Assembly: GCF_004358185.1 (NCBI RefSeq)
Contig: NZ_SMUV01000068.1
Coordinates: 1 to 64,000 of the forward strand
Length of the DNA stretch: 64,000 bases
Direction: 5' to 3'
Origin: Antarcticimicrobium luteum
GTDB taxonomy: Bacteria; Pseudomonadota; Alphaproteobacteria; Rhodobacterales; Rhodobacteraceae
The first letter of the stretch is position 1. Every line of letters starts with the position of its first letter. The notes beneath the pieces were generated by a model. It worked only from the letters and a program-made list of their open reading frames with translations, had not been told where the DNA came from and ran no database searches. This document shows, one piece after another, positions 1 through 64,000 of this stretch. The position numbers were made by a program, and so were the translations under genes.

Positions 1-75
1 CTAAAAAAATCTACAAATCTAACAATCCTACAACAATCGCCTCCGACAACCGGCGTCGACTACCGATCCCGGTAA

Positions 76-106
76 CCGGCCCCGAGGAATGACGAAGCGG
101 GGCCGG
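76..106 (+). terminator. GC-rich hairpin in the leader before the RTX gene
   Basis: A perfect 9-bp inverted repeat (CCGGCCCCG at 76-84, CGGGGCCGG at 98-106) with a 13-nt loop. There is no T-run. It could end an upstream transcript outside the window or be a 5' leader structure of the RTX gene, which starts about 70 nt downstream. Confidence 0.35.
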
Positions 107-174
107 ACCGTCCGGAGGGTCGGCTGCGCATCGGTTGCGCAGGGTCCTGAGAGTGGAATTTAGAGGACATCGCG

Positions 175-3100
175 ATGGCGCTTGGAACGTTGGACATTAT
201 CGGGCTTGCGGATACGGCCTACGGGCTGATCGAGGATCTGGTCGATCACGGATCGACCGAGGATTTCTGGGGCTCGTTCACCGACAGCAATGAGGCGATC
301 ATCAGCAAGCTGGACGAGATCAGCGCCAAGCTGGACGAAGCCGTCACCGAATTGCGCACCACCATCGGGTACGAGATCGAGGATGTTCAGCAACAGAACC
401 TGCTGAGTGCGCTGGCCCGTGCCGAAAATGCGCGCGACCTGCTGTCAAGCGCCGGGACAAGCGATGCGGTCGATCCCAGCACGATCATTTCCGACGCCTC
501 ACATGCCTTCCGCGATGTGCTGGCCCAGGCCAAGGCGATTACAGATCCCTCCTATGGAACGGTGCAGGCCGGATCGGTGATCCTGTCCAGTTTCGCGGTC
601 AGCTACGCGCTCAGCTCCCGGCTGGCCGTGGCGGCGACTTTCGAGGCGGATGAAGTCTCGGCAAACAAGATCACCCGCCAGATCGACGATGCGGCCGAGT
701 TCTTCGAAAACCTGCCCACGGTGATCACGGATCTGGCGCAAGCTTCGACCACGATCGAGATCGTCAAGCATTCGGAGACCCACGACGTCGTCTACAACGT
801 CAACGTCTACACCGGACAGGAAGCGACCCACACACTGACATACAGCTACTACACGCTGGATGCGTCGTTCCAATTCGGCGTCGAAACCGTCAAGCAGTCC
901 GTTTCGACCTATAGTGAAGCGGACTTGGCAAACGCCATCGAGCGGGTCAAGGGCATCAAGGAGACTTACCCAAGCCCCGATGACCTGAAGGAGGTCAGCA
1001 CGGGGCTCACCTTGGACAACCACGCGCTGCCCGAGTCCTTCGATTTTCCTGGCCGACCGGATTACTCTAAAAACTTGATCTTCGTGAACCTCACGACGGC
1101 TGACGGCAAAGCGCTGGCCGAACGTTATTTCGAAAAGGCGCTGATCAGCGAAGCGCTGAGCAAGGCTGGGCTTGGGGTCGATGGCAGCGCCAGTCTGGAC
1201 CTGGCCGCCAAGTACCGAACCCTGACCGATGGCAAGGAGCTGGTGGCCTTCGAGGCGCCGGGTGTGTCGAACGATGCCGAACTGCACGGCACCGCTGGCA
1301 ATGACCTGCTCGTTGGCAAGGGCGGCAACGATATCATCTGGGGCTATGGTGACAGCGATCTGATCCGCGGCGGCGGCGGCAACGACCTCTTGATCGGCGG
1401 CGACGGAGAGGATCGGCTGATCGGCGGCACAGGTGACGATAGCCTCGCAGGCGGTGCGGGCGATGATGCGCTGGAACCCGGCGCCGGCAACGACAGGGTC
1501 GTTGGCGGTGGCGGGTTCGATGTGGTTCGCATGGAAGGCAACCGCGAGGACTTTAATCTGACGTACACCCATACGGTGAAAACTTCCGTCAGTGCGGACA
1601 ACGGTCACGAATTAATCATGGAGTTCACGGGACCAACCGGCGAGGTTGACCAGTTGTCTTATGTTGAGCGTGTGTTCTTCGACGACGCAACGCTGAACGT
1701 TCTTTACGGCACCAGCGGCGTTGACGGCGCGGGGCGGGACACCATCAAGGGCGATTTCGAACTGGTGGTCCGTGTCGATGAGGACGGCACCAAGCACTAT
1801 CGCAAATTCGCGAGCGACGACCTGATCTTTGCCGGCGATGAAACCGGGAGCAAAGGCCCTGCGACGGGAGATGTGATTCACTCCGGCGGAGGGGACGATA
1901 TCGTGCATGCGGGGGCCGGTAACGATCTGGTCGAGGCGGGTACAGGCAATGACCTCGTGTACGGCGGAGCCGGCGCGGACCGTCTATATGGTGGGGTTGG
2001 TAAAGACACGCTCTTCGGCGGCGATGGCAATGACGCTCTGTACGGCGGAGCTGGAGACGACGTTTTCGACGGAGGTGCAGGCGTGGACTATGTCCACTTC
2101 CAAGCGTCCGATAGCCGTTACTTGCCTCTGTCCGACGCGCGCTTTGCCTATTCCTTCGCGGAGGGTGCCTTTCTCGTCGAAATGTCGGACGGGACGGACA
2201 CCTTGCGCGATATCGACAGGATCCGCTTCGCCGATCAGACCGGTATCGTTGTGGTCGATGAGGATGGCAGCTTTCCCAAGATAGACGTGAGCCCGTTTTC
2301 GTTCGGTCTCGTCTTTGTCGGCGACGGCGATGACACGGTGATCGGCACCAGCGGCGACGACTTGCTGGTTGGCGGCGCAGGTGACGATGAGATCGACGGC
2401 GGCGGCGGCGATGGCGATATCGCCGCGTTCTCGGGGCTCAGCACCGCCTATTCTATTACCTCGGAAGACGGCAAGTCCGTGATCGTCGAGGGGCCGGATG
2501 GGCGCGATGTTCTGCGGGGCATCGAAGTCCTGCAATTCGATGACAAGACCATCCCGTTGAATGTGATTGCCGGAACGCCCGACAGGGATACGCTGACGGG
2601 CACCGGTGACGACGACATTCTGGTCGGGCGCGGCGGCAACGACAGGCTGATCGGCAGGGACGGAAACGACATGCTGTTTGGCGGCGCCGGCGACGACATC
2701 GTCTACGGCGGCGCCGGCGCCGATGTCATGGTCGATGGTGCGGGCAGCGATTTCTATGATGGCGGCACCCCCGACGACCGCGTGGTCTTTTCCGGCCTTC
2801 GGGCCGATTTCACGTTCCTTGAACCGGCGGGCGACTATCACGGCAATCACGGGCACCGTGTCAGCCACCATGGCCAGATCGACGAGCTTGTAGAGGTCGG
2901 CTGGCTGATCTTCGACGATGCCGAAATGCGCGTCCATTTCGACCGTTCCGACACCGACGCGGCGACAGGCGACCGTAGTGCTGAAGTCTTCTTTGGCTAT
3001 GACGGCGCCGACAAGCTGATCGGCCGTGGTGGTGACGACGTGGTGTTTGGCAATGACGGAGATGACGGGATCTTGGCTGGCAGGGGCAACGACACGGCCC

Positions 3101-3531
3101 ATGGCGGGCTCGGCGATGACACCGTCAAGATGGGCGCCGGCAGGGACCTGGCGACAGGCGGTCGCGGCAATGACACGCTGATCGGCGGAAGGGGCAATGA
3201 CAAGTTGATTGGCGGGGCACAGGGCGACTTGCTTGCAGGCGGCAAGGGGAAAGACATGCTCACCGGTGGCGCGGGAGACGACGTGCTGCGCGGTGGCACG
3301 GGAAAGGATACCTTTTTCTTTGATGGTGCCTTGGACGAAGGCAGCGACCGCATCCGCGATTTCGACGCTGCCGCCGATACGATTGCGATATCCGGGGTGT
3401 CATCGCCGGATGTCACGCTCGATGTGACAACCACCGGTCGGACGACCCTCGATCTGGGGCACGGTACCACGATTGATCTGGGGTTGCTGGATCCGGGGGC
3501 ATTCACCGTGGACGATATCCTGTTCGTTTGA
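175..3531 (+). CDS. RTX (hemolysin-type calcium-binding) repeat protein
   Basis: 1118 aa. Residues 1 to about 365 are a non-repetitive domain I do not recognise, helical-looking at the start. Five blocks of GGxGxDxxx nonapeptides follow, at about residues 371-456, 566-640, 716-749, 799-869 and 939-1046. Between blocks are linkers of a recurring type (xxFSGLRADFxF-like). The last about 70 residues (DRIRDFDAAADTIAI) look like the C-terminal cap typical of type I secretion substrates. There is no N-terminal signal peptide, as expected for type I export. Such repeats form Ca2+-bound beta-rolls outside the cell. No protease or lipase motif is visible, so the activity is unknown. No HlyB/HlyD/TolC genes are in the window. 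Confidence 0.9.
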   Translation: MALGTLDIIGLADTAYGLIEDLVDHGSTEDFWGSFTDSNEAIISKLDEISAKLDEAVTELRTTIGYEIEDVQQQNLLSALARAENARDLLSSAGTSDAVDPSTIISDASHAFRDVLAQAKAITDPSYGTVQAGSVILSSFAVSYALSSRLAVAATFEADEVSANKITRQIDDAAEFFENLPTVITDLAQASTTIEIVKHSETHDVVYNVNVYTGQEATHTLTYSYYTLDASFQFGVETVKQSVSTYSEADLANAIERVKGIKETYPSPDDLKEVSTGLTLDNHALPESFDFPGRPDYSKNLIFVNLTTADGKALAERYFEKALISEALSKAGLGVDGSASLDLAAKYRTLTDGKELVAFEAPGVSNDAELHGTAGNDLLVGKGGNDIIWGYGDSDLIRGGGGNDLLIGGDGEDRLIGGTGDDSLAGGAGDDALEPGAGNDRVVGGGGFDVVRMEGNREDFNLTYTHTVKTSVSADNGHELIMEFTGPTGEVDQLSYVERVFFDDATLNVLYGTSGVDGAGRDTIKGDFELVVRVDEDGTKHYRKFASDDLIFAGDETGSKGPATGDVIHSGGGDDIVHAGAGNDLVEAGTGNDLVYGGAGADRLYGGVGKDTLFGGDGNDALYGGAGDDVFDGGAGVDYVHFQASDSRYLPLSDARFAYSFAEGAFLVEMSDGTDTLRDIDRIRFADQTGIVVVDEDGSFPKIDVSPFSFGLVFVGDGDDTVIGTSGDDLLVGGAGDDEIDGGGGDGDIAAFSGLSTAYSITSEDGKSVIVEGPDGRDVLRGIEVLQFDDKTIPLNVIAGTPDRDTLTGTGDDDILVGRGGNDRLIGRDGNDMLFGGAGDDIVYGGAGADVMVDGAGSDFYDGGTPDDRVVFSGLRADFTFLEPAGDYHGNHGHRVSHHGQIDELVEVGWLIFDDAEMRVHFDRSDTDAATGDRSAEVFFGYDGADKLIGRGGDDVVFGNDGDDGILAGRGNDTAHGGLGDDTVKMGAGRDLATGGRGNDTLIGGRGNDKLIGGAQGDLLAGGKGKDMLTGGAGDDVLRGGTGKDTFFFDGALDEGSDRIRDFDAAADTIAISGVSSPDVTLDVTTTGRTTLDLGHGTTIDLGLLDPGAFTVDDILFV

Positions 3532-3551
3532 GATGATGGCGATGTGATTGA

Positions 3552-3585
3552 GCGGCCCCGTTGCGAAGCAGGACAACGGAGCCGC
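3552..3585 (+). terminator. Hairpin after the RTX gene
   Basis: GCGGCCCCGTTG (3552-3563) pairs with CAACGGAGCCGC (3574-3585), 11 of 12 positions, with a 10-nt loop. It lies 20 nt past the RTX stop codon and is followed by CCCTTG rather than a long T-run. Confidence 0.5.
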
Positions 3586-4198
3586 CCCTTGTTGTGTCGC
3601 CCCTCTGGGCCGGCAATGCGCTGTCCGCGTCAGTATGCAAAGATGCCGTAAGCGGACTTGATGCCGGACACTCGTTGCCCGAGCACGCTGCAAAGATGGG
3701 CACTCGGGAACTGCATTTGGACCAGGCATGATGTGGCAGCCAATGCGCTGACTATGGACGGAAGCATCATCCCGGCATGGGCAAACCTCAATGCAATCGC
3801 AAAAAGCATGGCCCAGCAAGAAAAGGTGACCGGCCAGTGGTCCGCTGCATCTCCCCTCCATTGCGGTAGGAGGTCATTTTATCATGGGGAACGGTGCTTG
3901 ACAGATCACGCCCCATTACGGAAGCAGGCTTCCTGCGCATTGCTGCCGTTGGTGGAGGGAGCAGCATGCGTGGTCAGGTGTTTGGGTCGGTGAATGGCTG
4001 CTTTCGCGTTGGTGGGATGCGCCCCGCGCGCTTGCAGCGAATTCACACTTCCCGCCCGACGTGTCGAAGTACGCGAACGGCCCTAAGCGACCGTTTGCGA
4101 TATTCATGGCGAACGGCCGGTATGCCGTCCAGAGCAGATAATGCAGTTCAAGGCATCAGGCGAAAGGCCAAGACAGGATCGTAGTGGTGGGCTGCAGC
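3586..4198. other. Gene-poor stretch of about 610 bp
   Basis: Only short overlapping open frames occur here, none with a convincing ribosome site or recognisable motif. The part near 4060-4130 (alternating GCGAACGGCC-like and GCGACCGTTTGC-like segments) looks like non-coding spacer. It separates the RTX gene from a degenerate helicase remnant, consistent with a rearranged junction. Confidence 0.5.
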
Positions 4199-4660
4199 CT
4201 ATCCCTCTACCAGAGGCTTCTCCTTGCGGGGCCGAACCAGCAGCACGAAACTGCGTGCCCGCGTGATGCCGACGCGTAGGAGTCGCCGCGACGGGGCGAA
4301 GCCGGGCGCCTCGTGCCCAAGAAGGAAGTGACTTGAGTGAATGCTTTCCACCATTACCACACCATCGAATTCTTTCCCTTTCGATTTGTGCATGGTCATG
4401 AGCGAGACACCCTTCGGATCACGCTCAAGCCAATTAGCTTTTCTTGGTCGAGCACGCTGCGGATTATGCGTGCTGCGCCTTCGTAGGTCGCGCGCTCCAT
4501 CCAGCGCCCAGCCAGGGCAGTGGCAAGCGTGTCGGACGTGACCCGCGCGGAACAGTCTCACCATGCGCGCATCTTGGAAGATGGCTTTCAGGTGGCTTTG
4601 AGGCTGTGACCGTCCTCTTTTGTGGATCGTTGTAGACCCACCTTGGTACATCAATGCCGT
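4199..4660 (-). pseudogene. UvrD/PcrA-family helicase C-terminal remnant with two frameshifts
   Basis: The frame ending at 4199 carries SLMTMHKSKGKEFDGVV and RRLLRVGITRARSFVLL. These are the conserved C-terminal motifs of superfamily 1 UvrD-like helicases (the MTxHKSKGxEF motif and the VGxTRA motif). Upstream the homologous reading is split: residues like SDTLATALAGRW and MERATYEGAARIIRSVL lie in another minus-strand frame over about 4430-4530. One base change near 4435 and another near 4533 are needed to restore a continuous protein. The ATPase N-terminus (Walker A) is absent. It is best read as a dead fragment of a larger helicase gene, possibly from a restriction, defence or plasmid module. 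Confidence 0.7.
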
Positions 4661-4714
4661 CGGGGGGCAGTCACAGCATCAGAGTCTATCAGAGCCGTAG
4701 AAAGAGTTCTTCAA

Positions 4715-4743
4715 TTAAGTTGTTGGCACAACATTGTATAAGC
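4715..4743 (+). promoter_or_regulatory. Candidate promoter and MarR operator
   Basis: TTAAGT (4715-4720) and TATAAG (4738-4743), spaced 17 bp, are a plausible -35/-10 pair. A dyad TGTTG-GCA-CAACA (4721-4733) fills the spacer, where a MarR repressor would block RNA polymerase. A second small dyad GTAGT/ACTAC (4751-4773) follows. This is pattern-based only. Confidence 0.35.
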
Positions 4744-4778
4744 AATTAATGTAGTGCAAACGCTCTGTACTACGGAAC

Positions 4779-5234
4779 ATGCTTATGACGGGAAAGAATA
4801 TCGAAAACCTCATCATTTACCACATTCACAGGATTTCCCGTCAGTGGGGCCGACAGAGTGCAAATCTCTACGAACGTGAATTCGGATTGAAACTGTCAGA
4901 GGTATGGGTGCTTCAACTGATTGGCGACTTTCCGGATACGACCATCTCGCAACTTACCGGACATTCCCACATGGACAAGGCTGCGATCAGCCGCGCGGTC
5001 AGCGGGCTGGAACGGAAAAAGCTGGTGACCAGACTGGCCCAGCCGGACGACCGGCGGCTCATTCGGCTGGCCCTCTCCGCCGCCGGGCAAGAGGTCTATG
5101 CAAAGGTCGTTCCGTTACGGGAAGGGCGCCAGAAGCGCCTTGAGGCACGCCTGGACGCCGGCGATCGCGCCGCGCTGTTCCGGGCTTTCGACAAGATCTA
5201 TGCGCAGCTTGGTTCGGAGGTCGCCGATGATTGA
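4779..5234 (+). CDS. MarR-family transcriptional regulator
   Basis: 151 aa, normal family length. The winged helix-turn-helix spans about residues 35-100: ISQLTGHSHMDKAAISRAV is the HTH and QPDDRRLIRLALS the wing with the typical DDRR motif. Family members are dimeric repressors, usually relieved by small aromatic or phenolic ligands. The next gene overlaps its 3' end by 8 bp, so both are co-transcribed and the GMC oxidoreductase is the likely target. The start could also be the ATG at 4785; no strong ribosome site distinguishes them. Confidence 0.88.
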   Translation: MLMTGKNIENLIIYHIHRISRQWGRQSANLYEREFGLKLSEVWVLQLIGDFPDTTISQLTGHSHMDKAAISRAVSGLERKKLVTRLAQPDDRRLIRLALSAAGQEVYAKVVPLREGRQKRLEARLDAGDRAALFRAFDKIYAQLGSEVADD

Positions 5235-6972
5235 TGCACGGCTCAGAGGAAGAACGCCTGAAGGACAGGTCGCCCGGTTCGCCGGGCTGGATGGCTGTTT
5301 TTTCGATTATGCGGTGATTGGCGCGGGCGTGGCCGGCTGCGTTCTGGCCTCGCGTCTGTCGGAAAACCCGTCGAAAAGGGTTCTGCTGATCGAGGCTGGA
5401 GAGGACATGGCCCCGGGGCAGGAACCCCCCGATGTCCTGGATCCGCTGCCGATCTCCTTCGGCATCCCGGAACTGTCCTGGGCCGGTCTCAAAGCCGAGG
5501 TCGGGGTCAGCGCTGCTCATGGCGGCACCCCGCGGTCGCGGCGGTTTCTGCAGGGCCGCGGCGTTGGCGGCGGATCGCTGATCAACGGGTCGATCGCGTT
5601 TCGCGGCCAGCCTGACGATTATGATCGCTGGGCCGCACGGGGTGCCACCGGCTGGGCCTGGGAGGACGTGCTGCCCTATTTCCGCAGGCTGGAGGATGAT
5701 GCGGATTGCAATGGCCCGATGCACGGTCAGGCGGGGCCGGTGACGATCCGGCGAGAGGGACTGGAAAGCTGGAGCGCCTTCAGTCGCGCGCTGGCCGAGG
5801 GGGCGAAACGGGAAGGATACGCCGCGCTGGCCGATTACAATGGCGAATTCGGCGACGGCTACGGCCAGGTTCCGATGACCAACCTGCCCCATCGCCGCAT
5901 CACGGCCGCCAGCGCCTATCTGTCGGCAGAGGTGCGCCGGCGGTCCAACCTGACGATCCTGCCGGAAACCGAGGTTCAACGCGTGCTGTTGGACGGGCGC
6001 CGGGTAACCGGCGTTCGGATCAGTCGCGCCGGGGCGGTCGCCGAACTTTCTGTGCGGGAGGTGATCCTCTCCGCCGGAGGCATCTTCTCGCCGCTTCTGC
6101 TGCAAGCCTCCGGCATCGGCCCGGCAGGGTTCTTGCGGGGGCAAGGAATTGCCCCGGTCCTCGACCTGCCCGGAGTCGGTGCGGGGCTCAAGAACCACCC
6201 CAAGATCGAACTGGCGGTTCATCTGCCCGATGCCAGCCGGCAAGCGGCGGGGTTCCGCGCAATCGGCGAGATCTGCCTGCGCTATTCGTCCAGAATAGGC
6301 GCCAGCCAGCCGCATGACATGGGGCTGATGGCGATCAGCAAAAGCTCCTGGCACGCCATCGGCCAGCAGGTAGGGGCGCTGAGCGTGGCGCTGTACGATC
6401 CGCGCTCGACCGGCGAGGTCCGCATCGCCGGGTCGGGAGAGCCGCTCAGCGCCGCAAGGGTCACCTTCAACCTGCTGGATCATCAGGAGGATTTCGCGCG
6501 AATGGTCGACGGCCTCGATTTCGCGCTGCGGCTGCTGGAGCCGATGCGGGACGCGGGCGTCATCAACGATGTCTTCCTGCCCGATCCTCAGATGGTGGGG
6601 CGGTTCCAGCCCCGAACGCTTTCCAACCGCCTTGCCACTGCCGCGATCAACCCGATGCTCAAGCTCGGCCCCGTCCGGAAGGCGGCGCTGGGGCGCTCGA
6701 TCCTGGACCTGGCCGCGCTACGCAGCTCTGACGGGATGCGGCGCGCGCTGATCGCGGAGGCCACCGGCATGTCGCATCACGTCTGCTCGACCTGCGCGAT
6801 GGGGGGTGAGGGCGACCCCGCCGCCGTACTGGACCCGCAGTGCCGGGTGCGCGGGATCAAGGGGCTGAGGGTCGCTGATGCTTCGGCCTTTCCGGACATT
6901 GTGCGGGCCGGAATGTACATTCCTGTGATGATGCTGGCCGAAAGGGCCGCCGATCTGATCCTTAGGGGCTGA
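5227..6972 (+). CDS. GMC-family FAD oxidoreductase (choline dehydrogenase-like)
   Basis: 581 aa from the ATG at 5227. An upstream in-frame ATG at 5098 would run through the MarR gene and is rejected. The ADP-binding GxGxxG (VIGAGVAG) is at residues 29-36, and the GMC signature RGVGGGSLINGSIAFRG is around 112-128. The C-terminal block contains the conserved His518 (HVCSTCAMG) and VADASAFPDIV. GMC enzymes oxidise alcohols or aldols with FAD. Odd point: where most members have Asn or His as second catalytic residue (NTNAP-like), this protein reads GMYIP, placing Tyr564 there. That suggests an unusual substrate or altered chemistry. It is translationally coupled to the MarR gene. The substrate is unknown. 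Confidence 0.85.
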   Translation: MIDARLRGRTPEGQVARFAGLDGCFFDYAVIGAGVAGCVLASRLSENPSKRVLLIEAGEDMAPGQEPPDVLDPLPISFGIPELSWAGLKAEVGVSAAHGGTPRSRRFLQGRGVGGGSLINGSIAFRGQPDDYDRWAARGATGWAWEDVLPYFRRLEDDADCNGPMHGQAGPVTIRREGLESWSAFSRALAEGAKREGYAALADYNGEFGDGYGQVPMTNLPHRRITAASAYLSAEVRRRSNLTILPETEVQRVLLDGRRVTGVRISRAGAVAELSVREVILSAGGIFSPLLLQASGIGPAGFLRGQGIAPVLDLPGVGAGLKNHPKIELAVHLPDASRQAAGFRAIGEICLRYSSRIGASQPHDMGLMAISKSSWHAIGQQVGALSVALYDPRSTGEVRIAGSGEPLSAARVTFNLLDHQEDFARMVDGLDFALRLLEPMRDAGVINDVFLPDPQMVGRFQPRTLSNRLATAAINPMLKLGPVRKAALGRSILDLAALRSSDGMRRALIAEATGMSHHVCSTCAMGGEGDPAAVLDPQCRVRGIKGLRVADASAFPDIVRAGMYIPVMMLAERAADLILRG

Positions 6973-7020
6973 CCGGCGGCGGCGGGGCGCGGCCGTCCCC
7001 GTCGCGCTCGCTCAGGCCGG

Positions 7021-7371
7021 TCACGCCGACCACCAGCACGAGAAGCTGTTGGGCGACAGCATGACCGGGGCGTGGTAATGCCCCTGCCGTTCGGGAATCC
7101 GCATCCGGATCGCCATCTCCTCGACCACCTGCGGCGCACTGCGGGGGATTTCCCGACCCAGCCAGAAGCCGCCGTTGCTGATGATGAGTTCCAACCGGCC
7201 GTCCGCCGCGACGCGTTCCGAGGCGATCTCGCATTGCAGCCGTCCGCCGGCGTCGGTTTCGCCGACAAAGAGAGGCTCTCCGCCGGCTTGATTCCGCAGT
7301 TCGATGCCGACACCGGAGGCATGGGTGCCGTCGGTGCCGTTGAGGATATGGGTGGTGAATTTCAGCGTCAT
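7021..7371 (-). CDS. Transthyretin-like / 5-hydroxyisourate hydrolase-family protein
   Basis: 116 aa. The N-terminus (FTTHILNGTDGTHASGVGIEL) matches the THVLD..xGxPA start of the HIUase/transthyretin fold. The end (HYHAPVMLSPNSFSCWWSA) matches the HYHxPLLxSPxxYSTYRGS end in position. The catalytic C-terminal YRGS is replaced by WWSA, so urate-pathway activity is doubtful. The ATG overlaps the stop of the upstream ThDP-enzyme gene, so the two are coupled. The partner enzyme and the tricarboxylate transporter in the same operon suggest a hydrolase or binding role on an organic-acid intermediate. The function is unassigned. Confidence 0.75.
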   Translation of the reverse strand: MTLKFTTHILNGTDGTHASGVGIELRNQAGGEPLFVGETDAGGRLQCEIASERVAADGRLELIISNGGFWLGREIPRSAPQVVEEMAIRMRIPERQGHYHAPVMLSPNSFSCWWSA

Positions 7372-9092
7372 TCGATCGAGGCCTTGTCGCGCTTGTCCGA
7401 GGTGGCGGCGATGATCGGGCTGATCACGCCGCGAGTCTTGACGTTGATGCAGGCTGGCTTGCCGCTGGCGATGCCGCGTTTGACGGCGGCCGCGATGTCC
7501 TCGCGCCGAGTCACCAACTCGCCATAGCCGCCCAGCCCCTCGACCATACGATGGAAGGGAATGTCGCGGAAGTCGGTGGCGAAATGCTGACCGTTCTTGA
7601 ACAACCGCTCCTGCTGCTGGCTGATCGCGTCGAGCCCGCCGTTGTTGTCGATCACCACGGTGATCGGCAGCCCCTCCTGGAAGCAGGTCTCGATCGAGAG
7701 CCCGCCGGCAAGGAAGGCGCCATCGCCCGAAATCAGCACCACGTTGGAGCCGCGGTCGAGGTTCTTGGCCGACATGGCGAAGGGCACCCCGCAGCCGAGC
7801 ATGGAGTTGATGCCGGGATTCAGCATCCCCGCCAGCCGACCGCCGCGCCAGCCGATCATATTGACCGCGATCTCGGTCCAGAAATGGGTGTTGCCGCCGT
7901 CGAAGATCAGCCAGTCCCGCGGCCCCATCGCCCTTTGCACCTCCAGTGCCAGGTCCAGCGGGTGCACCTTGGCGCCTGCTTCCTTCGCTGTCTCGGCAGC
8001 GAGGTCGTTTTCCCATTGCTCGACCCATGCGCCGCGCCGCGCGCGCTGCTGGTCGAACCATTGCGGCCAGGCCCGGCCGATGCCCGCCAGCGCCTCGCAG
8101 AAGGCGCCCGGATCGCTCAGCAGCAGCTCGTCGGCGGGGCGGTTGAACTCCAGCTCTTCGTTGCTGCCGTTGATGCAGATGACCCGGGTCGAAGCGGGGA
8201 AGAACGGAGCGTTCCCGAAGTTCAGCGTGTTGTCCAGCTTACCACCGATCACCAGCACCAGATCGCTTTCGGTGATCGCGGGTTTCGAGGGCGGGTACTG
8301 GTGGAAATCGGCGAGCCCCATCCAGGGTTCGGCATCCTCGCCCATCAGCTTGCGGTGGCCGGGCTGGCCGTAGACCGGCAGGCGCAGCGCCCGCGCCGCC
8401 GCCTCCAACGCTTTCTCGCCGCCCGACCACCAGACCGAATGGCCCGCGATGATCACCGGCCGTTCAGCCGCCCTGACCTGTGCCAGCACGCGGTCGAGCG
8501 CGGCAGGCTCCGGCCAGGCGCGGGCGGGCGGGCGGGCCCCGTGGTCGAGCGGGCGCTCCTCGCGGCCCGCATCCTCGGGGAAGGAGGAGAACATGATATC
8601 CACCGGCACGCTCAGATGCACCGCGCCGGGATAGCCGGAGGTCGCCATGGTCCAGGCCCGGTCGACATATTCGCCGATCCGCGCGCCGTCGCGCACCTGC
8701 ACCGAATATTTCACCAGCGGTGCGGCGATGGCGACGTCGTCGATCTCCTTGAAGCCGCCGGCATTCTCGCGCTTCAGCGTCGAGGAGGAGGTGATGAAGA
8801 GGATCGGGCTGCGCTCTCCCAGCGCCTCCATCATCGCCGGCACCGCGTTGGCGAAGCCCTCGGGGCCCACGAAACAGACCGCAGGCTTGCGGGTGATCCG
8901 GGTATGGCCGTCGGCCAGATGGCCCGCCACCTGCTCGTGCGGCGTGTTGATCACTGGGATCTGGCATTCCATCATCCCCTCCAGCGCCGGGTTGCAGAAC
9001 CCGCCGGAGAGGGTGAAGACGTGATCCACCCCTTTTTCCTTCAACGCGCGGGCCAGGATGGCGCCGCCGCGGATGCGTGTCATGTCCTTCAT
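7368..9092 (-). CDS. Thiamine diphosphate-dependent enzyme, acetolactate synthase-like
   Basis: 574 aa, three-domain POX/AHAS architecture. The PYR domain is N-terminal, with the cofactor-activating Glu53 in TPHEQVAGHLADG. The PP domain is C-terminal, with the ThDP/Mg motif starting GDG at 456 and ending at Asn483-Asn484. Family enzymes decarboxylate or ligate 2-oxo acids. Lack of an AHAS small subunit and the operon partners argue against branched-chain biosynthesis. Having Glu53 distinguishes it from glyoxylate carboligase, which lacks this residue. It is preceded by tctC with a 159-bp gap containing a hairpin, and followed with overlap by the transthyretin-like gene. A catabolic 2-oxo-acid decarboxylase or lyase is likely; the substrate is unknown. 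Confidence 0.82.
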   Translation of the reverse strand: MKDMTRIRGGAILARALKEKGVDHVFTLSGGFCNPALEGMMECQIPVINTPHEQVAGHLADGHTRITRKPAVCFVGPEGFANAVPAMMEALGERSPILFITSSSTLKRENAGGFKEIDDVAIAAPLVKYSVQVRDGARIGEYVDRAWTMATSGYPGAVHLSVPVDIMFSSFPEDAGREERPLDHGARPPARAWPEPAALDRVLAQVRAAERPVIIAGHSVWWSGGEKALEAAARALRLPVYGQPGHRKLMGEDAEPWMGLADFHQYPPSKPAITESDLVLVIGGKLDNTLNFGNAPFFPASTRVICINGSNEELEFNRPADELLLSDPGAFCEALAGIGRAWPQWFDQQRARRGAWVEQWENDLAAETAKEAGAKVHPLDLALEVQRAMGPRDWLIFDGGNTHFWTEIAVNMIGWRGGRLAGMLNPGINSMLGCGVPFAMSAKNLDRGSNVVLISGDGAFLAGGLSIETCFQEGLPITVVIDNNGGLDAISQQQERLFKNGQHFATDFRDIPFHRMVEGLGGYGELVTRREDIAAAVKRGIASGKPACINVKTRGVISPIIAATSDKRDKASIE

Positions 9093-9208
9093 GTGTCAGT
9101 CCTTCCGTAGGGTTCGGGCACGGCTCCGCCAGGGCGGGTGCCGTGCCCGCCGGGACTGGACAGGATCCGAGCCGGTTTCAGGGGTCTGGGATGGGGGCGG
9201 CCTTCAGA

Positions 9209-9236
9209 CCCGGCCCGCTGCGCAAGGCGGGCCGGG
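9209..9236 (-). terminator. Hairpin downstream of tctC (attenuator-like)
   Basis: A perfect 10-bp stem (CCCGGCCCGC at 9209-9218 with GCGGGCCGGG at 9227-9236) and 8-nt loop, 15 nt after the tctC stop. With no T-run it more likely protects or partly terminates the transcript than ends it, giving more binding protein than downstream enzyme. Confidence 0.45.
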
Positions 9237-9251
9237 GGACTGCGGCCGCGG

Positions 9252-10226
9252 TTATTGCGGTTCGATACCGGCGGCCTTCATGATCGCCAGATTGCTTTCA
9301 AGCTGGGTGTACATCTCTTCACGCGCCTGCGCCGCGTCGCGGTAGTCGATCGGGGCGAACATGCTGGCTGCGACCTCGCGGAAACCTTCGTTCCCGGCCA
9401 CATCGGCCAGCATGTCCGACAGCTTGGCCAGCACGTCCTCGGGCAGGCCTTTCGGCGCGATCAGAACGGTTTGCAGATCCATACCGATGGGAATGCCGAG
9501 TTCGTTGATGGTGGGAACGTCCGGGCTGCCGATGTTGCGCCGCGCGGTGAGCGCCGCGATCACCTTCATCTGGTCGGGATAGCGGTGGTGGATGCCGCCC
9601 GAATAGGCCAGCATCGCCTGCCCGCCGAGCAGCGCGTTGATCACGCCCTGGCCGCCGTTGACCGGCAGGATGCCGATATCGAGATCATTGGCGCGGGCGA
9701 TCTCGGTGGCGAAAAACCGGGTCGAGGCCGAGACCGGCGCGTAGAGCGTGCCGGGGTTGGCGCGCACATAGTCCAGCATGCCCTGGAAATCGTCGAACGG
9801 CGCCGAGGCCGGGGCGACCAGCGCGGAGTCGAAGCTGGTGAGCATCCCGGCATAGTCGAAATCGTCGATCGAGAATGGCACCACCTTTTGCAGCGCCGGG
9901 GTCAGGGTGATCGTCTGCGACGGGTTGAACTGCAACGAGTAGCCGTCCGCCGGCATCGCCCGGAGCCCGGCGAGCGCGACGCCGCCCGCTGCGCCGGGCT
10001 TGTTGATCACATTGACCGGCACGCCCAGCTCTTCCGACATCGCGGTGGCCAGCGCCCGGCCCAGCAGGTCGCTCTGGCCGCCGGGGTTGAAGCCGATATA
10101 GAGCGAGATCAGCTTTTCCGGCCATTCCGCCAGCGCCGGCCCGGCGCCGAGGCCCAGCGCCATCGCCGCGGCCACGACCGCACCCTTAAGCGCGTCGTGG
10201 ATATTCAGTTTCATTGGCAGTTTCAT
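9252..10226 (-). CDS. tctC: Tripartite tricarboxylate transporter substrate-binding protein (TctC/Bug family)
   Basis: 324 aa. A signal peptide is evident: basic start, hydrophobic AVVAAAMALGLGAG, and a cleavage-type PALA-E. The mature chain starts WPEKLISLYIGFNPGGQSDLLGR, the typical Bug-family opening with the GGxxD ligand loop. Members bind carboxylates such as citrate, tartrate or aromatic acids in the periplasm and deliver them to TctAB. The ATG overlaps the tctA stop (ATGA), so the two are coupled; an ATG four codons later is an alternative start. The ligand cannot be read from sequence. Confidence 0.9.
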   Translation of the reverse strand: MKLPMKLNIHDALKGAVVAAAMALGLGAGPALAEWPEKLISLYIGFNPGGQSDLLGRALATAMSEELGVPVNVINKPGAAGGVALAGLRAMPADGYSLQFNPSQTITLTPALQKVVPFSIDDFDYAGMLTSFDSALVAPASAPFDDFQGMLDYVRANPGTLYAPVSASTRFFATEIARANDLDIGILPVNGGQGVINALLGGQAMLAYSGGIHHRYPDQMKVIAALTARRNIGSPDVPTINELGIPIGMDLQTVLIAPKGLPEDVLAKLSDMLADVAGNEGFREVAASMFAPIDYRDAAQAREEMYTQLESNLAIMKAAGIEPQ

Positions 10227-11743
10227 TGCGTTTTCTCCTCCGATGAATTGAGACGTTTGCCGTTCGCCCGTGCCGCCTTGCCGAAGCGCCAGACGGCCGC
10301 CGCCGTCAGCAGCAGGAAGATCAGCGCCAACGGATGTTCGATCAGCCGCGCCGGCTCTCCGTGCAGGATGCGGATCGACTGCCGAAGGCTGAGCTCGACG
10401 GCCGGCCCGACGACGAAGCCGATCAGGAAGTTGACCACCGAAAAACCGAGCCGGAGCATCAGCACGCCGAGCACGGCGAAGACCACCATGACCTGGATGC
10501 CGAACACCCCGCCGCCCTCGATCCAGGCGCCGACGGCGCAGAGGAACAAGACGCTGGGCACGATGACCCGGATCGGCACCAGGGTGATGCGGGCGAAAAA
10601 GCCCTGGAAAACCAGGCCGATGATCAGAAGCGCCAGGCTGGCCGCGATCATCGCGGCATAAATGCCGCCGACCAGCCGCGGCTGCTGCGCGAACATCAGC
10701 GGCCCCGGCGCCAGCCCGTGCAGCATGAAGGCGCCGATCAGGATGGCGGCGATGACGCTGCCCGGGATGCCGAGGGCGAACAGCGGGATCAGGCTGGCCG
10801 GCACCACCGCGTTGTCGGCGCTTTCCGCCGCGGCGACCCCCTCGATGGCGCCCTTGCCGAAGCGTTCGGGTGTCTTCGAGCGGCTGCGCGCCACGCCGTA
10901 GGACAGGAAGGAGCCGACGCTTGCCCCCAGGCCGGGCAGGATGCCGATGATCACCCCGATGCCGGTGCCGCGCAGGATCGAGGGGGCGGCGCGGCGCCAG
11001 TCCTCTGCGGTCACGCTGTTCTGTTCGCGGCCCTTGCCGATCTGCATCGTGCGGGTCTGGCTGTCGATGCCGTGGCGGTTGCCCGCCTGCAGGATCATCT
11101 CGGACACCGCCAGCATGCCGATGGCCATTGGGATCAGCGGGATGCCGTCGAACAGCCGGTATTCGCCGAAGGTCAGCCGCGGCAGGCCGGTTTCGATCTC
11201 CAGCCCGACGGTGGCCGCGAGAATGCCCAGCAGCGCCGCGATGATGCCCTTGGGCAGCGAAGCCGCCGACAGCCCGCCGACGAAGGTCAGCGAGAAGACG
11301 AGGATGGCAAAGATATCGACCGGCCCGATCAGCAGCGCGTAGGAGGCGATCGGTTCGGCCAGCACCACCAGAACGATGGTCGCGCTGAGATCGCCGATCA
11401 CCGAGGAGAACAGCGCCATCTTCAGCGCCTTGCCCGCCTTGCCCTGCCGCGCCAGCGGATAGCCGTCGAGCGCGGTGGGCGCCGAGGACGGCTCGCCCGG
11501 GACGTTGAGCAGGATGGCGGAGACTGCGCTGCCCGCGGCGCTGCCCTTGGCGATGCCCAGCAGGAAGGCGATGGCCGGCAGCGCCGGCAGCGTGAAGGTC
11601 AGCGGGATGGCGATGGCCACCGCAGTGGCCTTGCCCAGACCCGGCAGGGCCCCCACCAGGTAGCCGATGCCGACCCCGGCGAAGATCCAGAACAGGGTGG
11701 CGGGGGTGAGGATGTCCGTCAGGCCGAGGAAAATCTGGTCCAT
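10223..11743 (-). CDS. tctA: Tripartite tricarboxylate transporter large permease TctA
   Basis: 506 aa, about 12 hydrophobic segments. It has the family's conserved ALPGLGKATAVAIAIPLTF near residue 35 and its second-half repeat GILPGLGASVGSFLSYG. TctA is the large membrane subunit that carries substrate with an ion gradient. It lies 9 bp downstream of tctB and overlaps tctC, giving the standard B-A-C order. The C-terminal cytoplasmic tail is basic. Confidence 0.93.
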   Translation of the reverse strand: MDQIFLGLTDILTPATLFWIFAGVGIGYLVGALPGLGKATAVAIAIPLTFTLPALPAIAFLLGIAKGSAAGSAVSAILLNVPGEPSSAPTALDGYPLARQGKAGKALKMALFSSVIGDLSATIVLVVLAEPIASYALLIGPVDIFAILVFSLTFVGGLSAASLPKGIIAALLGILAATVGLEIETGLPRLTFGEYRLFDGIPLIPMAIGMLAVSEMILQAGNRHGIDSQTRTMQIGKGREQNSVTAEDWRRAAPSILRGTGIGVIIGILPGLGASVGSFLSYGVARSRSKTPERFGKGAIEGVAAAESADNAVVPASLIPLFALGIPGSVIAAILIGAFMLHGLAPGPLMFAQQPRLVGGIYAAMIAASLALLIIGLVFQGFFARITLVPIRVIVPSVLFLCAVGAWIEGGGVFGIQVMVVFAVLGVLMLRLGFSVVNFLIGFVVGPAVELSLRQSIRILHGEPARLIEHPLALIFLLLTAAAVWRFGKAARANGKRLNSSEEKTQ

Positions 11744-11752
11744 TTCGTCACC

Positions 11753-12190
11753 TCAACCGATCGAACTGCCGAGGATGACATAGATCAGCACATAGCCCAG
11801 AAGCAGCATACCCCCGGTCAGTGCCGACAGCATCACCGGGTTGCGTTCGCCCATCAGCAGACCTCCGCCGGAGACCAGAAGCGCGCCGGCGCCAAGCGGC
11901 CCGACGAAGGGCAGCAGCCAGGTCGCGCCCAGCATCAGGGCGGGAACCGCGATCAGCGCCAGAAGCTCGGAGCGGGCGATCCGGTCGATGCCCGCGCTGT
12001 GGCCGCGCGCGGCGCGGACCAGGATCACCAGCGCCAGCGCCAGGATGCCCCAGAGCGCCGCCTGCGGCACCAACCGGGGCGACAGGGCGCCGCCGAATCC
12101 CTCGGGGATCTGCGCGGGCACGACGAGGAACAACGCCGCGGCCACGAAACAGATCAGGATCGAAGCGATCAGAATGTCGGCTTTTTGCAC
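11753..12190 (-). CDS. tctB: Tripartite tricarboxylate transporter small membrane subunit TctB
   Basis: 145 aa with four predicted membrane segments and a central basic loop (RAARGHSAGIDRIARSELL), the usual TctB layout. I chose the GTG at 12190 because GGGAGG lies 6 nt upstream; a TTG at 12208 is possible. It is the first gene of the five-gene minus-strand operon and faces the divergent LysR gene across about 150 bp, so LysR control is likely. Confidence 0.85.
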   Translation of the reverse strand: MQKADILIASILICFVAAALFLVVPAQIPEGFGGALSPRLVPQAALWGILALALVILVRAARGHSAGIDRIARSELLALIAVPALMLGATWLLPFVGPLGAGALLVSGGGLLMGERNPVMLSALTGGMLLLGYVLIYVILGSSIG

Positions 12191-12301
12191 GTCGCCCTCC
12201 CAGTACAACGCAGGTCCCTGTGCCGGATGCTCTCCTCACCCGGTTGTCTCATCTGCTTAGAGGCATGGCCGCATTTGTTGAAATACTATTTCGGCGCGTT
12301 A

Positions 12302-12320
12302 CCATGCCGAAAAGGCATGG
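12302..12320. promoter_or_regulatory. Candidate LysR operator (inverted repeat)
   Basis: CCATGCC (12302-12308) and GGCATGG (12314-12320) form a perfect 7-bp inverted repeat with a 5-nt GAAAA centre. It sits 20 bp upstream of the LysR start in the divergent region with tctB. This fits autorepression by a LysR protein; the T-N11-A core was not assigned. Confidence 0.4.
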
Positions 12321-12340
12321 CTGGCGAACGGGGGTAAGAC

Positions 12341-13267
12341 ATGGATATCAAGCTTCACCAGATAAAATGCTTTCGCGAGGTGGTCGAAAGCGGCAGTTTC
12401 TCTGCGGCCTCTCGCAGCTTGGGCATAGCCCAGCCCGCGCTGTCCCGGAAGATCGCCGATCTGGAGACGGAACTCGGCAAGCCGCTGCTGAACCGCAGCT
12501 CGCGCGGGGTCAGCCTGACGCCCGCCGGTGAAAAGTTCCTGCGCCACTGCCGCCTGATCCTGCTGCAACTGTCCCGCGCGGAACGCGAAATCGCGCTCGA
12601 CGGCAGCAAGGCCGCGGACGAGGTCGTCTTCGTCGTGCCACCCGCGCTGAGCCTCTTTGTGGCGGCGCATCTGGTCAAGGCAGTGGTGACCGATTACCCA
12701 AATATCCACGTGGTCTGCCGCGAAACCCACTGGGACGATGCCCGCCACCTGATGGAGAGCGGCCAGGGCGATGTGGCGCTGGTCACCAACGGGCATCTGT
12801 TCGACGGCTGCGAGGCCGAACGCTGCGTGGTCGACAGCCTGTATTTCGGCGGGCGCATCGACGAAACCCACCACGGCGGCGCGCCTGTCACCCTGGAAGA
12901 GATCGCCGGGCTGCCGCTGATCCTGCCGGGAGGCAGGTTCCTGATCCGCCGCACCCTGGAGGCCACCGCCCGCGAGAGGGGGCTCGACCTGAACATCCGG
13001 CACGAGGTGAATTCCGTACCGCTGCTGGCCACCTATCTGGAACAGGGGTTGGGATATACGATTTCGATCTGGCAGACCTTCTTCGACGGGGTGGCGCGCG
13101 GGCGTATGTTCGCCCGGCCGCTGCACCGGCCCAACTTTCAGCGGATGCTGACCATCGTCTCTCAGTCGCAGGCCAACCAGAGACCGGCGGTGTCCATCGT
13201 CCACGATTACCTGCGGCGGCGGGTCAGGGAGCTGCACCGCGCGGGGATTATTCGCGGGAGTGAATGA
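12341..13267 (+). CDS. LysR-family transcriptional regulator
   Basis: 308 aa. The N-terminal winged HTH (residues 1-60) has the diagnostic CFREVVESGSFSAASRSLGIAQPALSRKIADLE pattern in its usual place, followed by a periplasmic-binding-type effector domain. It is divergent from the tctBAC/ThDP operon, the classic arrangement for activation in response to the transported acid or a derivative. The family normally represses itself and activates the divergent operon. A GGGGG element precedes the ATG. Confidence 0.92.
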   Translation: MDIKLHQIKCFREVVESGSFSAASRSLGIAQPALSRKIADLETELGKPLLNRSSRGVSLTPAGEKFLRHCRLILLQLSRAEREIALDGSKAADEVVFVVPPALSLFVAAHLVKAVVTDYPNIHVVCRETHWDDARHLMESGQGDVALVTNGHLFDGCEAERCVVDSLYFGGRIDETHHGGAPVTLEEIAGLPLILPGGRFLIRRTLEATARERGLDLNIRHEVNSVPLLATYLEQGLGYTISIWQTFFDGVARGRMFARPLHRPNFQRMLTIVSQSQANQRPAVSIVHDYLRRRVRELHRAGIIRGSE

Positions 13268-13288
13268 CAGGGCTTGTTGCTCGATTTT

Positions 13289-13576
13289 TCAATGCGTGAC
13301 GTGGGTGCATCTTGACCGATGAACCGCAAAGATCCGCTTGGCCGCGTGACGCTGCTTGCGATGGACTGCCTTATCCGCGTCCAGCCAGCTGTCGATGATA
13401 TCGGTGAACCCGTCCAACTTTGGACGCTTGATCGACGCACTCCGCCGATAGCCAGGCGGCTCAGAGAAGGCCAGCATCTTCCCAATCGTCCCACGTGACA
13501 TCTTGAAATGCTGCGCCGCCGTCCATGCGCTCATGCCCTCGGCGCACGCCAGACGAACCTTGGGATGTAATTCCAC
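13289..13576 (-). pseudogene. IS21-family transposase (IstA) N-terminal fragment
   Basis: 95 aa containing GMSAWTAAQHFKMSRGTIGKML (helix-turn-helix) and EPPGYRRSASIKRPKLDGF. This is the conserved N-terminus of IS21 IstA proteins, normally about 500 aa. The DDE catalytic domain and the IstB ATPase gene are absent. The frame ends in unrelated sequence after KRIF. It is a dead insertion-sequence remnant. Residual left-end IS21 sequence may extend to about 13745. Confidence 0.8.
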
Positions 13577-13745
13577 GGTATAGATCTCCTCGCCCTCCCT
13601 GCTGCCGCACGGAGGGAAAAGTGGACGGATTTTACTCCGCCCGCAGCAGGACTATCCCGCCGCTACGGTGGGCCAATTTTGCACCGCCGTTTTCATTTCC
13701 TGCACGCGCATCAAGCGCCAGCTATCGGATCAGGCCGTTTTTCAT

Positions 13746-13762
13746 GGCTTTGTTGCACAAAT
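13746..13762 (+). repeat. IS5-family terminal inverted repeat, left
   Basis: GGCTTTGTTGCACAAAT, identical to the reverse complement of 14779-14795. Confidence 0.88.
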
Positions 13763-13797
13763 GGAGGTCTGACCGTACGCCCCCTTTCCCGGGACGG

Positions 13798-14731
13798 ACC
13801 TATCCCACGGGCTCAGTGACAGGGATGCCGAGAGCGGTGTAGCTGTTCAGCACAGCGATGCGGACCTGCAGTTCGGCGACCTGTCGGTCGAAGTCCCTAG
13901 CCATCAGAGATTGGCCGGCAGTTTGATACAGTTCATCTTACTCTCGACGCGGCTTCGGCGGTGATATCCGCTCCATCGTCGCCACAGGGCACGGCCCAGG
14001 TATCGCGACGCATTGACCGCTTCGTCGCGGGCGATAGCGCCGGCGCTTGTGGGTTTCCACGGCTTGGCGTTCCTGCGCGGCGGGATGACAGCGGCAGCGC
14101 GTCGGGCGGCGATCGCCTCGTGACATTCGCGGGTGTCATAGGCGCCATCGGCTGTCACTGATCCGATCTGCTCGTCTGCCGGGATCTGGTCCAGAAGTTC
14201 AGGCAACATGGGTGCATCACCAATGTTGCTGCCGGTGATTTCGACCGCCCGAACCTCAAGCGTTTCCTCGTCGATCCCGATATGTATTTTGCGCCAGATA
14301 CGGCGTTTCGGGCCGCCGTGCTTGCGCGCGTTCCATTCGCCTTCCCCTTCAGATTTGATGCCGGTGCTGTCGATCAGCAGATGCAGCGGGCCCTTGGCGC
14401 CGCGGTAGGGGATGTTCACATTCAGCGTCCGCTGGCGGCGACACAGGGTGCTGAAATCCGGTACCCGCCAGTCCAGCCCGACCAGTCGCAGGATGCTTTC
14501 GACGAACCCGGTGGTCTGCCTGAGTGGCATGCCGAACAGCACCTTCATTGACAGGCAGGTCTGGATGGCGGCATCGCTGTAGGTCTGCTGTCGGCCACGC
14601 CTGCCTGTCGGTGTGGCATCCCAGCTCATCTCGGGATCGAACCAGATCGACAGCGATCCGCGTCGCTTCAACGCTTCATTGTACGCCGACCAGTTCGTGG
14701 TCTTGTACTTCGTAGGGGCCCAACTGCTCAT
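13798..14731 (-). pseudogene. IS5-family transposase, C-terminus frameshifted
   Basis: The main frame (13904-14731, 275 aa) has the IS5-family DDE order: Asp in LLIDSTGIKSEGEGEW, Asp in TADGAYDTRECHEAI, and Glu in SRVESKMNCIK. After MNCIKL the frame stops early. The shifted frame from about 13910 continues MARDFDRQVAELQVRIAVLN to a stop at 13798, the usual end of this transposase. One missing base around 13915 therefore truncates about 45 residues. The catalytic residues are upstream of the lesion, but the element is probably inactive or impaired. Confidence 0.8.
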
Positions 14732-14778
14732 GCTCTCCAGCTATCATGCTGGATTCCCGAGATGAATCCCAGAAGAGG

Positions 14779-14795
14779 ATTTGTGCAACAAAGCC
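14779..14795 (-). repeat. IS5-family terminal inverted repeat, right
   Basis: Complement of the left terminal repeat at 13746-13762. Confidence 0.88.
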
Positions 14796-14913
14796 CCTTG
14801 CCGATGTAGCGCATGACGTCGGGGTCGCCGCAGATTGCCGCGAATGGCGCGTGATCATCAGGCTTCCAACCTCGTAGCAGTAGACGCTCTGTTTCGATCA
14901 TGTGCTGTGTCAT
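14796..14913 (-). pseudogene. GNAT acetyltransferase N-terminus truncated by the IS5 element
   Basis: The frame reads MIETERLLLRGWKPDDHAPF then AAICGDPDVMRYIGKG, the standard opening of RimJ/RimL-type N-acetyltransferases, and then runs straight into the IS5 terminal repeat. The rest of the gene is not found on the other side of the element. The start is the ATG at 14913 or 14901. It is non-functional as it stands. Confidence 0.75.
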
Positions 14914-15031
14914 GTTGCGCTTTAAGCACATTAGCCAATGGCAGAAAAGTCCGCAAAGCGGCGGTTCGTGGCGTCAGTCCCGAACGTCTACAATCGAGGC
15001 ATGGGTTCAAGAGTGAGAGCAGGGTTGGTTC

Positions 15032-15070
15032 CTTTGCGACGGGTTGAAGGCTGGGAGAGTGGCTCCCGGC
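15032..15070 (+). promoter_or_regulatory. Hairpin leader upstream of the DUF932 gene (leader family member)
   Basis: CTTTGCGACGGGTTGAAGG is followed by GGGAG-AGTGG-CTCCC, a small hairpin about 20 nt before the ATG at 15092. It is nearly the same as the leader at 16912-16946 (CTTTGACGGTTTGAAG plus GGAGAGAGGCTCTCC), showing a duplicated 5' leader. Confidence 0.5.
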
Positions 15071-15091
15071 GCCTGTCGCGGGAGATAGCCG

Positions 15092-16291
15092 ATGGGCGTT
15101 GTGGAAGTTCTGGATCCGGTCGCACCGACGCGGGCCGGTGGCTGGAAAGTGGATGTCAGCCGGGGGGAGCGGAACGGGCGGGTGTCGTCCGAATGGTTCA
15201 ACCGGCCCGATGATGAGCGGTATCTGTCGCTCGACGATCTCTGGGCCAATGTGAAGGGCCGCTCCGAGCGCAGCCGGAGCCGGGTGGTGCAGACGGCGGA
15301 CATCCGGGTTGAGGCCGCGCGCGATAACCCCGAGCGGTTGCACCTGATGTTACCGAAAGCGCAGAAACCGGTGGCGCCCACGCACTGGGCCTTCGGCCAG
15401 CTTGCCAGCATCGTCGGTGCCCCGGCATCCTACCTGCGGCAGCTTCCCGCGCCTCTGGCGGGGATCAACCTGCAATACGGTTTGACCAACCACCGCGCCG
15501 AGCAGGTGAAGACCTTCGAGACCGAGGATGGCCGCACGGAACTGCGCGCCGTGACCGGTCCCGACTACGGCCGCATCCATGACTTCGAGCTTGTCGAGGC
15601 GGTGCAGCGCATCGCGGGCAACGGTACGGGTGACACGCGATGGAAGGTGCCGGGTGTGCTCGACTGGTCGACCGGGGTCTACAATCCCGATGTCGAGATC
15701 AGCCGCGACACCACCACGCTCTACGCTTCGGACCGCGACGTCTTCCTGTTTCTGGTCGACGATCGCAACCCGATCGAGGCGGGCAAGCTGCCAGACGGCT
15801 CCCCCGATCTCTACTTCCGGGGCTTCTATTGCTGGAATTCCGAGGTCGGTGCCAAGACCCTCGGTATGGCGAGCTTCTACCTGCGGGCGGTGTGCCAGAA
15901 CCGCAACCTCTGGGGCGTCGAGGAGTTCCAGGAGATCAAGATCCGCCACTCGAAATACGCCGCCACGCGTTTCGCGCATGAGGCGGCGCCAGCGCTGACG
16001 CGGTTTGCCAATTCCTCACCGCAGGGGTTCATGAACGGGATCAAGGCCGCGCGGCAGCAGGTCGTGGCGCGCAGCGACGAAGACCGCGCGGATTTCCTGC
16101 GGAAGCGGGGCTTCTCGAAGGCCGAAACCGGCAAGATCATCGAGAAGGTGCTGATGGAGGAAGGCCGCCCGCCCGAGAGCATCTTCGACTTCGTGCAGGG
16201 CATCACGCGGCTTGCCCGCGACAAGACCCAGCAGGATGCCCGCCTCGACATGGAGGGGCGCGCCAAGAAGCTCCTCGACCGGGTCGGCTGA
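15092..16291 (+). CDS. DUF932 domain-containing plasmid/phage-type protein
   Basis: 399 aa, matching the phage/plasmid-related DUF932 family. Landmarks are LTNHRAEQVKTFETEDGRTEL, ALTGPDYGRI-like (AVTGPDYGRIHDFEL), WNSEVGAKTLG and RHSKYAATRFAHEA. Such proteins are common on conjugative plasmids and phages, next to anti-restriction or repair-like genes; their biochemical role is unsettled. GGGAGA precedes the ATG by 8 nt. It opens the plus-strand plasmid block that continues to 20.7 kb. Confidence 0.82.
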   Translation: MGVVEVLDPVAPTRAGGWKVDVSRGERNGRVSSEWFNRPDDERYLSLDDLWANVKGRSERSRSRVVQTADIRVEAARDNPERLHLMLPKAQKPVAPTHWAFGQLASIVGAPASYLRQLPAPLAGINLQYGLTNHRAEQVKTFETEDGRTELRAVTGPDYGRIHDFELVEAVQRIAGNGTGDTRWKVPGVLDWSTGVYNPDVEISRDTTTLYASDRDVFLFLVDDRNPIEAGKLPDGSPDLYFRGFYCWNSEVGAKTLGMASFYLRAVCQNRNLWGVEEFQEIKIRHSKYAATRFAHEAAPALTRFANSSPQGFMNGIKAARQQVVARSDEDRADFLRKRGFSKAETGKIIEKVLMEEGRPPESIFDFVQGITRLARDKTQQDARLDMEGRAKKLLDRVG

Positions 16292-16361
16292 CGTCCAGCC
16301 TGACAAAGCGACCGGCCTCACGCGTGGCGGTCGCAATTTCCCCTTCCACGAGCGCACCGCT

Positions 16362-16385
16362 CCCCCGGCCCGAGAGAGCCGGGGG
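16362..16385 (+). promoter_or_regulatory. GAGAGA-loop hairpin before radC (leader family member)
   Basis: CCCCCGGC (16362-16369) pairs perfectly with GCCGGGGG (16378-16385). The loop contains CGAGAGA. It lies 29 nt before the RadC start and resembles the hairpins before other genes of this block. Confidence 0.5.
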
Positions 16386-16414
16386 CTTCGTGTGCGCAAT
16401 CCTGCGAGAGGCCC

Positions 16415-16855
16415 ATGACACCCCAAGAAGAAACCGTCATCCTCGAGGCCCGTGACATCCTCGGCCGTTACCTTAGCCAGAACCCGGTCATCGGAAGCTG
16501 GCAGGCGCTGATGGACTATTGTGCGCTGACCGTCCGAGGTCCCATCGAGCGATTCCATGTCCTCTATCTCGACCGCAAAAACCGCATCATCGCCGATGAG
16601 CTTTTGTCGACCGGAACAGTCGATCATGTCCCCGTCTATCCGCGCGAGGTGATCAAGAGAGCCCTGATGCTGAACGCCAGCGCTCTGATCCTGATCCACA
16701 ACCACCCCTCGGGCGATCCGACACCGTCGGAGGCCGACCTCAGCATGACGAAGGAGATACAGAAAGGGTGCAAGTATCTCGGCCTGACGTTGCACGACCA
16801 CATCATCGTCGGCGCCGGGACGGAACTGAGCCTGCGGGCCCTGGGCAAGCTCTGA
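16415..16855 (+). CDS. RadC-family JAB/MPN domain protein
   Basis: 146 aa containing essentially the C-terminal RadC domain. It has ILIHNHPSGDPTPSEADLSM, the JAMM-type HxHPSGxxxPSxxD metal motif, followed by DHIIVGAG. The N-terminal helix-hairpin-helix part of chromosomal RadC is absent, as in many plasmid and phage copies. RadC proteins are probable metalloproteases or nucleases of unproven function, frequent in anti-restriction/conjugation islands. It is preceded by a hairpin leader and followed by similar plasmid genes. Confidence 0.87.
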   Translation: MTPQEETVILEARDILGRYLSQNPVIGSWQALMDYCALTVRGPIERFHVLYLDRKNRIIADELLSTGTVDHVPVYPREVIKRALMLNASALILIHNHPSGDPTPSEADLSMTKEIQKGCKYLGLTLHDHIIVGAGTELSLRALGKL

Positions 16856-16888
16856 CGCGCCTTTCGAACCTGCCGCCGTCACCCTTTC

Positions 16889-16946
16889 GAGGAAGAGGGC
16901 GGGGGTTTGGTCTTTGACGGTTTGAAGCGGGGAGAGAGGCTCTCCG
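16889..16946 (+). promoter_or_regulatory. Purine tract plus hairpin leader (leader family member)
   Basis: GAGGAAGAGGGCGGGGG (16889-16905) is followed by CTTTGACGGTTTGAAG and the hairpin GCGGGGAGAG/CTCTCCGC (16927-16946). The same purine tract recurs at 21307 and a looser one at 17496. The hairpin part matches 15032-15070. Confidence 0.5.
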
Positions 16947-16965
16947 CACCGTCGGAGATATGCCC

Positions 16966-17484
16966 ATGTTCGACCTTCCTTTCCAAACTCAGCCGGAAAC
17001 GCAGAAAACTGGTTTGCCGCCGAGCCTCCTGACCGTTTTTGCAGATCAAGACTTGCCGTTTGCGCTCACGACGGCTTGCCATGCGCCCGCGGCTCTCATG
17101 TCCGGGCAGGCACAACCCAAGGTACTGGAGCGGTTTGCCACGCTGGCCGAGGCCATGCAGGGGGCAATCGTTCACGCCGAAGATATCACACCTGAAGACG
17201 CTCCGCGCATCCTGGCAATCCTCGATCGGGAGGGCCGCCTCGTTCTGGCCGGGGCTACCAATGATGGCGGGGTCGCATGGTGCCACCCGGTCTCGGATGC
17301 CGCCGAAGCCCGTGCCGTCGTGTCCGAGGCCAGCCAGACCCGCGAGCAGGCCATACGAGCGGCCAAGTGGCATGAACATTGCCTCGCGCGAAGGCTGCGG
17401 CACCACGCCGATCTTCTCGATGCCCGTCTTGTCGATCCGCTCTGGCGCGCCTTCGCGTCTCGCGCCCTGCAGATCGCGGCGTGA
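16966..17484 (+). CDS. Hypothetical plasmid protein
   Basis: 172 aa from the ATG at 16966, which has GGAG 8 nt upstream; the ATG at 16960 would be too close to it. No recognised domain. The chain is soluble, with a middle segment (RILAILDREGRLVLAGATNDGGVAWCHPVSD) like a small beta-sheet sensor, and a helical basic end (REQAIRAAKWHEHCLARRLRHHADLL). It sits between radC and a DUF6878 gene, each with a hairpin leader, so it belongs to the same plasmid maintenance or anti-defence block. Confidence 0.65.
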   Translation: MFDLPFQTQPETQKTGLPPSLLTVFADQDLPFALTTACHAPAALMSGQAQPKVLERFATLAEAMQGAIVHAEDITPEDAPRILAILDREGRLVLAGATNDGGVAWCHPVSDAAEARAVVSEASQTREQAIRAAKWHEHCLARRLRHHADLLDARLVDPLWRAFASRALQIAA

Positions 17485-17495
17485 CGTCCAAGAGT

Positions 17496-17579
17496 CAGAG
17501 AAGGGCAGGGGAGGATGTGAGCCTACGAGGACGAGAGAGCCTCGGGGTTCATATCCTGTCCCTCATTCCGGAGTTTCCA
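17496..17579 (+). promoter_or_regulatory. Hairpin leader with CTCATTCCGGAGTTT ribosome site (leader family member)
   Basis: A purine tract (17496-17513) is followed by the hairpin CGAGG/CCTCG (17526-17544, loop ACGAGAGAG) and then CTCATTCCGGAGTTTCCA directly before the ATG at 17580. The last element recurs at 21380-21398 with one extra T. Confidence 0.55.
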
Positions 17580-18071
17580 ATGTCCAAGATCGAACCCAAC
17601 CTGGCCGCGCCGATGGCGCCGTCTAGGATTGATTTCGCCGCCGTGCTGGCCCGGCAGTCCGAGCGCGACGCGCGGATCGCAGCTTTGCGACCGGCCAACA
17701 AGGAACGCCTCTTCGATGGCCTGTCTGCCGCGGGCATCACACATGTGACTGTTTGTTTCGACGGCTATGGCGACAGCGGTCAGGTTGAGAGTATCGCTGC
17801 CTACGCTGGCGACGCCGAAGTCACTTTCCCCAAGACCCAGATCGCCTATGCCGCATTGACCTGGGACGACCCGGAGGTCGAGATGCGGGCGCTTTCGCTC
17901 GAAGATGTCGTGGAGCAACTGGCCTACGATTTGCTGTCTGACACCCATGGCGGTTGGGAAAACAACGACGGGGCCTACGGCGAGTTCTGCTTCGACGCAA
18001 GCGTTCGCACCATCCACCTCGAGTTCAACGAGCGCTTCACCTCGTCCGAACTCACCACCCACGATTTGTAA
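17580..18071 (+). CDS. DUF6878-like plasmid protein
   Basis: 163 aa, acidic. The motif ITHVTVCFDGYGDSGQVE and the segment YDLLSDTHGGWENNDGAYGE followed by FCFDASVRTIHLEF are characteristic of a family found in alphaproteobacterial plasmids (DUF6878 by recollection). The start at 17580 has an excellent ribosome site (CCGGAG). It is directly followed by the DUF6915-like gene. No enzymatic motif is seen; the function is unknown. Confidence 0.7.
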   Translation: MSKIEPNLAAPMAPSRIDFAAVLARQSERDARIAALRPANKERLFDGLSAAGITHVTVCFDGYGDSGQVESIAAYAGDAEVTFPKTQIAYAALTWDDPEVEMRALSLEDVVEQLAYDLLSDTHGGWENNDGAYGEFCFDASVRTIHLEFNERFTSSELTTHDL

Positions 18072-18081
18072 GGGGGCGGCG

Positions 18082-18459
18082 ATGGCACATCCCTATCACC
18101 ACGCCCTCTCCTCTGTGAAGAAATGGGGCGGCACGGTCGACTGCTACATGGCCGTGCATAGCTGGTTCGACCAGAGCAAGGAGATCACAGCCGATTTCCG
18201 GCATCGGGCGCTGCGCCACCATGCGGAGGGTATTTTCATGGCCGAGACGATTTTCGGTCCGACGATCACGCTTTCGACCGGGCGCATCATCCCGACCCGC
18301 TGGGTCGGCGAGCAGCATGTGAAGGAAGACCTCGGCTTCATCCCAAGTTTCGCCGACTGGGTGAAGGCCATCCGGCCCGAACCCTGGATGGGCCGGTCCG
18401 AGCGGATCGAAGCAAAGGTCGACCCGCATCTCGCCTCGCCCGTGGTCGAGGTGAGCTGA
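18082..18459 (+). CDS. DUF6915-like plasmid protein
   Basis: 125 aa. It begins MAHPYHHALSSVKKWGG and contains HSWFDQSKEITADFRHRALR then HHAEGIFMAETIFG. The repeated His/Trp pattern is typical of the DUF6915 family of phage and plasmid proteins (family number by recollection). AGGGGGCGGCG provides the ribosome site 10 bp after the previous stop, indicating an operon. The function is unknown; the histidine-rich N-terminus could bind metal. Confidence 0.7.
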   Translation: MAHPYHHALSSVKKWGGTVDCYMAVHSWFDQSKEITADFRHRALRHHAEGIFMAETIFGPTITLSTGRIIPTRWVGEQHVKEDLGFIPSFADWVKAIRPEPWMGRSERIEAKVDPHLASPVVEVS

Positions 18460-18460
18460 C

Positions 18461-18658
18461 ATGACCGATCCAGCCTATCAGCGCCTCGGCCTGCCGCTGA
18501 CGGCGTCGCCCCAGACAGTTCTGCGCGCGGCGGTCCGGGCGCTGCACCCCGACACGCGCGCCGTGCGCAGCTTCCGGACGGCGCGCAAGCGCTTCTACCG
18601 GCAGATGCTCTGTGCGCATGCCGCGCGGCAGGCATCGGGCGACAATCCGACCGGCTGA
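18461..18658 (+). CDS. Small protein with J-domain-like HPD motif
   Basis: 65 aa. YQRLGLPLTASPQTVLRAAV then RALHPDTRAVRSFRTARKRF follows the J-domain pattern: Y-x-x-LGL, helix II, HPD, basic helix III. It is shorter than a true J-domain (about 70 aa) and the HPD loop is compressed. It starts 1 nt after the preceding stop, so it is translationally coupled. It could be a plasmid-encoded mini co-chaperone or a chance resemblance; I favour a real coding gene of unproven function. Confidence 0.6.
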   Translation: MTDPAYQRLGLPLTASPQTVLRAAVRALHPDTRAVRSFRTARKRFYRQMLCAHAARQASGDNPTG

Positions 18659-18692
18659 TCGCTTCCAACCAACCCTTCATCCCAATCCAGCG

Positions 18693-18710
18693 CCCGGCCC
18701 CTTGGCCGGG
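18693..18710 (+). terminator. Hairpin with TTTCTC tail in the intergenic leader
   Basis: CCCGGCC (18693-18699) and GGCCGGG (18704-18710) with a CCTT loop, then TTTCTC. It looks like a weak intrinsic terminator or attenuator placed 24 nt before the next start codon. Confidence 0.45.
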
Positions 18711-18733
18711 TTTCTCAATCTCAGGAGGTCCCC

Positions 18734-19153
18734 ATGGCGGATTACTTCACCCATTTCTCATGCCTGATCGACGTCGGCAGCCCCGACAAGGCCGCGCGCG
18801 CGCTCGCGCTGTTCCAGAGCTTGCGCGCCGCGGATCAGGACGCCGATGACCCGGAGGTCTCGGGCTTCACTCTTGCGCGCCAGGACGCGCCTGAAGGCAG
18901 CACCCTCTGGATCCATGACGACGAGCACGGTGATGTCGAGGCGGTTATCCGCTTCGTGCTGCGCTTGGCTGAAGAACTCGACCTCGCAGGTTTATGGGGG
19001 TTCCAGTACGCGCTGACCTGCTCTCGTCCGCGCCTCGACGCCTTCGGCGGCGGCGCGCATATCATCGATCTTGGGGCGCGCAAATCCATCGGCTGGACCA
19101 GCACGCAAGAATGGCTGGCCGCCGCGCTGAATGGGGAGGACGTCGATGCCTGA
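18734..19153 (+). CDS. Hypothetical acidic plasmid protein
   Basis: 139 aa, strongly acidic. It opens MADYFTHFSCLIDVGSPDKA, carries WIHDDEHGDVEAVIRFVLRL in the middle, and ends IDLGARKSIGWTSTQEWLAAAL. I do not recognise a named domain. GGAGG stands 6 nt before the ATG. Its stop overlaps the next start by 8 bp, so the two are co-translated. Small acidic proteins on conjugative plasmids are sometimes DNA mimics, but nothing here proves it. Confidence 0.7.
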   Translation: MADYFTHFSCLIDVGSPDKAARALALFQSLRAADQDADDPEVSGFTLARQDAPEGSTLWIHDDEHGDVEAVIRFVLRLAEELDLAGLWGFQYALTCSRPRLDAFGGGAHIIDLGARKSIGWTSTQEWLAAALNGEDVDA

Positions 19154-19790
19154 AGTCATCTGCACAACAGTCTACCAGTTCCCGGAACTCTCGGATGCGG
19201 CGAAGGAAAAGGCGCGCAGCTGGTATCGCGAGCTTGGGCCCCACGACGACTGGTGGGACGCGATCTACGAGGATTTCGAGCGGGTCTGTGAGATCCTCGG
19301 CATCCGTCTGAAGACCACGCCCGTCCGCCTGATGGGCGGAGGGACGCGGGCTAAGCCCTGCATCTGGTTTTCAGGATTCTGGAGCCAGGGGGATGGGGCC
19401 TGTTTTGAAGCATACCTCAGCCACACCAAGGGCGCGGCCGCGCGCATCCGGGACTATGCGCCCCAGGACGCCACGCTGCACAGAATCGCCGACCGGCTGC
19501 AGGCCATTCAGCGGCGGAACTTCTACCAGCTCGCTGCCGAGGTCAGCCACCGCGGTCGCTACTACCACGAATACACCATGTCCGTGGACGTCACCCGCAA
19601 CAGCCCGACCTGGCAGCCGACCACCGAGGACGCAGAGGAGATAGTGACCGAGGCGCTGCGCGACCTTGCCCGCTGGCTCTACCGCCAGCTTCAGAACGAA
19701 TACGACCACCTTACCTCGGACGAGGCCATCGAGGAGGGGATCATCGTGAACGAGTACACGTTCACGGAAGGAGGGCGGCGATTCGGGTGA
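19146..19790 (+). CDS. Conserved hypothetical plasmid protein
   Basis: 214 aa from the ATG at 19146. Features are KEKARSWYRELGPHDDWWDA, then DFERVCEILGIRLKTTPVRL and IWFSGFWSQGDGACFE. Related proteins occur on proteobacterial plasmids and prophages and have at times been labelled antitoxin-of-stability-system, a name I cannot support. The GFWSQGDGA motif and the closing RWLYRQLQNEYDHLTSDEAI helix are the best landmarks. It overlaps the previous gene by 8 bp. Confidence 0.72.
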   Translation: MPEVICTTVYQFPELSDAAKEKARSWYRELGPHDDWWDAIYEDFERVCEILGIRLKTTPVRLMGGGTRAKPCIWFSGFWSQGDGACFEAYLSHTKGAAARIRDYAPQDATLHRIADRLQAIQRRNFYQLAAEVSHRGRYYHEYTMSVDVTRNSPTWQPTTEDAEEIVTEALRDLARWLYRQLQNEYDHLTSDEAIEEGIIVNEYTFTEGGRRFG

Positions 19791-19832
19791 GTGCGCTACT
19801 TTCGAAGTACTTTCCCGACCGAACTCTTGATT

Positions 19833-19853
19833 TGTACGTCAATGTGGCGTACA
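19833..19853 (+). promoter_or_regulatory. Candidate operator of the TacAT-like module
   Basis: TGTACG (19833-19838) and CGTACA (19848-19853) form an inverted repeat with 9-nt spacer, 27 nt before the antitoxin ATG. Ribbon-helix-helix antitoxins typically autoregulate through such short dyads. Confidence 0.5.
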
Positions 19854-19880
19854 TGATGGATGGAAAAACAGGAGGCGACC

Positions 19881-20189
19881 ATGCTTGGTTTCCACGACAC
19901 CACGCGCGCGATCGATGAGCGCAACGAGGCCCGGATGAATTTCCGGACGAAGCCGCGCATCAAGACAGCGATTCAGCAGGCGGCAGCGCTTTCTGGCGTC
20001 GACGATTCCGTCTTCACCATGAATGCCGCCTACCAGGCAGCGCTGGCAACGATTGCAGCACATGAACGGACGGTGCTGCAGCCGGTCGATCATGACGCGT
20101 TTTTCTCGGCACTCGATACTCCGGCAGCGCCGACAGACGCCTTGCGCTCGGCCTTCCGTCGGCATGGCAAAACAGTTGTGTCGCAGTAG
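19881..20189 (+). CDS. DUF1778 (TacA-like) ribbon-helix-helix antitoxin
   Basis: 102 aa from the ATG at 19881, with AGGAGG 6 nt upstream; the earlier ATG at 19860 lacks a site. It has the RHH order of DUF1778 proteins, ARMNFRTKPRIKTAIQQAAA followed by GVDDSVFTMNAAYQAALATI. The C-terminal tail (HDAFFSALDTPAAPTDALRS) is the part that neutralises the GNAT toxin. The next gene begins at the base after its TAG stop, the normal antitoxin-toxin coupling. It represses its own promoter with the toxin as co-repressor in known pairs. Confidence 0.9.
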   Translation: MLGFHDTTRAIDERNEARMNFRTKPRIKTAIQQAAALSGVDDSVFTMNAAYQAALATIAAHERTVLQPVDHDAFFSALDTPAAPTDALRSAFRRHGKTVVSQ

Positions 20190-20738
20190 ATGGCTGCATC
20201 ACAACCGGCCTCTTACATCATTGAGCCGTTCGATCCAAAGAGACATGATCGAGCGGCTTTTTCTTGCGGCGTCGAACAGGTCGACAACTACTTCCAGAAG
20301 ACGGCCAACAAGCTCGCCAAGACGGACAACGTCCGGCTCTATGTGATGGTCGATCCTGCCGGCACCGTAATCGGTTTCTATGCTCTCAATGCGCACGCTG
20401 TTCACTTTGCGGATTTACCTGAAAAGTTCGCGCGAACACGTCCGTCGCACGGCAATATCCCGGCCGCATACATCTCGATGATCGGGCGTGATCAGAAGTT
20501 CAGTGGGGGCGGTTTTGGCGGCGATTTGCTTGTCGATGCCCTCCGCCGGATTGCAGTTGCCGCAGATGCCATCGGCGTCGCTGTCGTCATGCTCGATGTT
20601 CTCGACTGTGGCGATCCCGACCGCGTGGCCCGCCGCAAGGCGCTATACGAAAGCTACGGCTTTCTGCCGCTCGCATCGAACCCGCTGAGGATGTTCTTGC
20701 CAGTCAGCGTCGTTCGAAAGCTCATCGCTGAAGAGTAA
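20190..20738 (+). CDS. GNAT-family toxin (TacT-like tRNA acetyltransferase)
   Basis: 182 aa. It follows TacT/AtaT-type toxins: YIIEPFDPKRHDRAAFSCGV, the VDNYFQ start block, ISMIGRDQKF then SGGGFGGDLLVDALRR as acetyl-CoA loop, and the catalytic Tyr in LYESYGF. TacT-like toxins acetylate the amino acid on charged tRNA and stop translation until the antitoxin binds. The loop is degenerate against the usual QGxGxG (GGGFGG), but glycines are kept. It is coupled to the antitoxin by a TAGATG junction. Confidence 0.88.
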   Translation: MAASQPASYIIEPFDPKRHDRAAFSCGVEQVDNYFQKTANKLAKTDNVRLYVMVDPAGTVIGFYALNAHAVHFADLPEKFARTRPSHGNIPAAYISMIGRDQKFSGGGFGGDLLVDALRRIAVAADAIGVAVVMLDVLDCGDPDRVARRKALYESYGFLPLASNPLRMFLPVSVVRKLIAEE

Positions 20739-20825
20739 GCAGTGCAGATGAAGGACGCGGCGCTCACCGAGCTGGCCGGGCTCGGACAGGCGGTTGACCG
20801 CGGTTGAAGTCCTGAAGAGCCAATC

Positions 20826-20845
20826 TGCCAGCCTATAGGCTGGCA
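20826..20845. repeat. Perfect 20-bp palindrome
   Basis: TGCCAGCCTATAGGCTGGCA is fully self-complementary. It lies about 90 bp past the toxin gene, in the space before the convergent gene at 20924. It could be a terminator stem (8-bp stem, TATA loop), an operator, or a resolution site. Confidence 0.6.
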
Positions 20846-20923
20846 ACTACGCTCAGTTTGCCAAACTACGGTGTGGCAAGCGCTCCGGACGGCCGCACAG
20901 GGCGTCACCAGCCGGTGCCGTCC

Positions 20924-21220
20924 TCACCTGTTCCCGTCGATCCACTTCGACATCAGGCCCTTGTCGCGGAAGCATTCGTCCGGGACGGCGCGGCGCTTGA
21001 TCCGGGCGAGTTTCTCCGCGAAGGCCACCTGCTTGGACGTGGGCAGTTGGTCCATGTCCGATACCGGCTTCAGCCGGGCCTGCGCCTCGATCCAGGCACT
21101 CAAAGATCGCCGGTCTTGCTGAACCTCCCAGGGCAGGAGCGTCCGGTTGCGCAGGGCGAGCGCCCGCGCATAGGCGATCTGCTTGGGCGTTGCGGGCAGG
21201 GCGGCCGTGGTGCTTTCCAT
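20924..21220 (-). CDS. Small plasmid protein with a duplicated TPKQxAYA motif
   Basis: 98 aa made of two similar halves. The first is LPATPKQIAYARALALRNRT with a SLSAWIEAQ end; the second is LPTSKQVAFAEKLARIKRRA with a LMSKWIDGN end. Each half looks like a short helical, possibly DNA-binding, repeat. Related sequences are frequent on alphaproteobacterial plasmids and as tails of larger replication or helicase-type proteins, but I cannot name the family. It is transcribed against the neighbouring plus-strand block. Confidence 0.7.
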   Translation of the reverse strand: MESTTAALPATPKQIAYARALALRNRTLLPWEVQQDRRSLSAWIEAQARLKPVSDMDQLPTSKQVAFAEKLARIKRRAVPDECFRDKGLMSKWIDGNR

Positions 21221-21306
21221 GGTGGAACCCCCTTTCTGGCTTGGTTCAGAAAATAGAACATAACAGGAACAAAATCAAGCTAAGCGTCCGGGCCGCGTCG
21301 GTCCGA

Positions 21307-21398
21307 GAGGAAGAGGGGGGGCCGGGGAAGATCAGGCCTGAGGGTGCCCGAGAGAGGGCGTCCGGGCCTGTCCCTTTCCCTCATTCCGGAGTTTTCCA
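21307..21398 (+). promoter_or_regulatory. Purine tract, hairpin and CTCATTCCGGAGTTT leader (leader family member)
   Basis: A purine tract (21307-21327) is followed by an imperfect hairpin with GAGAGA loop (21334-21369). Then CTCATTCCGGAGTTTTCCA comes directly before the ATG at 21399. The three parts appear in the same order as at 17496-17579. Confidence 0.55.
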
Positions 21399-22005
21399 AT
21401 GACCTATCTCGCTCCCGTTGCGCCTCCAGTTCCTGTTCCGACTGCTGAACCCGCGCCCGCAATCCTCGCCGTCGCCGAGGCACTGCAGCCTGATCTCGCC
21501 CAAGGCTTCCAGATCCGCCGGGGTTTCTTCCTCGGCGATGGCACTGGGGCGGGCAAGGGCCGTCAGTCGGCCGGGATCTTGCTCGACAACTGGGCCCGAG
21601 GAAGACGCAAGGCGCTGTGGATCTCAAAGAGCGACAAGCTGCTGGAAGATGCGCAGCGCGACTGGTCGGCGCTCGGGCAGGAGCGCCTGCTGGTCACACC
21701 GCTCTCGCGCTTTGCCCAAGGCCGCGACATCCCGCTGACCGAAGGCGTCCTCTTCACCACCTATGCGACGCTGCGCTCGGAAGAGCGCGGGGCCAAGAAG
21801 TCCCGCGTCGACCAGATCGTCGACTGGTTGGGCGCGGATTTTGACGGGGTGATCCTGTTCGATGAAAGCCACGCCATGGCCAATGCCGTCGGCGGCAAGG
21901 GCGAGCGGGGTGATACCATGGCCTCGCAACAGGGCAGGGCGGGTCTGCGCCTGCAGCATAAACTGCCCAATGCCCGCGTGGTCTATGTCTCGGCCACGGG
22001 TGCAG
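21399..22005 (+). pseudogene. Strawberry-notch-type helicase/ATPase, truncated
   Basis: About 200 aa of a protein that normally exceeds 1000 aa. Present are the Walker A-like GFFLGDGTGAGKGRQSAGIL, ALWISKSDKLLEDAQRDW, and the Walker B/DEAH-like GVILFDESHAMAN, ending at ARVVYVSATGA. At about 22005 the homology stops abruptly and the frame ends after seven foreign residues at 22028. These large SF2-like ATPases sit on roseobacter and rhizobial plasmids, and their N-terminal part is also missing here. The fragment keeps its leader and ribosome site, so a short protein may still be made. Confidence 0.78.
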
Positions 22006-23352
22006 GCGCAGCGCCGCCTTCAGCGTGAGCAGGACGGCTCCGAGGTGAAATCCACCGAACTCGAGCGCCTGACGGCCGAAGGCCTGACTCTCGTTGAACG
22101 GCGCAACTGCATGGACATGATGCGCGATCACGCCGCCACCGAGTTCGTCCATCACACGGGATCGACCTGGCGCCCCCGCACCGGATCAATCGTGAACCGC
22201 CAGCACATGACCGCCGCCCTGATCGACAGCCGCGACTTCCTCGCCGCCAAGCGCCGCGCCGAGACCGAGGTAATGCTTCCCGCAGGCCCCAAGGTCGCCC
22301 TCACCGGCGGGACCGATTTCAACGATCACCGCCTGATCTGGGGCAAGCTCGACCAGGTCCGGACCAAGTATCCCGACATGGTCCTCCTGCACGGTGGCAG
22401 CCCGAAGGGCGCAGAGCTCATCGCCGCCAAATGGGCCGAGGCTCGCAGCGTGACGCAGGTCGCCTTCAAGCCCGACTGGACCAAGCACGCCAAAGCAGCC
22501 CCCTTCAAGCGCAACGACGCCATGCTCGATGTGCTGCCAGTGGGTGTTGGGTATCTTACCCATTTCGGCCACTTCCGACAGCAGCACATGCAGCACAAAG
22601 GGATGATCTGGGACGTGGGGCTGATCACCTTCTTGCCTAAGGCGGACCATGAAACCACCGAGGACGCCTGCAATGCGGTGATCATGACGATCCAGATGGG
22701 AATCCCGGTTGCGCGGATCGAACTGCTGGATGCGCTGTCTGTACGTGCCGTGAACAGCTACTCCAAGCTCGACCTGCCTGAAACGCCGCATCTGCTGCTC
22801 GAATTTCATGGGTCCGAAACCTCGGTGGCCGAACAGGCCGAGATGTTCGGCGAGATCGCTGCCGATTGCGGTGGCACCGAGTTTCTGTGGACTGCAAATG
22901 CCGAGGACCGAAACAAGCTTTGGCAGGCCCGGCACAACGCCTATTGGGCAAGCCTCACCCTACGCCCCGGCGCCAAGGGACTATCAACCGATGCCTGCGT
23001 GCCGATGTCGCGACTTGCCGAATGTGTAACCTCGGCTCAGAGCAAAGCACGAGAGCTGAACCTGATCGCTCCCATCGTCGGACATGTCGGGGACGGGAAC
23101 TTCCACACCTTACTTTTGATCGACGTCGGAGACCCCGAGGAAATCTCTCGCGCCGAGGAATTCGTCGGCTGGCTGAACGATCTTGCGATTTCCATGGAGG
23201 GCACCTGCACCGGCGAACACGGGATCGGCCAAGGCAAGAAGCGCTATCTACAAAAGGAAATGGGACCGATGCTGGACTATATGGCGCAAGTCAAATCGGC
23301 GCTGGACCCCAAGGGTATCATGAATCCGGGCAAGGTTTACCCGCGGAGCTGA
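22006..23352 (+). pseudogene. Chimeric ORF: DUF2493 (SLOG-type) protein fused to the C-terminus of an FAD-linked D-lactate dehydrogenase
   Basis: One open frame joins two unrelated proteins. The part up to about 22550 has REQDGSEVKSTELERLTAEG, then PKVALTGGTDFNDHRLIWGK and VLLHGGSPKGAELIAAKWAE. This is the DUF2493/YspA-like nucleotide-binding family seen on these plasmids; its N-terminus is missing. From about 22555 (YLTHFGHFRQQHMQHKGMIW) the chain is the C-terminal cap and FAD-oxidase C domain of D-lactate/glycolate dehydrogenases: VGHVGDGNFHTLLLID, TCTGEHGIGQGKKRYL, LDPKGIMNPGKVYP. The FAD-binding domain is absent, so oxidase activity is not expected. The frame is open upstream into the helicase fragment, with no obvious start codon of its own. 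Confidence 0.8.
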
Positions 23353-23411
23353 TCAACCGGCCGCCGGCGTCGCTTTCGGGGCATCCAATTTCGCGATATC
23401 GGAGATCAAAT

Positions 23412-23437
23412 CCCCTGACCGGCGCTTCGGTCAGGGG
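23412..23437 (+). terminator. Hairpin after the chimeric gene
   Basis: CCCCTGACCG (23412-23421) pairs perfectly with CGGTCAGGGG (23428-23437), loop 6 nt, 59 nt past the stop. It is probably the original terminator of the D-lactate dehydrogenase gene; there is no long T-run. Confidence 0.55.
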
Positions 23438-23605
23438 GGCCGTCTGCAAGGCGCCCAACGGAAGCATGAGGCCCCTAGGGGAAACTTCGGTTACAACTTC
23501 CCACTGTCCGGCTGAACTTGCGCGGACGCAATCACTTTGCAAAGTCAGTTAACTGCGCAAAGCCGTCAATGGTCTGATTCGCAGCTAAAGACCGCTTCCA
23601 GCCGA

Positions 23606-25136
23606 TTCTGTGGAAAAACACCCGTTCGCGGGCGCAGAATTCCGCCGCTTGAGTTGGGCGCGAGCGCCTTTCCTATGAGGCTTTTCGCGGTTGCTGCGGT
23701 GCGGGAAGGATCTTGGCCAGTTTGCGGAGGTTCTGGGCGGTGGCGGCGAGGAGAAATTCGTCGTTTGCGCCACATGGCCCACGCAATCGGAGCCGTCCGA
23801 GGCTGAGGATCCGCTTGAGATGCGCAAAGAGCATCTCGACCTTCTTCCTCAGCTTCATCGAGATCACGTATTGCTCGGTCTTTGCTATGTCCCGAGCAAC
23901 CTGCCGGGCGTCTTCATGTTCCTCGCGGGTGATCTTGCGTGCGTCTGCGTTCGGGCAGCATCTCGCCTTGGATGGGCAGGCCTGGCAGACTTCTTTCAGC
24001 GCGCGATATCGGGCCGTGCCCTTGCCAGTCGCCCCCCGATTGGGGTCCGAGTAATTGCGGCGGAATTGCTTCAACTCGTGGCCCTCTGGGCAGATGTATT
24101 GATCGTTCCCGGCGTCCCATTCGAAGTCCGCTCGGGTCCAGGTCCCGTCATTACGTCCGGACTTGTCTAAGACCGGAATGTGCGGCGCGATCTTGCGATC
24201 GACAAGCCAACCCAGCATCGGCGCGGTGCCGTAGGCGGTGTCGGCGATCAGGCGCTCGGGATGCAGGTCGAACTTGTCCTTCACCCGCCTCAGCATGGTC
24301 TTGGCCGATCCGACCTCGGCTTGCCGGATTGATCTCGTGGCCTCCACGTCCACGATAACACCATGGTCGGTGTCGATCAGGTAATTGTCGGAGTAGCTGA
24401 AGAACGCCGGGCCTTTACGGGCAGCGGTCCACTGGCTGGCCGGGTCGGAATGTGACGTGAACTTCGGCTGGACCTCGCTGGCGGCGCCGAAGGCAGCCTC
24501 ATCCAGCGTGTCCAGATACTCGCGAACGGCGCGGGGCGCATCGGCTGGATCGATTTGTCCGATGTCCCAGTCCTCTTTCGGTGTCGAGTTCTGCTTGTTG
24601 GCATCGGCCTCGATCAGACTGGCATCGATGGCCATGCGCTGCCCGCTGACCAGGCCCTCTTCAATGCAGCGTGCGACGGTCATCTCGAACAGGTGGCGCA
24701 GCAATTCGCTGTCGCGGAAACGCCCGTGCCTGTTCTTCGAGAAGGTCGAGTGATCCGGAACCCGGTCTCTCAGATCGAGGCGGTAAAACCAACGATACGC
24801 CAGGTTCAGATGCACCTCCTCGCAGAGTCGCCGTTCGGACCGGATGCCGAAGCAATAGCCGACCAGAAGCATGCGGATCAGCAACTCGGGGTCGACGGAT
24901 GGGCGCCCCATGTGGCTGTAAAAGTCGGCGAGGTAGGCCCGGATCCCGGTCAGATCGACGAACCGGTCAATGGAGCGCAGCAGATGATCCTGGGGGATGT
25001 GATCTTCCAGCGAGAACTCGTAGAACAGCGATGGCTGCGCCTCCTGCCTCGGTCCCATCATCGCAAATCCTCCCGCCCAATGCGGGAATTGAATCAGCCC
25101 GATGCCCCTCGATCAAGCACGAGTTTTTCAACGGAA
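23606..25136 (-). mobile_element. IS1182-family insertion sequence, about 1.53 kb
   Basis: Near-matching ends TTCTGTGGAAAAAC (23606-23619) and the complement of TTCCGTTGAAAAAC (25123-25136), 12 of 14 identical, bracket a single transposase gene on the minus strand. The exact outer base and target duplication are not certain. Confidence 0.72.
23673..25061 (-). CDS. IS1182-family transposase
   Basis: 462 aa, full length. It opens RQEAQPSLFYEFSLEDHIPQ then HLLRSIDRFVDL, with the conserved GRPSVDPELLIRMLLVGYCF block. Catalytic acidic residues are Asp in MAIDASLIEADANK, Asp in LIADTAYGTAPML, and Glu in RKKVEMLFAHLKRIL. A CPEGHELKQF and CxxC zinc-like segment lies before the last block, as usual in this family. 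The frame is uninterrupted, so the element may be active. Confidence 0.9.
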   Translation of the reverse strand: MMGPRQEAQPSLFYEFSLEDHIPQDHLLRSIDRFVDLTGIRAYLADFYSHMGRPSVDPELLIRMLLVGYCFGIRSERRLCEEVHLNLAYRWFYRLDLRDRVPDHSTFSKNRHGRFRDSELLRHLFEMTVARCIEEGLVSGQRMAIDASLIEADANKQNSTPKEDWDIGQIDPADAPRAVREYLDTLDEAAFGAASEVQPKFTSHSDPASQWTAARKGPAFFSYSDNYLIDTDHGVIVDVEATRSIRQAEVGSAKTMLRRVKDKFDLHPERLIADTAYGTAPMLGWLVDRKIAPHIPVLDKSGRNDGTWTRADFEWDAGNDQYICPEGHELKQFRRNYSDPNRGATGKGTARYRALKEVCQACPSKARCCPNADARKITREEHEDARQVARDIAKTEQYVISMKLRKKVEMLFAHLKRILSLGRLRLRGPCGANDEFLLAATAQNLRKLAKILPAPQQPRKAS

Positions 25137-25529
25137 TACGCCCTCTCGACCGAACGGGCATGGTCAGCACGGGGCCAGAGCGCATGTCGAGTTTGGGCTG
25201 ACACCATCCGCATGCACCCGCAGCATCTAAAGCAAGAGCATCGGGCGCAATGGGATTCTCACGTCATTGGCAAACCCCGCAAGCGGGGCCGGGCTGTTGA
25301 GGCTTTGCCCTGAATTCTGATCCCGCCGTCTCCCTGTAGCAATATGACCTGGCAGGTCTCATCCTGAGCCATGCCAAGACGTTTGCCACATGGTCGCCAT
25401 TACGATCCGCTTTCAGCCCTCACGGGTCTGCATCCCTTTTGCAAGGCAGGCAGCGTCACAACCTTTCGCCTTTGCAACGATCACTGTCTCGCTCCGTGCG
25501 CTCGCGAGCATTGTAGGGCTGATGGCGGT
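25137..25529. other. Spacer of about 390 bp without a recognised gene
   Basis: Only short unsupported frames occur. No hairpin or promoter stood out. It follows the right end of the IS1182 element and probably contains remnants of the disrupted target region. Confidence 0.4.
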
Positions 25530-25709
25530 CTATCCCGCGTCATCATAAGGCACGTACCTCAAGTTTGCGCCGTCCGCCTGATCAAAGCCATCGGACCATC
25601 TGGTACGGCGCATGCCGCAGATCCATTGGAACACTACGCCGACCTCGACATCTTCACCATCTACTGTCGCCCAAATAACTTCGACGGGGTAACCCGCATA
25701 ATTCTTCAT
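25530..25709 (-). CDS. Possible small protein
   Basis: 59 aa from the ATG at 25709 with AGGAG 7 nt upstream. The chain starts MKNYAGYPVEVIWATVDGED and has a plausible beta-strand pattern, then becomes irregular. It could be the 5' part of a truncated plasmid gene. Nothing recognisable; support is the ribosome site and the early composition only. Confidence 0.35.
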   Translation of the reverse strand: MKNYAGYPVEVIWATVDGEDVEVGVVFQWICGMRRTRWSDGFDQADGANLRYVPYDDAG

Positions 25710-25777
25710 GCTCAACTCCTGACCTCCATTTGGTCGGAGCCGCAGTTATCAGGTGGCAGGTATATGCCTGTACCTAT

Positions 25778-26230
25778 ATGCTTAACCAACACAAAACGGA
25801 GTTTACAAACTTGCTTTACAGGCCTCTACATATTGCGCTCTTTCTGGGCGCGGCTTCATCGGCTGTCGCTGCCGAGTGGGAGATCGGCTTGTCGCGAGGT
25901 CTGGAGACCTATGCTGCGACTGCAAACCACGGAGCTGTGCTCTTAGTTTGCGATCCTGACCGTGTCTACAACCCAAACGTGAGCCATGCGTACTTTTTGT
26001 CGCGTTTTGACGATGACCAATTCCCGCAACAAGTTGTTCTTCTCGCGGCGACCGGAGAGCAGGCTGCCTTTTCTGTGCAGGACGGGATCGCAACGCAACG
26101 CGATGCTGATCCAGCCGAATGGGCACAGCTCATCGACATGATTGAGGCGGGCGGTCAAATCGCTGTCGTGACTGCACGCGATGCCTTTACGCTGGATCAG
26201 GACGCGCTGCCCGGGCTTCGATGCCGCTGA
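25778..26230 (+). CDS. Hypothetical exported protein
   Basis: 150 aa from the ATG at 25778. A signal peptide is likely: hydrophobic IALFLGAASSAVA followed by A-EWEIG. The mature part (VLLVCDPDRVYNPNVSHAYF, then DMIEAGGQIAVVTARDAFTL) is soluble with one Cys. Its 3' end overlaps the VirC2-like gene on the other strand by 44 bp. It is unlike its neighbours in base composition. Unknown periplasmic protein, perhaps accessory to the conjugation system. Confidence 0.55.
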   Translation: MLNQHKTEFTNLLYRPLHIALFLGAASSAVAAEWEIGLSRGLETYAATANHGAVLLVCDPDRVYNPNVSHAYFLSRFDDDQFPQQVVLLAATGEQAAFSVQDGIATQRDADPAEWAQLIDMIEAGGQIAVVTARDAFTLDQDALPGLRCR

Positions 26231-26876
26231 TCTGTTGAGCGAGCTCTTCGATCTCGGATCTGAGCAGCGCCTTGCCGAATGCGGATAACAGTTGCGTCAC
26301 CCCATAGACTTTGAGCGGGTCATCAATGCTTGTCTGCAACGCCGCCACATGGGCGGCGTCGAGCCTGATCATCGATTTCATGAAGGGGGCACCAGTGCCT
26401 TTGGACTCGGCCAGGCGTGGTCGTGCAGCGGAGGCAACCTCATGCCAGGTCGCGGTGTTGCGCAGTTTTTGCATGCGGGCGCGAACCGCTTTTACCAAGG
26501 CACGCCGAACGTAGTCCGGATCAAGGCCAGATCGTTCTGCTAGCGCCTCAATCCGTGCCTGATCCTCAGCTCCGATGCGCACGTAATAGGTTCGAGACTG
26601 CCCTCCGGTGCTATTACTGCAAGCATCATCCCCCAACGGCTGGGTGGATACCCCTGAGTTGATGCGCGCCGTTTCAGCCGAGGCTGCCTGTTCCCCTTTC
26701 CGGGGTTCTTTCTCGTCCACCGAATTTGCCGCTAGGCCTTCTGTCGCGACCACTGCCGCCGTACTCTGATTGAACGCGGCATATTTCGTGGCGCTCGTGG
26801 CGAACTGCCGCGACCGCGCCAGCCTGTCTTCGTTCGAGACAGCGGTCCCGGACCGGCTTGGAATCTTCCTAGCCAT
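26187..26876 (-). CDS. VirC2-like conjugation accessory protein
   Basis: 229 aa from the ATG at 26876. The N-terminal 100 residues are basic or disordered. The C-terminal part holds two similar beta-helix-helix units, RTYYVRIGAEDQARIEALAE with DPDYVRRALVKAVRARM, and FMKSMIRLDAAHVAALQTSI with GVTQLLSAFGKALLRS. That matches the single-chain double ribbon-helix-helix of VirC2, which binds the overdrive/transfer origin and aids relaxosome recruitment with VirC1. The start overlaps the stop of the upstream fragment, as in virC1-virC2 operons. Assignment is by architecture and position rather than strong identity. Confidence 0.55.
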   Translation of the reverse strand: MARKIPSRSGTAVSNEDRLARSRQFATSATKYAAFNQSTAAVVATEGLAANSVDEKEPRKGEQAASAETARINSGVSTQPLGDDACSNSTGGQSRTYYVRIGAEDQARIEALAERSGLDPDYVRRALVKAVRARMQKLRNTATWHEVASAARPRLAESKGTGAPFMKSMIRLDAAHVAALQTSIDDPLKVYGVTQLLSAFGKALLRSEIEELAQQISGIEARAARPDPA

Positions 26877-27135
26877 TGGCGGAGTCCACCATGGCCTCGA
26901 TGTCGCAAAGGACATCGCCGCACAGTGTCAGGGCTGAGGAAAGATGCCCTGCCTGCAACCGATGACGAAGATCCTGTTCATAAATGTCCCGCACGTATCC
27001 CAGCGGTCCGGTCAACGGCATGCGCTGGATCGCAGTGAGATGGGGCACCGGCGTGGGCAGAAGTGGCAGGGTGGAAATCACCTCGAAGACTTCGAGGTCC
27101 TGCCGGTGAACCCTGCGTCTTGCTGCATCACGCTC
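26869..27135 (-). pseudogene. C-terminal fragment of a VirC1-like protein
   Basis: The frame is open from about 27156 to the TAG at 26869 and reads ...RRRVHRQDLEVFEVISTLPL then MPLTGPLGYVRDIYEQDLRH. There is no start codon with a ribosome site, and homology-like sequence begins abruptly at the junction with the VirD4 fragment. The stop overlaps the VirC2-like start, which is why I read it as the tail of the preceding virC1-type ParA gene. The ATPase motifs are missing. Confidence 0.4.
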
Positions 27136-27779
27136 TAAGTCATCGCCTGCGGCTCTTTATCATTTCGCAGTCGATCCCCGGTCTTGAGGGCATCTACGGC
27201 GAAACCGACCGCCGCGCGCTGCAGGCCGGTGCGGGTGTACAGATTTACATGACCCCGCAGGATGATCGCACCGCCGACGTGCTGTCCGCAGCCCTCGGCA
27301 AGCGCACGATCGTGGGCAAGACCAGATCACAGGCAACCGTGCGTAAGCTCTCGGAGAGCGCAAATATTAGCCGTCGCTCGGAAGAACGGGCGCTGGTATC
27401 CCCCGCTGAATTGCTGCGCTTCCCGCTCGACAAGGTCCTTGTCCTGCCTGAGGGGCAATATCCTATCAGGGCGGATCACATCCGTTACTATGCCGACCGA
27501 CATTTTGCGGAGATTGACAAAGCACGGCAGGGGCATGCCTTGCCCTATCCTCCTGCTGCAGCGCCAATCTCGAGCAGGCCGAAGAAGATCAAACTGGAGC
27601 GGCCCTTAGGCAGTGCGCCAGAAGCGATCTCCATGGATGACAAGGAGCTGGAGACTGTCGTGCAGTCCTATGCTGGAGCGCTGCGGGAATATGCAGAGAT
27701 GGCAAAGGCGCGGCCAAAGAGAACGCGGTCAGCTTCCGGCTTTCGGCAAGACACAGCCGAAACTGCCGGAATTTCTTAA
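27130..27779 (+). pseudogene. virD4: C-terminal fragment of type IV coupling protein VirD4
   Basis: From about 27140 the plus frame reads HRLRLFIISQSIPGLEGIYG, then GAGVQIYMTPQDDRTADVLS, PAELLRFPLDKVLVLPEGQY and PIRADHIRYYADRHF. These are the conserved last third of VirD4/TraG coupling ATPases. Walker A and B and the membrane anchor are missing, so it cannot function. A long hydrophilic tail follows. Fragment and VirC1-like piece point away from each other across a junction of a few bases near 27135, a clear deletion or inversion scar. Confidence 0.8.
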
Positions 27780-27817
27780 CCTTCTGACTTACCAGAGCGC
27801 CAGGAAAATGCAGACCT

Positions 27818-28162
27818 TTATTCTGCCAGATCGTCGAGCGCGACGTCGAGGGCATTCGCCAATGCGCGCAGTGTTGTGACCGAACCTTGTTTGCGACCGG
27901 TTTCGATCTCGGTCACGGTCACGCGGTTTACGCCCGCCTTTGCAGCCAGCGCTGCCTGTGTCAGGCCACGCAAGTCCCGGTAGACGCGCAGGGCGTTTTC
28001 GCCATTCAGCAGGCGATTTACGAATTCCGCAGGCACAAGCTCTTCCTCTCCCGCCGCCAGCGCTGCCTTGGCACGGTCAAAGCTCTGCAAATCAGCCAGA
28101 TCCTCAGCTGCAGCCTGCAGGCGGTCATACTCTTCGCGGGGGATCGTCACCATTTCGTTCAT
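27818..28162 (-). CDS. XRE-family HTH antitoxin
   Basis: 114 aa. The N-terminal part (MVTIPREEYDRLQAAAEDLA) is the toxin-binding region typical of this antitoxin type. The C-terminal HTH_3 domain reads YRDLRGLTQAALAAKAGVNR and VTVTEIETGRKQGSV. It is the second gene of a toxin-first module and lies 11 bp after the RelE-like toxin, as in higBA. It probably represses the operon by binding the perfect inverted repeat upstream of the toxin. Confidence 0.9.
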   Translation of the reverse strand: MNEMVTIPREEYDRLQAAAEDLADLQSFDRAKAALAAGEEELVPAEFVNRLLNGENALRVYRDLRGLTQAALAAKAGVNRVTVTEIETGRKQGSVTTLRALANALDVALDDLAE

Positions 28163-28173
28163 GTCATACCCTT

Positions 28174-28425
28174 TCAGTCATAGATGCCGCCGCGGGGCCC
28201 TATATCCAGAATAGCCAGGACATTGCCCTGATCATCCATGATAACACGCCAACCGCCTACCCGTAGCCGAATGCCCTCTCGCCCCTTGAGGGACTTCACA
28301 TTGTTGGCCTGCGAGCCTGGGTCTTGCGCATAGGCCTCGATCTTGGAGCGGATCAGTGTGGCAGTGTTCACAGGTATTCGGCGCAACGCTTTGATCGCGG
28401 CTTTCGTATAGCTGATCTGCTTCAT
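28174..28425 (-). CDS. RelE/ParE-family toxin
   Basis: 83 aa from the ATG at 28425. Family pattern: ISYTKAAIKALRRIPVNTAT, then KIEAYAQDPGSQANNVKSLK, GIRLRVGGWRVIMDDQGNVL and the closing DIGPRGGIY. The family's R-x-R..WR core is kept. RelE-like toxins cut mRNA at the ribosome. The start codon lies 1 nt from an operator arm and has no ribosome site, so leaderless translation or an upstream start (28512) must be considered. Confidence 0.9.
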   Translation of the reverse strand: MKQISYTKAAIKALRRIPVNTATLIRSKIEAYAQDPGSQANNVKSLKGREGIRLRVGGWRVIMDDQGNVLAILDIGPRGGIYD

Positions 28426-28426
28426 G

Positions 28427-28484
28427 ATGTAGCTTTGGGCGACATATCCGCCAAAGTCAAGTAAAATGTCGCCCAAAGCTACAT
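28427..28484. promoter_or_regulatory. Perfect 19-bp inverted repeat, toxin-antitoxin operator
   Basis: ATGTAGCTTTGGGCGACAT (28427-28445) and its exact complement at 28466-28484, spacer 20 bp, stand directly before the toxin start codon. Size and position are those of an autoregulatory operator for the HTH antitoxin. Confidence 0.8.
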
Positions 28485-28714
28485 TTGCGCTCGAAATGAA
28501 ACGATCGCGCAACCTGTTCTGTGATGCCGGAGATAAATCTACTTTTGGCGCTGTTTACGCCGAAGGCAGACCTCGCCACTGAACTCAGGTTCGCCATATC
28601 CCCTCCGGGTTGTTGTCTCGGTAAACCAATTCATTTCCCTTTACCGGGTGGAGTACTCTGCTGAGCAGCATTGCGGTACACAGGGTCACATCCGACGCGG
28701 ACCAACAGATCCCT

Positions 28715-29713
28715 TCAGGGAGTCGGGCTATCCGGCACCCACACCTGTTCGACCCCACGCCGCCCGTCCTTCCGCCCAAGCTGTACCACGACGTCGATGC
28801 TGGACGCAGCATAGCGCCTTACCTCCTCAAAACTCATATTGATGCCCACCGACATGACCATGAGGGCAAGGCGGTCGAGCGCCTTCTGCGCGGTATCGGC
28901 GTGAATTGTGGTGAAAGAGCCGGAATGGCCGGTGTTGATCGCGTCGAGGAAGGTCTTGCACTCATCGCCGCGCAGCTCACCAAGAATGATCCGGTCAGGA
29001 CGCATGCGCAAAGAGGTCTCGAGCAACTTGGCCGCGGTGCGTTCGCTTGAGGGGATACGGTCAGCCTTGAGCATCGCGCGATTGGGTTGCGGCGGGAAGA
29101 GCTCAAACGCGTCCTCGATGGTCACGATACGCTCCGTCTCGGTCACCAGCGCGAGAAGCGCCCGAGCAAAAGTCGTTTTGCCCGTGGACGTACCGCCGCT
29201 GATCATGATGTTCAGCCGCTCATCGATGCAGAGTTTCATGGCGGCTCGAATATCCCCTGCCTGGGTCAGTGCGATCACCCGTTCGGCTTTTGCCTGTCGT
29301 TCGGCGTCCAGGTCCACCAGTGCACCGTGCAACAGGCCGATGTCGCTCAAGGTGAGTTGGTCTTCACTATAGCGGCGCAAGGTGATCGACGGCCCGCCAT
29401 CCACGACCGGTGGATAGACGACCTGTGCCCGGATCGGTTTGCCGTTCATCTCGATCTTGCCGGAGACCAGCGGCTTTTTCTCGCTGATCTGTCCGTGGGT
29501 GGCGCTGGCAATGGACGTTGCAAGGTCCCGAGCTTGCGCAGGGGAGTAGAACAGGCCCTCGAGGCCAACCATATGCTCAGCCCCCCGCGTTTCCACCCAG
29601 ACCTTTCCATCGGGATTGATGGCTATTTCGACCACGGCGGGATCGGAGAGCGGTGCAGCCAGCGGTTTTAGATATGTTGAAAGAAAACTGGTTTTTTCTG
29701 CCGCCTGGTTCAT
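28715..29713 (-). CDS. virB11: VirB11-family ATPase of a type IV secretion system
   Basis: 332 aa from the ATG at 29713. The N-terminal domain is followed by the RecA-like domain: Walker A SGGTSTGKTT at 172-181, the His box IHADTAQKALDRLALM, the Asp box VTIEDAFELFPP and LRMRPDRIILGELRG. VirB11 is the hexameric cytoplasmic ATPase that powers pilus assembly and DNA transfer. It appears intact, but most partners are deleted. An upstream GTG at 29794 would add 27 residues reading through an inverted-repeat structure; I prefer the internal ATG. Confidence 0.92.
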   Translation of the reverse strand: MNQAAEKTSFLSTYLKPLAAPLSDPAVVEIAINPDGKVWVETRGAEHMVGLEGLFYSPAQARDLATSIASATHGQISEKKPLVSGKIEMNGKPIRAQVVYPPVVDGGPSITLRRYSEDQLTLSDIGLLHGALVDLDAERQAKAERVIALTQAGDIRAAMKLCIDERLNIMISGGTSTGKTTFARALLALVTETERIVTIEDAFELFPPQPNRAMLKADRIPSSERTAAKLLETSLRMRPDRIILGELRGDECKTFLDAINTGHSGSFTTIHADTAQKALDRLALMVMSVGINMSFEEVRRYAASSIDVVVQLGRKDGRRGVEQVWVPDSPTP

Positions 29714-29730
29714 GGCTGGCCGCCTGTGCA

Positions 29731-29818
29731 TTTCAGGTTTGTGTTGCGTCGAAACACGCTGCCTCTCCCTTCGGTCGAACGCGTGTTTCGACACATGATT
29801 ATTTTGTCGAACCTGAAA
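29731..29818. repeat. Nested inverted repeats between virB10 remnant and virB11
   Basis: Outer arms TTTCAGGTT (29731-29739) and AACCTGAAA (29810-29818) enclose inner arms GTCGAAACACGC (29748-29759) and GCGTGTTTCGAC (29781-29792). All arms are perfect. In intact virB operons these two genes usually abut. The 88-bp structure looks inserted: a MITE-like element, recombination site or regulatory cruciform. Confidence 0.65.
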
Positions 29819-29823
29819 CGCAC

Positions 29824-30205
29824 TTAATAGAACTCGAGATCACGGTCGGCGATCACACTGATCGCAGCACCCGGCTGGACCGAGATAACCGGAGGCAGGG
29901 TGGCATATTCGCCGATCACCGCATCGGTGGCCTGCGCAAAACTGCCCGCGACATCCTCTGCAATTTCTGATCTGGTCTCGGAGCTGGCCTCGGATGCGGC
30001 GATTGCCGGTCCTGCGCCGATGATCGAGAGCAATGCGGCTGTGCCAAAGCGCAGCCCAAAGCGGGAGTTCACGGAGCCCGTCACGCCCGACCGGCCCTGA
30101 TCGTCCGCGCCAAATGCGGCGAGCTGAACCGATTGCCCCTCGGGTGTGACGATGCGTGACCAGCCAACCAGAATGCGGGCCTGGAGGTCTCTGCGGCCTG
30201 TCAGA
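29824..30205 (-). pseudogene. virB10: C-terminal fragment of VirB10
   Basis: About 125 aa. VGWSRIVTPEGQSVQLAAFG, then DDQGRSGVTGSVNSRFGLRF and the closing VISVQPGAAISVIADRDLEF form the C-terminal beta-barrel of VirB10/TrbI proteins. VirB10 spans both membranes and normally has about 400 aa; its membrane anchor and proline-rich part are absent. The fragment begins inside the last codons of virB2, so one deletion removed everything from after virB2 (virB3 to virB9) into virB10. Confidence 0.85.
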
Positions 30206-30490
30206 TCAAGGGGCCGCAAAGCCGTCGATGATGGTCTCGGCCGAAAAGATCAGCACCACGCCGACAAACACGGCGACGAAAATCGGCCAGTTGAGGCGCC
30301 CGAAAAACATCATGACACCGGACCCCACGAGAGCGAGCACGCCGAGGCCACGACCGATCGGACCCGTCACCGCGTCGATGATGTTGTCGATCATGTCAGA
30401 GACGGGGCTGAGGTCCTGCGCGAGCGCCGGGGCGGCGGCCAACATCAGCAACGCGGCCAATGCCGCCCGGGTATAGTCAATACGTTTCAT
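30206..30490 (-). CDS. virB2: VirB2-type pilin
   Basis: 94 aa. A long signal peptide ends ALAQ-DLSPV. Two hydrophobic helices follow ([39 protein letters not shown]) separated by a short polar loop, the TrbC/VirB2 layout. VirB2 is the major T-pilus subunit. The ATG overlaps the virB1 stop. The final residues come from the deletion junction with virB10, so the extreme C-terminus may not be original. Confidence 0.88.
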
Positions 30491-31149
30491 ATCTGGTCTC
30501 CGATGGATTGGGCATAGACGGCCATGACCTTGCGGACATGGCCTTGGGTTTCGCGGTAGGGGGGCACACCGCCGTGACGCGCCACGGCTTCGGGGCCGGC
30601 GTTATAGGCCGCGAGCGCAAGCTGCGGTGTGCCGAAACGATCAAGTTGTGTCAGCAAGTAGCGGGCGGATCCATGCAGGTTTTGCTCAGAATCATGCGGA
30701 TCGACTCCAAGCACGCGCGCGGTGTCCGGCATCAACTGCCCAAGCCCGATTGCGCCGACATGCGACCGCGCGCCTGGATCAAATGCGCTTTCAATAGCGA
30801 TGTTGGCGCGAAAGAATGCAAGCCAGTCGCGAGAGGTCATCCCGGCCCTGCGCAGGGCCGGGTGGTCCGCATAGACCGAGCCCACATCGAGGATCATAGC
30901 CTCGATTTCGGGACAACCTGATGGGACCTGAGATTTAGAAAGTCGTGGTGAAGAAAGAGGGGCTACCTCAGCACGTGCGACAACGTCGCTTTGCTCGGGT
31001 TGAGGCCTTGCGAAGTCGAGAACGCTGCTGGTCAGTCGACCAGCACGCTCTGGAGCATCGAGATCGATAACGGATTGTGCATAAGAGGAAGGGCCTGAAA
31101 GACCCCAGAGAACGAGGCTAGCCGCTGATAGGATACCTTGTCGTCTCAA
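30487..31149 (-). CDS. virB1: VirB1-type lytic transglycosylase
   Basis: 220 aa with a signal peptide ending SSYAQ. The SLT domain starts near residue 110: the catalytic Glu120 in [15 protein letters not shown], followed by [20 protein letters not shown] and [20 protein letters not shown]. It opens the peptidoglycan for T4SS assembly. It is the first conserved gene of the collapsed virB operon and overlaps both the upstream hypothetical gene (32 bp) and virB2 (4 bp). Confidence 0.92.
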
Positions 31150-31459
31150 ACTCCCACGTGCCTCTCTCGCCCTCTCGGAGGGGGCAACTGAACACCTTCG
31201 CGCCGAGCTCCAGGCAGAAGCTCATGAGCCCTGCTGCGGTCTTGAAGACGCGTGGTTTCAGATCCCGGTTGGTCACATAGACCGACCGGTGCACACCGCC
31301 TTGACCGTCATTGGAGCAGACGAAAACTGTCCAGCCACCCCTATGCGTATTGCCGCCCTTTTCCGGGGCTTCAACGCATTCCACCTCGATCCATGCCCCA
31401 CCCTCGATCGCCTCTTGCATGTGCGATGTTAGGATCACGGGGTATTTTGTTCCTGCCAT
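31118..31459 (-). CDS. Hypothetical protein upstream of virB1
   Basis: 113 aa from the ATG at 31459. Landmarks are [20 protein letters not shown], then [20 protein letters not shown] and [20 protein letters not shown]. No known domain. It looks like a small basic cytoplasmic protein. It overlaps virB1 by 32 bp and is probably the first gene of that operon; similar small genes precede virB1 on roseobacter plasmids. Confidence 0.65.
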
Positions 31460-31656
31460 TTTGCCTCCGAAGGAAAGAAGTTCCTCCGGAAGTAACCTGC
31501 TTTTGCACCGCTTCAAACAGTGTATGTCACAGGATATGCGGCGGCGTAGCGGAAAATATGTTAGAGGGTCAATAGATATCTTTTGATTGATTGCGATATT
31601 TTTTCGGTGATAGGTCGAGCACACGATTCGCCCCCAGATTGTCGGGAGACCACCAG

Positions 31657-31926
31657 ATGTCGCGGTTACTGGTATGTACCACACTCATCGTCCTTGCGAT
31701 CCCAGCAAACGCCGAGACGCTGGCGATGGACTGCGTGTTGCCGTTGCGGCCGGCGCTGTCGGCTTCGCCTGCGCTCCTGAACGAGTACGGCGACGACATC
31801 AGAGCCGAGTTCAACGCCTACTTCGATGAGGCACAAACCTATTTGAATTGCCTTGCTGGGGCATCGGCTTCTGCGCAGGCCGAAGTCCGTCTTGTGCTTG
31901 ACGCTTACCGGGAGATGTTCCAATGA
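31657..31926 (+). CDS. Small exported hypothetical protein
   Basis: 89 aa from the ATG at 31657. The signal peptide MSRLLVCTTLIVLAIPANA ends before ETLAMD. The mature part is about 70 aa, acidic, with two Cys that could form a disulfide, and an amphipathic helical middle (DDIRAEFNAYFDEAQTYLNC). It is divergent from the virB operon and followed by another exported protein, so perhaps a T4SS accessory or surface-exclusion-type factor. This is a guess from position. Confidence 0.6.
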   Translation: MSRLLVCTTLIVLAIPANAETLAMDCVLPLRPALSASPALLNEYGDDIRAEFNAYFDEAQTYLNCLAGASASAQAEVRLVLDAYREMFQ

Positions 31927-32011
31927 AACGACGCACAAAATATGTCAGTAATTGTGACTCAATTAACATAAGTCTTATTATACGACAACAGGTTAGCGGC
32001 GGCGCTCTGTC

Positions 32012-32665
32012 ATGAGGCGGCTCCTCTCAACGGCCGCGATCATCGCAATCGGCCTCATGCCGCTTGCTGCCAAACCCGCTACCGCACAAGGCTACCAGAT
32101 CGATTGTGCAATCCTCTTGTGCCTCGCAGGCGGTTGGCCGCCTTCGGTCCCATGTGCCCGCGCGCGCGCAGAGTTTATTCGCCGCATTACGCCCTGGCCG
32201 GTAGAGCCACCGCTGCAGATCTGGCGCTGCCCAATGCGTGCGGCGTTGGAAGCGCCGGACCCGGTCGAGCGCCTCTACAGGTTGGCGGGGTTTAATCCCG
32301 GGCCAGCAGTCTCCCTGCCCCCTGAGCGAGAAACGCTCCAGCTCGCCCAAGCTGTCGGGCGTGGTGCGGATATCGACGTGACCGACCCAGCGTTTGATTT
32401 CATCCGCTCCATCGATGTTTTCCAAGTCACTGCGGAACAAGACAGGGGCCGTGGCGAGTGCAACCGATATGCTTCCGTGCGGCACGGCACCTATGATCAG
32501 GACGGCCAATTTCGGTGGCAAAACAGCTCTGTAAGCGCCCTTCCTCCAGCTTTCCGGGGGACAGAGCGGTACAGTCAGAATTGTCCCTCGATCTGGGTCC
32601 GCGCTGTGTTCGTGGATTGGAAGGACCTTGAGGGCACCTATGGCTTCGAACAGGTCAACTATTGA
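32012..32665 (+). CDS. Exported conserved hypothetical protein of T4SS plasmids
   Basis: 217 aa. The signal peptide MRRLLSTAAIIAIGLMPLAA ends at PATA-QGYQ. The mature chain has four or more Cys: IDCAILLCLAGGWPPSVPCA with ARAEFIRRITPWPVEPPLQI. This Cys pattern recurs in proteins encoded near virB operons of Rhodobacterales. It is probably a disulfide-bonded periplasmic protein. The function is not established. It ends shortly before a transposase fragment. Confidence 0.7.
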   Translation: MRRLLSTAAIIAIGLMPLAAKPATAQGYQIDCAILLCLAGGWPPSVPCARARAEFIRRITPWPVEPPLQIWRCPMRAALEAPDPVERLYRLAGFNPGPAVSLPPERETLQLAQAVGRGADIDVTDPAFDFIRSIDVFQVTAEQDRGRGECNRYASVRHGTYDQDGQFRWQNSSVSALPPAFRGTERYSQNCPSIWVRAVFVDWKDLEGTYGFEQVNY

Positions 32666-32785
32666 TCTCAAACAGGCACAAGGAATCGAAACTGAGTTCA
32701 TGACACTCCCAACCCTGCTGCGGTTTTCACGGACGACGAGCGCCACCTGCTCGAACACGCAACGCCGGACAGAAAGCGCCGGCAC

Positions 32786-32935
32786 CGCACGACTTTGAGT
32801 TCTATGTTAGGGCAGTCGCACGGCTCGGCGGCTATCTCGACCGAGCTTCCGACGCGCCACCGGGAACGACCGTCACCTGGCGGGGCTTCTCACGCCTCGC
32901 TGACCTCGTAGAGGGAGCCCGCATGGCAAAGCCGC
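32786..32935 (+). pseudogene. IS4-type transposase C-terminal fragment
   Basis: The plus frame reads HDFEFYVRAVARLGGYLDRA, then DAPPGTTVTWRGFSRLADL. It resembles the end of IS4/Tn5-type transposases (ARLGGYL..PPGN..WRG). The catalytic part is missing and the tail runs out of homology near 32935. It overlaps the 3' end of the convergent lipoate ligase gene, whose last residues are therefore probably transposon-derived. Confidence 0.45.
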
Positions 32936-33646
32936 CTCCGGACACGAACGCGCCCGATCAGCGATCATGCGGAGGAAGCGGTGTTGCGTGGCTTTCCTCC
33001 CCGCCAGCTGAAACAGCTCCTGCAATCCGACATGTGCCATGGCATGGATCACCCGATTTATTCCACAATCTTGATAGAAACGGTTGAGCGTCGCGATCGT
33101 GTTTTCGTCCGGGGTGCGTATCAGCATCATCGCATGGGTCTGCACGGCCATTCCCCCCGCCATCGGGCGCCAGCGCTGAGCGGTTCCGGCGAATTTCCGG
33201 CCCGTCACGATGACGTTGAACCGGCCATCACAGAAGGCCCCGGACACGGCGCCATAGCGGGAGGGTATGCCCGCATCGGAAAGCGCCTCGCAGATCGGCG
33301 CAGTCAGTCGTTTGTATGCGTCCTCAAGTGTGGATGCCGCGCCCTGCGGCTCTCGAAACATTAGCGTCAGATTGACGATACCTGGCCCCTGCGGAACCAG
33401 ATCGCCGCCGGTGGCCCGCAAATGAACCGGCCAGCCAGCGTCAGCGGCCCGCGTACAAGCGCGAGCGAACCCGGGAAGCCTGGCCATCCTTGCTGGCGCG
33501 ACCAGCGCAGGTTCGCAGGACCAAAGCCGGGCGCTGGCGGTGCGGCGTCCGGCGGCAATGTCGGCTAGGCAGCTTGCCTCCCAAGCCAATGCATCGGCAA
33601 GAGCAAGGCCTCGCACAGGGCCCGCCACCTCCGTCGTGGCGGTCAT
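32873..33646 (-). CDS. Lipoate-protein ligase-like protein (BPL/LPL fold)
   Basis: 257 aa. The family's lipoyl-AMP loop reads LRATGGDLVPQGPGIVNLTL at about residues 76-95. The conserved Lys is in VTGRKFAGTAQRWRP, and GMAVQTHAMMLI follows. The ATG overlaps the stop of the lipoyl-domain gene, so the enzyme is almost certainly dedicated to lipoylating that carrier. The last about 25 residues (CPEAALPCGLPLRGQRGVRS) overlap a transposase fragment and may be an abnormal C-terminus; the catalytic core is intact. Confidence 0.78.
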   Translation of the reverse strand: MTATTEVAGPVRGLALADALAWEASCLADIAAGRRTASARLWSCEPALVAPARMARLPGFARACTRAADAGWPVHLRATGGDLVPQGPGIVNLTLMFREPQGAASTLEDAYKRLTAPICEALSDAGIPSRYGAVSGAFCDGRFNVIVTGRKFAGTAQRWRPMAGGMAVQTHAMMLIRTPDENTIATLNRFYQDCGINRVIHAMAHVGLQELFQLAGRKATQHRFLRMIADRARSCPEAALPCGLPLRGQRGVRSPAR

Positions 33647-33879
33647 GTGATCTGCCCGATGACATCCCCCTTGCGCACGATGTCATCGATTTGTTTGCTG
33701 ATCTTCAGAACGCCGTCGGCCGGCGCTGTCACCTCAAACTGCGACTTCTCGACCATGATCTCGGCGATCAGCGCCCCTTTGCGCACGGTCGCGCCGTCAC
33801 TTGCCAGCCAGTTGGTAATGACGGCTTCCATGCCGTCATCCTGCCACAGACCCTGTGGCACCTTCACCTCGGTTGCCAT
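33643..33879 (-). CDS. Free-standing lipoyl-domain protein
   Basis: 78 aa, exactly one biotinyl/lipoyl attachment domain. The hairpin AEIMVEKSQFEVTAPADGVL carries the modified Lys45. VEKS in place of the usual DKA/MKM points to lipoyl rather than biotin. In normal complexes this domain is fused to an E2 acyltransferase; here the gene ends after the domain. It sits between E1-beta and the ligase, with 30 bp and overlap spacing respectively. It is the carrier for the acyl or reducing equivalents produced by the E1. Confidence 0.88.
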   Translation of the reverse strand: MATEVKVPQGLWQDDGMEAVITNWLASDGATVRKGALIAEIMVEKSQFEVTAPADGVLKISKQIDDIVRKGDVIGQIT

Positions 33880-33909
33880 CCGTTCGCTCCCTCACTTGGC
33901 CGCGATTTG

Positions 33910-34926
33910 CTACATCTTGCGATAGGCGGCGACGATCTTGTCGGGATTGGGCAGGCAGAACTGCTCCATGTGCTTCGCATAAGGGATCGGCACATCCGGA
34001 AAGGTGATACGCGCCGGTGACGCTTTCAGCTTCGAGATGTCATGCTCGGTCACGGTGGCGATGATCTCACCCGACACGCCATAGCTGTGGTAATCCTCAT
34101 CAACCACGATCAGGCGGCCAGTCTTGGCGACCGAATTGATCACCGTCTCACGATCCAGCGGGACCAGCGAAACTAGGTCGACGACCTCGGCGCTGACGCC
34201 ATCTTCGGCCAGCTTGTCGGCGGCTTTCAGCGCGTTATGCACCCCCATGGCAAGCCCGACCAGCGTCACGTCGGTGCCTGCGCGAACGACTTTGGCCTTG
34301 CCGATCTCGACGGTGTAATCCTCTTCGGGAGTGTTGACTGTTGCGCCGGCCTCGGTGCCCAGCCACCCCATGCCCTGCAACCCCTTGTGGAACATGTAGA
34401 CCACCGGGTTGTCGTCGCGGATCGCGGCGGTCATCAGCCCCTTGGCATCATAGGCGTTCGAGGGCGAAACAACCTTCATGCCGGGCAGGTGGGCAAAAGT
34501 CCCGTAAAGGCACTGTGAATGCTGGCCCGCATCCGAATAGCCGCCTCCGGTCGAGGTCATCAACACCATCGGCACCGAGGCGTTGCCGCCCGCGAAATAG
34601 GTGTTCTTGGCCATCTGGTTGTAAATCGCGTCAAAGCAGACGCCGAAGAAGTCTACAAACATCAGTTCGACGACGGGCCGCATCCCGTCCATCGCCGCGC
34701 CCACCGCGGCACTGATGAAGCCGGTTTCGGAAATCGGAGTATCGCGCACACGTTCCTTTCCGAATTCCTCGAACAGGCCGCGCGTATTGCCGAAGATGCC
34801 GCCGAAACCGGCGATATCCTCGCCCATCACGAAGACGGTCGGGTCGCGGCTCATCTCCTGCTGCATTGCCTCGGCCATCGCGCGGGCAATGGTCAGGCGG
34901 CGCTCGTTGGTTGGTTGGTCAAGCAT
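33910..34926 (-). CDS. E1 component beta subunit, 2-oxo-acid/acetoin dehydrogenase type
   Basis: 338 aa, typical length. It starts RRLTIARAMAEAMQQEMSRD; FVMGEDIAGFGGIFGNTRGL and RDTPISETGFISAAVGAAMD form the ThDP-binding Glu region. VVELMFVDFFGVCFDAIYNQ and the transketolase C-domain with GRLIVVDEDYHSYGVSGEI follow. With the alpha subunit it decarboxylates a 2-oxo acid (or acetoin) and transfers the acyl group to a lipoyl arm. It is 43 bp downstream of the alpha gene. The substrate is not resolved. Confidence 0.92.
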   Translation of the reverse strand: MLDQPTNERRLTIARAMAEAMQQEMSRDPTVFVMGEDIAGFGGIFGNTRGLFEEFGKERVRDTPISETGFISAAVGAAMDGMRPVVELMFVDFFGVCFDAIYNQMAKNTYFAGGNASVPMVLMTSTGGGYSDAGQHSQCLYGTFAHLPGMKVVSPSNAYDAKGLMTAAIRDDNPVVYMFHKGLQGMGWLGTEAGATVNTPEEDYTVEIGKAKVVRAGTDVTLVGLAMGVHNALKAADKLAEDGVSAEVVDLVSLVPLDRETVINSVAKTGRLIVVDEDYHSYGVSGEIIATVTEHDISKLKASPARITFPDVPIPYAKHMEQFCLPNPDKIVAAYRKM

Positions 34927-34969
34927 GGAACAAATCCTTTCATACCACCCGCCGGTGAAGGTCGGAAAA

Positions 34970-35953
34970 TCAGACGTAAACAGCAGTCAGCGCATCGCTG
35001 TCCGGCGCATACTCGCTGTTACGGGCATAGGCGATCGCCTCGGCCACGCGGGCCTCTGCGCGGTCTTCGAGCGCATCCAGGTCCTTGGCCGCATGCCCGT
35101 CAGCAACCAGGCGTTCGCGCATCCTGGGGATCGGATCCTTGGCAAACAGCGCGTCCTTTTCGCCCTCGGGGCGATATTGCTCGGCGTCCCCCATGAAGTG
35201 CCCCGCCAGCCGGTAGGTTTCGACCTCGATCAGCGTCGGCCCATTGCCCTCGCGGGCGCGCGCAATCGCCTGGCCTGCGATATCGAAGATTGCATGAGGG
35301 TCGTTGCCGGGAATGTAGTGCCCGGGCATACAATAGCCCGCTGCGCGCACGTCATTGCGGGCCACGGCCGTGGATTCGGACTTCGGCACGGAAATGCCCC
35401 AGGAATTGTCCTCGATCACGAAGACCACCGGAAGCGTCCATGAACCAGCAAGGTTGAGCGCCTCATGAAATGCGCCCTGGTTCGCGGCGCCCTCGCCGAG
35501 GAATGCAACCGCAACCCCCGGCTTGTTCTGCATCTTGCGCGACAGGGCAGCCCCGCAAGCAGGGCCGCAGCTTTCGCCGATGATGCCGGAACAGGCGAAA
35601 TTCACCGCCGGATCGAACAGGTGCATGTGGCCCCCCCGTCCGCCAGACAGGCCGGTCGATTTGCCAAAAATCTCGGCGGCCATTTTTTTCAGATCGACGC
35701 CCTTGGCGATCGCCTGATGGTGTGGGCGATGGGTTGCGGTCACAATGTCGTCGGCATCCAGATGCGCGCAGACACCTACAGCGACCGGCTCTTGCCCGTT
35801 CGACAGGTGCATCTCGCCAGGGATCGGCCCATTCGCCATGTTGAACGCAGGCGTCTTGCCTTCGAGATAGATCTTCTCGATCGCCTCTTCAAAACGCCGG
35901 CTGACCACCATGTTTTCGTACATCCACAGTGACTGTTCTTTCGTCGGTTGCAT
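34970..35953 (-). CDS. E1 component alpha subunit, 2-oxo-acid/acetoin dehydrogenase type
   Basis: 327 aa from the ATG at 35953; the longer frame upstream is non-coding. The ThDP/Mg motif runs from LGEGAANQGAFHEALNLAG to EDNSWGISVPKSES. THRPHHQAIAKGVDLKKMAAE with GGRGGHMHLFDPAVNFACS is the usual active-site loop. The family includes PDH, BCKDH and acetoin DH alpha subunits; the AcoA-type length fits best. It is followed by E1-beta, the lipoyl protein and the ligase on one transcript and preceded by an acetamidase-family gene (128-bp gap). Confidence 0.93.
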   Translation of the reverse strand: MQPTKEQSLWMYENMVVSRRFEEAIEKIYLEGKTPAFNMANGPIPGEMHLSNGQEPVAVGVCAHLDADDIVTATHRPHHQAIAKGVDLKKMAAEIFGKSTGLSGGRGGHMHLFDPAVNFACSGIIGESCGPACGAALSRKMQNKPGVAVAFLGEGAANQGAFHEALNLAGSWTLPVVFVIEDNSWGISVPKSESTAVARNDVRAAGYCMPGHYIPGNDPHAIFDIAGQAIARAREGNGPTLIEVETYRLAGHFMGDAEQYRPEGEKDALFAKDPIPRMRERLVADGHAAKDLDALEDRAEARVAEAIAYARNSEYAPDSDALTAVYV

Positions 35954-36081
35954 GTGAGTCCTCCCTTTTGTTCGGTTCGTGTGCGGGCGCGTGAACCTCA
36001 AAACACTATGCCGCATCTCACCTTCCGCATCACCGCAGATCAACGGTCGGCCCGCCGCGCCGCCCGTTGCAAGGCTTTCTG

Positions 36082-37410
36082 TTACAAAGCGTATTGCTCG
36101 CGCGCGAATTTGCCGATCCCGGCGGCGTCGAGCGCCGACAGGGGCGCAAGGAACGTCACCTGGATCACACCCGGGGCACGTCCGATTTCGATCGCGCCGT
36201 TGATGGTGGCGCGGTTGCGCACCTCCGGGACGGTCATGCCAAGCAGGTCGGCGGCGCGGACCAGCCCGTTCTCGATCGCCTGGTTCAGCGTCGGGCCGGT
36301 GCCGATGACCGAAATCGGCGCCGACTCCTCCAACCTTTCGATGTTCCACTCGCGGGCCAGCGCCACGGCCTTTGCCTTCTCATCGGCATCGAACGGTCGG
36401 GCCATTGGCGGCAAGTCCTCGAGGCGGGGAAACAGCACCGGACCGGAAAGCGTGCGGCCCTTGACCACCTCGACCTGAAGCGTGACGCTGCCGGCCACGT
36501 CCATCGTGTGCCCCGCGATCTCTCCATCGCCCTGTCCGGCGTGCATGTCACCGATATAGACCCCGGCACCCGGCACCTTGACCGGCGTCAGCAGGATGGC
36601 GCCGTCGCGGACCGCGTCGATGTCCATGTGGCCATCGGTTCGATGCGCGTCCAATTGCTCTGCCGTTACCGCATATTGGTGCGGAGCGCCGATCAGGGCT
36701 GCGCCAAAATCACCGGCATTATGCGAATCCGGCAACGGCATCGACGGCGTTGTGCCCAGTTGCCCCAGAAACGGCCGCATCCGGACCATCACTGTCGGCA
36801 TGTCCGACGGCGCATAGACGAGAATGGGATGCTGAACCGAATGGTCGGGCAGCGCCGCATAGTGTTCGGCATTGTGCGCAATCTTTTCGGCCGCGTCCTT
36901 GGGCATGGTGACACCGACGCTGCGGGTTTCGTCGAAGACGACGGTGTATCCGTGAACCACCTCGAACGGCTTGACGGGATTGCCGCACTTGTCGCAGCGC
37001 ACCGCGTCCGGCCCAATCCCCTCGATATGGGTTTCGGGCCAGAGCGCGTCGCAATGCGGGCAGCGGGCCGCGACGTAGGGATCGCCGAGGCAGAACCCTT
37101 CGGGTGACGAATCGTGCCCCGATGCGGTGGCGATGGCGGTTACGGTGATGTCGCGGATGCGGATCGCCAGCGCATCGCCCGGCTCTGCGCCGTTCACGTA
37201 GACCGGTTTCGTCACCTCATGCCCGCCGCGAAGGCGCGGGGTGATCATCGGCCCCCAGCATCCCGGAGCGGTATTGGCGATGATCGTGCCGCCGTCTTCA
37301 AGCGGGCCCAGCATCGGCTGCGACGGGTCCAGAATGCCGTTGGTGAATTCCTGCACGACAAGACTGCGCTGCGCAGCGCCGGTCGCAGACCCTGCTTGAT
37401 CTTTTGACAT
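36082..37410 (-). CDS. Acetamidase/formamidase-family protein with a zinc-ribbon insertion
   Basis: 442 aa. Family blocks are SGPVLFPRLEDLPPMARPFD, PVKVPGAGVYIGDMHAGQGD (the metal/active-site loop) and IAGHTMDVAGSVTLQVEV. These hydrolases cut short-chain amides to acid plus ammonia. An insertion carries CPHC (117-120) and CDKC (139-142), a zinc-ribbon-like knuckle not typical of the minimal family. It precedes the E1-alpha gene in the same direction and may supply or process the acid used by the E1 complex. Confidence 0.85.
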   Translation of the reverse strand: MSKDQAGSATGAAQRSLVVQEFTNGILDPSQPMLGPLEDGGTIIANTAPGCWGPMITPRLRGGHEVTKPVYVNGAEPGDALAIRIRDITVTAIATASGHDSSPEGFCLGDPYVAARCPHCDALWPETHIEGIGPDAVRCDKCGNPVKPFEVVHGYTVVFDETRSVGVTMPKDAAEKIAHNAEHYAALPDHSVQHPILVYAPSDMPTVMVRMRPFLGQLGTTPSMPLPDSHNAGDFGAALIGAPHQYAVTAEQLDAHRTDGHMDIDAVRDGAILLTPVKVPGAGVYIGDMHAGQGDGEIAGHTMDVAGSVTLQVEVVKGRTLSGPVLFPRLEDLPPMARPFDADEKAKAVALAREWNIERLEESAPISVIGTGPTLNQAIENGLVRAADLLGMTVPEVRNRATINGAIEIGRAPGVIQVTFLAPLSALDAAGIGKFAREQYAL

Positions 37411-37478
37411 GGGTAGTCTCCTATCCGGGATTGGAACCAGTCAGGCTGCGGCCGAGGCTGGTTCACGAAATCGATCAG

Positions 37479-37518
37479 CTGCATTCTGCGAAACCGCCAT
37501 GAGCGCCGAAGAATGCAG
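37479..37518. promoter_or_regulatory. Inverted repeat upstream of the acetamidase/E1 operon
   Basis: CTGCATTCT (37479-37487) and AGAATGCAG (37510-37518), perfect 9-bp arms 22 bp apart, about 70 bp before the first gene's ATG. A candidate operator; no regulator gene is adjacent. Confidence 0.4.
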
Positions 37519-38013
37519 CCGCGGACGGCGATCCGCAGCCAGAAAAGGGACCGTCAAACAGGTGTACCCTCGGCCGAAGATGACGTTGAGTCAATTGGTT
37601 TGGGGGCCTGATAGGCGGTGGATCGCGGAGGGCACTGTCAGAGAAACCCGACTTGCAGCGGCGTGCACGATTGGCAAGGGCGATCCAGGACGAAGTGATT
37701 TTGGGACAGACGGGACACCATGGTACAGACGAAACACCCGCGTCCGTAGCGGGGCGCGGGCGCCTCGGTCGCGGTTTGGAGACCGGCATTCGATTGCACG
37801 TCAACGCCCGCCCGCCCGGCGCTGTGGCCACATCCGAGAAATGCGGCCAGTCGAACCGGGACAGGGCGAGGTCCATGCTCCGGTCACGAAACTGAAAATG
37901 GGCGGACTCATTGCAGACAAAGCCGATCGGATTCCGTTTCAGGCGGACCGCAGTGTTGCATTCGTTCGGCGGCGTTGTCGTTCGTGGACAGCCCCAATAC
38001 CCAAATCATCCGG
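37519..38013. other. Intergenic stretch of about 500 bp
   Basis: Open frames on both strands overlap here but have irregular composition, no ribosome site and no motif. It is the space between the start of the acetamidase/E1 operon and the end of the ftsH-cbpA-cbpM operon, both on the minus strand. Confidence 0.45.
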
Positions 38014-38349
38014 TCAAGACCGGGTCTCTTGCCCCGTCCTGTAGGCCGCAACGATAGCCTGCCGAATCTCGGGCGATTGCGCATCAATCGCCGCTGCAAG
38101 ATCGCGCAGTTCGCGCCGCGCTCCGTGCAGTTGATCCAGCAGCGACAAAATCACGGGCATGGCATCGATCGGCAGCGCCATCTCCTTGCGCAGATCACAG
38201 ACAAGCCGGATGCGCGCCACGTCCAGGTCGTCAAAGACCGGGCCGTTCTCGCCCTCGGCGGGCTTGATCCAGCCCTCGCGCACCCAAAGTCTGAGTTCGC
38301 GCAACTCTATCCGTGCGACCCGCGCCACGACATCGTGTTCGTTCAGCAT
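38014..38349 (-). CDS. cbpM: Chaperone modulator CbpM (MerR-like HTH)
   Basis: 111 aa. LRELRLWVREGWIKPAEGEN and DDLDVARIRLVCDLRKEMAL, then LPIDAMPVILSLLDQLHGAR form the MerR-type winged helix and helical end of CbpM. CbpM binds the J-domain of CbpA and inhibits it. The start overlaps the cbpA stop (TAATG), the usual cbpA-cbpM order, so the two are made in proportion. Confidence 0.9.
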   Translation of the reverse strand: MLNEHDVVARVARIELRELRLWVREGWIKPAEGENGPVFDDLDVARIRLVCDLRKEMALPIDAMPVILSLLDQLHGARRELRDLAAAIDAQSPEIRQAIVAAYRTGQETRS

Positions 38350-39278
38350 TACAGATCCCTCCAGAGTACTGCCCGCGGATCCTGCGCGTCATGATCGCGC
38401 CAGCGCTGCGCGATCGCTTCCATCTCGGCATCGATCCTGGGCGGCGTCACGATCTTCAGCCGCACATACTGATCGCCCGGCGCCCCCTTGGCAGGCTTGA
38501 TGCCACGTCCCTTCAGGCGCAAGCGTTGCCCCGATGACGCGCTTTTCGGCACGCTCATGGAGACCTTGCCCGAGAGCGTCGGCACTTCGATCCTGGCTCC
38601 CAGGATGGCCTCGTCGAAGCTGATCGGAACCTCGACCTCGATATCATTCCCATCGCGCGTGAACACCTTGTGCGGGTGCACGCCGATCTCGACATGGGCA
38701 TCCCCCGCCGGGCCGCCGCCAACGCCCGGCTGCCCCTTGCCGTGAAGCCGGAGGGTCTGGCCGTCGCGCACGCCCGCCGGGATGGTCAGGTCGATGGCGC
38801 TGCCGTCGGGCAGCGGCACGGCGCGCTTGGCGCCCTTTGCTGCATCCATGAAATCCACGTCCAAGTGATAGCGCAGGTCGGCGCCGCGCGCGGCAAAACC
38901 CTGGGCACCGCCCCGCGCCTGGGCCCGCGCGCCGAAGATGTCGGAGAACACATCCGACAGATCCTCGAAATCGCCGTAGCCCGCGCCGGAGGTATAGCGC
39001 CCTCGCGGATCTGCGTCGGCGTGATCGCGGTAATACTGCCTTTGCGGGCGCTCCTGACCCGAGGCGTCGATCTCGCCGGCGTCGAAACGCTGGCGCTTCT
39101 CGGCATCACCGATGATGTCATAGGCGGCGGCCACGGCCTGAAACCGCGCCTCCTTGGCCTTGTCGCCGGGATTGATGTCGGGATGCAGGGACTTGGCCAG
39201 CTTGCGATAGGCCTTCTTGAGCTCGGTCTGAGAGGCGTCCTTGGCGACGCCAAGAACTTTGTAGGGGTCATCTTCCAT
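38349..39278 (-). CDS. cbpA: DnaJ-type co-chaperone CbpA
   Basis: 309 aa. The J-domain is at residues 1-70 with His32-Pro33-Asp34 (LAKSLHPDINPG), then a Gly/Arg-rich linker and two C-terminal substrate-binding beta-domains (DLTIPAGVRDGQTLRLHGKG; MSVPKSASSGQRLRLKGRGI). The DnaJ zinc finger is missing, which marks the CbpA class. It stimulates DnaK for refolding. It overlaps ftsH by 11 bp and cbpM by 1 bp: a three-gene proteostasis operon. Confidence 0.92.
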   Translation of the reverse strand: MEDDPYKVLGVAKDASQTELKKAYRKLAKSLHPDINPGDKAKEARFQAVAAAYDIIGDAEKRQRFDAGEIDASGQERPQRQYYRDHADADPRGRYTSGAGYGDFEDLSDVFSDIFGARAQARGGAQGFAARGADLRYHLDVDFMDAAKGAKRAVPLPDGSAIDLTIPAGVRDGQTLRLHGKGQPGVGGGPAGDAHVEIGVHPHKVFTRDGNDIEVEVPISFDEAILGARIEVPTLSGKVSMSVPKSASSGQRLRLKGRGIKPAKGAPGDQYVRLKIVTPPRIDAEMEAIAQRWRDHDAQDPRAVLWRDL

Positions 39279-41118
39279 TCATCGTGACCTTTGTTTCATT
39301 CGAAGTTTCATTGCGCAAACCACGCGCCAGGTCACGCAATTCCGCCTGGTCCAGTGTTTCGACCTTCAACAGGCGATCAGAAGACCTGTTCAGAATATCG
39401 CGATTTGCACTCAGGATTTCCAGTGCCTGCTCCGAAACCTCCCGCAACAGCTCGCGAACGGCCTCGTCCATCGCCTCGGCTGTCGCCTCGCTATAGCTGC
39501 GCTCGATGTAACGCGGCGCCTGGCCCTCCAGAAAGCTGCTTTGCTGCGTTTCGTAGCTGACGCTGCCCAAGTCCGGATCCATGCCATATCGCGCCACCAT
39601 CGAGCGGGCGATATCCGTGGCGCGGGCCAGATCATCGGCTGCCCCGGTGGACAGATGATCAAACACCAGCTTTTCCGCAGCGCGCCCGCCCATCAGAACG
39701 GCGATCTTGTCGCGCAGTTCCGCCTCGGTCATCAGGAACCGGTCTTCGGTCGGGCGCTGGATGGTATAGCCAAGCGCGCCGATACCGCGCGGGATGATCG
39801 ACACCTTGTGCACCTCGTCCACACCGGGCAGCGCCATGGACACCAAGGCATGGCCCATCTCGTGATAGGCGACGATCTTGCGCTCGCGCGGGTTGATCAG
39901 GCGGTTGCGCTTTTCCAGACCCGCCACGATGCGTTCAATCGCACGGGTGAAATCGTCCATGGTCACGACATCGCCGCGCCGCCGGGTGGCCAGAAGCGCG
40001 GCTTCGTTGACAAGATTGGCAAGGTCAGCCCCGGAAAAGCCGGTGGTAAGGGCCGCGATGTCGTCAAGGTCGATGTCGGGGGCCAGCACGATCCTTTTCA
40101 TGTGCACCTTCAGGATCTGCACCCGGCCCTTGCGGTCGGGCCGGTCCACCAGAACCTGCCGGTCAAACCGTCCCGCGCGCAGCAGGGCCGGATCAAGGAT
40201 CTCGGGCCGGTTGGTCGCCGAGAGCAGCACGACCCCTTCGCTGGGATCAAAGCCGTCAAGCTCGGACAGAAGCTGGTTCAGTGTCTGTTCGCGCTCGTCA
40301 TTGCCACCCTGAATGTTGCCCGCGCCGCGCGCCCGGCCCAGGGCGTCCAACTCGTCGATGAAGATGATTGCCGGGGCCGCCTTGCGGGCCTGCTCAAACA
40401 GGTCGCGCACCCGTGCCGCGCCCACGCCCACGAACATTTCGACGAATTCCGAGCCGGAGATGGAGTAGAATGGCACCCCCGCCTCTCCCGCGACGGCCCG
40501 CGCCAGCAGCGTTTTGCCGGTCCCCGGAGGACCAACCAGAAGGATCCCCTTGGGCATACGCGCCCCAAGACTGCCATAGCCCTTGGGGTCTTTCAGAAAA
40601 TCGATGACTTCCTGCAATTCGGTCTTGGCCTCGTCCACGCCGGCGACATCGGCAAAGGTCACCTTCGTGTCGCTTTCGACGTAGATCTTCGCCTTGCTCT
40701 TGCCGATCGACATCAGGCCGCCCATGCCCTGACCGCCGCCGAGCCTGCGGATCGCGAACATCCAGATCCCGACAAAGAACAACGCGGGCAGAACCCAGGA
40801 CAGAAGCGTGGTGAACCACGTGTTTTCGACCGCACCGGTATAGGTGACCCCGGTCTCGTTCAGCCGCTCGGCCAAATCAGGCGCGACAGGCGTGGTGACG
40901 AAGCCGGTCTTGCCATCCTGCGGGCTGGTGAAGATGCCTTTGATCGTGGTGCTGCCAATCGTGACGTCCTCGATTGCCCCGTCTGCCAGATAGGTCTCGA
41001 ACTGGCTGTAAGGTATCGCCTCGATCGTCTGGCTCTGAACCCACAGATCGCGGAGCAGGACAATGCCCATAATCGCAATGAAAATGTACCAGATGCTGAT
41101 TTGATTTCCGCGGTTCAT
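39268..41118 (-). CDS. ftsH: FtsH-type membrane AAA+ metalloprotease (accessory copy)
   Basis: 616 aa. Membrane helices at about 8-24 and 103-124 flank a short periplasmic domain. Walker A GPPGTGKT is at 196-203, Walker [15 protein letters not shown] arginines in [11 protein letters not shown]-proximal [19 protein letters not shown], and the zinc site His419-Glu420 with His423 (HEMGH). It degrades misfolded membrane and cytosolic proteins. The operon with cbpA/cbpM and flanking transposase fragments suggest a mobile second copy beside the housekeeping gene. It is slightly shorter than usual at the C-terminus. Confidence 0.93.
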
Positions 41119-41308
41119 CAGGCGTCCCCTGTCGGTGCATCGCGTGCGTTGTTGTTCCGGCGTCTTTGCAGGATCGATCTCGCAGGCAGCATCAGCCGCA
41201 CTGTCGCCAAGAAAACCAATAACCTGAACACGACACTGTTGTCTTCGGACTTCTGCGTCATCTCGGGGTCCGGTTGCCAGCGCAATGCTGATTGCCGAAA
41301 CGCTTAAC

Positions 41309-41745
41309 AGGGTGCTGAAAAAGTCGCCGTGCCGAAACGGTTTTCCGCTATCTGGGGTGTCCCCCTTGAGCGTAATGCGCCGTCGGTGCGAACGTCACGT
41401 ACGCCTGATGCCTGCTTTCGGCTTCATGCGGCCAACAGCCGGGGCAGACGGGCGAGATTGTTGGCCGTTATCGTCAGAATGAAGCGGGATCGCACCCGCT
41501 CGACGCCGCGATACATAGTCTGAGCCATGCCGCCGACGGTCTTGGCCCAGCCAAACGCCTCTTCGATCCGTTTTCGGTGCTTAAGGGACAGAGCATAGCC
41601 CCTGTGCCGGGTGGTGCGGCCATCGATTGCTGAATACCGCGATTTCTGCGCGACATGGGGTGTAACGCAGGCCTGTCGCAGATCAGCGAGAAACTTGGCA
41701 GCGTCATATCCCTTGTCTACCCTGAGGATCAGCTGGCGGGTTGCT
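41309..41745 (-). pseudogene. IS5-family transposase C-terminal fragment
   Basis: The frame to 41424 holds DKGYDAAKFLADLRQACVTP, HVAQKSRYSAIDGRTTRHRG, KRIEEAFGWAKTVGGMAQTM and TANNLARLPRLLA. This is the last third of an IS5-type transposase including its catalytic Glu (RIEEAFG). N-terminal sequence is lost at about 41745, where the ABC permease gene begins. GGTGCTGAAAAAGTC near 41310 may be the element's end. It marks a deletion joining the ftsH operon to the sugar-acid locus. Confidence 0.75.
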
Positions 41746-42628
41746 ACTTGACGGCTCCCATGGACAGGCCACGCACCAGCCATTTCTGCCCGAACCAGCC
41801 GAGGATCACGACGGGCAGTGCCGCCAGTGTGCCCGCTGCCGACATCTTGGCGTACCAGAGCCCCTGGGCCGACATGAAGCTAATCATGTAAAGCGGCACC
41901 GTCGCGGCCTTCGTTGTCGTCAGCGTGAGCGCCAGCAGGAATTCATTCCAAGCAAAGATAATCGCCAGAAAAGCCGTGGCGAGAACGCCGTTTTTTATCA
42001 TAGGCAACGCGATCAGGATCAGCTCCTGGATGGTACCGGCGCCATCCATGCGCCCGGCATCCAGAACGTCGGCTGGTAGATCCTGAAAAAACGACCGCAT
42101 CATCCAGACCGCAATCGGCAGGTTCATGGCGGTATAGAGAATGATGAGGGCCAGCACGTTGTCGAGCAGGCCGAGAAACCGCGTCGCAAGGAAGATCGGA
42201 ATGATCACGCCGACTGCCGGCAGGAAGCGGGTCGAGATCAAGAAGAACAAGACATTTCGTTTGCCGGTGGTCTGCGGCAGGGTCAGCGCATATGCTGCCG
42301 GAGTCGCTAGCAGCAACACGATGAGCGTAGAAACCAGCGTCGCAATCGCCGAATTGATGAAATACGGCATGAAATCGCCAGCAAGGATCAGCTTGTAGTT
42401 CTCAAGCGTCGGCGTGTAGGCCAGTGGAAAACCGCTCAGGGATTCCGGCACCGGCACAAAGGCTGGCGGCATCTTCGGCGCCTCGACCTCGGTCTTGAAT
42501 CCGCTGGTGGCGAGATAGAGAAACGGAAACGACACGAAAAGCGCCACCGCCCAAGCGAGTACCGTCCGTATCATGCTTGCCCGTTCGATTCCCCGCGTGG
42601 CCGCGGTTCTGCGTTGCCAGAAAACCAT
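41744..42628 (-). CDS. ABC transporter permease, MalG type
   Basis: 294 aa, six membrane segments. The EAA loop QELILIALPMIKNGVLATAF is preceded by DAGRMDGAGTI, as in CUT1 (sugar/polyol) inner-membrane subunits. Its start overlaps the stop of the MalF-type gene (TAATG). The C-terminus (QKWLVRGLSMGAVK) is the normal end, so the transposon scar lies just outside. It imports the substrate of the sugar-acid locus. Confidence 0.9.
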   Translation of the reverse strand: MVFWQRRTAATRGIERASMIRTVLAWAVALFVSFPFLYLATSGFKTEVEAPKMPPAFVPVPESLSGFPLAYTPTLENYKLILAGDFMPYFINSAIATLVSTLIVLLLATPAAYALTLPQTTGKRNVLFFLISTRFLPAVGVIIPIFLATRFLGLLDNVLALIILYTAMNLPIAVWMMRSFFQDLPADVLDAGRMDGAGTIQELILIALPMIKNGVLATAFLAIIFAWNEFLLALTLTTTKAATVPLYMISFMSAQGLWYAKMSAAGTLAALPVVILGWFGQKWLVRGLSMGAVK

Positions 42629-43551
42629 TAGTCCAAATCTCCCATCAGGCTGCCGAGCAGTTTCAGAAGGTAAGTCACTATAATGATCGTGCCGAGCACG
42701 GTCACGACTGCCATGGCCGCCGCGTGGCCAATATCGAAGCTATAGAAAACGCTCTGATAGATCAGGAAGGGCACGTTAGTCGTTGCAGTGCCGGGCCCAC
42801 CTTGGGTCAGCATGAAAATGACATCAAACTCGTTGACGATGAAAATCGATCCGAGCAGAGCGCTGAGTTGCAGGTATTTTTTCAAATGCGGCAGAACGAC
42901 AAAGCGGATTTCACCCAACGGACCGGCGCCGTCCATGCGGGCCGCCTCTCGCTGGTCGTCGTCGAGCGCCTGAAGCCCGGCAAGGATGATGATCATCATG
43001 AACGGGGCCCAGCGCCAAACCAGCACAGCCACGACCGAAGCGACTGGATACATCCCGATCCAGTCGATCGGGGCGGCGCCGAATTGCCGGACGATCCAGT
43101 TAACCACGCCAAAGATCGGGCTAAGAACCGTGTATTTCCAGGCCAGCGCCCCGATGATCGGCATGATCAGGAACGGCGTGATCAGCAGAGTGCGCACAAT
43201 ACCACGGCCAAAGAAACGATCGTGGACCAGCAGCGCATATATCAATCCCACCAGCAGCGACAGAAGCACTGCTCCGACTGTGAAGGTCAAGGACGTCACA
43301 ATCGAGTCCAGGAACCGTGTGTCCCGGACAATGTCGACGTAGTTGCCGAACGCGTTGAACGCGGTGTTCTCTGGTCGTTGGAGGTTCCAGCGAAACAGGC
43401 TGTAGATGACTGTCAGGATGAATGGCGCCTGCGTGACGACGATAACGACGAGGAGGGCCGGCGCAATGAGCGGATTGCGCCAGATCCACAACCCGAACCG
43501 CCCGAGGATCGGAATGCGCCCGAAAAGGGCCGGATTGGCTTCTGAAGTCAT
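42628..43551 (-). CDS. ABC transporter permease, MalF type
   Basis: 307 aa, six membrane segments. The EAA loop is REAARMDGAGPLGEIRFVVL followed by PHLKKYLQ. LTQGGPGTATTNVPFLIYQS is the typical CUT1 permease stretch. It pairs with the MalG-type subunit. It is separated from the binding-protein gene by about 100 bp containing a strong hairpin, which probably lowers permease expression relative to the binding protein. Confidence 0.9.
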   Translation of the reverse strand: MTSEANPALFGRIPILGRFGLWIWRNPLIAPALLVVIVVTQAPFILTVIYSLFRWNLQRPENTAFNAFGNYVDIVRDTRFLDSIVTSLTFTVGAVLLSLLVGLIYALLVHDRFFGRGIVRTLLITPFLIMPIIGALAWKYTVLSPIFGVVNWIVRQFGAAPIDWIGMYPVASVVAVLVWRWAPFMMIIILAGLQALDDDQREAARMDGAGPLGEIRFVVLPHLKKYLQLSALLGSIFIVNEFDVIFMLTQGGPGTATTNVPFLIYQSVFYSFDIGHAAAMAVVTVLGTIIIVTYLLKLLGSLMGDLD

Positions 43552-43607
43552 CTATACCGCCTCATTCATGATTGTTGCAGCCGGACCGCTGCCTGTGAAA
43601 AATAGGT

Positions 43608-43644
43608 GCGCGCGCCCGGGCAAAGCAGGGGCCGGGGCGCGCGC
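43608..43644 (-). terminator. Strong hairpin between binding-protein and permease genes
   Basis: On the minus strand, GCGCGCGCCCCGG pairs with CCGGGCGCGCGC. The stem of about 12 bp is followed downstream by ATTTTTC. It lies 8 nt after the binding-protein stop. It fits partial termination or 3' protection in an ABC operon. Confidence 0.6.
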
Positions 43645-43652
43645 TTTGTCGC

Positions 43653-45029
43653 CTAGTTCTTGTAGCCGCCGTTCACGGCCACGTCCTCGGCATACTGCTG
43701 GCATTTGGCGATCGCCTCGTCGGCGGTCTGCTGGCCAACCACAGCGCCGGAGAACTCCTGCGTGCACCGGTTGCCCAGGTCCTGGAATTCCGGGATCTGG
43801 ATGTACTGGTTGCCGGTGTACGGCGTGTCGTCGTAGTGGGTGCCATTCACCCCGTCGACGGTTGCCAGCGTCCGGTCTAGGACCGCCATGAACGGCGTGG
43901 CGAACTCCGAATAGGGCGAGCCGTCCTCATACTGCGACTGGCGCGCCGGTCCGGGCATGTTGCCCCAACCCTTGATCGGGGCGGCGTAGGGGATGTAGTC
44001 GGGCCCCGTCACCCATTTGATGAAGGCCAGCGCCGCCTCTTTGTTGTTGGCGCTGGTGGGGACCGCCCAGGCCCAGGTCCAGAACCAGGCGCTCGGTTTA
44101 CTGCCCGCCTCCTTCACCGGCGCCATCGCGACTGCCATGTTCTCGGCAAAGGGGTTGGTGTTCGGATCGAAGAACACCTGGGACCAGGAACTGTCGTCGA
44201 ACAGCATTGCCGCCTGGCCGGTGGTGATCGCCTGGCCGCATTCCTGATTGCCAAACTGGGTAACCCCCGGCGGCGTCGCACTCTGCAAGGTATCGATGTA
44301 GAACTTGATCGCGGCGGAGGTCTCCGGCGACGTGATCTGGGCATTCCAGTCCGCGTCATACCAGCGCCCGCCGAATGTGTTGATCACCGTTCCGAGCGGG
44401 GCACCCATCTGCCCCCAGCCGGGAAGGCCGCGCAGGCACAGACCATACTGGCCCGACGCCGGATCGTGCAGTTGGCTGGCGATCTCGACCACCTGATCCC
44501 ATGTCGGGGCCTCGGGCATCGTCAATCCCGCGGCATTGAGCCGATCCTTGCGGTAGTAGAGCATCGAGGCCTGCGCGCTGCCGGGGGCCGCGTAGAGCTT
44601 CCCGTCATGGCTAAGGCCGTTGAGATAGGCTTCGAACACGTCATCGGCCTCATAGGCCGGATCGTCCATGATCTCGTCAAGTGGCTCCAGCCAGCCGGTG
44701 CGGCCCCACATCGGCACCTCGAACGGCCCGGTCGTGATCAGGTCATAGATGCCGCTCTGGGTCGTGACATCGGTGGTGATCTTGGCCCGGACCTCGTTTT
44801 CCGGGACCAGCTGGAATTCCACGTCGATGTCGGGATAGAGCCGGTTGAACTCCGGCAGAAGATCCTTCAGCGCCACGAACTCGGCATTGTTGACGGCGCC
44901 TATGACCAACCTGCCGCTTTGCGCAAAGGCGTCCTGCGCGCCGAATCCGGCAACCAGAATTGTTCCTGCGGCCAGAGCCGCGCGGAGCACTCCGCCGCTC
45001 GTCCTCTTTCTTCCAATAACAGTCAACAT
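43653..45029 (-). CDS. ABC transporter sugar-type substrate-binding protein
   Basis: 458 aa from the ATG at 45029, with GGGAGG 8 nt upstream; the longer frame is rejected. The signal peptide has basic GRKRTSGG, hydrophobic AALAAGTILVAGFGA and cleavage at AFAQ. The mature protein is a family 1 (MalE-like) binder: LLPEFNRLYPDIDVEFQLVP, GKLYAAPGSAQASMLYYRKD and KPSAWFWTWAWAVPTSANNK. It delivers a sugar, polyol or sugar acid to the two permeases. Aromatic richness fits carbohydrate binding. Confidence 0.9.
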   Translation of the reverse strand: MLTVIGRKRTSGGVLRAALAAGTILVAGFGAQDAFAQSGRLVIGAVNNAEFVALKDLLPEFNRLYPDIDVEFQLVPENEVRAKITTDVTTQSGIYDLITTGPFEVPMWGRTGWLEPLDEIMDDPAYEADDVFEAYLNGLSHDGKLYAAPGSAQASMLYYRKDRLNAAGLTMPEAPTWDQVVEIASQLHDPASGQYGLCLRGLPGWGQMGAPLGTVINTFGGRWYDADWNAQITSPETSAAIKFYIDTLQSATPPGVTQFGNQECGQAITTGQAAMLFDDSSWSQVFFDPNTNPFAENMAVAMAPVKEAGSKPSAWFWTWAWAVPTSANNKEAALAFIKWVTGPDYIPYAAPIKGWGNMPGPARQSQYEDGSPYSEFATPFMAVLDRTLATVDGVNGTHYDDTPYTGNQYIQIPEFQDLGNRCTQEFSGAVVGQQTADEAIAKCQQYAEDVAVNGGYKN

Positions 45030-45299
45030 GATCGTATCCTCCCTTTGGGTTCTTGTCATTTCTCGGTTCAATTTGATTCTGCGCGATACTCTGTCACCTC
45101 TTGACGGCGTCGCGGTCGTCGCGGTCGATTCGCGCCACCCAGTCCGACCCTGCTGGCAGAGCCGGTGCACCCGATCATGGTGGCCGACAGAGCTCGCGGA
45201 TCCTTTTCCGCGTTTTCCGGTCGATCGCCATTCGGTGTTCCATTTCTTCAATCCCGTGTCGTAGCATTGGCTGTCGCGTCTGCTGTCTCCGCAGCTCGA

Positions 45300-46310
45300 T
45301 CAGTTCCTTCGCGGTAACGCGTTGCCGGCGGCATCGAAGCGGTGGATTCTGTTCGCGTCGGGGGTCACGAAGACGGTGTCGCCGAAGTTGACGGCCAACT
45401 CGCCCGCCACGCGCACAGTAAGCGGCCCTGCGCCAGACACGTTGACATGCAGAAATGTGTCTGAGCCCAGATGCTCCACGATTCCGACGGCGCCCTGCCA
45501 GGCCCCGGCGTCCTTCGACAGCGCGATGTGTTCCGGCCGCACGCCGATCGTTGCCGCATCGTGTTGCGCTGCTTTTTCACCAGTAATGAAATTCATTTTC
45601 GGAGAACCTATGAAGCCGGCGACGAACAGGTTGCGCGGCTGGTTGTAGAGCTCCATCGGAGAGCCGACCTGCTCAATGATGCCGCTGCGCAGAACCACGA
45701 TCTTGGTTGCCATGGTCATGGCCTCGACCTGATCGTGTGTGACATAAATCGCGGTCGTTTGGAGGCGCTGGTGAAGCTCGGAGATTTCCAGTCGCATGTT
45801 TACCCGCAGGGAGGCATCCAGGTTGGAAAGCGGTTCATCGAACAGAAATGCTTTGGGCTCCCGCACGATCGCACGGCCGATGGCGACACGCTGGCGCTGA
45901 CCGCCGGACATTTGGCCGGGGCGCGCATCGAGATGGCCCGTCAGGTTAAGTGTTTCGGCGACCGTCTCGACCTTGCGGGCGATCTCCGCCTTGCCGATTC
46001 CCGCCATTCGCAGCGGGAAGCCGATATTCTCTCGTACCGTCATGTGCGGGTAAAGCGCGTAGGATTGGAAGACCATGGCGAGTCCGCGCCGCGCGGCGGC
46101 AACCTGCGTCACGTCGGTTCCATCGATCGCCACCGACCCGGACGTCACGTCCTCCAGCCCCGCGATAAGGCGCAGCAGCGTGGTCTTGCCGCAGCCAGAC
46201 GGGCCAACGAAGACGACGAACTCGCCCTCTTCGATATGCAGATCCAGCGGCGGTATCACCTCCAGCGCGCCGAAATGCTTGGTCACTTTGCTTATTGTGA
46301 TACTTCCCAT
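45300..46310 (-). CDS. ABC transporter ATPase, MalK/UgpC type
   Basis: 336 aa. Walker [10 protein letters not shown] is at 36-44, the signature is [16 protein letters not shown], Walker B is [15 protein letters not shown], and the switch His is in [13 protein letters not shown]. The C-terminal TOBE/regulatory domain (residues about 235-336, with [12 protein letters not shown]) is the MalK type. It powers the MalFG-like permeases downstream; a 270-bp gap without genes separates it from the binding-protein gene. Confidence 0.92.
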
Positions 46311-46503
46311 CGGTCAACTCCCGGCGCAGTGGCCAATTGGTGCGTTTCTCCGGCGCGCGTTCTCGCACGACGGTCTTACTCGGTGCGAAGGATTGGCGGG
46401 CATTTCGCCAAGGCGGGCGCACCATGTCCGCCGGGCCCGTTGCGGCACGGCGCCGGCTGTCTGAAACCTGTATTTCGCTTTGCTGAACGTCACGGGAGCC
46501 TCG

Positions 46504-48288
46504 CTAGTGATTGTGGCGCGGCGGTGTGCACACGACCTGGCGGAACCGAACAGCATCTTCGATCACCGCGCCATCGCGCAACTGGCCGACGGTCTGGCGG
46601 TAGAGCGCCTGCCAGGGCGTCTGGCTTTCGGGCACGGCGGGCGTGGTGCCCTCCTCGCCCCGCCTGAGAAACTCCTCGTCGGACAGCAGCGCGTCGCAAC
46701 GCCGCGTGTTGAGATCAACGCAGATCCGATCGCCGGTGCGCAGCAGGCCGAGATTGCCACCGGCGGCGCTCTCTGGCGAGGCGTTCAGGATCGACGGGCT
46801 GTCCGATGTGCCCGACTGCCGGCCATCACCGATTGTCGGCAGGCTGGTGATACCCTGACGCAGAAGCGCGTCGGGCGGCTGCATGTTCACCACTTCAGCC
46901 GATCCGGGCCAGCCAAGCGGCCCGGCGCCGCGGATCACCAAGATCGTGCCCTCATCGATCTCGAGCGTCGGATCGTTGATGCGGGCGTGGTACTCCTCGG
47001 CACTGTCGAATACGACGGCGCGACCCTCGAACACACCTTCCTGACCGGGGCGGGACAGGAAGCGGCGGCGGAACTCGTCTGAAATCACGCTCGTTTTCAT
47101 GATCGCGAAATCGAACAGGTTGCCTGACAGGACCATGAAGCCCGCCCGCTCGCGCAGTGGCTGGTCATAGGGCCGGATAACGTCGCGGTCGCGGGCCTCG
47201 CGGCCGTCAAGGTTCTCGCCCAGTATCCGGCCGGTCACGGTGAGCGCATCGGGGGCGATCACACCGGCCTGCATGAGTTCCCACATCACCGCCGGCACGC
47301 CGCCGGCGCGGTGAAACCGCTCGCCGAGATAGCGCCCTGCGGGCTGGACATCGGCAAGAAGCGGCACGTCGTATCCGTGCGTCTGCCAGTCGTCGGGGGA
47401 AATCTCGACCCCGGCATGACGGGCGATTGCCACAAGATGCGGTTGCGCGTTGGTCGATCCGCCGAGCGCGGAATTGGTCACGATGGCATTCACGATGGCC
47501 GCACGGGTCAGGATCTGCGACGGGCGCAGGTCCTCGTCCACCATCTCGACGATCCGTCGGCCGGTTCGATAGGCCATCTGCCCGCGTTCGCGATAGGCGG
47601 CGGGGATGGCGCCACAGCCGGGCAGCGACATGCCCAACGCCTCGGCCAGAGAATTCATCGTCAGCGCCGTGCCCATGGTGTTGCAGTGCCCCGCCGAAGG
47701 AGCGCTGTCGGCGGCGCGGGAGATGAATTCGTCCTCGTCGATTTCGCCGGCGGCCAGTTTGCGCCGACTTTGCCAGATAACGGTGCCCGAGCCGACCAGC
47801 TTGCCGTCATGCCAGCCGTCAAGCATCGGACCGCCCGACAGGACGATCGCCGGGATATCCACCGTCGCCGCGGCCATCAGCGCCATCGGCGTGCTCTTGT
47901 CGCAGCCCGTGGTCAGCACTACGGCGTCGAGCGGATAGCCATGCAGGATCTCCACCAGCCCCAGGTAGGCGAGATTGCGGTCGAGCGCCGCGGTCGGGCG
48001 GCGGCAGTTCTCGAAAGTGGGATGCACCGGGAATTCCAGCGGTATGCCGCCGGCATCGCGGATGCCGTCGCGCACCCGGCGGGCAAGATCGATATGGATG
48101 CGGTTGCACGGGTTGATGTCGCTGCCGCTCTGGGCGATGCCGACAATCGGCTTGCCCGACCGTAGCTCTTCAGGCGTGAGCCCGAAATTCATGAACCGCT
48201 CGAGGTAGAGCGCCGCCATGTCGATGCGCTCGGGATCGTCGAACCAGTCCTGCGAACGCAGCCGATGTTTTTTCGTTTGGCCGGTCAT
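46504..48288 (-). CDS. IlvD/Edd-family sugar-acid dehydratase
   Basis: 594 aa, full length. The iron-sulfur ligands are Cys61 (SGSDINPCNRIH), Cys129 (TTGCDKSTP) and Cys202 (SAGHCNTMGTA), spaced as in L-arabinonate and D-xylonate dehydratases. LGGSTNAQPHLVAIARHAGV and the C-terminal NASPESAAGGNLGLLRTGD support that subfamily rather than IlvD. It removes water from an aldonate to give a 2-keto-3-deoxy acid, the first step before the FAH-family protein and the semialdehyde dehydrogenase encoded 5 kb away. Its stop overlaps nothing; its start overlaps the previous gene by 4 bp. Confidence 0.9.
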   Translation of the reverse strand: MTGQTKKHRLRSQDWFDDPERIDMAALYLERFMNFGLTPEELRSGKPIVGIAQSGSDINPCNRIHIDLARRVRDGIRDAGGIPLEFPVHPTFENCRRPTAALDRNLAYLGLVEILHGYPLDAVVLTTGCDKSTPMALMAAATVDIPAIVLSGGPMLDGWHDGKLVGSGTVIWQSRRKLAAGEIDEDEFISRAADSAPSAGHCNTMGTALTMNSLAEALGMSLPGCGAIPAAYRERGQMAYRTGRRIVEMVDEDLRPSQILTRAAIVNAIVTNSALGGSTNAQPHLVAIARHAGVEISPDDWQTHGYDVPLLADVQPAGRYLGERFHRAGGVPAVMWELMQAGVIAPDALTVTGRILGENLDGREARDRDVIRPYDQPLRERAGFMVLSGNLFDFAIMKTSVISDEFRRRFLSRPGQEGVFEGRAVVFDSAEEYHARINDPTLEIDEGTILVIRGAGPLGWPGSAEVVNMQPPDALLRQGITSLPTIGDGRQSGTSDSPSILNASPESAAGGNLGLLRTGDRICVDLNTRRCDALLSDEEFLRRGEEGTTPAVPESQTPWQALYRQTVGQLRDGAVIEDAVRFRQVVCTPPRHNH

Positions 48289-49217
48289 CGCGTTTCTCGG
48301 CTCCTCTGCTCCGAAACCGCCGCAGCAGCACCCGGGCCCGGCTGCACCGCCTGGTCCAGCGCGAGGATCAGGCCCGAATGGTCAACGTCGCCCTGTCGCT
48401 CGATCAGCCGTGCAAAAGCGTCTTCGAGCACCCCGCTGAACGGCAGGGAAAGCCCGAGTGTCGCGGCATGTCGCCGGGCGTTGCGGATGTCTTTCAGATG
48501 CGTACTCGACCGACCGCGCGGCGTGAAGTCGCCGGCGATCATCCGTGGCGCATATTGAGCAAGGACCGTGCTACCGGCCAGCCCGCCACCGATGAGGTCG
48601 ACAAACCGCTCGAGATCGAGGCCGCCTGTCCGGGCGAGCGCCAGCCCCTCGGCGACGCCGCCGATGGTCAGGCCCACAATGATCTGATTGGCCAGCTTCG
48701 CCACTTGGCCGGCGCCCGAGGGCCCCAGATGCAATGCCCTCCCCAGCGGTGCGAATATCGGGCGGGCGCGATCAAAATCCTCTGCCGCGCCGCCCACCAT
48801 GATTGCAAGCCGCCCCGCTTCGGCACCGGAGGTGCCGCCGGACACCGGCGCATCGAGGTGGCGCAGGCCGAGCGTGGCCAGCCGGTCCGCATGTTCGCGC
48901 GCCTCGAACGGCGCGATTGAGCTCATGTCGATAGCAAATGCGTCGGGCGTCATCGCCTCGGCCGCGCCGCGAACGAAGAGCACATCCTCGACGGCGGCAC
49001 CGTCGGTTAGAATGGTGATCACCACATCGGCCCCGCGCACCGCCTCGTGAACGTCCCGGGCGATCCGAAGGCCGCTGCAGTCGATGCGGTCGAATGCGGC
49101 GGGACTGCGGTTCCACACCGTGACCTGCCCGAAGGCATCGGCCAGGCGCCGCGCCATCGGCGCGCCCATCAGCCCCACTCCCAGCAGAGCGATCGATGTG
49201 TTTGCCGCGCCGCTCAT
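48285..49217 (-). CDS. Beta-hydroxyacid dehydrogenase (3-hydroxyisobutyrate / L-threonate dehydrogenase-like)
   Basis: 310 aa. The Rossmann GxGxxG is in IALLGVGLMGAPMARRLADA; the substrate loop DAPVSGGTSGAEAGRLAIMV and the catalytic Lys in GQVAKLANQIIVG follow the family. Members reduce tartronate semialdehyde or oxidise 3-hydroxyisobutyrate or threonate. The start at 49217 is chosen because its ATG overlaps the preceding TGA; a GTG at 49226 is possible. A Hyi-like isomerase in the divergent operon fits a threonate/tartronate-type side branch. Confidence 0.88.
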   Translation of the reverse strand: MSGAANTSIALLGVGLMGAPMARRLADAFGQVTVWNRSPAAFDRIDCSGLRIARDVHEAVRGADVVITILTDGAAVEDVLFVRGAAEAMTPDAFAIDMSSIAPFEAREHADRLATLGLRHLDAPVSGGTSGAEAGRLAIMVGGAAEDFDRARPIFAPLGRALHLGPSGAGQVAKLANQIIVGLTIGGVAEGLALARTGGLDLERFVDLIGGGLAGSTVLAQYAPRMIAGDFTPRGRSSTHLKDIRNARRHAATLGLSLPFSGVLEDAFARLIERQGDVDHSGLILALDQAVQPGPGAAAAVSEQRSRETR

Positions 49218-50155
49218 GCCTCGCACCCGGCGCGCTTATGCGCGATCAGCGCCATCAACTTGCGGTCGCGCCAGCGTTGCCGCTCGCCCAGCAGGTCGCG
49301 CGGGAGCCGCTCGGCGCGGGCCTGCTCCAGATCGTCCACTAGTGCGCCGCGCCAGGGGACCGGATGCTGATCCTGCGCGATGCGCTCATAGGCCAGACCA
49401 TAGCGCCCGATATAGTCGCGAATCCCACCCGGCGCGTTCAGGTCGATCGTTTCGAACGGGCCCATGAACGACCAGCGCAGGCCGAGCCCGTCACGCACAC
49501 CGGTATCGACGTCCTCGGCGCTGGCATAGCCCTCGGCAACAAGCCGGAAGGCTTCGTGCAGCAAGGCGCCCTGCAGGCAATTCATCACGAAGCCTTCCGC
49601 CTCTTTCTTCATCACGATCGGGGCCTGGCCGCAGCCGCGCATCAGCTTTGACGTGCGCTCGACGGCTTCGACGTCTGTCCAGGGCGCCGGCACGATCTCA
49701 ACCGCGGGAACGAGATAGGGCGGATTGATCGGATGGACGACCAGGCAGCGGTGGCGACCTGGCAGGCCCTCGGTAAAGCGTGAGGGCAAAATTGCCGAGG
49801 AAGAACTGGCAATCACTGCGCCGTCTCCGGCCGCCGCGTCGAGCGCAGCGAAGACCTCGCTCTTGGCCTTGACCCGCTCGGGCGTGCATTCCTGTACATA
49901 TACCGCCCCGTCGAGCGCGCGCTCCAGATCATCTGTCGGGACAATCCGATGCGTCACTGTCGATTCGGTCTGGCCGCTCAGAAGATCGTGCGCATGCAGC
50001 CCGGCAACCAGATCGCCAATCTCGGAAAGCGCAGCATCGAGCACCGAAGCGTCCGTGTCATACAGGTGCACGTCATGACCTGCCCGCGCAAACGAGATTG
50101 CCCAGCCGCGTCCGACAATGCCCGCGCCAACAATGGCAATCTTTTCTTTGGTCAT
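49214..50155 (-). CDS. 3-hydroxyacyl-CoA dehydrogenase-family protein (L-gulonate 3-dehydrogenase/lambda-crystallin-like)
   Basis: 313 aa from the ATG at 50155, which follows AGGGGAGAG. NAD site: IAIVGAGIVGRGWAISFARA. Catalytic residues sit in VVHPINPPYLVPAVEIVPAP, with the motif GFVMNCLQGALLHEAFRLV. The short single-chain form is that of L-gulonate 3-dehydrogenase and L-carnitine dehydrogenase, not of fatty-acid enzymes. In this sugar-acid context an aldonate 3-dehydrogenase is plausible. It is the first gene of the minus-strand operon, divergent from hyi. Confidence 0.85.
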   Translation of the reverse strand: MTKEKIAIVGAGIVGRGWAISFARAGHDVHLYDTDASVLDAALSEIGDLVAGLHAHDLLSGQTESTVTHRIVPTDDLERALDGAVYVQECTPERVKAKSEVFAALDAAAGDGAVIASSSSAILPSRFTEGLPGRHRCLVVHPINPPYLVPAVEIVPAPWTDVEAVERTSKLMRGCGQAPIVMKKEAEGFVMNCLQGALLHEAFRLVAEGYASAEDVDTGVRDGLGLRWSFMGPFETIDLNAPGGIRDYIGRYGLAYERIAQDQHPVPWRGALVDDLEQARAERLPRDLLGERQRWRDRKLMALIAHKRAGCEA

Positions 50156-50212
50156 ATCTCTCCCCTGCCTTTCGGTCACCGCGCGCCGTTTTGTGCGGCG
50201 CAACTCTGGTTG

Positions 50213-50226
50213 ACTGGTCTACCTGT
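50213..50226. promoter_or_regulatory. Candidate FadR/GntR-type operator
   Basis: ACTGGTCTACCTGT is a near-palindrome with the GGT-N2-ACC core that GntR/FadR regulators favour, 58 bp upstream of the minus-strand operon. TGATACCA (50227-50234) and its complement TGGTATCA (50446-50453) flank the rest of the divergent region. Confidence 0.4.
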
Positions 50227-50531
50227 GATACCACCTTTCTTGATTCTCCAGGCCCTGTCAAGCACTCAAAATTTTTCCTTTCTGCGCGCCGGAGTGTACT
50301 CAGGTCTTGAACGGAATGGCACCAATACACTGTTAAAATTACCTTTTCTTGGCCATATCTTCTTTTGATCGATAAAGAATATCATTGCATATCGTGGCCG
50401 GAATAACCCCTTACTTGACAGGATACAGCGCTTCTCGTACGACCTTGGTATCATAATTATAGCGATGATCGCGCGCATGCTGTTCTGCAAGCAGGTCGAT
50501 CTTCGGCCAGATCACGGACGCGAGTACAGCC
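50227..50531. other. Divergent regulatory region of about 300 bp
   Basis: An AT-richer stretch between the minus-strand dehydrogenase operon and the plus-strand isomerase gene. No gene is seen. It contains the separated TGATACCA/TGGTATCA half-sites and probably both promoters. Confidence 0.45.
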
Positions 50532-51314
50532 ATGCCCCGTTTTGCTGCCAACCTGTCGATGATGTTTCCCGAGAGCCCTTTCACCGATCGATTCGCATGT
50601 GCCGCACGCGATGGTTTCGAGGCGGTCGAGTTCTTGTTTCCCTACGAATGGCCCGCCGCCAAACTGGCCGACCGGCTATCCGAGCACGGGCTCACCCAGG
50701 CCCTGTTCAACCTGCCGCCCGGCAATTGGGAGTGGGGCGATCGCGGCCTTGCTTGCCGGCCCGAACGCGGGGTCGAATTTCGTGAAAGCGTTGATCTGGC
50801 TCTGGAATACGCGCGCGCGCTCGATTGCCCGCGGCTCCATGTAATGGCCGGGCTGGTCGCGGATCGCGACGACCGCGAAGCACTGCACACGACCTATATC
50901 GAGAACCTGCGCCTTGCTGCCGACCGCGCCGCAGCGCAAGGGGCAACGGTGCTTGTCGAACCGCTCAACCCGCATGATATGCCCGGATATTTCCTGGCGA
51001 GCGTGCCGCACGCGCTCGATGTCATTGCCGAGGTCGGCCGGCCCAACCTGAAACTTCAGGCCGATATCTACCACATGCAGCGCATCCAGGGCGAGCTGGC
51101 CAGCACCCTCGCAGACCATATCGACGTGATCGGACACGTACAGATCGCCGATACGCCTGGCCGGCACGAGCCCGGCACCGGCGAAATCAATTACCCGTTC
51201 CTGTTCGCAACTCTTGACCAGCTTGGTTACGACGGCTGGGTCGGCTGTGAATATCTGCCGAGCGGCGGTGCGGGCAGCGCGTCGGGCTGGATGCGTGATT
51301 GGCGCAGACACTAG
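50532..51314 (+). CDS. Hydroxypyruvate isomerase-family protein (Hyi/OtnI-like)
   Basis: 260 aa, TIM-barrel of the AP-endonuclease-2/xylose isomerase superfamily. It starts MPRFAANLSMMFPESPFTDR; metal-binding residues lie in VLVEPLNPHDMPGYF, LQADIYHMQRIQG, VIGHVQIADTPGRHEPGTGE and WVGCEYLPSG. Hyi interconverts hydroxypyruvate and tartronate semialdehyde; OtnI acts on 2-oxotetronate. A beta-hydroxyacid dehydrogenase in the divergent operon would reduce its product. It is monocistronic or joined to the GntR gene (100-bp gap). Confidence 0.88.
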   Translation: MPRFAANLSMMFPESPFTDRFACAARDGFEAVEFLFPYEWPAAKLADRLSEHGLTQALFNLPPGNWEWGDRGLACRPERGVEFRESVDLALEYARALDCPRLHVMAGLVADRDDREALHTTYIENLRLAADRAAAQGATVLVEPLNPHDMPGYFLASVPHALDVIAEVGRPNLKLQADIYHMQRIQGELASTLADHIDVIGHVQIADTPGRHEPGTGEINYPFLFATLDQLGYDGWVGCEYLPSGGAGSASGWMRDWRRH

Positions 51315-51413
51315 CGCCCCGGACGCGCAATCGCGCGATACCGGAAAGCGGACTTCCGGCACGGTCGGTTCGAGGTTAACGTAGAACTTTAGAAAAAGAG
51401 GCAGCGCAAAGGC

Positions 51414-52139
51414 ATGGGTCGAAACGACATTCGCCGCAGAAAACTTTACGAGGAAATTGCGTCCGAGATCGAACGGCGGATTCACGCCGGCGATTACGCG
51501 CCGGGAGATCATCTGCCCTCGGAGCGCAAGATCATGGAAGAATTCGGGGTCGGGCGCCCGGCAGTGCGCGAAGCCCTGTTTGCATTGAGCAAAATGGGCC
51601 TCGTCCTGATCAGGAGTGGCGAGCGCGCCGTCGTCACCAGTCCCACGCCGGACGTGCTTATCCAGGAATTGTCCGGCGCAGCCCGTTCGCTGATGGCCAC
51701 CAGGGACGGCGTGCGCATGTTCCAGGATGCTCGAGTTCTGCTCGAAGTCGCGCTGGTTCGTCACGCGGCCGTCAATGCCACGCCGGACGACATCGCAGAG
51801 CTCAAGGAGGCGCTGGACGCGAACCGAGTGGCGGTGAACGATCGGCATCGCTTCAACGAAACCGACAATGCCTTTCACGCCCAAATCGTTTCGATCGCGC
51901 GCAATACGGTGATCGATGCGACCTACAGCGGCCTGTCTGAATGGCTATTCGAGCAGCGCCAGATCGCCATGCTGCACCCCGGGTCTCCGCAGCATGCCGT
52001 CGAGGCCCACACCCGCATCTTCGAGGCGATCGCCGCCAAGGACCCCGACGCCGCCGAGGCAGCGATGCGCGCGCATCTTGACGGCGTGATCAAACAATAC
52101 TGGTCGGTCTGGGAGGCGCGTCTTTCCCTGACCGAATAG
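51414..52139 (+). CDS. GntR/FadR-family transcriptional regulator
   Basis: 241 aa. The winged HTH (residues about 8-75) contains IHAGDYAPGDHLPSERKIME and GVGRPAVREALFALSKMGLV. The helical FCD effector domain follows, with metal/ligand residues in ARVLLEVALVRHAA, NAFHAQIVSIARN and HTRIFEAIAAKDPDAAEAAM. FCD regulators of this type respond to sugar acids or organic acids. It lies inside the locus and probably controls both the divergent minus operon and the plus-strand Weimberg genes. Confidence 0.92.
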   Translation: MGRNDIRRRKLYEEIASEIERRIHAGDYAPGDHLPSERKIMEEFGVGRPAVREALFALSKMGLVLIRSGERAVVTSPTPDVLIQELSGAARSLMATRDGVRMFQDARVLLEVALVRHAAVNATPDDIAELKEALDANRVAVNDRHRFNETDNAFHAQIVSIARNTVIDATYSGLSEWLFEQRQIAMLHPGSPQHAVEAHTRIFEAIAAKDPDAAEAAMRAHLDGVIKQYWSVWEARLSLTE

Positions 52140-52354
52140 CGGCCATCATCTCCCCGGCCGGCCCGCCATCACCGGCGACGGGCGATACACACTGCACGGT
52201 CCGGCCAGCCGCAAGCCACGCGGGATTTCCATGCAGAAGCCAGCATTCCGTCTTGACTCAAGCGTCGTAGCGCGAAAAAACTGGTATGAAAGGTAGGCCA
52301 ATGCGTTGGGGAAGTCTCACGATAGGCGGCGCGATGCGCGGCGTCACGCCCAGG

Positions 52355-52385
52355 CCGGTACATGGCCGCTGCGGCCATGTACCGG
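52355..52385. promoter_or_regulatory. 31-bp near-perfect palindrome upstream of the plus-strand catabolic operon
   Basis: CCGGTACATGGCCGC (52355-52369) and its exact complement (52371-52385) are separated by one base. It ends 41 nt before the GTG start of the acetamidase-family gene. It is too tight for a good terminator loop and has no T-run, so an operator or cruciform is favoured. Confidence 0.6.
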
Positions 52386-52426
52386 GGAAACCATCGCAGG
52401 CAACCAAGGCACAGGGAGGTAGCACA

Positions 52427-53443
52427 GTGCATAGACCGTTCGAGGAATCGTCCTGGCTTTCGGGATCCATCATGCGCGCCCGCGGGGCGGCGCAAGGCCG
52501 TGTCGGCCGCACCCACCGGCTCGATGAAGCCGCGCAGAGGGACTTCAAATACACGCTTGGCCCATACGCCGATCCGGTGCTGGAGGTCGCGCCCGGCGAC
52601 CGTATCGTGGTCGAAACGCTGGATGCATTCGGCGGACGCATCCGCTTGGAAAGCGACCGGCCGTCCGAGATCCTCGAGATGCCCTTCGGCAACCCGCAGA
52701 ATGGGCCGATCCGGGTCGAGGGCGCGAAGAAGGGCGACGTTCTGGCGATCTATATCGAACGGATCGTACCGCGCGGCGATCAGCCCCGGGGCACGACCTG
52801 CCTGATCAACGAGCTCGGCGGGCTGGTCGGCACTGACGTCACGGCGATGCTGAACGATCCGCTGCCCGAGAAAGTACGCAAGGTCGTGGTGGACGAGAAC
52901 TGGGTCTACTGGAGCGACCGTCTTCGCCTGCCCTACGAACCCTTCATCGGCACGATCGGGCTTTCGCCACAGATCGATTCGATTAGTTCGCTGGTGCCGG
53001 CCAGCCATGGCGGCAACATGGACCTGCCTGAAACCCGGCCGGGCAATGTCATTTACCTGCCGGTACGTGCCGAAGGCGCATACCTGTTCCTCGGCGACGT
53101 TCATGCGACTCAGGGTGATGGCGAGCTTTCGGGCAATGCCATTGAGCACCCCAGCGAAACCACGATCGTCGTCGACCTGATCCGCGACTGGCAGATCAAC
53201 TGGCCGCGCATCGAATCCGAAGACCGGATCATGTCAGTCGGCAGCGCCCGGCCGATGGAGGATGCCGCGCGCATCGCCTATCGCGATCTCGTCGAATGGA
53301 TGGCCGATGAGTTCGGGCATGATCGGCTCGAGGCCTACATGCTGCTGAGCCAGTGTGGCCGGGTGCGGTTGGGCAACATGGTCGACCCGAACTACACGCT
53401 GTCTGCCGGGATCGAGAAGCAGCACCTGTTCGGCAATGTCTGA
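52427..53443 (+). CDS. Acetamidase/formamidase-family protein
   Basis: 338 aa from a GTG at 52427, preceded by GGGAGG 7 nt upstream; upstream in-frame ATGs lack sites and would read through the palindrome. Family blocks are LGDVHATQGDGELSGNAIEH, PASHGGNMDLPETRPGNVIY and TIGLSPQIDSISS. It is shorter than the second family member in this window (36082-37410) and lacks the zinc ribbon. As first gene of an operon with the Weimberg enzymes it may open an amide or lactam derivative of a sugar acid; the substrate is unknown. Confidence 0.85.
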   Translation: MHRPFEESSWLSGSIMRARGAAQGRVGRTHRLDEAAQRDFKYTLGPYADPVLEVAPGDRIVVETLDAFGGRIRLESDRPSEILEMPFGNPQNGPIRVEGAKKGDVLAIYIERIVPRGDQPRGTTCLINELGGLVGTDVTAMLNDPLPEKVRKVVVDENWVYWSDRLRLPYEPFIGTIGLSPQIDSISSLVPASHGGNMDLPETRPGNVIYLPVRAEGAYLFLGDVHATQGDGELSGNAIEHPSETTIVVDLIRDWQINWPRIESEDRIMSVGSARPMEDAARIAYRDLVEWMADEFGHDRLEAYMLLSQCGRVRLGNMVDPNYTLSAGIEKQHLFGNV

Positions 53444-53470
53444 GCCGACACGCACCACGGGAGGTGAATG

Positions 53471-54607
53471 ATGAGCAATCCCCTTACGCATGGCACGCTT
53501 CTGGGGCGGGTCTGGCGGCCCGGCATCGGGCCCTGCGTCGTGACGGTTCGGGACGGCGCGGTGGTGGACATCACCTCGAGCGCCGCGCCCACCGTACGCG
53601 ACGTCTGCGAATTGGACGACCCCGCCGCCCATGTCCAGGCCGCGCCGGGCGACGCCTTGGGACCGCTCGCCGATCTTCTGGCGCAGGACGCCGACGAGGG
53701 CGACGCGCTGCGCCTGCTGGCGCCCTGCGACCTTCAACCGATCAAGGCCTGCGGCGTGACCTTTGCCGGCTCGATGATCGAGCGCGTGATCGAGGAGCGC
53801 GCCGCCGGCGACCCGGCCCGCGCCGAAGCGATCCGCGCCCGCGTCGGTGCCGCGATCGGCCAAAGCCTTCGCGCAATCCGCCCCGGCTCGCCCGAGGCGT
53901 CGACAGCCAAGGCGGCGCTGATCGCCGAAGGGCTCTGGAGCCAGTATCTCGAGGTCGGGATCGGTCCCGACGCCGAAGTCTTCTCCAAAGCACAGGCGCT
54001 CTCTTCCGTCGGCCAGGGCGCGCGGATCGGGCTGCACCCGGCATCGGCATGGAACAACCCCGAACCCGAGGTGGTTCTGGCGGTCTCCTCGGCCGGCCGG
54101 ATCATTGGCGCGAGCCTCGGCAACGATGTCAATCTGCGCGATATCGAGGGGCGTTCGGCGCTGCTTCTGTCGAAGGCGAAAGACAACAACGCCTCCTGCG
54201 CGATCGGCCCGTTCATCCGCCTATTTGATGACGGCTTCACACTGGACGACGTGCGGCAGGCCGAGGTTGCACTGACGGTCGAAGGTCCGGATAGCTTCGT
54301 GCTGAAGGGCCATTCTTCTATGGCTGAAATCAGCCGCGACCCGGCGGATCTCGTCTCTCAGGCGATCGGCCGTCATCACCAGTATCCCGACGGGCTGATT
54401 CTGTTTCTCGGGACGCTTTTCGCGCCAACCGAAGACCGCGACACCCCGGGCGGCGGCTTCACGCACAAGATCGGCGACGTGGTGACGATCGCCTCCGAGG
54501 GGCTGGGGGCGCTCCGCAATACCGTCGATCTTTCAACGAAATGCCCCGAATGGACCTTCGGCGCCCGCGCGCTGATGGCGAATCTCGCGCACCGCAAGCT
54601 GATCTGA
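53471..54607 (+). CDS. Fumarylacetoacetate hydrolase-family 2-keto-3-deoxy-pentonate dehydratase (XylX/AraD1-like)
   Basis: 378 aa; the ATG at 53471 has GGGAGG at 6 nt, and one three bases earlier is less well spaced. FAH-fold landmarks: KACGVTFAGSMIERVIEERA, the metal-ligand stretch HPASAWNNPEPEVVLAVSS, and SLGNDVNLRDIEGRSALLLS with KDNNASCAIGP. This subgroup dehydrates 2-keto-3-deoxy-D-xylonate or -L-arabonate to alpha-ketoglutarate semialdehyde. It lies directly before the gene for the enzyme that oxidises that product (13-bp gap). Confidence 0.85.
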   Translation: MSNPLTHGTLLGRVWRPGIGPCVVTVRDGAVVDITSSAAPTVRDVCELDDPAAHVQAAPGDALGPLADLLAQDADEGDALRLLAPCDLQPIKACGVTFAGSMIERVIEERAAGDPARAEAIRARVGAAIGQSLRAIRPGSPEASTAKAALIAEGLWSQYLEVGIGPDAEVFSKAQALSSVGQGARIGLHPASAWNNPEPEVVLAVSSAGRIIGASLGNDVNLRDIEGRSALLLSKAKDNNASCAIGPFIRLFDDGFTLDDVRQAEVALTVEGPDSFVLKGHSSMAEISRDPADLVSQAIGRHHQYPDGLILFLGTLFAPTEDRDTPGGGFTHKIGDVVTIASEGLGALRNTVDLSTKCPEWTFGARALMANLAHRKLI

Positions 54608-54620
54608 AGAAGGAAGCACA

Positions 54621-56126
54621 ATGCTTAGTGGCAATCACCTGATCGCCGGCGAATGGGTCGGCGACACCGAGACCTTCACGAACATGCCGATCGACGGCAC
54701 GCCAGATTCCTTTGCCGTGGGCCGGCCCGAACATGTCGACCGAGCGGTGCGCGCCGCCGAAACGGCCTTCGCCTCCTATGCCGGGCTTTCGCGCGCCGCG
54801 CGGGCAGCCTTCCTGCGCGCCATCGCCGAAGAGATCGAGATGCGCGCGGCCGCGATAACCGAGATCGGCACCAGAGAGACTGGTTTGCCCGCGGCGCGGC
54901 TTGAGGGCGAACGCGGCCGGACCACGGGCCAGCTGCGCCTGTTCGCCGATCATATCGAAGCGGGCGACTATCTCGACCGCCGCCACGATCCGGCACTGCC
55001 CGACCGCGCGCCGCTGCCGCGCCCCGATCTGCGCGTGATGCAACAGCCGATTGGGCCGGTCGCGGTGTTCGGAGCGTCGAACTTCCCGCTGGCGTTTTCA
55101 GTCGCGGGCGGAGACACGGCCTCGGCACTGGCAGCGGGCTGCCCGGTCGTGGTCAAAGGCCATTCGGCCCATCCCGGGACCGGCGAGATCGTGGCCCAGG
55201 CGATTCTGGCGGCGATCAACAGTCAGGGGATCGACCCGGGCGTTTTCAGCCTTGTGCAGGGCGGAACCCGCGAGACCGGGCAGGCGCTCGTCACCCATCC
55301 GTTGATCCGCGCGGTCGGGTTTACCGGCTCGCTCGACGGCGGGCGGGCGCTGTTCGATTTGTGCGCGGCGCGGCCTGAACCGATTCCGTTCTTCGGCGAG
55401 CTCGGCTCGGTCAACCCGATGTTCCTGCTGCCGGCCGCGCTTGCCGCGCGCGGCGGCGAGATCGCATCTGGATGGGCAGGATCGCTGACCATGGGCGCGG
55501 GGCAGTTCTGCACCAATCCCGGGATCGCCGTGGTCATTGATGGCCCGGATGCCGACGCCTTCGCCGAAGCATCGGCAGTGGCGCTGTCGCAGGGCGGGGA
55601 ACAGGTCATGCTGACCGACGGCATCGCCACAGCCTACCGCGCCGGGCGCGATCGTGTGGCCGGCAGCGCGGGGGTGCAGGAGCTGCTGACCTCGGTCTGC
55701 GACTTCAGGAACGCTACCCCCTACCTCTACCGCACCACCGGCGCGGCCTGGATGACAAACGAGGTGCTGGGCGAAGAGGTCTTCGGGCCGTTCGGTCTGA
55801 TCGTTTCGGTTGCCGATGCCGATGAGATGCAGGCGGTCGCGGCAAGTCTGAAAGGCCAGCTCACCTGCACCTTGCACATGGACCAGGCCGACACAGACAT
55901 CGGCCGCGACCTGTTGCCGACCCTTCAGCGCAAGGCGGGACGGGTTCTCGCCAACGGTTTTCCGACAGGGGTCGAGGTTTGCGACGCGATGGTCCATGGG
56001 GGGCCCTATCCTGCCTCGACGAATTTCGGACATACCTCGGTCGGAACACTGGCAATTCGCCGGTGGCTTCGGCCAGTCTGCCATCAAAACCTTCCAAATG
56101 AACTCCTTCCCGCTGATCTGAAGTGA
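54621..56126 (+). CDS. Alpha-ketoglutarate semialdehyde (2,5-dioxovalerate) dehydrogenase
   Basis: 501 aa aldehyde dehydrogenase. Catalytic Cys297 is in TMGAGQFCTNPG and Glu260 in PFFGELGSVNP. The C-terminal signature MVHGGPYPASTNFGHTSVGT and RWLRPVCHQNLPNELLP is specific for the KGSADH subgroup. It forms 2-oxoglutarate, the end of the Weimberg pathway. AAGGAAG supplies the ribosome site. The operon runs acetamidase homologue, FAH dehydratase, KGSADH; the sugar-acid dehydratase is in the opposite operon. Confidence 0.93.
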   Translation: MLSGNHLIAGEWVGDTETFTNMPIDGTPDSFAVGRPEHVDRAVRAAETAFASYAGLSRAARAAFLRAIAEEIEMRAAAITEIGTRETGLPAARLEGERGRTTGQLRLFADHIEAGDYLDRRHDPALPDRAPLPRPDLRVMQQPIGPVAVFGASNFPLAFSVAGGDTASALAAGCPVVVKGHSAHPGTGEIVAQAILAAINSQGIDPGVFSLVQGGTRETGQALVTHPLIRAVGFTGSLDGGRALFDLCAARPEPIPFFGELGSVNPMFLLPAALAARGGEIASGWAGSLTMGAGQFCTNPGIAVVIDGPDADAFAEASAVALSQGGEQVMLTDGIATAYRAGRDRVAGSAGVQELLTSVCDFRNATPYLYRTTGAAWMTNEVLGEEVFGPFGLIVSVADADEMQAVAASLKGQLTCTLHMDQADTDIGRDLLPTLQRKAGRVLANGFPTGVEVCDAMVHGGPYPASTNFGHTSVGTLAIRRWLRPVCHQNLPNELLPADLK

Positions 56127-56537
56127 TCCGATAGCCGGCCCATCCCGTCTTTGCGACCACACGCCCTCTTGAGCTTGACCCTGCAGACCACGGAGCAGCG
56201 GCACCCGGCGGTTTCGTTGATCGGTAGATCCGCATCATACGGACACCGCGCCACTATCCCGTTCCCAAGGCCGAAACGCCGGGGCAAGCTGATCACATCT
56301 CCCGCAGACGCGGCGGATCGAAAGGAGGAACAGGATGATGGCGAGCGCCATGGCGCCGCAACGAGGGGTGGCCCCTGCCAGGTGATTGGTGGAAATGTCG
56401 CCGAGGAAGGTGATGATCATCGCTGCCCCCGTTTCCAATCATCGCGCCGCGCATAGACTGCGACAGCGCTGCCCATTAGCGAGGAATCAGACCGGCGAGA
56501 CCCAGTGGCGGCGGGCCGACCCTGTAGGATCGCTCCG
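56127..56537. other. Spacer of about 410 bp between loci
   Basis: No supported gene. A strong AAAGGAGGAACAGG site at about 56319-56333 precedes only a 16-codon frame. A 67-aa minus-strand frame (start 56438) has a short hydrophobic stretch but no ribosome site. It marks the join between the sugar-acid locus and the monooxygenase/TRAP locus. Confidence 0.4.
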
Positions 56538-56954
56538 CTATTTTTCAGGCGTGTAGGCGGTGGCCTTGATTTCGATCTTCAATTCCGGCCGCGCCAAACC
56601 GGCTACCTCGATGATTGTCCAGGTCGGAAACGGCGCCTTGATGTAATCGGCCTTGATGGCGACACAACCGGCCAGATTGTTTTTTATGCCCACGTGGTAA
56701 GTGATCAACTCCACCACATCATCCATCGACGACCCAGCGGCTTCGAGCACGATCTTCAACCGGTCAAAAGCATTGCGGATCTGTTCTGAGTCACTTTCCG
56801 GAATCGAGCCATCGGGGTTCAAGCCGATCTGCCCCGCTGCATAGACGAAATCACCGGCGCGCACGGCGGCGGAATATCCGAACTTGTCGAAAATACTGCT
56901 GCCATCGGGTGATTTGAACGCCGGATGATCGGGGTTTGTCGTGATCTTGGTCAT
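56538..56954 (-). CDS. RidA/RutC-family protein
   Basis: 138 aa, standard length. It carries FVYAAGQIGLNPDGSIPES, QIRNAFDRLKIVLEAAGSSM and AGLARPELKIEIKATAY, the last with the conserved Arg that binds imine/carboxylate substrates. RidA enzymes hydrolyse enamines and imines; RutC acts on aminoacrylate. It lies 17 bp downstream of the monooxygenase gene in the same direction, so it may deaminate or protect against a reactive product of that enzyme. Confidence 0.9.
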   Translation of the reverse strand: MTKITTNPDHPAFKSPDGSSIFDKFGYSAAVRAGDFVYAAGQIGLNPDGSIPESDSEQIRNAFDRLKIVLEAAGSSMDDVVELITYHVGIKNNLAGCVAIKADYIKAPFPTWTIIEVAGLARPELKIEIKATAYTPEK

Positions 56955-56971
56955 GGTTTGGGTTCCTTGTT

Positions 56972-58177
56972 TTACAGTCTTGCGTTCTTGGGAAGGTCGA
57001 GGTCCAGCAGCAGGCGGCCAAATGCCTCACCGATGGGATCCTCTTGCAAAAGAAAATGCGAACTCATCGCATGGATGTCCCGGAACAACCGCTCAAGCGG
57101 GCTGCCGGACGGCAGCAGGCTGCCGCCCACCGAGCGGAAGACCTTCTGCGCTTCGCGCAGCGCAAGAGACGTGGAGGCTGCTAGTCGCATCCGGAACATC
57201 GCGCGGTCCTTGAGGCTGATGCTCTCCCCCGCCTCCACGCGCCGCGACAGAGCGGCGGCGCCCGTCACCAGACCCTCGCACAGCAGGTGTGTTACCGCTG
57301 TTCCCGACCCAACGGCGATCTGTGCGACGCGATCCTCGACCTGGGCCTGCCCGGTACCGGACGCGACGCGGGTGCGGACCGTGTCCGTATAGGTTTCGAC
57401 CACAGCCGCCGCGACCCCCAGTGTGGGCGCCGCGACCGACAGCGCAAAGGCCGAGTTCAGAGGGTAATGGAAAATCATGCCGTCGTTGCTGCAATCCGGA
57501 TGGCGCCCCCCCTCTTGCAGCACCTGCCAGTCCAGCATCCGGTGCGCCGGGACAAACACCTCTTCCAGCGCCACGTTCTTGCTACCGGTCCCGCGCATCC
57601 CGAGAACCTGCCAGGAGGCATCGTCGATTGAGAATTCCTCCTGCGGGACCAGAACCAGCGCCGGACGCGGACCGTCGTTTCCGGGGACCTGGATCAGCAA
57701 CCCCACCCACGAGGCGATATCGATCCCCGAGGCATAGCGCCATTTGCCCGACAGGCGAAGGCCGTCCTCGGTCGGCGCGACGATGATGTCATATCCAACT
57801 CCACCGGTCAGCATTGGCACGATTGCCGGACGCCCGCCGCCAAAGACTTCGTCCTGTGCCCGGTCCGAGAATTTTCCAACCATCATCAGGTTCGCCGCCA
57901 CCAAACCGCTCAACCAGGCCGATGACGCGCATCCGCGTGCGACCTCGAACACCGCAAGACTGGCTTGCGAGGGGCAGAGTTCATATCCTCCATAGCGCTT
58001 TGGGACGGACATTTTGAACAACCCGGCTTCCACAAGCTTCTCGGCGACATCCGGGGGTAGGCGGTTCGCCTCCTCGATTCGGGTTGCCTGGTTTTTCAGC
58101 CACGGCTGCAAACCGCGTGCGGCCTCAATCGGGTCGCCGGCCTCTTGATGGCAGTTCGCCACCATTGGATTTGACAT
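56972..58177 (-). CDS. Acyl-CoA-dehydrogenase-fold flavin-dependent monooxygenase (group D, HsaA/IndA-like)
   Basis: 401 aa. The N-terminal helical domain has LPPDVAEKLVEAGLFKMSVP and KRYGGYELCPSQASLAVFEV. The central beta-domain has LSGKWRYASGIDIASWVGLL, then VLGMRGTGSKNVALEEVFVP. The C-terminal helices end SLLPSGSPLERLFRDIHAMS. These are features of the two-component oxygenases related to HsaA, DszC and indole monooxygenases rather than of true acyl-CoA dehydrogenases. It needs reduced flavin from a partner reductase, encoded at 59021 on the other strand. Probable hydroxylation or N-oxidation of an aromatic or N-heterocycle; the substrate is unknown. Confidence 0.82.
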   Translation of the reverse strand: MSNPMVANCHQEAGDPIEAARGLQPWLKNQATRIEEANRLPPDVAEKLVEAGLFKMSVPKRYGGYELCPSQASLAVFEVARGCASSAWLSGLVAANLMMVGKFSDRAQDEVFGGGRPAIVPMLTGGVGYDIIVAPTEDGLRLSGKWRYASGIDIASWVGLLIQVPGNDGPRPALVLVPQEEFSIDDASWQVLGMRGTGSKNVALEEVFVPAHRMLDWQVLQEGGRHPDCSNDGMIFHYPLNSAFALSVAAPTLGVAAAVVETYTDTVRTRVASGTGQAQVEDRVAQIAVGSGTAVTHLLCEGLVTGAAALSRRVEAGESISLKDRAMFRMRLAASTSLALREAQKVFRSVGGSLLPSGSPLERLFRDIHAMSSHFLLQEDPIGEAFGRLLLDLDLPKNARL

Positions 58178-58202
58178 TTTTCTTGGACCTCCAGACTTTC
58201 GA

Positions 58203-58218
58203 TGTAGCGCAGGCTACA
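58203..58218. promoter_or_regulatory. Candidate Crp/Fnr-type binding site
   Basis: TGTAGC-GCAG-GCTACA is a perfect dyad with the 4-bp spacing typical of Fnr-like sites. It lies between the divergent monooxygenase and Crp/Fnr genes, 25 bp from the former and 60 bp before the latter. Confidence 0.55.
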
Positions 58219-58277
58219 CAGCCCCGGAGGCTTGATCGGTATCCTTGGATACACTGCAATTTTTAAAAGGAACGAAA

Positions 58278-58940
58278 ATGGAATTGAACCCCAATGGCAC
58301 TTGGCTGATGTCGGACGAGTTGATGGGTTCGATGATAAAGGACAGTGGTCTGTTCCTGCGCCGCAGGTTCAGGAAGGACGAAGAGATCTATGCCCAGGGA
58401 AGTCTATCCTCGAAATTCTATGTCGTGGTCTCGGGTCTGGTTCAGATCGCCATGATCCGCGAGGACGGTACCGAGGTGATCCTAGAACTGATGGGACCAC
58501 AGACTGTCTGCGGTGAGGGCGCCGCCATCGACGCGCTCCCCCGCTTTTCCGGTGCTACGGCACTGGAGCCGACGGAACTTCTCGAATTCGATGCCGGCAA
58601 GCTTGCACAAATCGCGGCACACAGCCCAGAGTTCGTTGCCGCCGTCCTCCAGGTAACCGCCCTGAAACAGCGGGTACTGGCGGTGCGGCTGGAACAGCTT
58701 TCCTCGCGGGAGCCTGAGACAAGGATCCTCGAAATGTTCGGCCGTATGGCGCGGATGTTCGCTGAGACCCGCGACGACGGAAAACTGATCGTACCAAAAC
58801 TGACACATGAGCAGATTGCGGCAATGACAGGCAATACCCGCGTGACCGTCACCCGAACTCTTGGCCGACTGAAGGAGCGCGGAGAAATCGCCATCATCGA
58901 CGGGCGGATCCTGCTGATCTCCGATCGGTTCCGGGACTGA
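58278..58940 (+). CDS. Crp/Fnr-family transcriptional regulator
   Basis: 220 aa from the ATG at 58278, with AAAAGGAA upstream; the frame start at 58245 lacks a site. The cNMP-type sensor beta-roll spans about 20-130 (YAQGSLSSKFYVVVSGLVQI, GEGAAIDALPRFSGATALEP). The Crp HTH is near 170-210 (LTHEQIAAMTGNTRVTVTRT, LGRLKERGEIAIIDGRILLI). There are no Fnr-type Cys clusters and the phosphate-binding RxS of cAMP-responsive CRP is not evident. It probably senses a pathway compound or redox signal and acts at the dyad upstream of itself. Confidence 0.88.
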   Translation: MELNPNGTWLMSDELMGSMIKDSGLFLRRRFRKDEEIYAQGSLSSKFYVVVSGLVQIAMIREDGTEVILELMGPQTVCGEGAAIDALPRFSGATALEPTELLEFDAGKLAQIAAHSPEFVAAVLQVTALKQRVLAVRLEQLSSREPETRILEMFGRMARMFAETRDDGKLIVPKLTHEQIAAMTGNTRVTVTRTLGRLKERGEIAIIDGRILLISDRFRD

Positions 58941-59020
58941 GCCGGTAACGGGAGATACAGACGAGTCGGCGCGATGCGCGCCAGAATGGGCCCATACCGA
59001 AATTGCGAACGGGTACCCCT

Positions 59021-59533
59021 ATGCATTCCCAAGATTTTCCGACTCTGGACCCCATGTTGTTCCGCTCTCTGATCGGGCGCTTCGCCACTGGCGTGGCGGT
59101 GATCCTGGCAAAGGACGACGACCGGCCCTGTGGCATGACCGTCAATTCGTTGACCTCGGTCAGCCTTGATCCGACTCTGCTGCTGTTCTGCGCCCGCAAT
59201 GAAAGCAGAAGTGCTGATACGGTTCTGCGCGTTGGGCGGTTCTCGGTGAACATCCTCAAGCGCGACCAGACCGAGATTTCCAACGCCTTCTCCGGACGCG
59301 GCGATGTGGCTTCGGTGCCCTTGTTACGGGACCGCGGCTTCCTACGGCTGGCGGATGCGTCGGCGGTATTCCTCTGCGATCTGCATGAGGTTTTTCCAGG
59401 CGGGGACCACCGGATCATCCTTGGCCGGCCGGTGCACATGGAGGCCCCTGAGGGTCAGGTCGATCCCCTGCTGTTCATCGGTGGCCAATATGCCCAGTTG
59501 CCGAAACCGCCAACTGACCGTCTGACATGTTGA
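59021..59533 (+). CDS. Flavin reductase (HpaC/RutF-like, NAD(P)H:FMN/FAD)
   Basis: 170 aa from the ATG at 59021. Family motif order is LIGRFATGVAVILAKDDDRP, CGMTVNSLTSVSLDPTLLLF (flavin site), GRFSVNILKRDQTEISNAFS and the closing GDHRIILGRPVHMEA. It supplies reduced flavin to a two-component monooxygenase, here most likely the group D enzyme at 56972. It lies 80 bp downstream of the Crp/Fnr gene. Confidence 0.92.
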   Translation: MHSQDFPTLDPMLFRSLIGRFATGVAVILAKDDDRPCGMTVNSLTSVSLDPTLLLFCARNESRSADTVLRVGRFSVNILKRDQTEISNAFSGRGDVASVPLLRDRGFLRLADASAVFLCDLHEVFPGGDHRIILGRPVHMEAPEGQVDPLLFIGGQYAQLPKPPTDRLTC

Positions 59534-59538
59534 ATCGA

Positions 59539-59567
59539 ACCCGGCCCCGCCAGTGGAGGGGCCGGGT
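59539..59567. terminator. Bidirectional terminator hairpin
   Basis: ACCCGGCCCC (59539-59548) pairs perfectly with GGGGCCGGGT (59558-59567), loop 9 nt, between the convergent flavin reductase and dctM genes. The symmetric placement fits a terminator serving both. Confidence 0.7.
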
Positions 59568-59585
59568 CTCGGAGCCCTAAGGCCC

Positions 59586-60902
59586 CTAGTGAATGGAGTT
59601 GGGAAGAAACAGCGTTACCGCCGGGATGCCCAGCAGAATGGCCAGCCGGATCAGATCGACAATCCAGAAAGGCGTCACCCCGCGAAAGATCGTGGCGATC
59701 GAAACATCTTGCACCACGCGCTTGAGAACAAAGACATTCAACCCAACGGGCGGTGTAATCAGGCTGATCTCGACCACCACGACCACGACGATGCCGAACC
59801 AGACCGGATCGAATCCCAGCGCCACGACGACCGGAAAGAACACCGGCACGGTCAGCAACAGCATCGACATGCTCTCGAACACGCACCCCAGCAGCACGTA
59901 GATCAGGATGATCATCGCCATGACGAGAAAGGGCGAGGTTCCCCAGTTCAACACCAAGGCCTGCAACTGCGATGGCAGGCCGGCCATGTTGACGTAATTC
60001 GAGAAGATCCAGGCCCCGATCAGCACCGCGAAAAGCGAGGCGGTGGTTGTCACGGCCTCGGACAACGCCGACAGCATGTCGCGCAGGCTCATCTGCCTCC
60101 TGAACAACGAGATCAGGAAAGCCCCGGTCGCACCGACGCCCGCCGCCTCGGTCGGCGAGAAGGTGATATGGATCGGCCAGAAGTTCAGCGCGCCGTAGAG
60201 CCCGCCGATCACTATGAAGAACAGCAGCAGGATCGCCCAGACCCCGCGCAGCGCATGCAGTCGCTGACGCATGGTGGAGCGCTCTCCGGCCGGCCCCGCC
60301 GACGGGTCGCGCCAGACCGCGAAGCGAACGGCGACCAGATAAAGCAGGATGCCGAGCATCCCCGGCACGATACCGGCAAGGAACAGCTTTCCGATGCTGG
60401 TCTCGGTCAGAAGCCCGTAGATGATCAAGATCACGCTGGGTGGGATCAGGATGCCCAACGTACCGCCCGCCGCGATGGATCCGGTCGAGAGCGTATCGTT
60501 GTAGCCGAACCTCCGCATCTGCGGCATCGCCACCCGCGACATGGTCGCCGCCGTCGCCAGCGACGAACCCGAGATCGCCGAGAAGCCGCCGCAGGCGACG
60601 ATGGTCGCCATCGCAAGCCCGCCACGCAGATGCCCGAGAAACGAATAGGCGGCCTCGTAAAGCTCATCCGCCATGCCGCCCTTGTTGACGAAGAGGCCCA
60701 TCAGCACGAAGAGTGGCACCACCGTCAGGCTGTAGTCCTGCGACGCATCGGTGATCAGCCGTGCGGCCATCGAGATTGAGGCCGACATGCTGGTCTCCAT
60801 CGCGTAGCCAAGGACGCCGACGACGCCCATCGCTATGGCGATCGGTACACGCAGCAGCGATAGGGCCAGAACGGCCGCGAGGCCCAAGAGAGAGGTTACC
60901 AT
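59586..60902 (-). CDS. dctM: TRAP transporter large permease (DctM)
   Basis: 438 aa, about 12 membrane segments. Markers are VVPLFVLMGLFVNKGGMADE, CGGFSAISGSSLATAATMSR, and TGSIAAGGTLGILIPPSVIL followed by PPVGLNVFVLKR near the end. It is the ion-coupled carrier subunit. It overlaps dctQ by 7 bp and is the last gene of the amidase-dctP-dctQ-dctM operon. Confidence 0.93.
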   Translation of the reverse strand: MVTSLLGLAAVLALSLLRVPIAIAMGVVGVLGYAMETSMSASISMAARLITDASQDYSLTVVPLFVLMGLFVNKGGMADELYEAAYSFLGHLRGGLAMATIVACGGFSAISGSSLATAATMSRVAMPQMRRFGYNDTLSTGSIAAGGTLGILIPPSVILIIYGLLTETSIGKLFLAGIVPGMLGILLYLVAVRFAVWRDPSAGPAGERSTMRQRLHALRGVWAILLLFFIVIGGLYGALNFWPIHITFSPTEAAGVGATGAFLISLFRRQMSLRDMLSALSEAVTTTASLFAVLIGAWIFSNYVNMAGLPSQLQALVLNWGTSPFLVMAMIILIYVLLGCVFESMSMLLLTVPVFFPVVVALGFDPVWFGIVVVVVVEISLITPPVGLNVFVLKRVVQDVSIATIFRGVTPFWIVDLIRLAILLGIPAVTLFLPNSIH

Positions 60903-61426
60903 TCCTTTGCCTCCCGCCGTTCAAACCCAAAGGAATACCCGGTCAGCAAAAGCCACAGCCCGGCAATGGCGAAACAGGCTGTGGTCATCACCATGAAAGC
61001 AAACACGCAAAGCGCCGGCAGATATGTTGGGATATGCAGGAATTCTGTCATGTCGTCATAACTCTTGCTGCGCATCGCGAGCGTCAGGATCTTCTGGTCG
61101 GGCCAGACCATCAGCACAGCAGAGCCGATCAGGATCAGCCCCTCGATGCGGGCGAACCCGACCCGGTCCAGTACGGGCGCCAGCAGATCCACCGCCACAT
61201 GGGTGCCGCGCAGGGTCACCTCGGGCATGGCGGCAAAAACGACGAACATCAACAGGATGCGCGACAGTTCGGTCGTGGCCTCGATCGGGGCATTCACCGT
61301 CGACCGCAGCAAGATATCGAAAAAGGTCATGACCATCAGCAGCATCAGCGCCGCCATGGCCAGCCCCTTGGGCAAACGCACCGCGGTCACAAGGACCGCG
61401 GTGACAGTGTTCCGAAAGGATGACAT
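60896..61426 (-). CDS. dctQ: TRAP transporter small permease (DctQ)
   Basis: 176 aa, four membrane helices. ELSRILLMFVVFAAMPEVTL and TLRGTHVAVDLLAPVLDRVG are the family core: an acidic ELSR motif and an R-G-x-H-V loop. It stabilises DctM and contacts DctP. It lies 16 bp after dctP. Confidence 0.9.
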   Translation of the reverse strand: MSSFRNTVTAVLVTAVRLPKGLAMAALMLLMVMTFFDILLRSTVNAPIEATTELSRILLMFVVFAAMPEVTLRGTHVAVDLLAPVLDRVGFARIEGLILIGSAVLMVWPDQKILTLAMRSKSYDDMTEFLHIPTYLPALCVFAFMVMTTACFAIAGLWLLLTGYSFGFERREAKEW

Positions 61427-61442
61427 GCGCTCTACCAGCTCA

Positions 61443-62456
61443 TCACTTGGCGATCAGCGACAAGATCTCGGCATAGGCAGCCTCGGGATCTGCGCCTGCG
61501 TCGCGGAGGCTGGCAAAGACCTTCTCCTTGACGCCCTCGGCAAGTTTGGCGAAGGCCGCTTGATCCTCGGGGCTGGCGACGATGATCTCGTTGCCGGGCG
61601 TGTCGAGCGTGGCCTGACGACCTTCGAGGTCGATCTCATCCCAGACGGTGCCGGCAACGCGCGAGGTGTCGAGGCCGAAAACCGTGTCGAGCGCAGTCTG
61701 AAGGTCCGCGGGCAGCGCGTCGAATTTTTCCTGGTTCATCAGCAGCGCAAAGGAGCCGCGATAGAAGCCACCGGGCATTTCGTACATAAAGGGCGCCACC
61801 TCAACCAGATTGTAGCTCTTGCGGCCCTCGATTGTCATCATGCTGGCATCCGCCGCCTTCGAGGCAATCGCCTCATACGAACTCGGCGCAGGCAGTTGGA
61901 TGCGGCTGGCCCCCAAAAGGCCGACAACCTCGCCAGCGACACCGCCGCCGGTGCGGATCTTCAGGTCGGCAATATCGGACAGCTGTTCGATCCTGGAGGC
62001 CGAAGCGAGCTGACCCGGACCATGGGTCATCAAACCGATCAGTTTCACCCCGCGGTGTTCGTCCAGCCCGGCAAAATGGTCCTGATAAACCTGCCAGTAG
62101 GCCGCCGAAAGTGTGGCGGAATCGGCATCATACCCCGGCAATTCGATCATCTGGGCGGAAACGAAGCGGCCGGGATTATAGCCGTGGAAAATCCAGGTTA
62201 GATCCGCGGCACCGTCGAGGATCATGTCAAACTGCGCGGGCGGCGGCGCAAGGTTCAGTTTCAGGTCGGTCGTGATCCGCCCATCGGTTGCCTCTTCGAT
62301 GAGTCTCGTGATCTGTGGCCACATCGAAACATTTATCCCTGAGGTCGGCGGCCCCCAGCTTGAGATCGTTAACGTATATTTGGCTTCGGCCTGGGCGGAC
62401 GCGCCTCCCAGGCCGAGCGCCACCGCAATCGCAGCAACAATCGGTTTCAATTTCAT
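61443..62456 (-). CDS. dctP: TRAP transporter substrate-binding protein (DctP)
   Basis: 337 aa. The signal peptide MKLKPIVAAIAVALGLGGAS ends AQA-EAKYTL. Binding-site features include the Arg in IADLKIRTGGGVAGEVVGLL and the segment YNPGRFVSAQMIELPGYDAD. The Arg normally clamps a carboxylate, so the ligand is probably an organic acid or N-acyl/amide carboxylate. AGGAGAAGATC precedes the ATG. It is co-transcribed after the amidase gene (29-bp gap). Confidence 0.92.
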   Translation of the reverse strand: MKLKPIVAAIAVALGLGGASAQAEAKYTLTISSWGPPTSGINVSMWPQITRLIEEATDGRITTDLKLNLAPPPAQFDMILDGAADLTWIFHGYNPGRFVSAQMIELPGYDADSATLSAAYWQVYQDHFAGLDEHRGVKLIGLMTHGPGQLASASRIEQLSDIADLKIRTGGGVAGEVVGLLGASRIQLPAPSSYEAIASKAADASMMTIEGRKSYNLVEVAPFMYEMPGGFYRGSFALLMNQEKFDALPADLQTALDTVFGLDTSRVAGTVWDEIDLEGRQATLDTPGNEIIVASPEDQAAFAKLAEGVKEKVFASLRDAGADPEAAYAEILSLIAK

Positions 62457-62485
62457 GATCTTCTCCTTGTTGGACCAGTGGTTTG

Positions 62486-63910
62486 TTATCTCGCCTCTGG
62501 CGGGATCAGCGGCCAGGGACGGGTTTCTTCGAAAAAGGCTGCAAGGTGCAACAACAGATCCTCCCGACCGGCCTGCGCGGTGAGTTGCACTCCGATGGGC
62601 CGCCCGTCGCTGTGACGTGCAAGCGGCAGCGACATCGCCGGAAGGCCAAGTACATTCTGCGCGACGGTGTGCTGGAAGGCAGGCGCCATGCCGCGCTCAA
62701 TATGGTCGCGGAAATCTGTGGAGGGCGTCGGCAGATCGGCGATCCGGGGCGCGGCTGCGGGGGTCACCGGGCTGAGCCAGATGTCATAGGCCTCCAGCGC
62801 CTCGCCCATCTGGCGACGGCTCCGGTTCAAGTGATCGATCGCAGCAAGAAAGTGGGCCAGATCGATGCGTCTCGACCACTCATAGGCGGCCAATGCGACC
62901 GGACCGAAAACGGTTTCATCGATTTTGCGGCCCTGTGCCGTCGCCACCCGGTCGGATTGATCCGCGAAGCCCGCGAGCCAGACCTCGGTCAACGCGACAA
63001 GGCTCTCAATTCCGTCCAGCGGGTCGCCGAACTCTTCCACAAAATGGCCCGCCTGCTCCAGAAGACCTGCGACATCGCGAAGTGCCGCGGCGGTTTCAGG
63101 CTCGACCGGAATGCCCATGCGACCTTCGACAGAGACCGCAATGCGCAACGAACCGCCCACACCACCGTTCCCAAGTGAGGCCAGAAACGATCCTTCCGGC
63201 GTCGGGATACGGAACGGATCACCCGGAAAGGGGCGTGATAGCGCATCGAGAGTGGCGGCCGCGTCCCGTACCGTCCGGGTCAGGAACATGTTGGTGGCAA
63301 GGCCAAAGCCGCCTTCATCCTTTGCAGGGCCTGAACTGACGCGCCCGCGCGACGGCTTCAGCCCGACACACCCGCACCAGGCCGCAGGAACGCGGATCGA
63401 GCCGGCAATGTCCGAGCCATGGGCAACTGGCACCGCGCCACTGGCAACCGCTGCTGCGGCCCCGCCGCTGGAGCCTCCCGGCGACCGCTCAGTTGCCCAG
63501 GGATTGCGCACGTCGCCGGTCAGCAGGTTGGAAGTGTGCCCTTCCAGCGAGAACTCCGGCGCCGAGGAGACGCCGATCACATCCATCCCGGCCCGCTGAA
63601 TCCCGAGGCCGACATGGCTGCTTTGTGCGGATGTCTGACATTGATAGAGGCGGCTTCCAAAACAAACCGGGTCGCCTGCGATATGACCGTTGATGTCCTT
63701 GATCAGGGTCGGAACCCCGCAGAGCGCACCGTCTTCCCGCGTTGGCTCCGAGGCATCAGCCTTCAACGCCAGGGCAAAGTTGAATTTCGCGTTTGCCGCA
63801 GCAGCCGCCCGCACAGCCGCTTCATGGACCTCATCACGGCCAGCCTCGCCGCTGCGGATCATTTGCGCGAGGGTTGTGGCGTCGGAACGGGAATAGGTTT
63901 CGGGGGTCAT
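62486..63910 (-). CDS. Amidase-signature family hydrolase
   Basis: 474 aa from the ATG at 63910; a second in-frame ATG at 63952 adds 14 residues, and neither has a strong ribosome site. The Ser-Ser-Lys triad is Lys71 (GVPTLIKDINGHIAG), the cis-Ser in RSPGGSSGGAAAAVA, and nucleophile Ser171 in GSDIAGSIRVPAAW. Amidase-signature enzymes hydrolyse varied amides. It is first in the TRAP operon, so the imported compound or its oxidised product is probably an amide. Confidence 0.9.
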   Translation of the reverse strand: MTPETYSRSDATTLAQMIRSGEAGRDEVHEAAVRAAAAANAKFNFALALKADASEPTREDGALCGVPTLIKDINGHIAGDPVCFGSRLYQCQTSAQSSHVGLGIQRAGMDVIGVSSAPEFSLEGHTSNLLTGDVRNPWATERSPGGSSGGAAAAVASGAVPVAHGSDIAGSIRVPAAWCGCVGLKPSRGRVSSGPAKDEGGFGLATNMFLTRTVRDAAATLDALSRPFPGDPFRIPTPEGSFLASLGNGGVGGSLRIAVSVEGRMGIPVEPETAAALRDVAGLLEQAGHFVEEFGDPLDGIESLVALTEVWLAGFADQSDRVATAQGRKIDETVFGPVALAAYEWSRRIDLAHFLAAIDHLNRSRRQMGEALEAYDIWLSPVTPAAAPRIADLPTPSTDFRDHIERGMAPAFQHTVAQNVLGLPAMSLPLARHSDGRPIGVQLTAQAGREDLLLHLAAFFEETRPWPLIPPEAR

Positions 63911-64000
63911 ACCGGAAAAGAGCCGCGCGTTGTTGTTGCTACCCGCCCCCATAGTTAGCCGGCGCCCCCCAAACCTGAGGTATACTGAGATACAAGATCC

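Follow-up and report, generated by a model that had tools for sequence, protein, structure and literature searches.

A conserved gene pair for a ThDP enzyme and an HIUase-fold protein, and a putative catabolic module of marine Alphaproteobacteria

The tct operon of Antarcticimicrobium luteum and its surroundings

The window, a 64,000-nucleotide stretch of contig NZ_SMUV01000068.1 (assembly GCF_004358185.1) of Antarcticimicrobium luteum, carries a run of genes in the order tctB-tctA-tctC-ThDP enzyme-TTRL (Table 1), the last gene encoding a small transthyretin-like protein of the 5-hydroxyisourate hydrolase (HIUase) fold. An earlier note on this DNA had described tctBAC followed by an acetolactate-synthase-like enzyme and an overlapping HIUase-fold gene, and all five genes indeed lie there on the minus strand. 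Homologues of TctA, TctB and TctC are all present together; TctA and TctC score above their Pfam cut-offs, and TctB falls short (25.5 bits against 29.1), yet its position in the operon is correct. Overlaps of 4 bp join tctA to tctC and the ThDP gene to the TTRL gene, the latter being an ATGA in which the start codon of TTRL lies over the stop codon of the ThDP gene, while a spacing of 159 bp separates tctC from the ThDP gene. The overlap had been taken to imply stoichiometric production of the two proteins; it is real and suggests translational coupling, but stoichiometry is unproven.

Table 1. Features of the operon and of the DNA on either side of it
Feature	Position	Strand	Remarks
MarR regulator	4779-5234	+	convergent with operon
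GMC oxidoreductase	5218-6972	+	choline-dehydrogenase/MftG-like, below equivalog cut-offs; convergent with operon
TTRL (transthyretin/HIUase-fold, 116 aa)	7021-7371	-	PF00576 50.5 bits
ThDP-dependent enzyme, 574 aa	7368-9092	-	three TPP_enzyme Pfam domains
tctC, tripartite tricarboxylate transporter solute-binding protein	9252-10226	-	PF03401 102.7 bits
tctA, large membrane subunit	10223-11743	-	PF01970 447.9 bits
tctB, small membrane subunit	11753-12208	-	start TTG 12208 or GTG 12190; PF07331 25.5 bits
Inverted repeat, perfect 7-bp, CCATGCC-GAAAA-GGCATGG	12302-12320		divergent promoter region, just before LysR start
LysR-type regulator, divergent from operon	12341-13267	+	PF00126 and PF03466
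Transposase-like ORFs	13289-14731		just past LysR gene

The divergent LysR-type gene probably encodes the regulator of the tct operon, and the inverted repeat before it may be the LysR operator; a similar LysR gene (2119-3054) is divergent from tct in Hoeflea alexandrii. The transposase-like ORFs beyond the LysR gene make the operon appear to border an insertion-sequence region. On the other side of the operon, the convergent GMC oxidoreductase and MarR genes were not found beside the pair in Hoeflea or in genome G293.

The ThDP enzyme and TTRL

The ThDP enzyme has N, M and C TPP_enzyme domains, a catalytic Glu53 in a conserved HE and a GDG...NN cofactor motif, and is assigned to a subfamily of its own within the benzaldehyde lyase/2-hydroxyacyl-CoA lyase (HACL)/acetolactate synthase superfamily. 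It fails the acetolactate synthase equivalog TIGR00118 (194.4 against 538.35 bits) and reaches none of the NCBIfam equivalog cut-offs listed. Its nearest structures are those of benzaldehyde lyase and HACL; a structure model of the enzyme has doubtful domain packing (TM ~0.54, rmsd ~16) and served for family assignment only. Glyoxylate carboligase is not favoured, since the enzyme has the catalytic Glu53 and scores against Gcl structures are low. A sister ThDP enzyme, 34-35% identical and without TTRL, occurs in genome G1132 (L141 5734-7470), among consecutive genes for an OpuAC-type betaine ABC transporter and a GMC oxidase, with a choline-sulfatase-like gene nearby.

TTRL exceeds the gathering cut-off of the transthyretin family PF00576 (25.3 bits) and fails that of the HIUase equivalog TIGR02962 (53.2 against 87.45 bits). 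The AlphaFold2 model, computed from 32 members of the family, reaches a mean pLDDT of 93.6, and its best Foldseek matches are HIUases. The C-terminus of the window protein reads SCWWSA, as against STYRGS in canonical HIUases; the YRGS tetrapeptide is missing from 33 of 33 TTRL sequences and found in 27 of the 27 canonical HIUases compared. The earlier note had seen a change of the catalytic YRGS to WWSA, of which the loss of YRGS holds throughout the subfamily, but the fixed tail is xWxS, the second Trp of WWSA being present in only 18 of the 33. On the other hand, the catalytic HIUase residues His8, Arg44 and His100 are invariant in all 33. They are the equivalents of His7, Arg41 and His92 of the Klebsiella enzyme kpHIUH, which activate water and polarise the carbonyl, while the C-terminal tail of HIUase binds and orients the urate ring (PMC8272043). 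Newly fixed in TTRL are His17 (Pro in 26 of 27 canonical sequences), Trp113 (Tyr in 27 of 27) and Ser115 (Gly in 27 of 27). As the catalytic residues are retained and the grip on the substrate is replaced, TTRL has probably remained a hydrolase while taking on a new substrate. Among the roles that had been proposed for it, to hydrolyse, carry or tautomerise the product of the ThDP enzyme, the retained His/Arg/His favours hydrolysis.

A second, canonical-scoring HIUase is present in 31 of the 32 TTRL-cluster genomes searched, as well as in the genome of the window, where it ends in YRGS and lies on contig C24 (128114-128449; L038 9600-9956). Its neighbours there read as purine-catabolism genes: allantoinase/PuuE, ureidoglycolate lyase, a purine permease and a PuuD-like urate oxidase. 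This coexistence lends no support to the possibility, named in the earlier note as its own refutation, that TTRL is a normal HIUase of purine breakdown. The lone searched cluster genome having TTRL and lacking a canonical HIUase is G1150, from the SAR116-like family and 98% complete.

Conservation of the pair and the wider module in relatives

In 33 of 33 loci examined, the gene directly downstream of the ThDP gene, in the same orientation, is that of TTRL; these loci span four alphaproteobacterial families (Rhodobacteraceae-type, SAR116-type and two others) and include divergent genera with different surroundings. The two genes usually overlap or lie only some bases apart: their spacing in relatives varies from -4 to +67 bp, with an overlap of 1 or 4 bp in 17 of the 27 loci measured. 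The distance matrices of the two proteins are correlated (rho 0.81, permutation p 0.001). With such adjacency and covariation, the survey speaks against a merely sporadic co-occurrence, and the pair is a real unit. Members of the ThDP subfamily, taken as proteins sharing at least 60% identity with that of the window, occur in 21 of the 397 genomes sampled from the window's family, and a class-wide sample of 385 added five genomes. Among 61 genomes of a family for which the label SAR116 is an inference, at least 21 have the subfamily and 23 have some match at the search cut-off. No subfamily member was found outside the window's family in a phylum-wide sample of 398 genomes. When TTRL was used as a query against the first 148 relatives, only three besides the window (G026, G003 and G035) matched past the YRGS position, and the ThDP gene is present in all three. 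Hoeflea alexandrii was the only match among named organisms in a genome-contig scan. In the plasmid collection, matches to TTRL were only distant and mostly annotated as uraH, and no ThDP relatives were found at 1e-60.

The commonest gene order elsewhere is FMN 2-hydroxyacid oxidase, ThDP enzyme, TTRL and a GcvT-family gene, here called DmdA2. The FMN oxidase is found in 27 and DmdA2 in 29 of the 33 loci, and the distance matrices of the module genes correlate with rho 0.66-0.88. The motifs holding the catalytic Tyr, Arg, His and Arg of the FMN oxidase (QLY; VDxPxxxxRxRD; HGGR) are kept in most of the 27 members, QLY and HGGR in nearly all.

DmdA2 matches SAR11 DmdA (3tfh) at 5e-113 and passes the DMSP demethylase model NF009133 (551 against 410 bits for the protein of L035); examples above the cut-off lie at 8030-9142 in L035 and at 5060-6211 in L036. 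In the tree, DmdA2 forms a group distinct from canonical dmdA present in those genomes, with moderate support (88/71), and it carries the diagnostic residues Y32V (29 of 29) and E63Q (28 of 29) relative to canonical DmdA. Five genomes (G003, G026, G412, G387 and G556) have both DmdA2 and a canonical-clade DmdA, from which DmdA2 is taken to be a DmdA paralogue. The sole DmdA of the window genome is canonical and lies on contig C29, followed by a gene read as acuI (dmdA-acuI). The Tyr of DmdA2 at the position of the DMSP-binding Trp197 of SAR11 DmdA was dismissed as proof of a new substrate, since canonical Roseobacter-type DmdA proteins encoded in these genomes have Tyr there too. A dedicated MttB-type methyltransferase accompanies the module in some lineages: a cluster-specific MttB group is encoded within ~10 kb of the cluster in eight of the nine genomes that have it. 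These orthologues are at least 51% identical and have no in-frame stop; for all other MttB proteins in the same genomes the figure is at most 42%.

The window belongs to a subclade with Hoeflea alexandrii (L003) and G293 (L065), which has tct genes and a cluster without FMN oxidase or DmdA2; the MttB orthologue is also missing. The cluster of G759 (L085) likewise lacks FMN oxidase and DmdA2. In L003 and L065, tctA is conserved upstream of the pair. The tripartite transporter, counted as a part of the system in the earlier note, turned out to be confined to this subclade, with ABC or TRAP systems elsewhere.

A proposed pathway, its alternatives and related systems

The gene set is best read as a catabolic module for a 2-hydroxy or 2-oxo acid, methylated in most loci, of which the window would have a shortened version; the probability of this reading is put at about 0.55. 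FMN oxidases of this type convert L-2-hydroxy acids into 2-oxo acids, on which many ThDP enzymes of the POX/AHAS type normally act. Thus the FMN oxidase, whose family and catalytic residues are evident, would produce a 2-oxo acid from a 2-hydroxy acid, and the ThDP enzyme, by its superfamily, would cleave or decarboxylate it. TTRL might then hydrolyse either the product or the substrate of the ThDP enzyme, with His8 and His100 activating water, Arg44 polarising the carbonyl, and Trp113 and His17 refitting the pocket. DmdA2, together with the dedicated MttB-type protein in some lineages, would demethylate a sulfonium or ammonium centre of the same compound, since the presence of both in the clusters suggests a methylated sulfonium or ammonium compound. 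The betaine transporter, GMC oxidase and choline-sulfatase-like genes beside the sister ThDP enzyme were counted in favour of the module reading. In the subclade of the window, tctABC would import a carboxylic acid that enters at the ThDP and TTRL steps, and no methylated substrate is indicated for the window because DmdA2, FMN oxidase and the MttB orthologue are all absent there.

The leading concrete candidate for the substrate of the full module, proposed tentatively, is 4-dimethylsulfonio-2-hydroxybutyrate (DMSHB) or a close relative. In algae DMSHB is the 2-hydroxy precursor of DMSP, a marine osmolyte. Its best fit is to the steps of the FMN oxidase and DmdA2, and DMSHB by itself leaves TTRL unexplained. 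Ruegeria pomeroyi DSS-3 is reported to lack DMSHB decarboxylase activity. Knowledge of the DMSHB decarboxylation step is still lacking (PMC11306096). An entirely new pathway for methylated 2-hydroxy acids of the sea, for example DMSHB, consisting of FMN-dependent oxidation, ThDP-dependent decarboxylation, hydrolysis by a non-purine HIUase-fold enzyme and a second DmdA directed to DMSHB or DMSP, is conceivable and is held more tentatively still. Homarine, suggested by the marine distribution and by N-methylglutamate-type genes near L080, was rejected for want of a literature link, and mycosporine-like amino acids, suggested by the combination of a ThDP dione hydrolase and a demethylase, for want of supporting genes or papers.

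Neighbours outside the core set differ strongly between genomes, and some of them point to other substrates. Uptake systems vary among TTT, TRAP and Dpp-type ABC transporters, Dpp/opine-type binding proteins being encoded near 13 of the 32 loci clustered. Peptidase S51 genes occur in six loci; in the SAR116-like L082, L084, L140, L142 and L144, the region 5' of the cluster repeatedly carries S51-like genes, and some of these have an MttB-type neighbour. Isolated neighbours are an asparaginase gene adjacent to the cluster in L085, an Asp/Glu/hydantoin racemase gene in L003, a hydantoinase-like amidohydrolase gene in L077, and arginase-family genes in L074 and L077. A substrate resembling an amide or a peptide would agree no less well with the mixed transporters and with the amidases, peptidase S51, hydantoinase or agmatinase near a few loci. 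It is possible, if doubtful, that the substrate of the module is a nitrogen compound resembling an amide, a hydantoin or a peptide, with TTRL opening a lactam or hydantoin ring and the demethylases acting on N-methyl groups. We know of no precedent for the transfer of an amide N-methyl group to folate, and the relatives of DmdA demethylate sulfonium groups. Ring opening would be close to the ancestral chemistry, HIUase being a lactam hydrolase (PMC8272043), but such genes, the transporter aside, are each found in few loci and none belongs to the core set.

A shade less probable is a role of TTRL as an accessory or regulatory subunit of the ThDP enzyme, without catalysis of its own, which would sense or hold the substrate; IlvN/IlvH are small subunits of this sort in acetohydroxyacid synthase. 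The strict 1:1 pairing, often with translational overlap, recalls ilvBN, and transthyretin itself is a precedent for a fold able to become a carrier (PMC4324301); however, the invariance of the HIUase catalytic residues in all 33 sequences, together with a new invariant His, would be superfluous in a carrier. It is very improbable that TTRL works as a plain HIU hydrolase or as an isozyme in the breakdown of urate or methylated urate: family, fold and the conserved His/Arg/His would agree with it, but the universal loss of YRGS, the score below TIGR02962, the separate canonical enzyme in nearly all genomes and a core set without purine genes stand against it. Finally, a chance or hitch-hiking neighbourhood without a common pathway, which the variability of the non-core neighbours might suggest, is hardly credible in view of the adjacency at every locus over divergent genera, four families and different surroundings, and of the matched distance matrices.

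The reading as a catabolic module for a 2-hydroxy or 2-oxo acid points to an undescribed pathway in marine Alphaproteobacteria for the breakdown of a small, probably methylated marine metabolite. The pairing had been called undescribed, and nothing joining the two proteins was found in the literature searched, which was mostly without subscription journals; the combination, with an apparently neofunctionalised HIUase and a DmdA paralogue, is apparently undescribed there, while its parts belong to known families. The module would thus be a conserved, apparently new catabolic unit of Rhodobacteraceae-type and SAR116-type bacteria of the sea, and TTRL, having kept the catalytic residues and lost the urate-binding tail, could prove to be the first hydrolase of the HIUase fold with a non-purine substrate. 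DmdA models applied to count DMSP demethylation in the ocean will also count DmdA2, which may act on something other than DMSP, and metagenomic dmdA counts with an NF009133-type model may take in this paralogue. Named genes are offered as well for what becomes of DMSHB and related compounds, a matter still poorly understood; if the DMSHB route is true, bacteria that do not make DMSP would gain a step from DMSHB to DMSP or to MMPA, for which the enzymes are mostly unknown.

Each component resembles a known system and departs from it. TTRL is like 5-hydroxyisourate hydrolase (UraH/PucM/HIUase) in fold, length and catalytic residues, and unlike it in the xWxS tail, the His at the position of Pro17, the sub-cut-off score, the linkage to a ThDP gene and the canonical copy alongside. 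The ThDP enzyme shares the three-domain architecture, Glu53 and GDG...NN with the benzaldehyde lyase/HACL/acetolactate synthase superfamily, whereas it is only ~26% identical to solved members and its subfamily has an invariant FKEIDD and a C-terminal SIE. All three components of the TctABC tripartite tricarboxylate transporters are present in the window; in contrast to typical TctABC, they are tied to catabolic genes, and other transporters take their place in most relatives. DmdA2, found in relatives and not in the window, belongs with the DMSP demethylase DmdA to the folate-dependent GcvT-type demethylase family, although it forms its own group with Y32V and E63Q and is sited in the ThDP-TTRL cluster. 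DsyD of Gynuella DsyGD, a DMSHB decarboxylase, is a ureidoglycolate-lyase-like domain of PF04115 (PMC11306096); the module would share with it the net conversion of DMSHB to DMSP, if the DMSHB reading is right, but that family was not found in the core set.

Follow-up and report, generated by a model that had tools for sequence, protein, structure and literature searches.

The analysed window, a stretch of 64,000 nucleotides at the start of an Antarcticimicrobium luteum contig, carries a shortened virB locus (28715-31149 and 27150-27635) with a complete virB11 followed by a virB10 remnant, virB2 and a transglycosylase gene. The virB10 stretch matches residues 372-490 of a VirB10 of 490 amino acids, VirB3, 4, 5, 6, 8 and 9 were not found in the window, TraG is present as a fragment and the plasmid matches to the window switch near 30176-30184. 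The locus is a deletion remnant in which everything from virB3 through most of virB10 has gone. The same genome has a second virB operon, which is complete, on contig C39 (L239, about 43300-54500), and its proteins are 92-98% identical to those of Roseovarius sp. AK1035.

Between the virB10 remnant and virB11, a sequence-only reading had described nested perfect inverted repeats of 88 bp, placed where neighbouring genes normally touch and resembling a tiny transposable or recombinase-recognised element. The repeats at 29731-29818 are real: the 9-base outer arms are exact (TTTCAGGTT at 29731-29739 and AACCTGAAA at 29810-29818), as is the 12-base inner arm. With one mismatch allowed, the outer arms extend to 14 nt and the inner arms to 15 nt, each at 93% identity (Table 1). 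The pattern of ends plus inner arm occurs once in the window and in none of 100 shuffles, and the RNA of the minus strand has a folding energy of -53.4 kcal/mol (z -8.1), a value equalled by 0 of 200 shuffles. The size was underestimated, as the inserted unit measures 111 bp instead of 88 bp, and the location between virB10 and virB11 was given correctly, with “virB10” here denoting only the C-terminal part of the gene. On the minus strand, the tip of the apical hairpin P3 (core, about 29768-29774) reads SC(GNA)GS, which we take to be the motif that characterises d(GCGNAGC), a mini-hairpin of very high stability.

Table 1. Features of the virB10-virB11 junction in the window (window coordinates).
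Feature	Position	Strand	Basis or remark
Inserted unit, 111 bp	29713-29823	-	Filled/empty alignment and annotated gene coordinates; missing from two sister plasmids (L008, L009)
Family covariance model match, 95.3 bits	29724-29825	-	Model made for the + (“core”) strand; the - strand would be the RNA
Outer stem P1, arm one	29726-29739		Repeat search, alignment
Outer stem P1, arm two	29810-29823		Repeat search, alignment
Inner stem P2, arm one	29745-29759		Repeat search, alignment
Inner stem P2, arm two	29781-29795		Repeat search, alignment
Conserved 27-base core, CGCTGCCTCTCCCTTCGGTCGAACGCG on +	29757-29783		Identical or nearly so across many genera
Small apical hairpin P3, within core	29764-29778		Pair swap C-G/G-C between copies
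virB10 remnant, C-terminal 131-aa ORF	29824-30219	-	Stop at 29824-29826 adjoins the element
virB11, downstream gene	28715-29713	-	ATG start at 29711-29713

Insertion into virB operons

In two sister plasmids, of Pseudosulfitobacter sp. DSM 107133 and Sulfitobacter pontiacus OXR-199, the flanks are about 95% identical to those of the window and the junction is exactly 111 bp shorter, so the hairpin unit of the window is an insertion, as had been proposed. At these empty sites the stop codon of virB10 and the start codon of virB11 share one base (TGATG), so that the two genes overlap by 1 nt. Plasmids of Marinibacterium and Phaeobacter P73, which are less closely related, have an empty junction as well. 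BLAST with a 1.8-kb virB10-virB11 query matched 429 records, 34 of them over at least 80%, and a search with the element itself found it at full length at this junction in 34 plasmid records, mostly near-identical P. pseudonitzschiae plasmids.

Clean filled and empty pairs were determined at four virB junctions, namely virB10-virB11, virB8-virB9 (filled in contig C39 by a diverged element; empty in Roseovarius AK1035, Marinovum and P. pseudonitzschiae pSMR1-4), virB4-SLT (filled in AK1035; empty in C39, Marinovum and pSMR1-4) and virB5-virB8 (filled in Marinovum and pSMR1-4; empty in AK1035 and C39). These sites demonstrate that the element is mobile. Target duplications, which the sequence-only reading had suggested looking for, were not evident by inspection at the four junctions, where the flanks differ by a few bases and duplications of 1-3 nt could escape notice. 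In several virB operons one junction or another is empty, or the element is missing entirely. Neither of the refuting conditions named in the sequence-only reading holds: the structure is not conserved in all orthologous virB operons, the junction being empty in L008-L011 and others, nor is it absent everywhere else, as copies are dispersed beyond the window. In another virB lineage (L235 and L236, 2971-3073; Ruegeria THAF33 and Phaeobacter G2), a differently flanked copy lies at virB10-virB11 and virB10 runs into it; this copy seems to have inserted there independently.

A dispersed hairpin family

Genome searches bore out that the hairpin is part of a dispersed mobile family. The 27-base core recurs, at 100% identity or nearly, in many genera in a DNA search of 295 genomes of the bacterial family, a search that scored 2 candidates per genome and in which chance accounts for most of the 177 of 295 genomes with a match at E<=1. 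Nearly every copy flanks the core with an outer and an inner inverted repeat of differing letters, and the members are about 93-111 bp long and non-coding. The copy in the window has the ends GTGC/GCAC, whereas most copies have AGCG/CGCT. The ends TTTCAGGTT/AACCTGAAA do not form a fixed recognition sequence: the stems vary and compensate, and what the copies have in common is the core and the fold. No insertion sequence with the same conserved terminal inverted repeats was seen, a result that covers the varying arms of the aligned copies and the arm matches listed for the amplified genome G012 (see below).

The fold is supported by covariation. In a MAFFT alignment of 27 copies (A2), which is independent of the covariance model fit, 91.7% of cells are paired, 22 of 28 pairs are changed on both sides and the covariation score is 0.430 versus 0.121. 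A second alignment (A5) comprises 103 covariance-model matches with E up to 1e-8 (100 distinct rows, from 100 loci chosen from L001-L234 plus the window). It gave 93.6% paired cells (75.3% in shuffles), with both partners changed in 24 of 28 pairs and covariation of 0.443 versus 0.119, falling to 0.05-0.12 when the partner was shifted by 1-3 columns; being fitted to the model, A5 leans towards the model structure, and the MAFFT alignment agrees with it. One P3 pair within the core swaps C-G (62 of 100) for G-C (35 of 100), and in other subfamilies the P3 hairpin is longer and differs in its letters. Rfam 15 gave 0 matches up to E 1 for window positions 28500-31000 and, for 16 further loci, only tRNAs and two sub-threshold matches elsewhere.

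Family copies matched by the covariance model number two in the A. luteum genome, both in virB operons (window and contig C39). Matches at E<=0.001 occur in 17 of 61 genomes of the bacterial family, this one included, with one to at least 64 copies each. The highest number belongs to genome G012, with at least 64 near-identical copies in unrelated flanks (L074-L093 among them), forming a sister subfamily with a different core, the same architecture and sharp ends TATAGC..GCTTTA; arm matches there number 147, against 0 for a reversed-pattern control. Two of them lie only 29 nt apart (C1:250387-250429) and look like an internally deleted copy. A longer element with the same ends was absent among the 100 of the 147 arm matches that were listed, and BLAST of the G012 element against plasmids gave no match. 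The core scan of species genomes found at least 120 stretches, almost all in Rhodobacterales among the matches listed, where the exceptions are single Hoeflea and Neomegalonema MAGs; one viral contig also matches the family.

The proposal of a recombinase-recognised element found no counterpart, as no recombinase could be linked to the family. RAYT/Y1 transposase was rejected as mobiliser because its distribution does not track the family: across the 61 genomes PF01797 is present in 7, the element in 17 and both in 3, and PF01797 is absent from G012 and from the A. luteum genome. Family members were also seen on two plasmids between a DUF736 gene and a relaxase gene (L232:8008-8112 and L233:2558-2662). 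Their match to the window extends into its left flank (TGG.TGGC), which suggests that these copies and that of the window may derive from a related source unit. Phaeobacter sp. G2 carries one copy upstream of a relaxase gene and another at virB10-virB11.

Position relative to genes and the candidate RNA strand

Placement was analysed for 55 non-redundant copies (below 85% identity), with expectations from random positions. A gene on the proposed RNA strand stops at the RNA-5' edge in 24 of the 55 copies (1.0 expected), in 21 exactly at the edge, and an opposite gene ends at the other edge in 14 (1.0 expected); 13 copies have stops at both edges and 15 lie inside an ORF, compared with 41.8 expected. 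Among 175 listed core copies, which include some places under two identifiers (for example window/L043, L030/L045, L035/L046, L033/L149 and L031/L164), crude contexts were convergent in 49, divergent in 8 and “inside” in 58, many of the last owing to spurious ORFs. Near virB genes lie 41 of the 175, corresponding to about 36 distinct places (L001, L002, L013 and L014 left out as duplicates). All share one orientation, a constancy that counts over only four junctions and has a chance of 1 in 8. Two copies occur in one virB operon in L120, L131 and L140, and away from virB the genes that terminate at the element can lie on either strand.

Stems that function as RNA should tolerate G.U pairs on the transcribed strand, which would show up as A.C on its complement. 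Stem mismatches on the core strand comprise 95 A.C versus 35 G.T, the former corresponding to G.U on the virB-sense strand opposite; p is 1.4e-7 for the raw counts and 3.7e-4 when sequences are grouped into 35 clusters at 80% identity. The asymmetry fades under stricter clustering (p 0.05 at 18 clusters and 0.58 at 8); a vote by cluster gave 11 to 2 with 5 ties, and within the virB copies alone it is slight (17 versus 11). The two strands do not differ in consensus folding energy (-24.54 and -24.60). The asymmetry points, not decisively, to an RNA from the strand opposite the core, the sense strand in all virB cases.

Comparison in place showed how copies changed after insertion. At virB5-virB8 (15 distinct sequences) differences amount to 1.4% in the core, 3.7% in P2 and 6.0% in P1, versus 27-29% in the spacers and a median of 12.7% in the flank on the virB5 side. 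Core and stems are far less changed than the spacers, which indicates that the structure is kept after insertion. At virB4-SLT (6 distinct sequences) the core, P2 and P1 differ by 2.2, 3.3 and 5.4% and the spacers by 5.9 and 20.7%, and we conclude from these sequence comparisons that in-place constraint is present at both junctions. At the window's own virB10-virB11 junction (5 sequences) the values are 7.5% for the core, 12.1% for P2, 7.7% for P1, 15.6 and 23.9% for the spacers and 3-7% for the flanks, so that constraint is weak here; in relatives the inner stems are damaged on the sense strand. A flank value of 0.713 in the in-place comparison is artefactual, as the sequences were compared without gaps. 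Gene conversion between copies could be an alternative source of core homogeneity. Compensatory pairs within one junction number 1 at virB5-virB8 and 0 at both virB4-SLT and virB10-virB11; with hardly any compensation within junctions, the covariation arose mainly between lineages of copies.

Discussion

The explanation we favour, and to which we give about an even chance of being correct, is a MITE/REP-like mobile stem-loop that is transcribed in sense with virB and acts as an intercistronic mRNA hairpin. A nested hairpin of about 100 bp (P1, P2 and the 27-nt apical core with P3), belonging to a mobile family that would span the Rhodobacterales, would have inserted directly behind the virB10 stop in an ancestral roseobacter plasmid. 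Transcribed in sense with virB (the minus strand in the window), the putative hairpin could protect the upstream message or end its decay, or could serve as an RNase site, and would alter the ratio of upstream to downstream virB products. As the virB operon of the window is truncated, any effect of the copy there may be vestigial.

The strongest competitor, in our estimate rather unlikely, is a selfish MITE/REP-like palindromic DNA that is moved in trans by a transposase, survives only behind stops and has no function in cis, its core being needed by the transposase or a single-stranded DNA intermediate. Such an element would fit the clean insertions at virB junctions, the slight in-place covariation, the shunning of gene interiors and the amplification in G012, where near-identical copies lie in unrelated flanks, arm matches far exceed the control and the ends have TA termini like those of bacterial MITEs. 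It does not account for the constraint on core and stems at virB5-virB8 and virB4-SLT, held across many genera while the spacers drift, or for ends that vary and compensate, unlike the fixed terminal inverted repeats recognised by transposases. Neither target duplications (by inspection, at four junctions) nor, among the listed arm matches in G012, a longer element with the same ends were seen, and Y1/RAYT is absent from that genome. A site acting at the DNA level, a cruciform or single-strand hairpin spread by plasmids and used by the conjugation machinery or a nucleoid or recombination protein, would suit the equal folding energies of the two strands, the frequency on conjugative plasmids, which account for 20 of 28 and for 19 of 23 matching records, and the copies between DUF736 and relaxase genes. 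We hold it to be improbable, since 134 of the 175 listed copies lie away from the virB queries, the A.C/G.T asymmetry favours one RNA strand and the copies abut exactly on stop codons.

The same position at gene ends, often between convergent genes or with stops at both edges, might bring to mind a bidirectional transcription terminator or insulator, yet within virB operons this would silence required downstream genes and the aligned copies have no U-run after the outer stem. An intrinsic terminator was rejected on the latter ground, and termination or insulation in general seems highly improbable. A chance inverted repeat is virtually inconceivable, given that 0 of 200 shuffles fold equally well and that homologues carry compensating changes. 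Integron attC sites, which end in RYYYAAC ... GTTRRRY, were likewise rejected, as by eye neither the ends in the window nor those of most copies fit.

Intercistronic stem-loops that set the stability of mRNA segments and the ratio of products are known from puf of Rhodobacter and the malE-malF REP. These hairpins, which are fixed or of REP type in contrast to the mobile nested hairpin described here, may offer a working model for the intercistronic mRNA hairpin that we favour. By its description, the best-studied parallel to the family would be ERIC/IRU (enterobacterial repetitive intergenic consensus, 127 bp), likewise a small non-coding mobile intergenic stem-loop repeat. PMC2229807 describes ERIC as co-transcribed with its neighbours, with an orientation-dependent effect on the stability of upstream mRNA and a proposed RNase E site. 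The present family is set apart by stems that differ and compensate around a conserved apical core, by its occurrence in another taxon and by repeated insertion into virB operons. RUP of Streptococcus pneumoniae, a 107-bp MITE, is similar in being about 100 bp, palindromic and intergenic and, for our amplified lineage, in its TA ends; RUP has terminal inverted repeats like those of IS630-Spn1 and inserts at TA (as treated in PMC2229807), whereas the present family yielded neither a matching insertion sequence nor, by inspection, a target duplication. CIR of Caulobacter and Brucella is also an alphaproteobacterial intergenic repeat with conserved RNA structure (PMC2229807), but it is made up of two separate arms and a linker and carries a GANTC motif, in contrast to the single nested hairpin and the GANTC-free core of the window. 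Finally, Br-REP1 and Br-REP2 of Bradyrhizobium lie in 3'-UTRs, also between convergent genes, and come with small transcripts (PMC5082802). They resemble our family in this placement and differ in length (about 20-40 nt), consensus and bacterial order, with no common core by eye. By analogy, the family would work like ERIC/REP-type repeats, yet it lacks the fixed common termini of MITEs. No description of it was found in the literature searched, and this mobile hairpin family of about 100 bases in marine Rhodobacterales is apparently undescribed so far.

To judge from the comparisons in place, the folded shape seems to be kept in virB operons and may tune the expression of neighbouring genes. 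A bolder form of the intercistronic mRNA hairpin, which we put forward only tentatively and think somewhat unlikely, is a transposable RNA regulator: a sense-strand mRNA element behind stop codons, kept by selection, that would re-set the stoichiometry of type IV secretion and would have rewired at least four virB junctions. If our overall reading is right, Rhodobacterales would possess unnamed mobile hairpins, conserved in structure and repeatedly recruited into conjugation operons. The natural series of filled and empty virB junctions on near-identical plasmids would then make the effect of a mobile stem-loop on expression and transfer directly measurable, and a new covariance model would become available for the annotation of marine roseobacter genomes.
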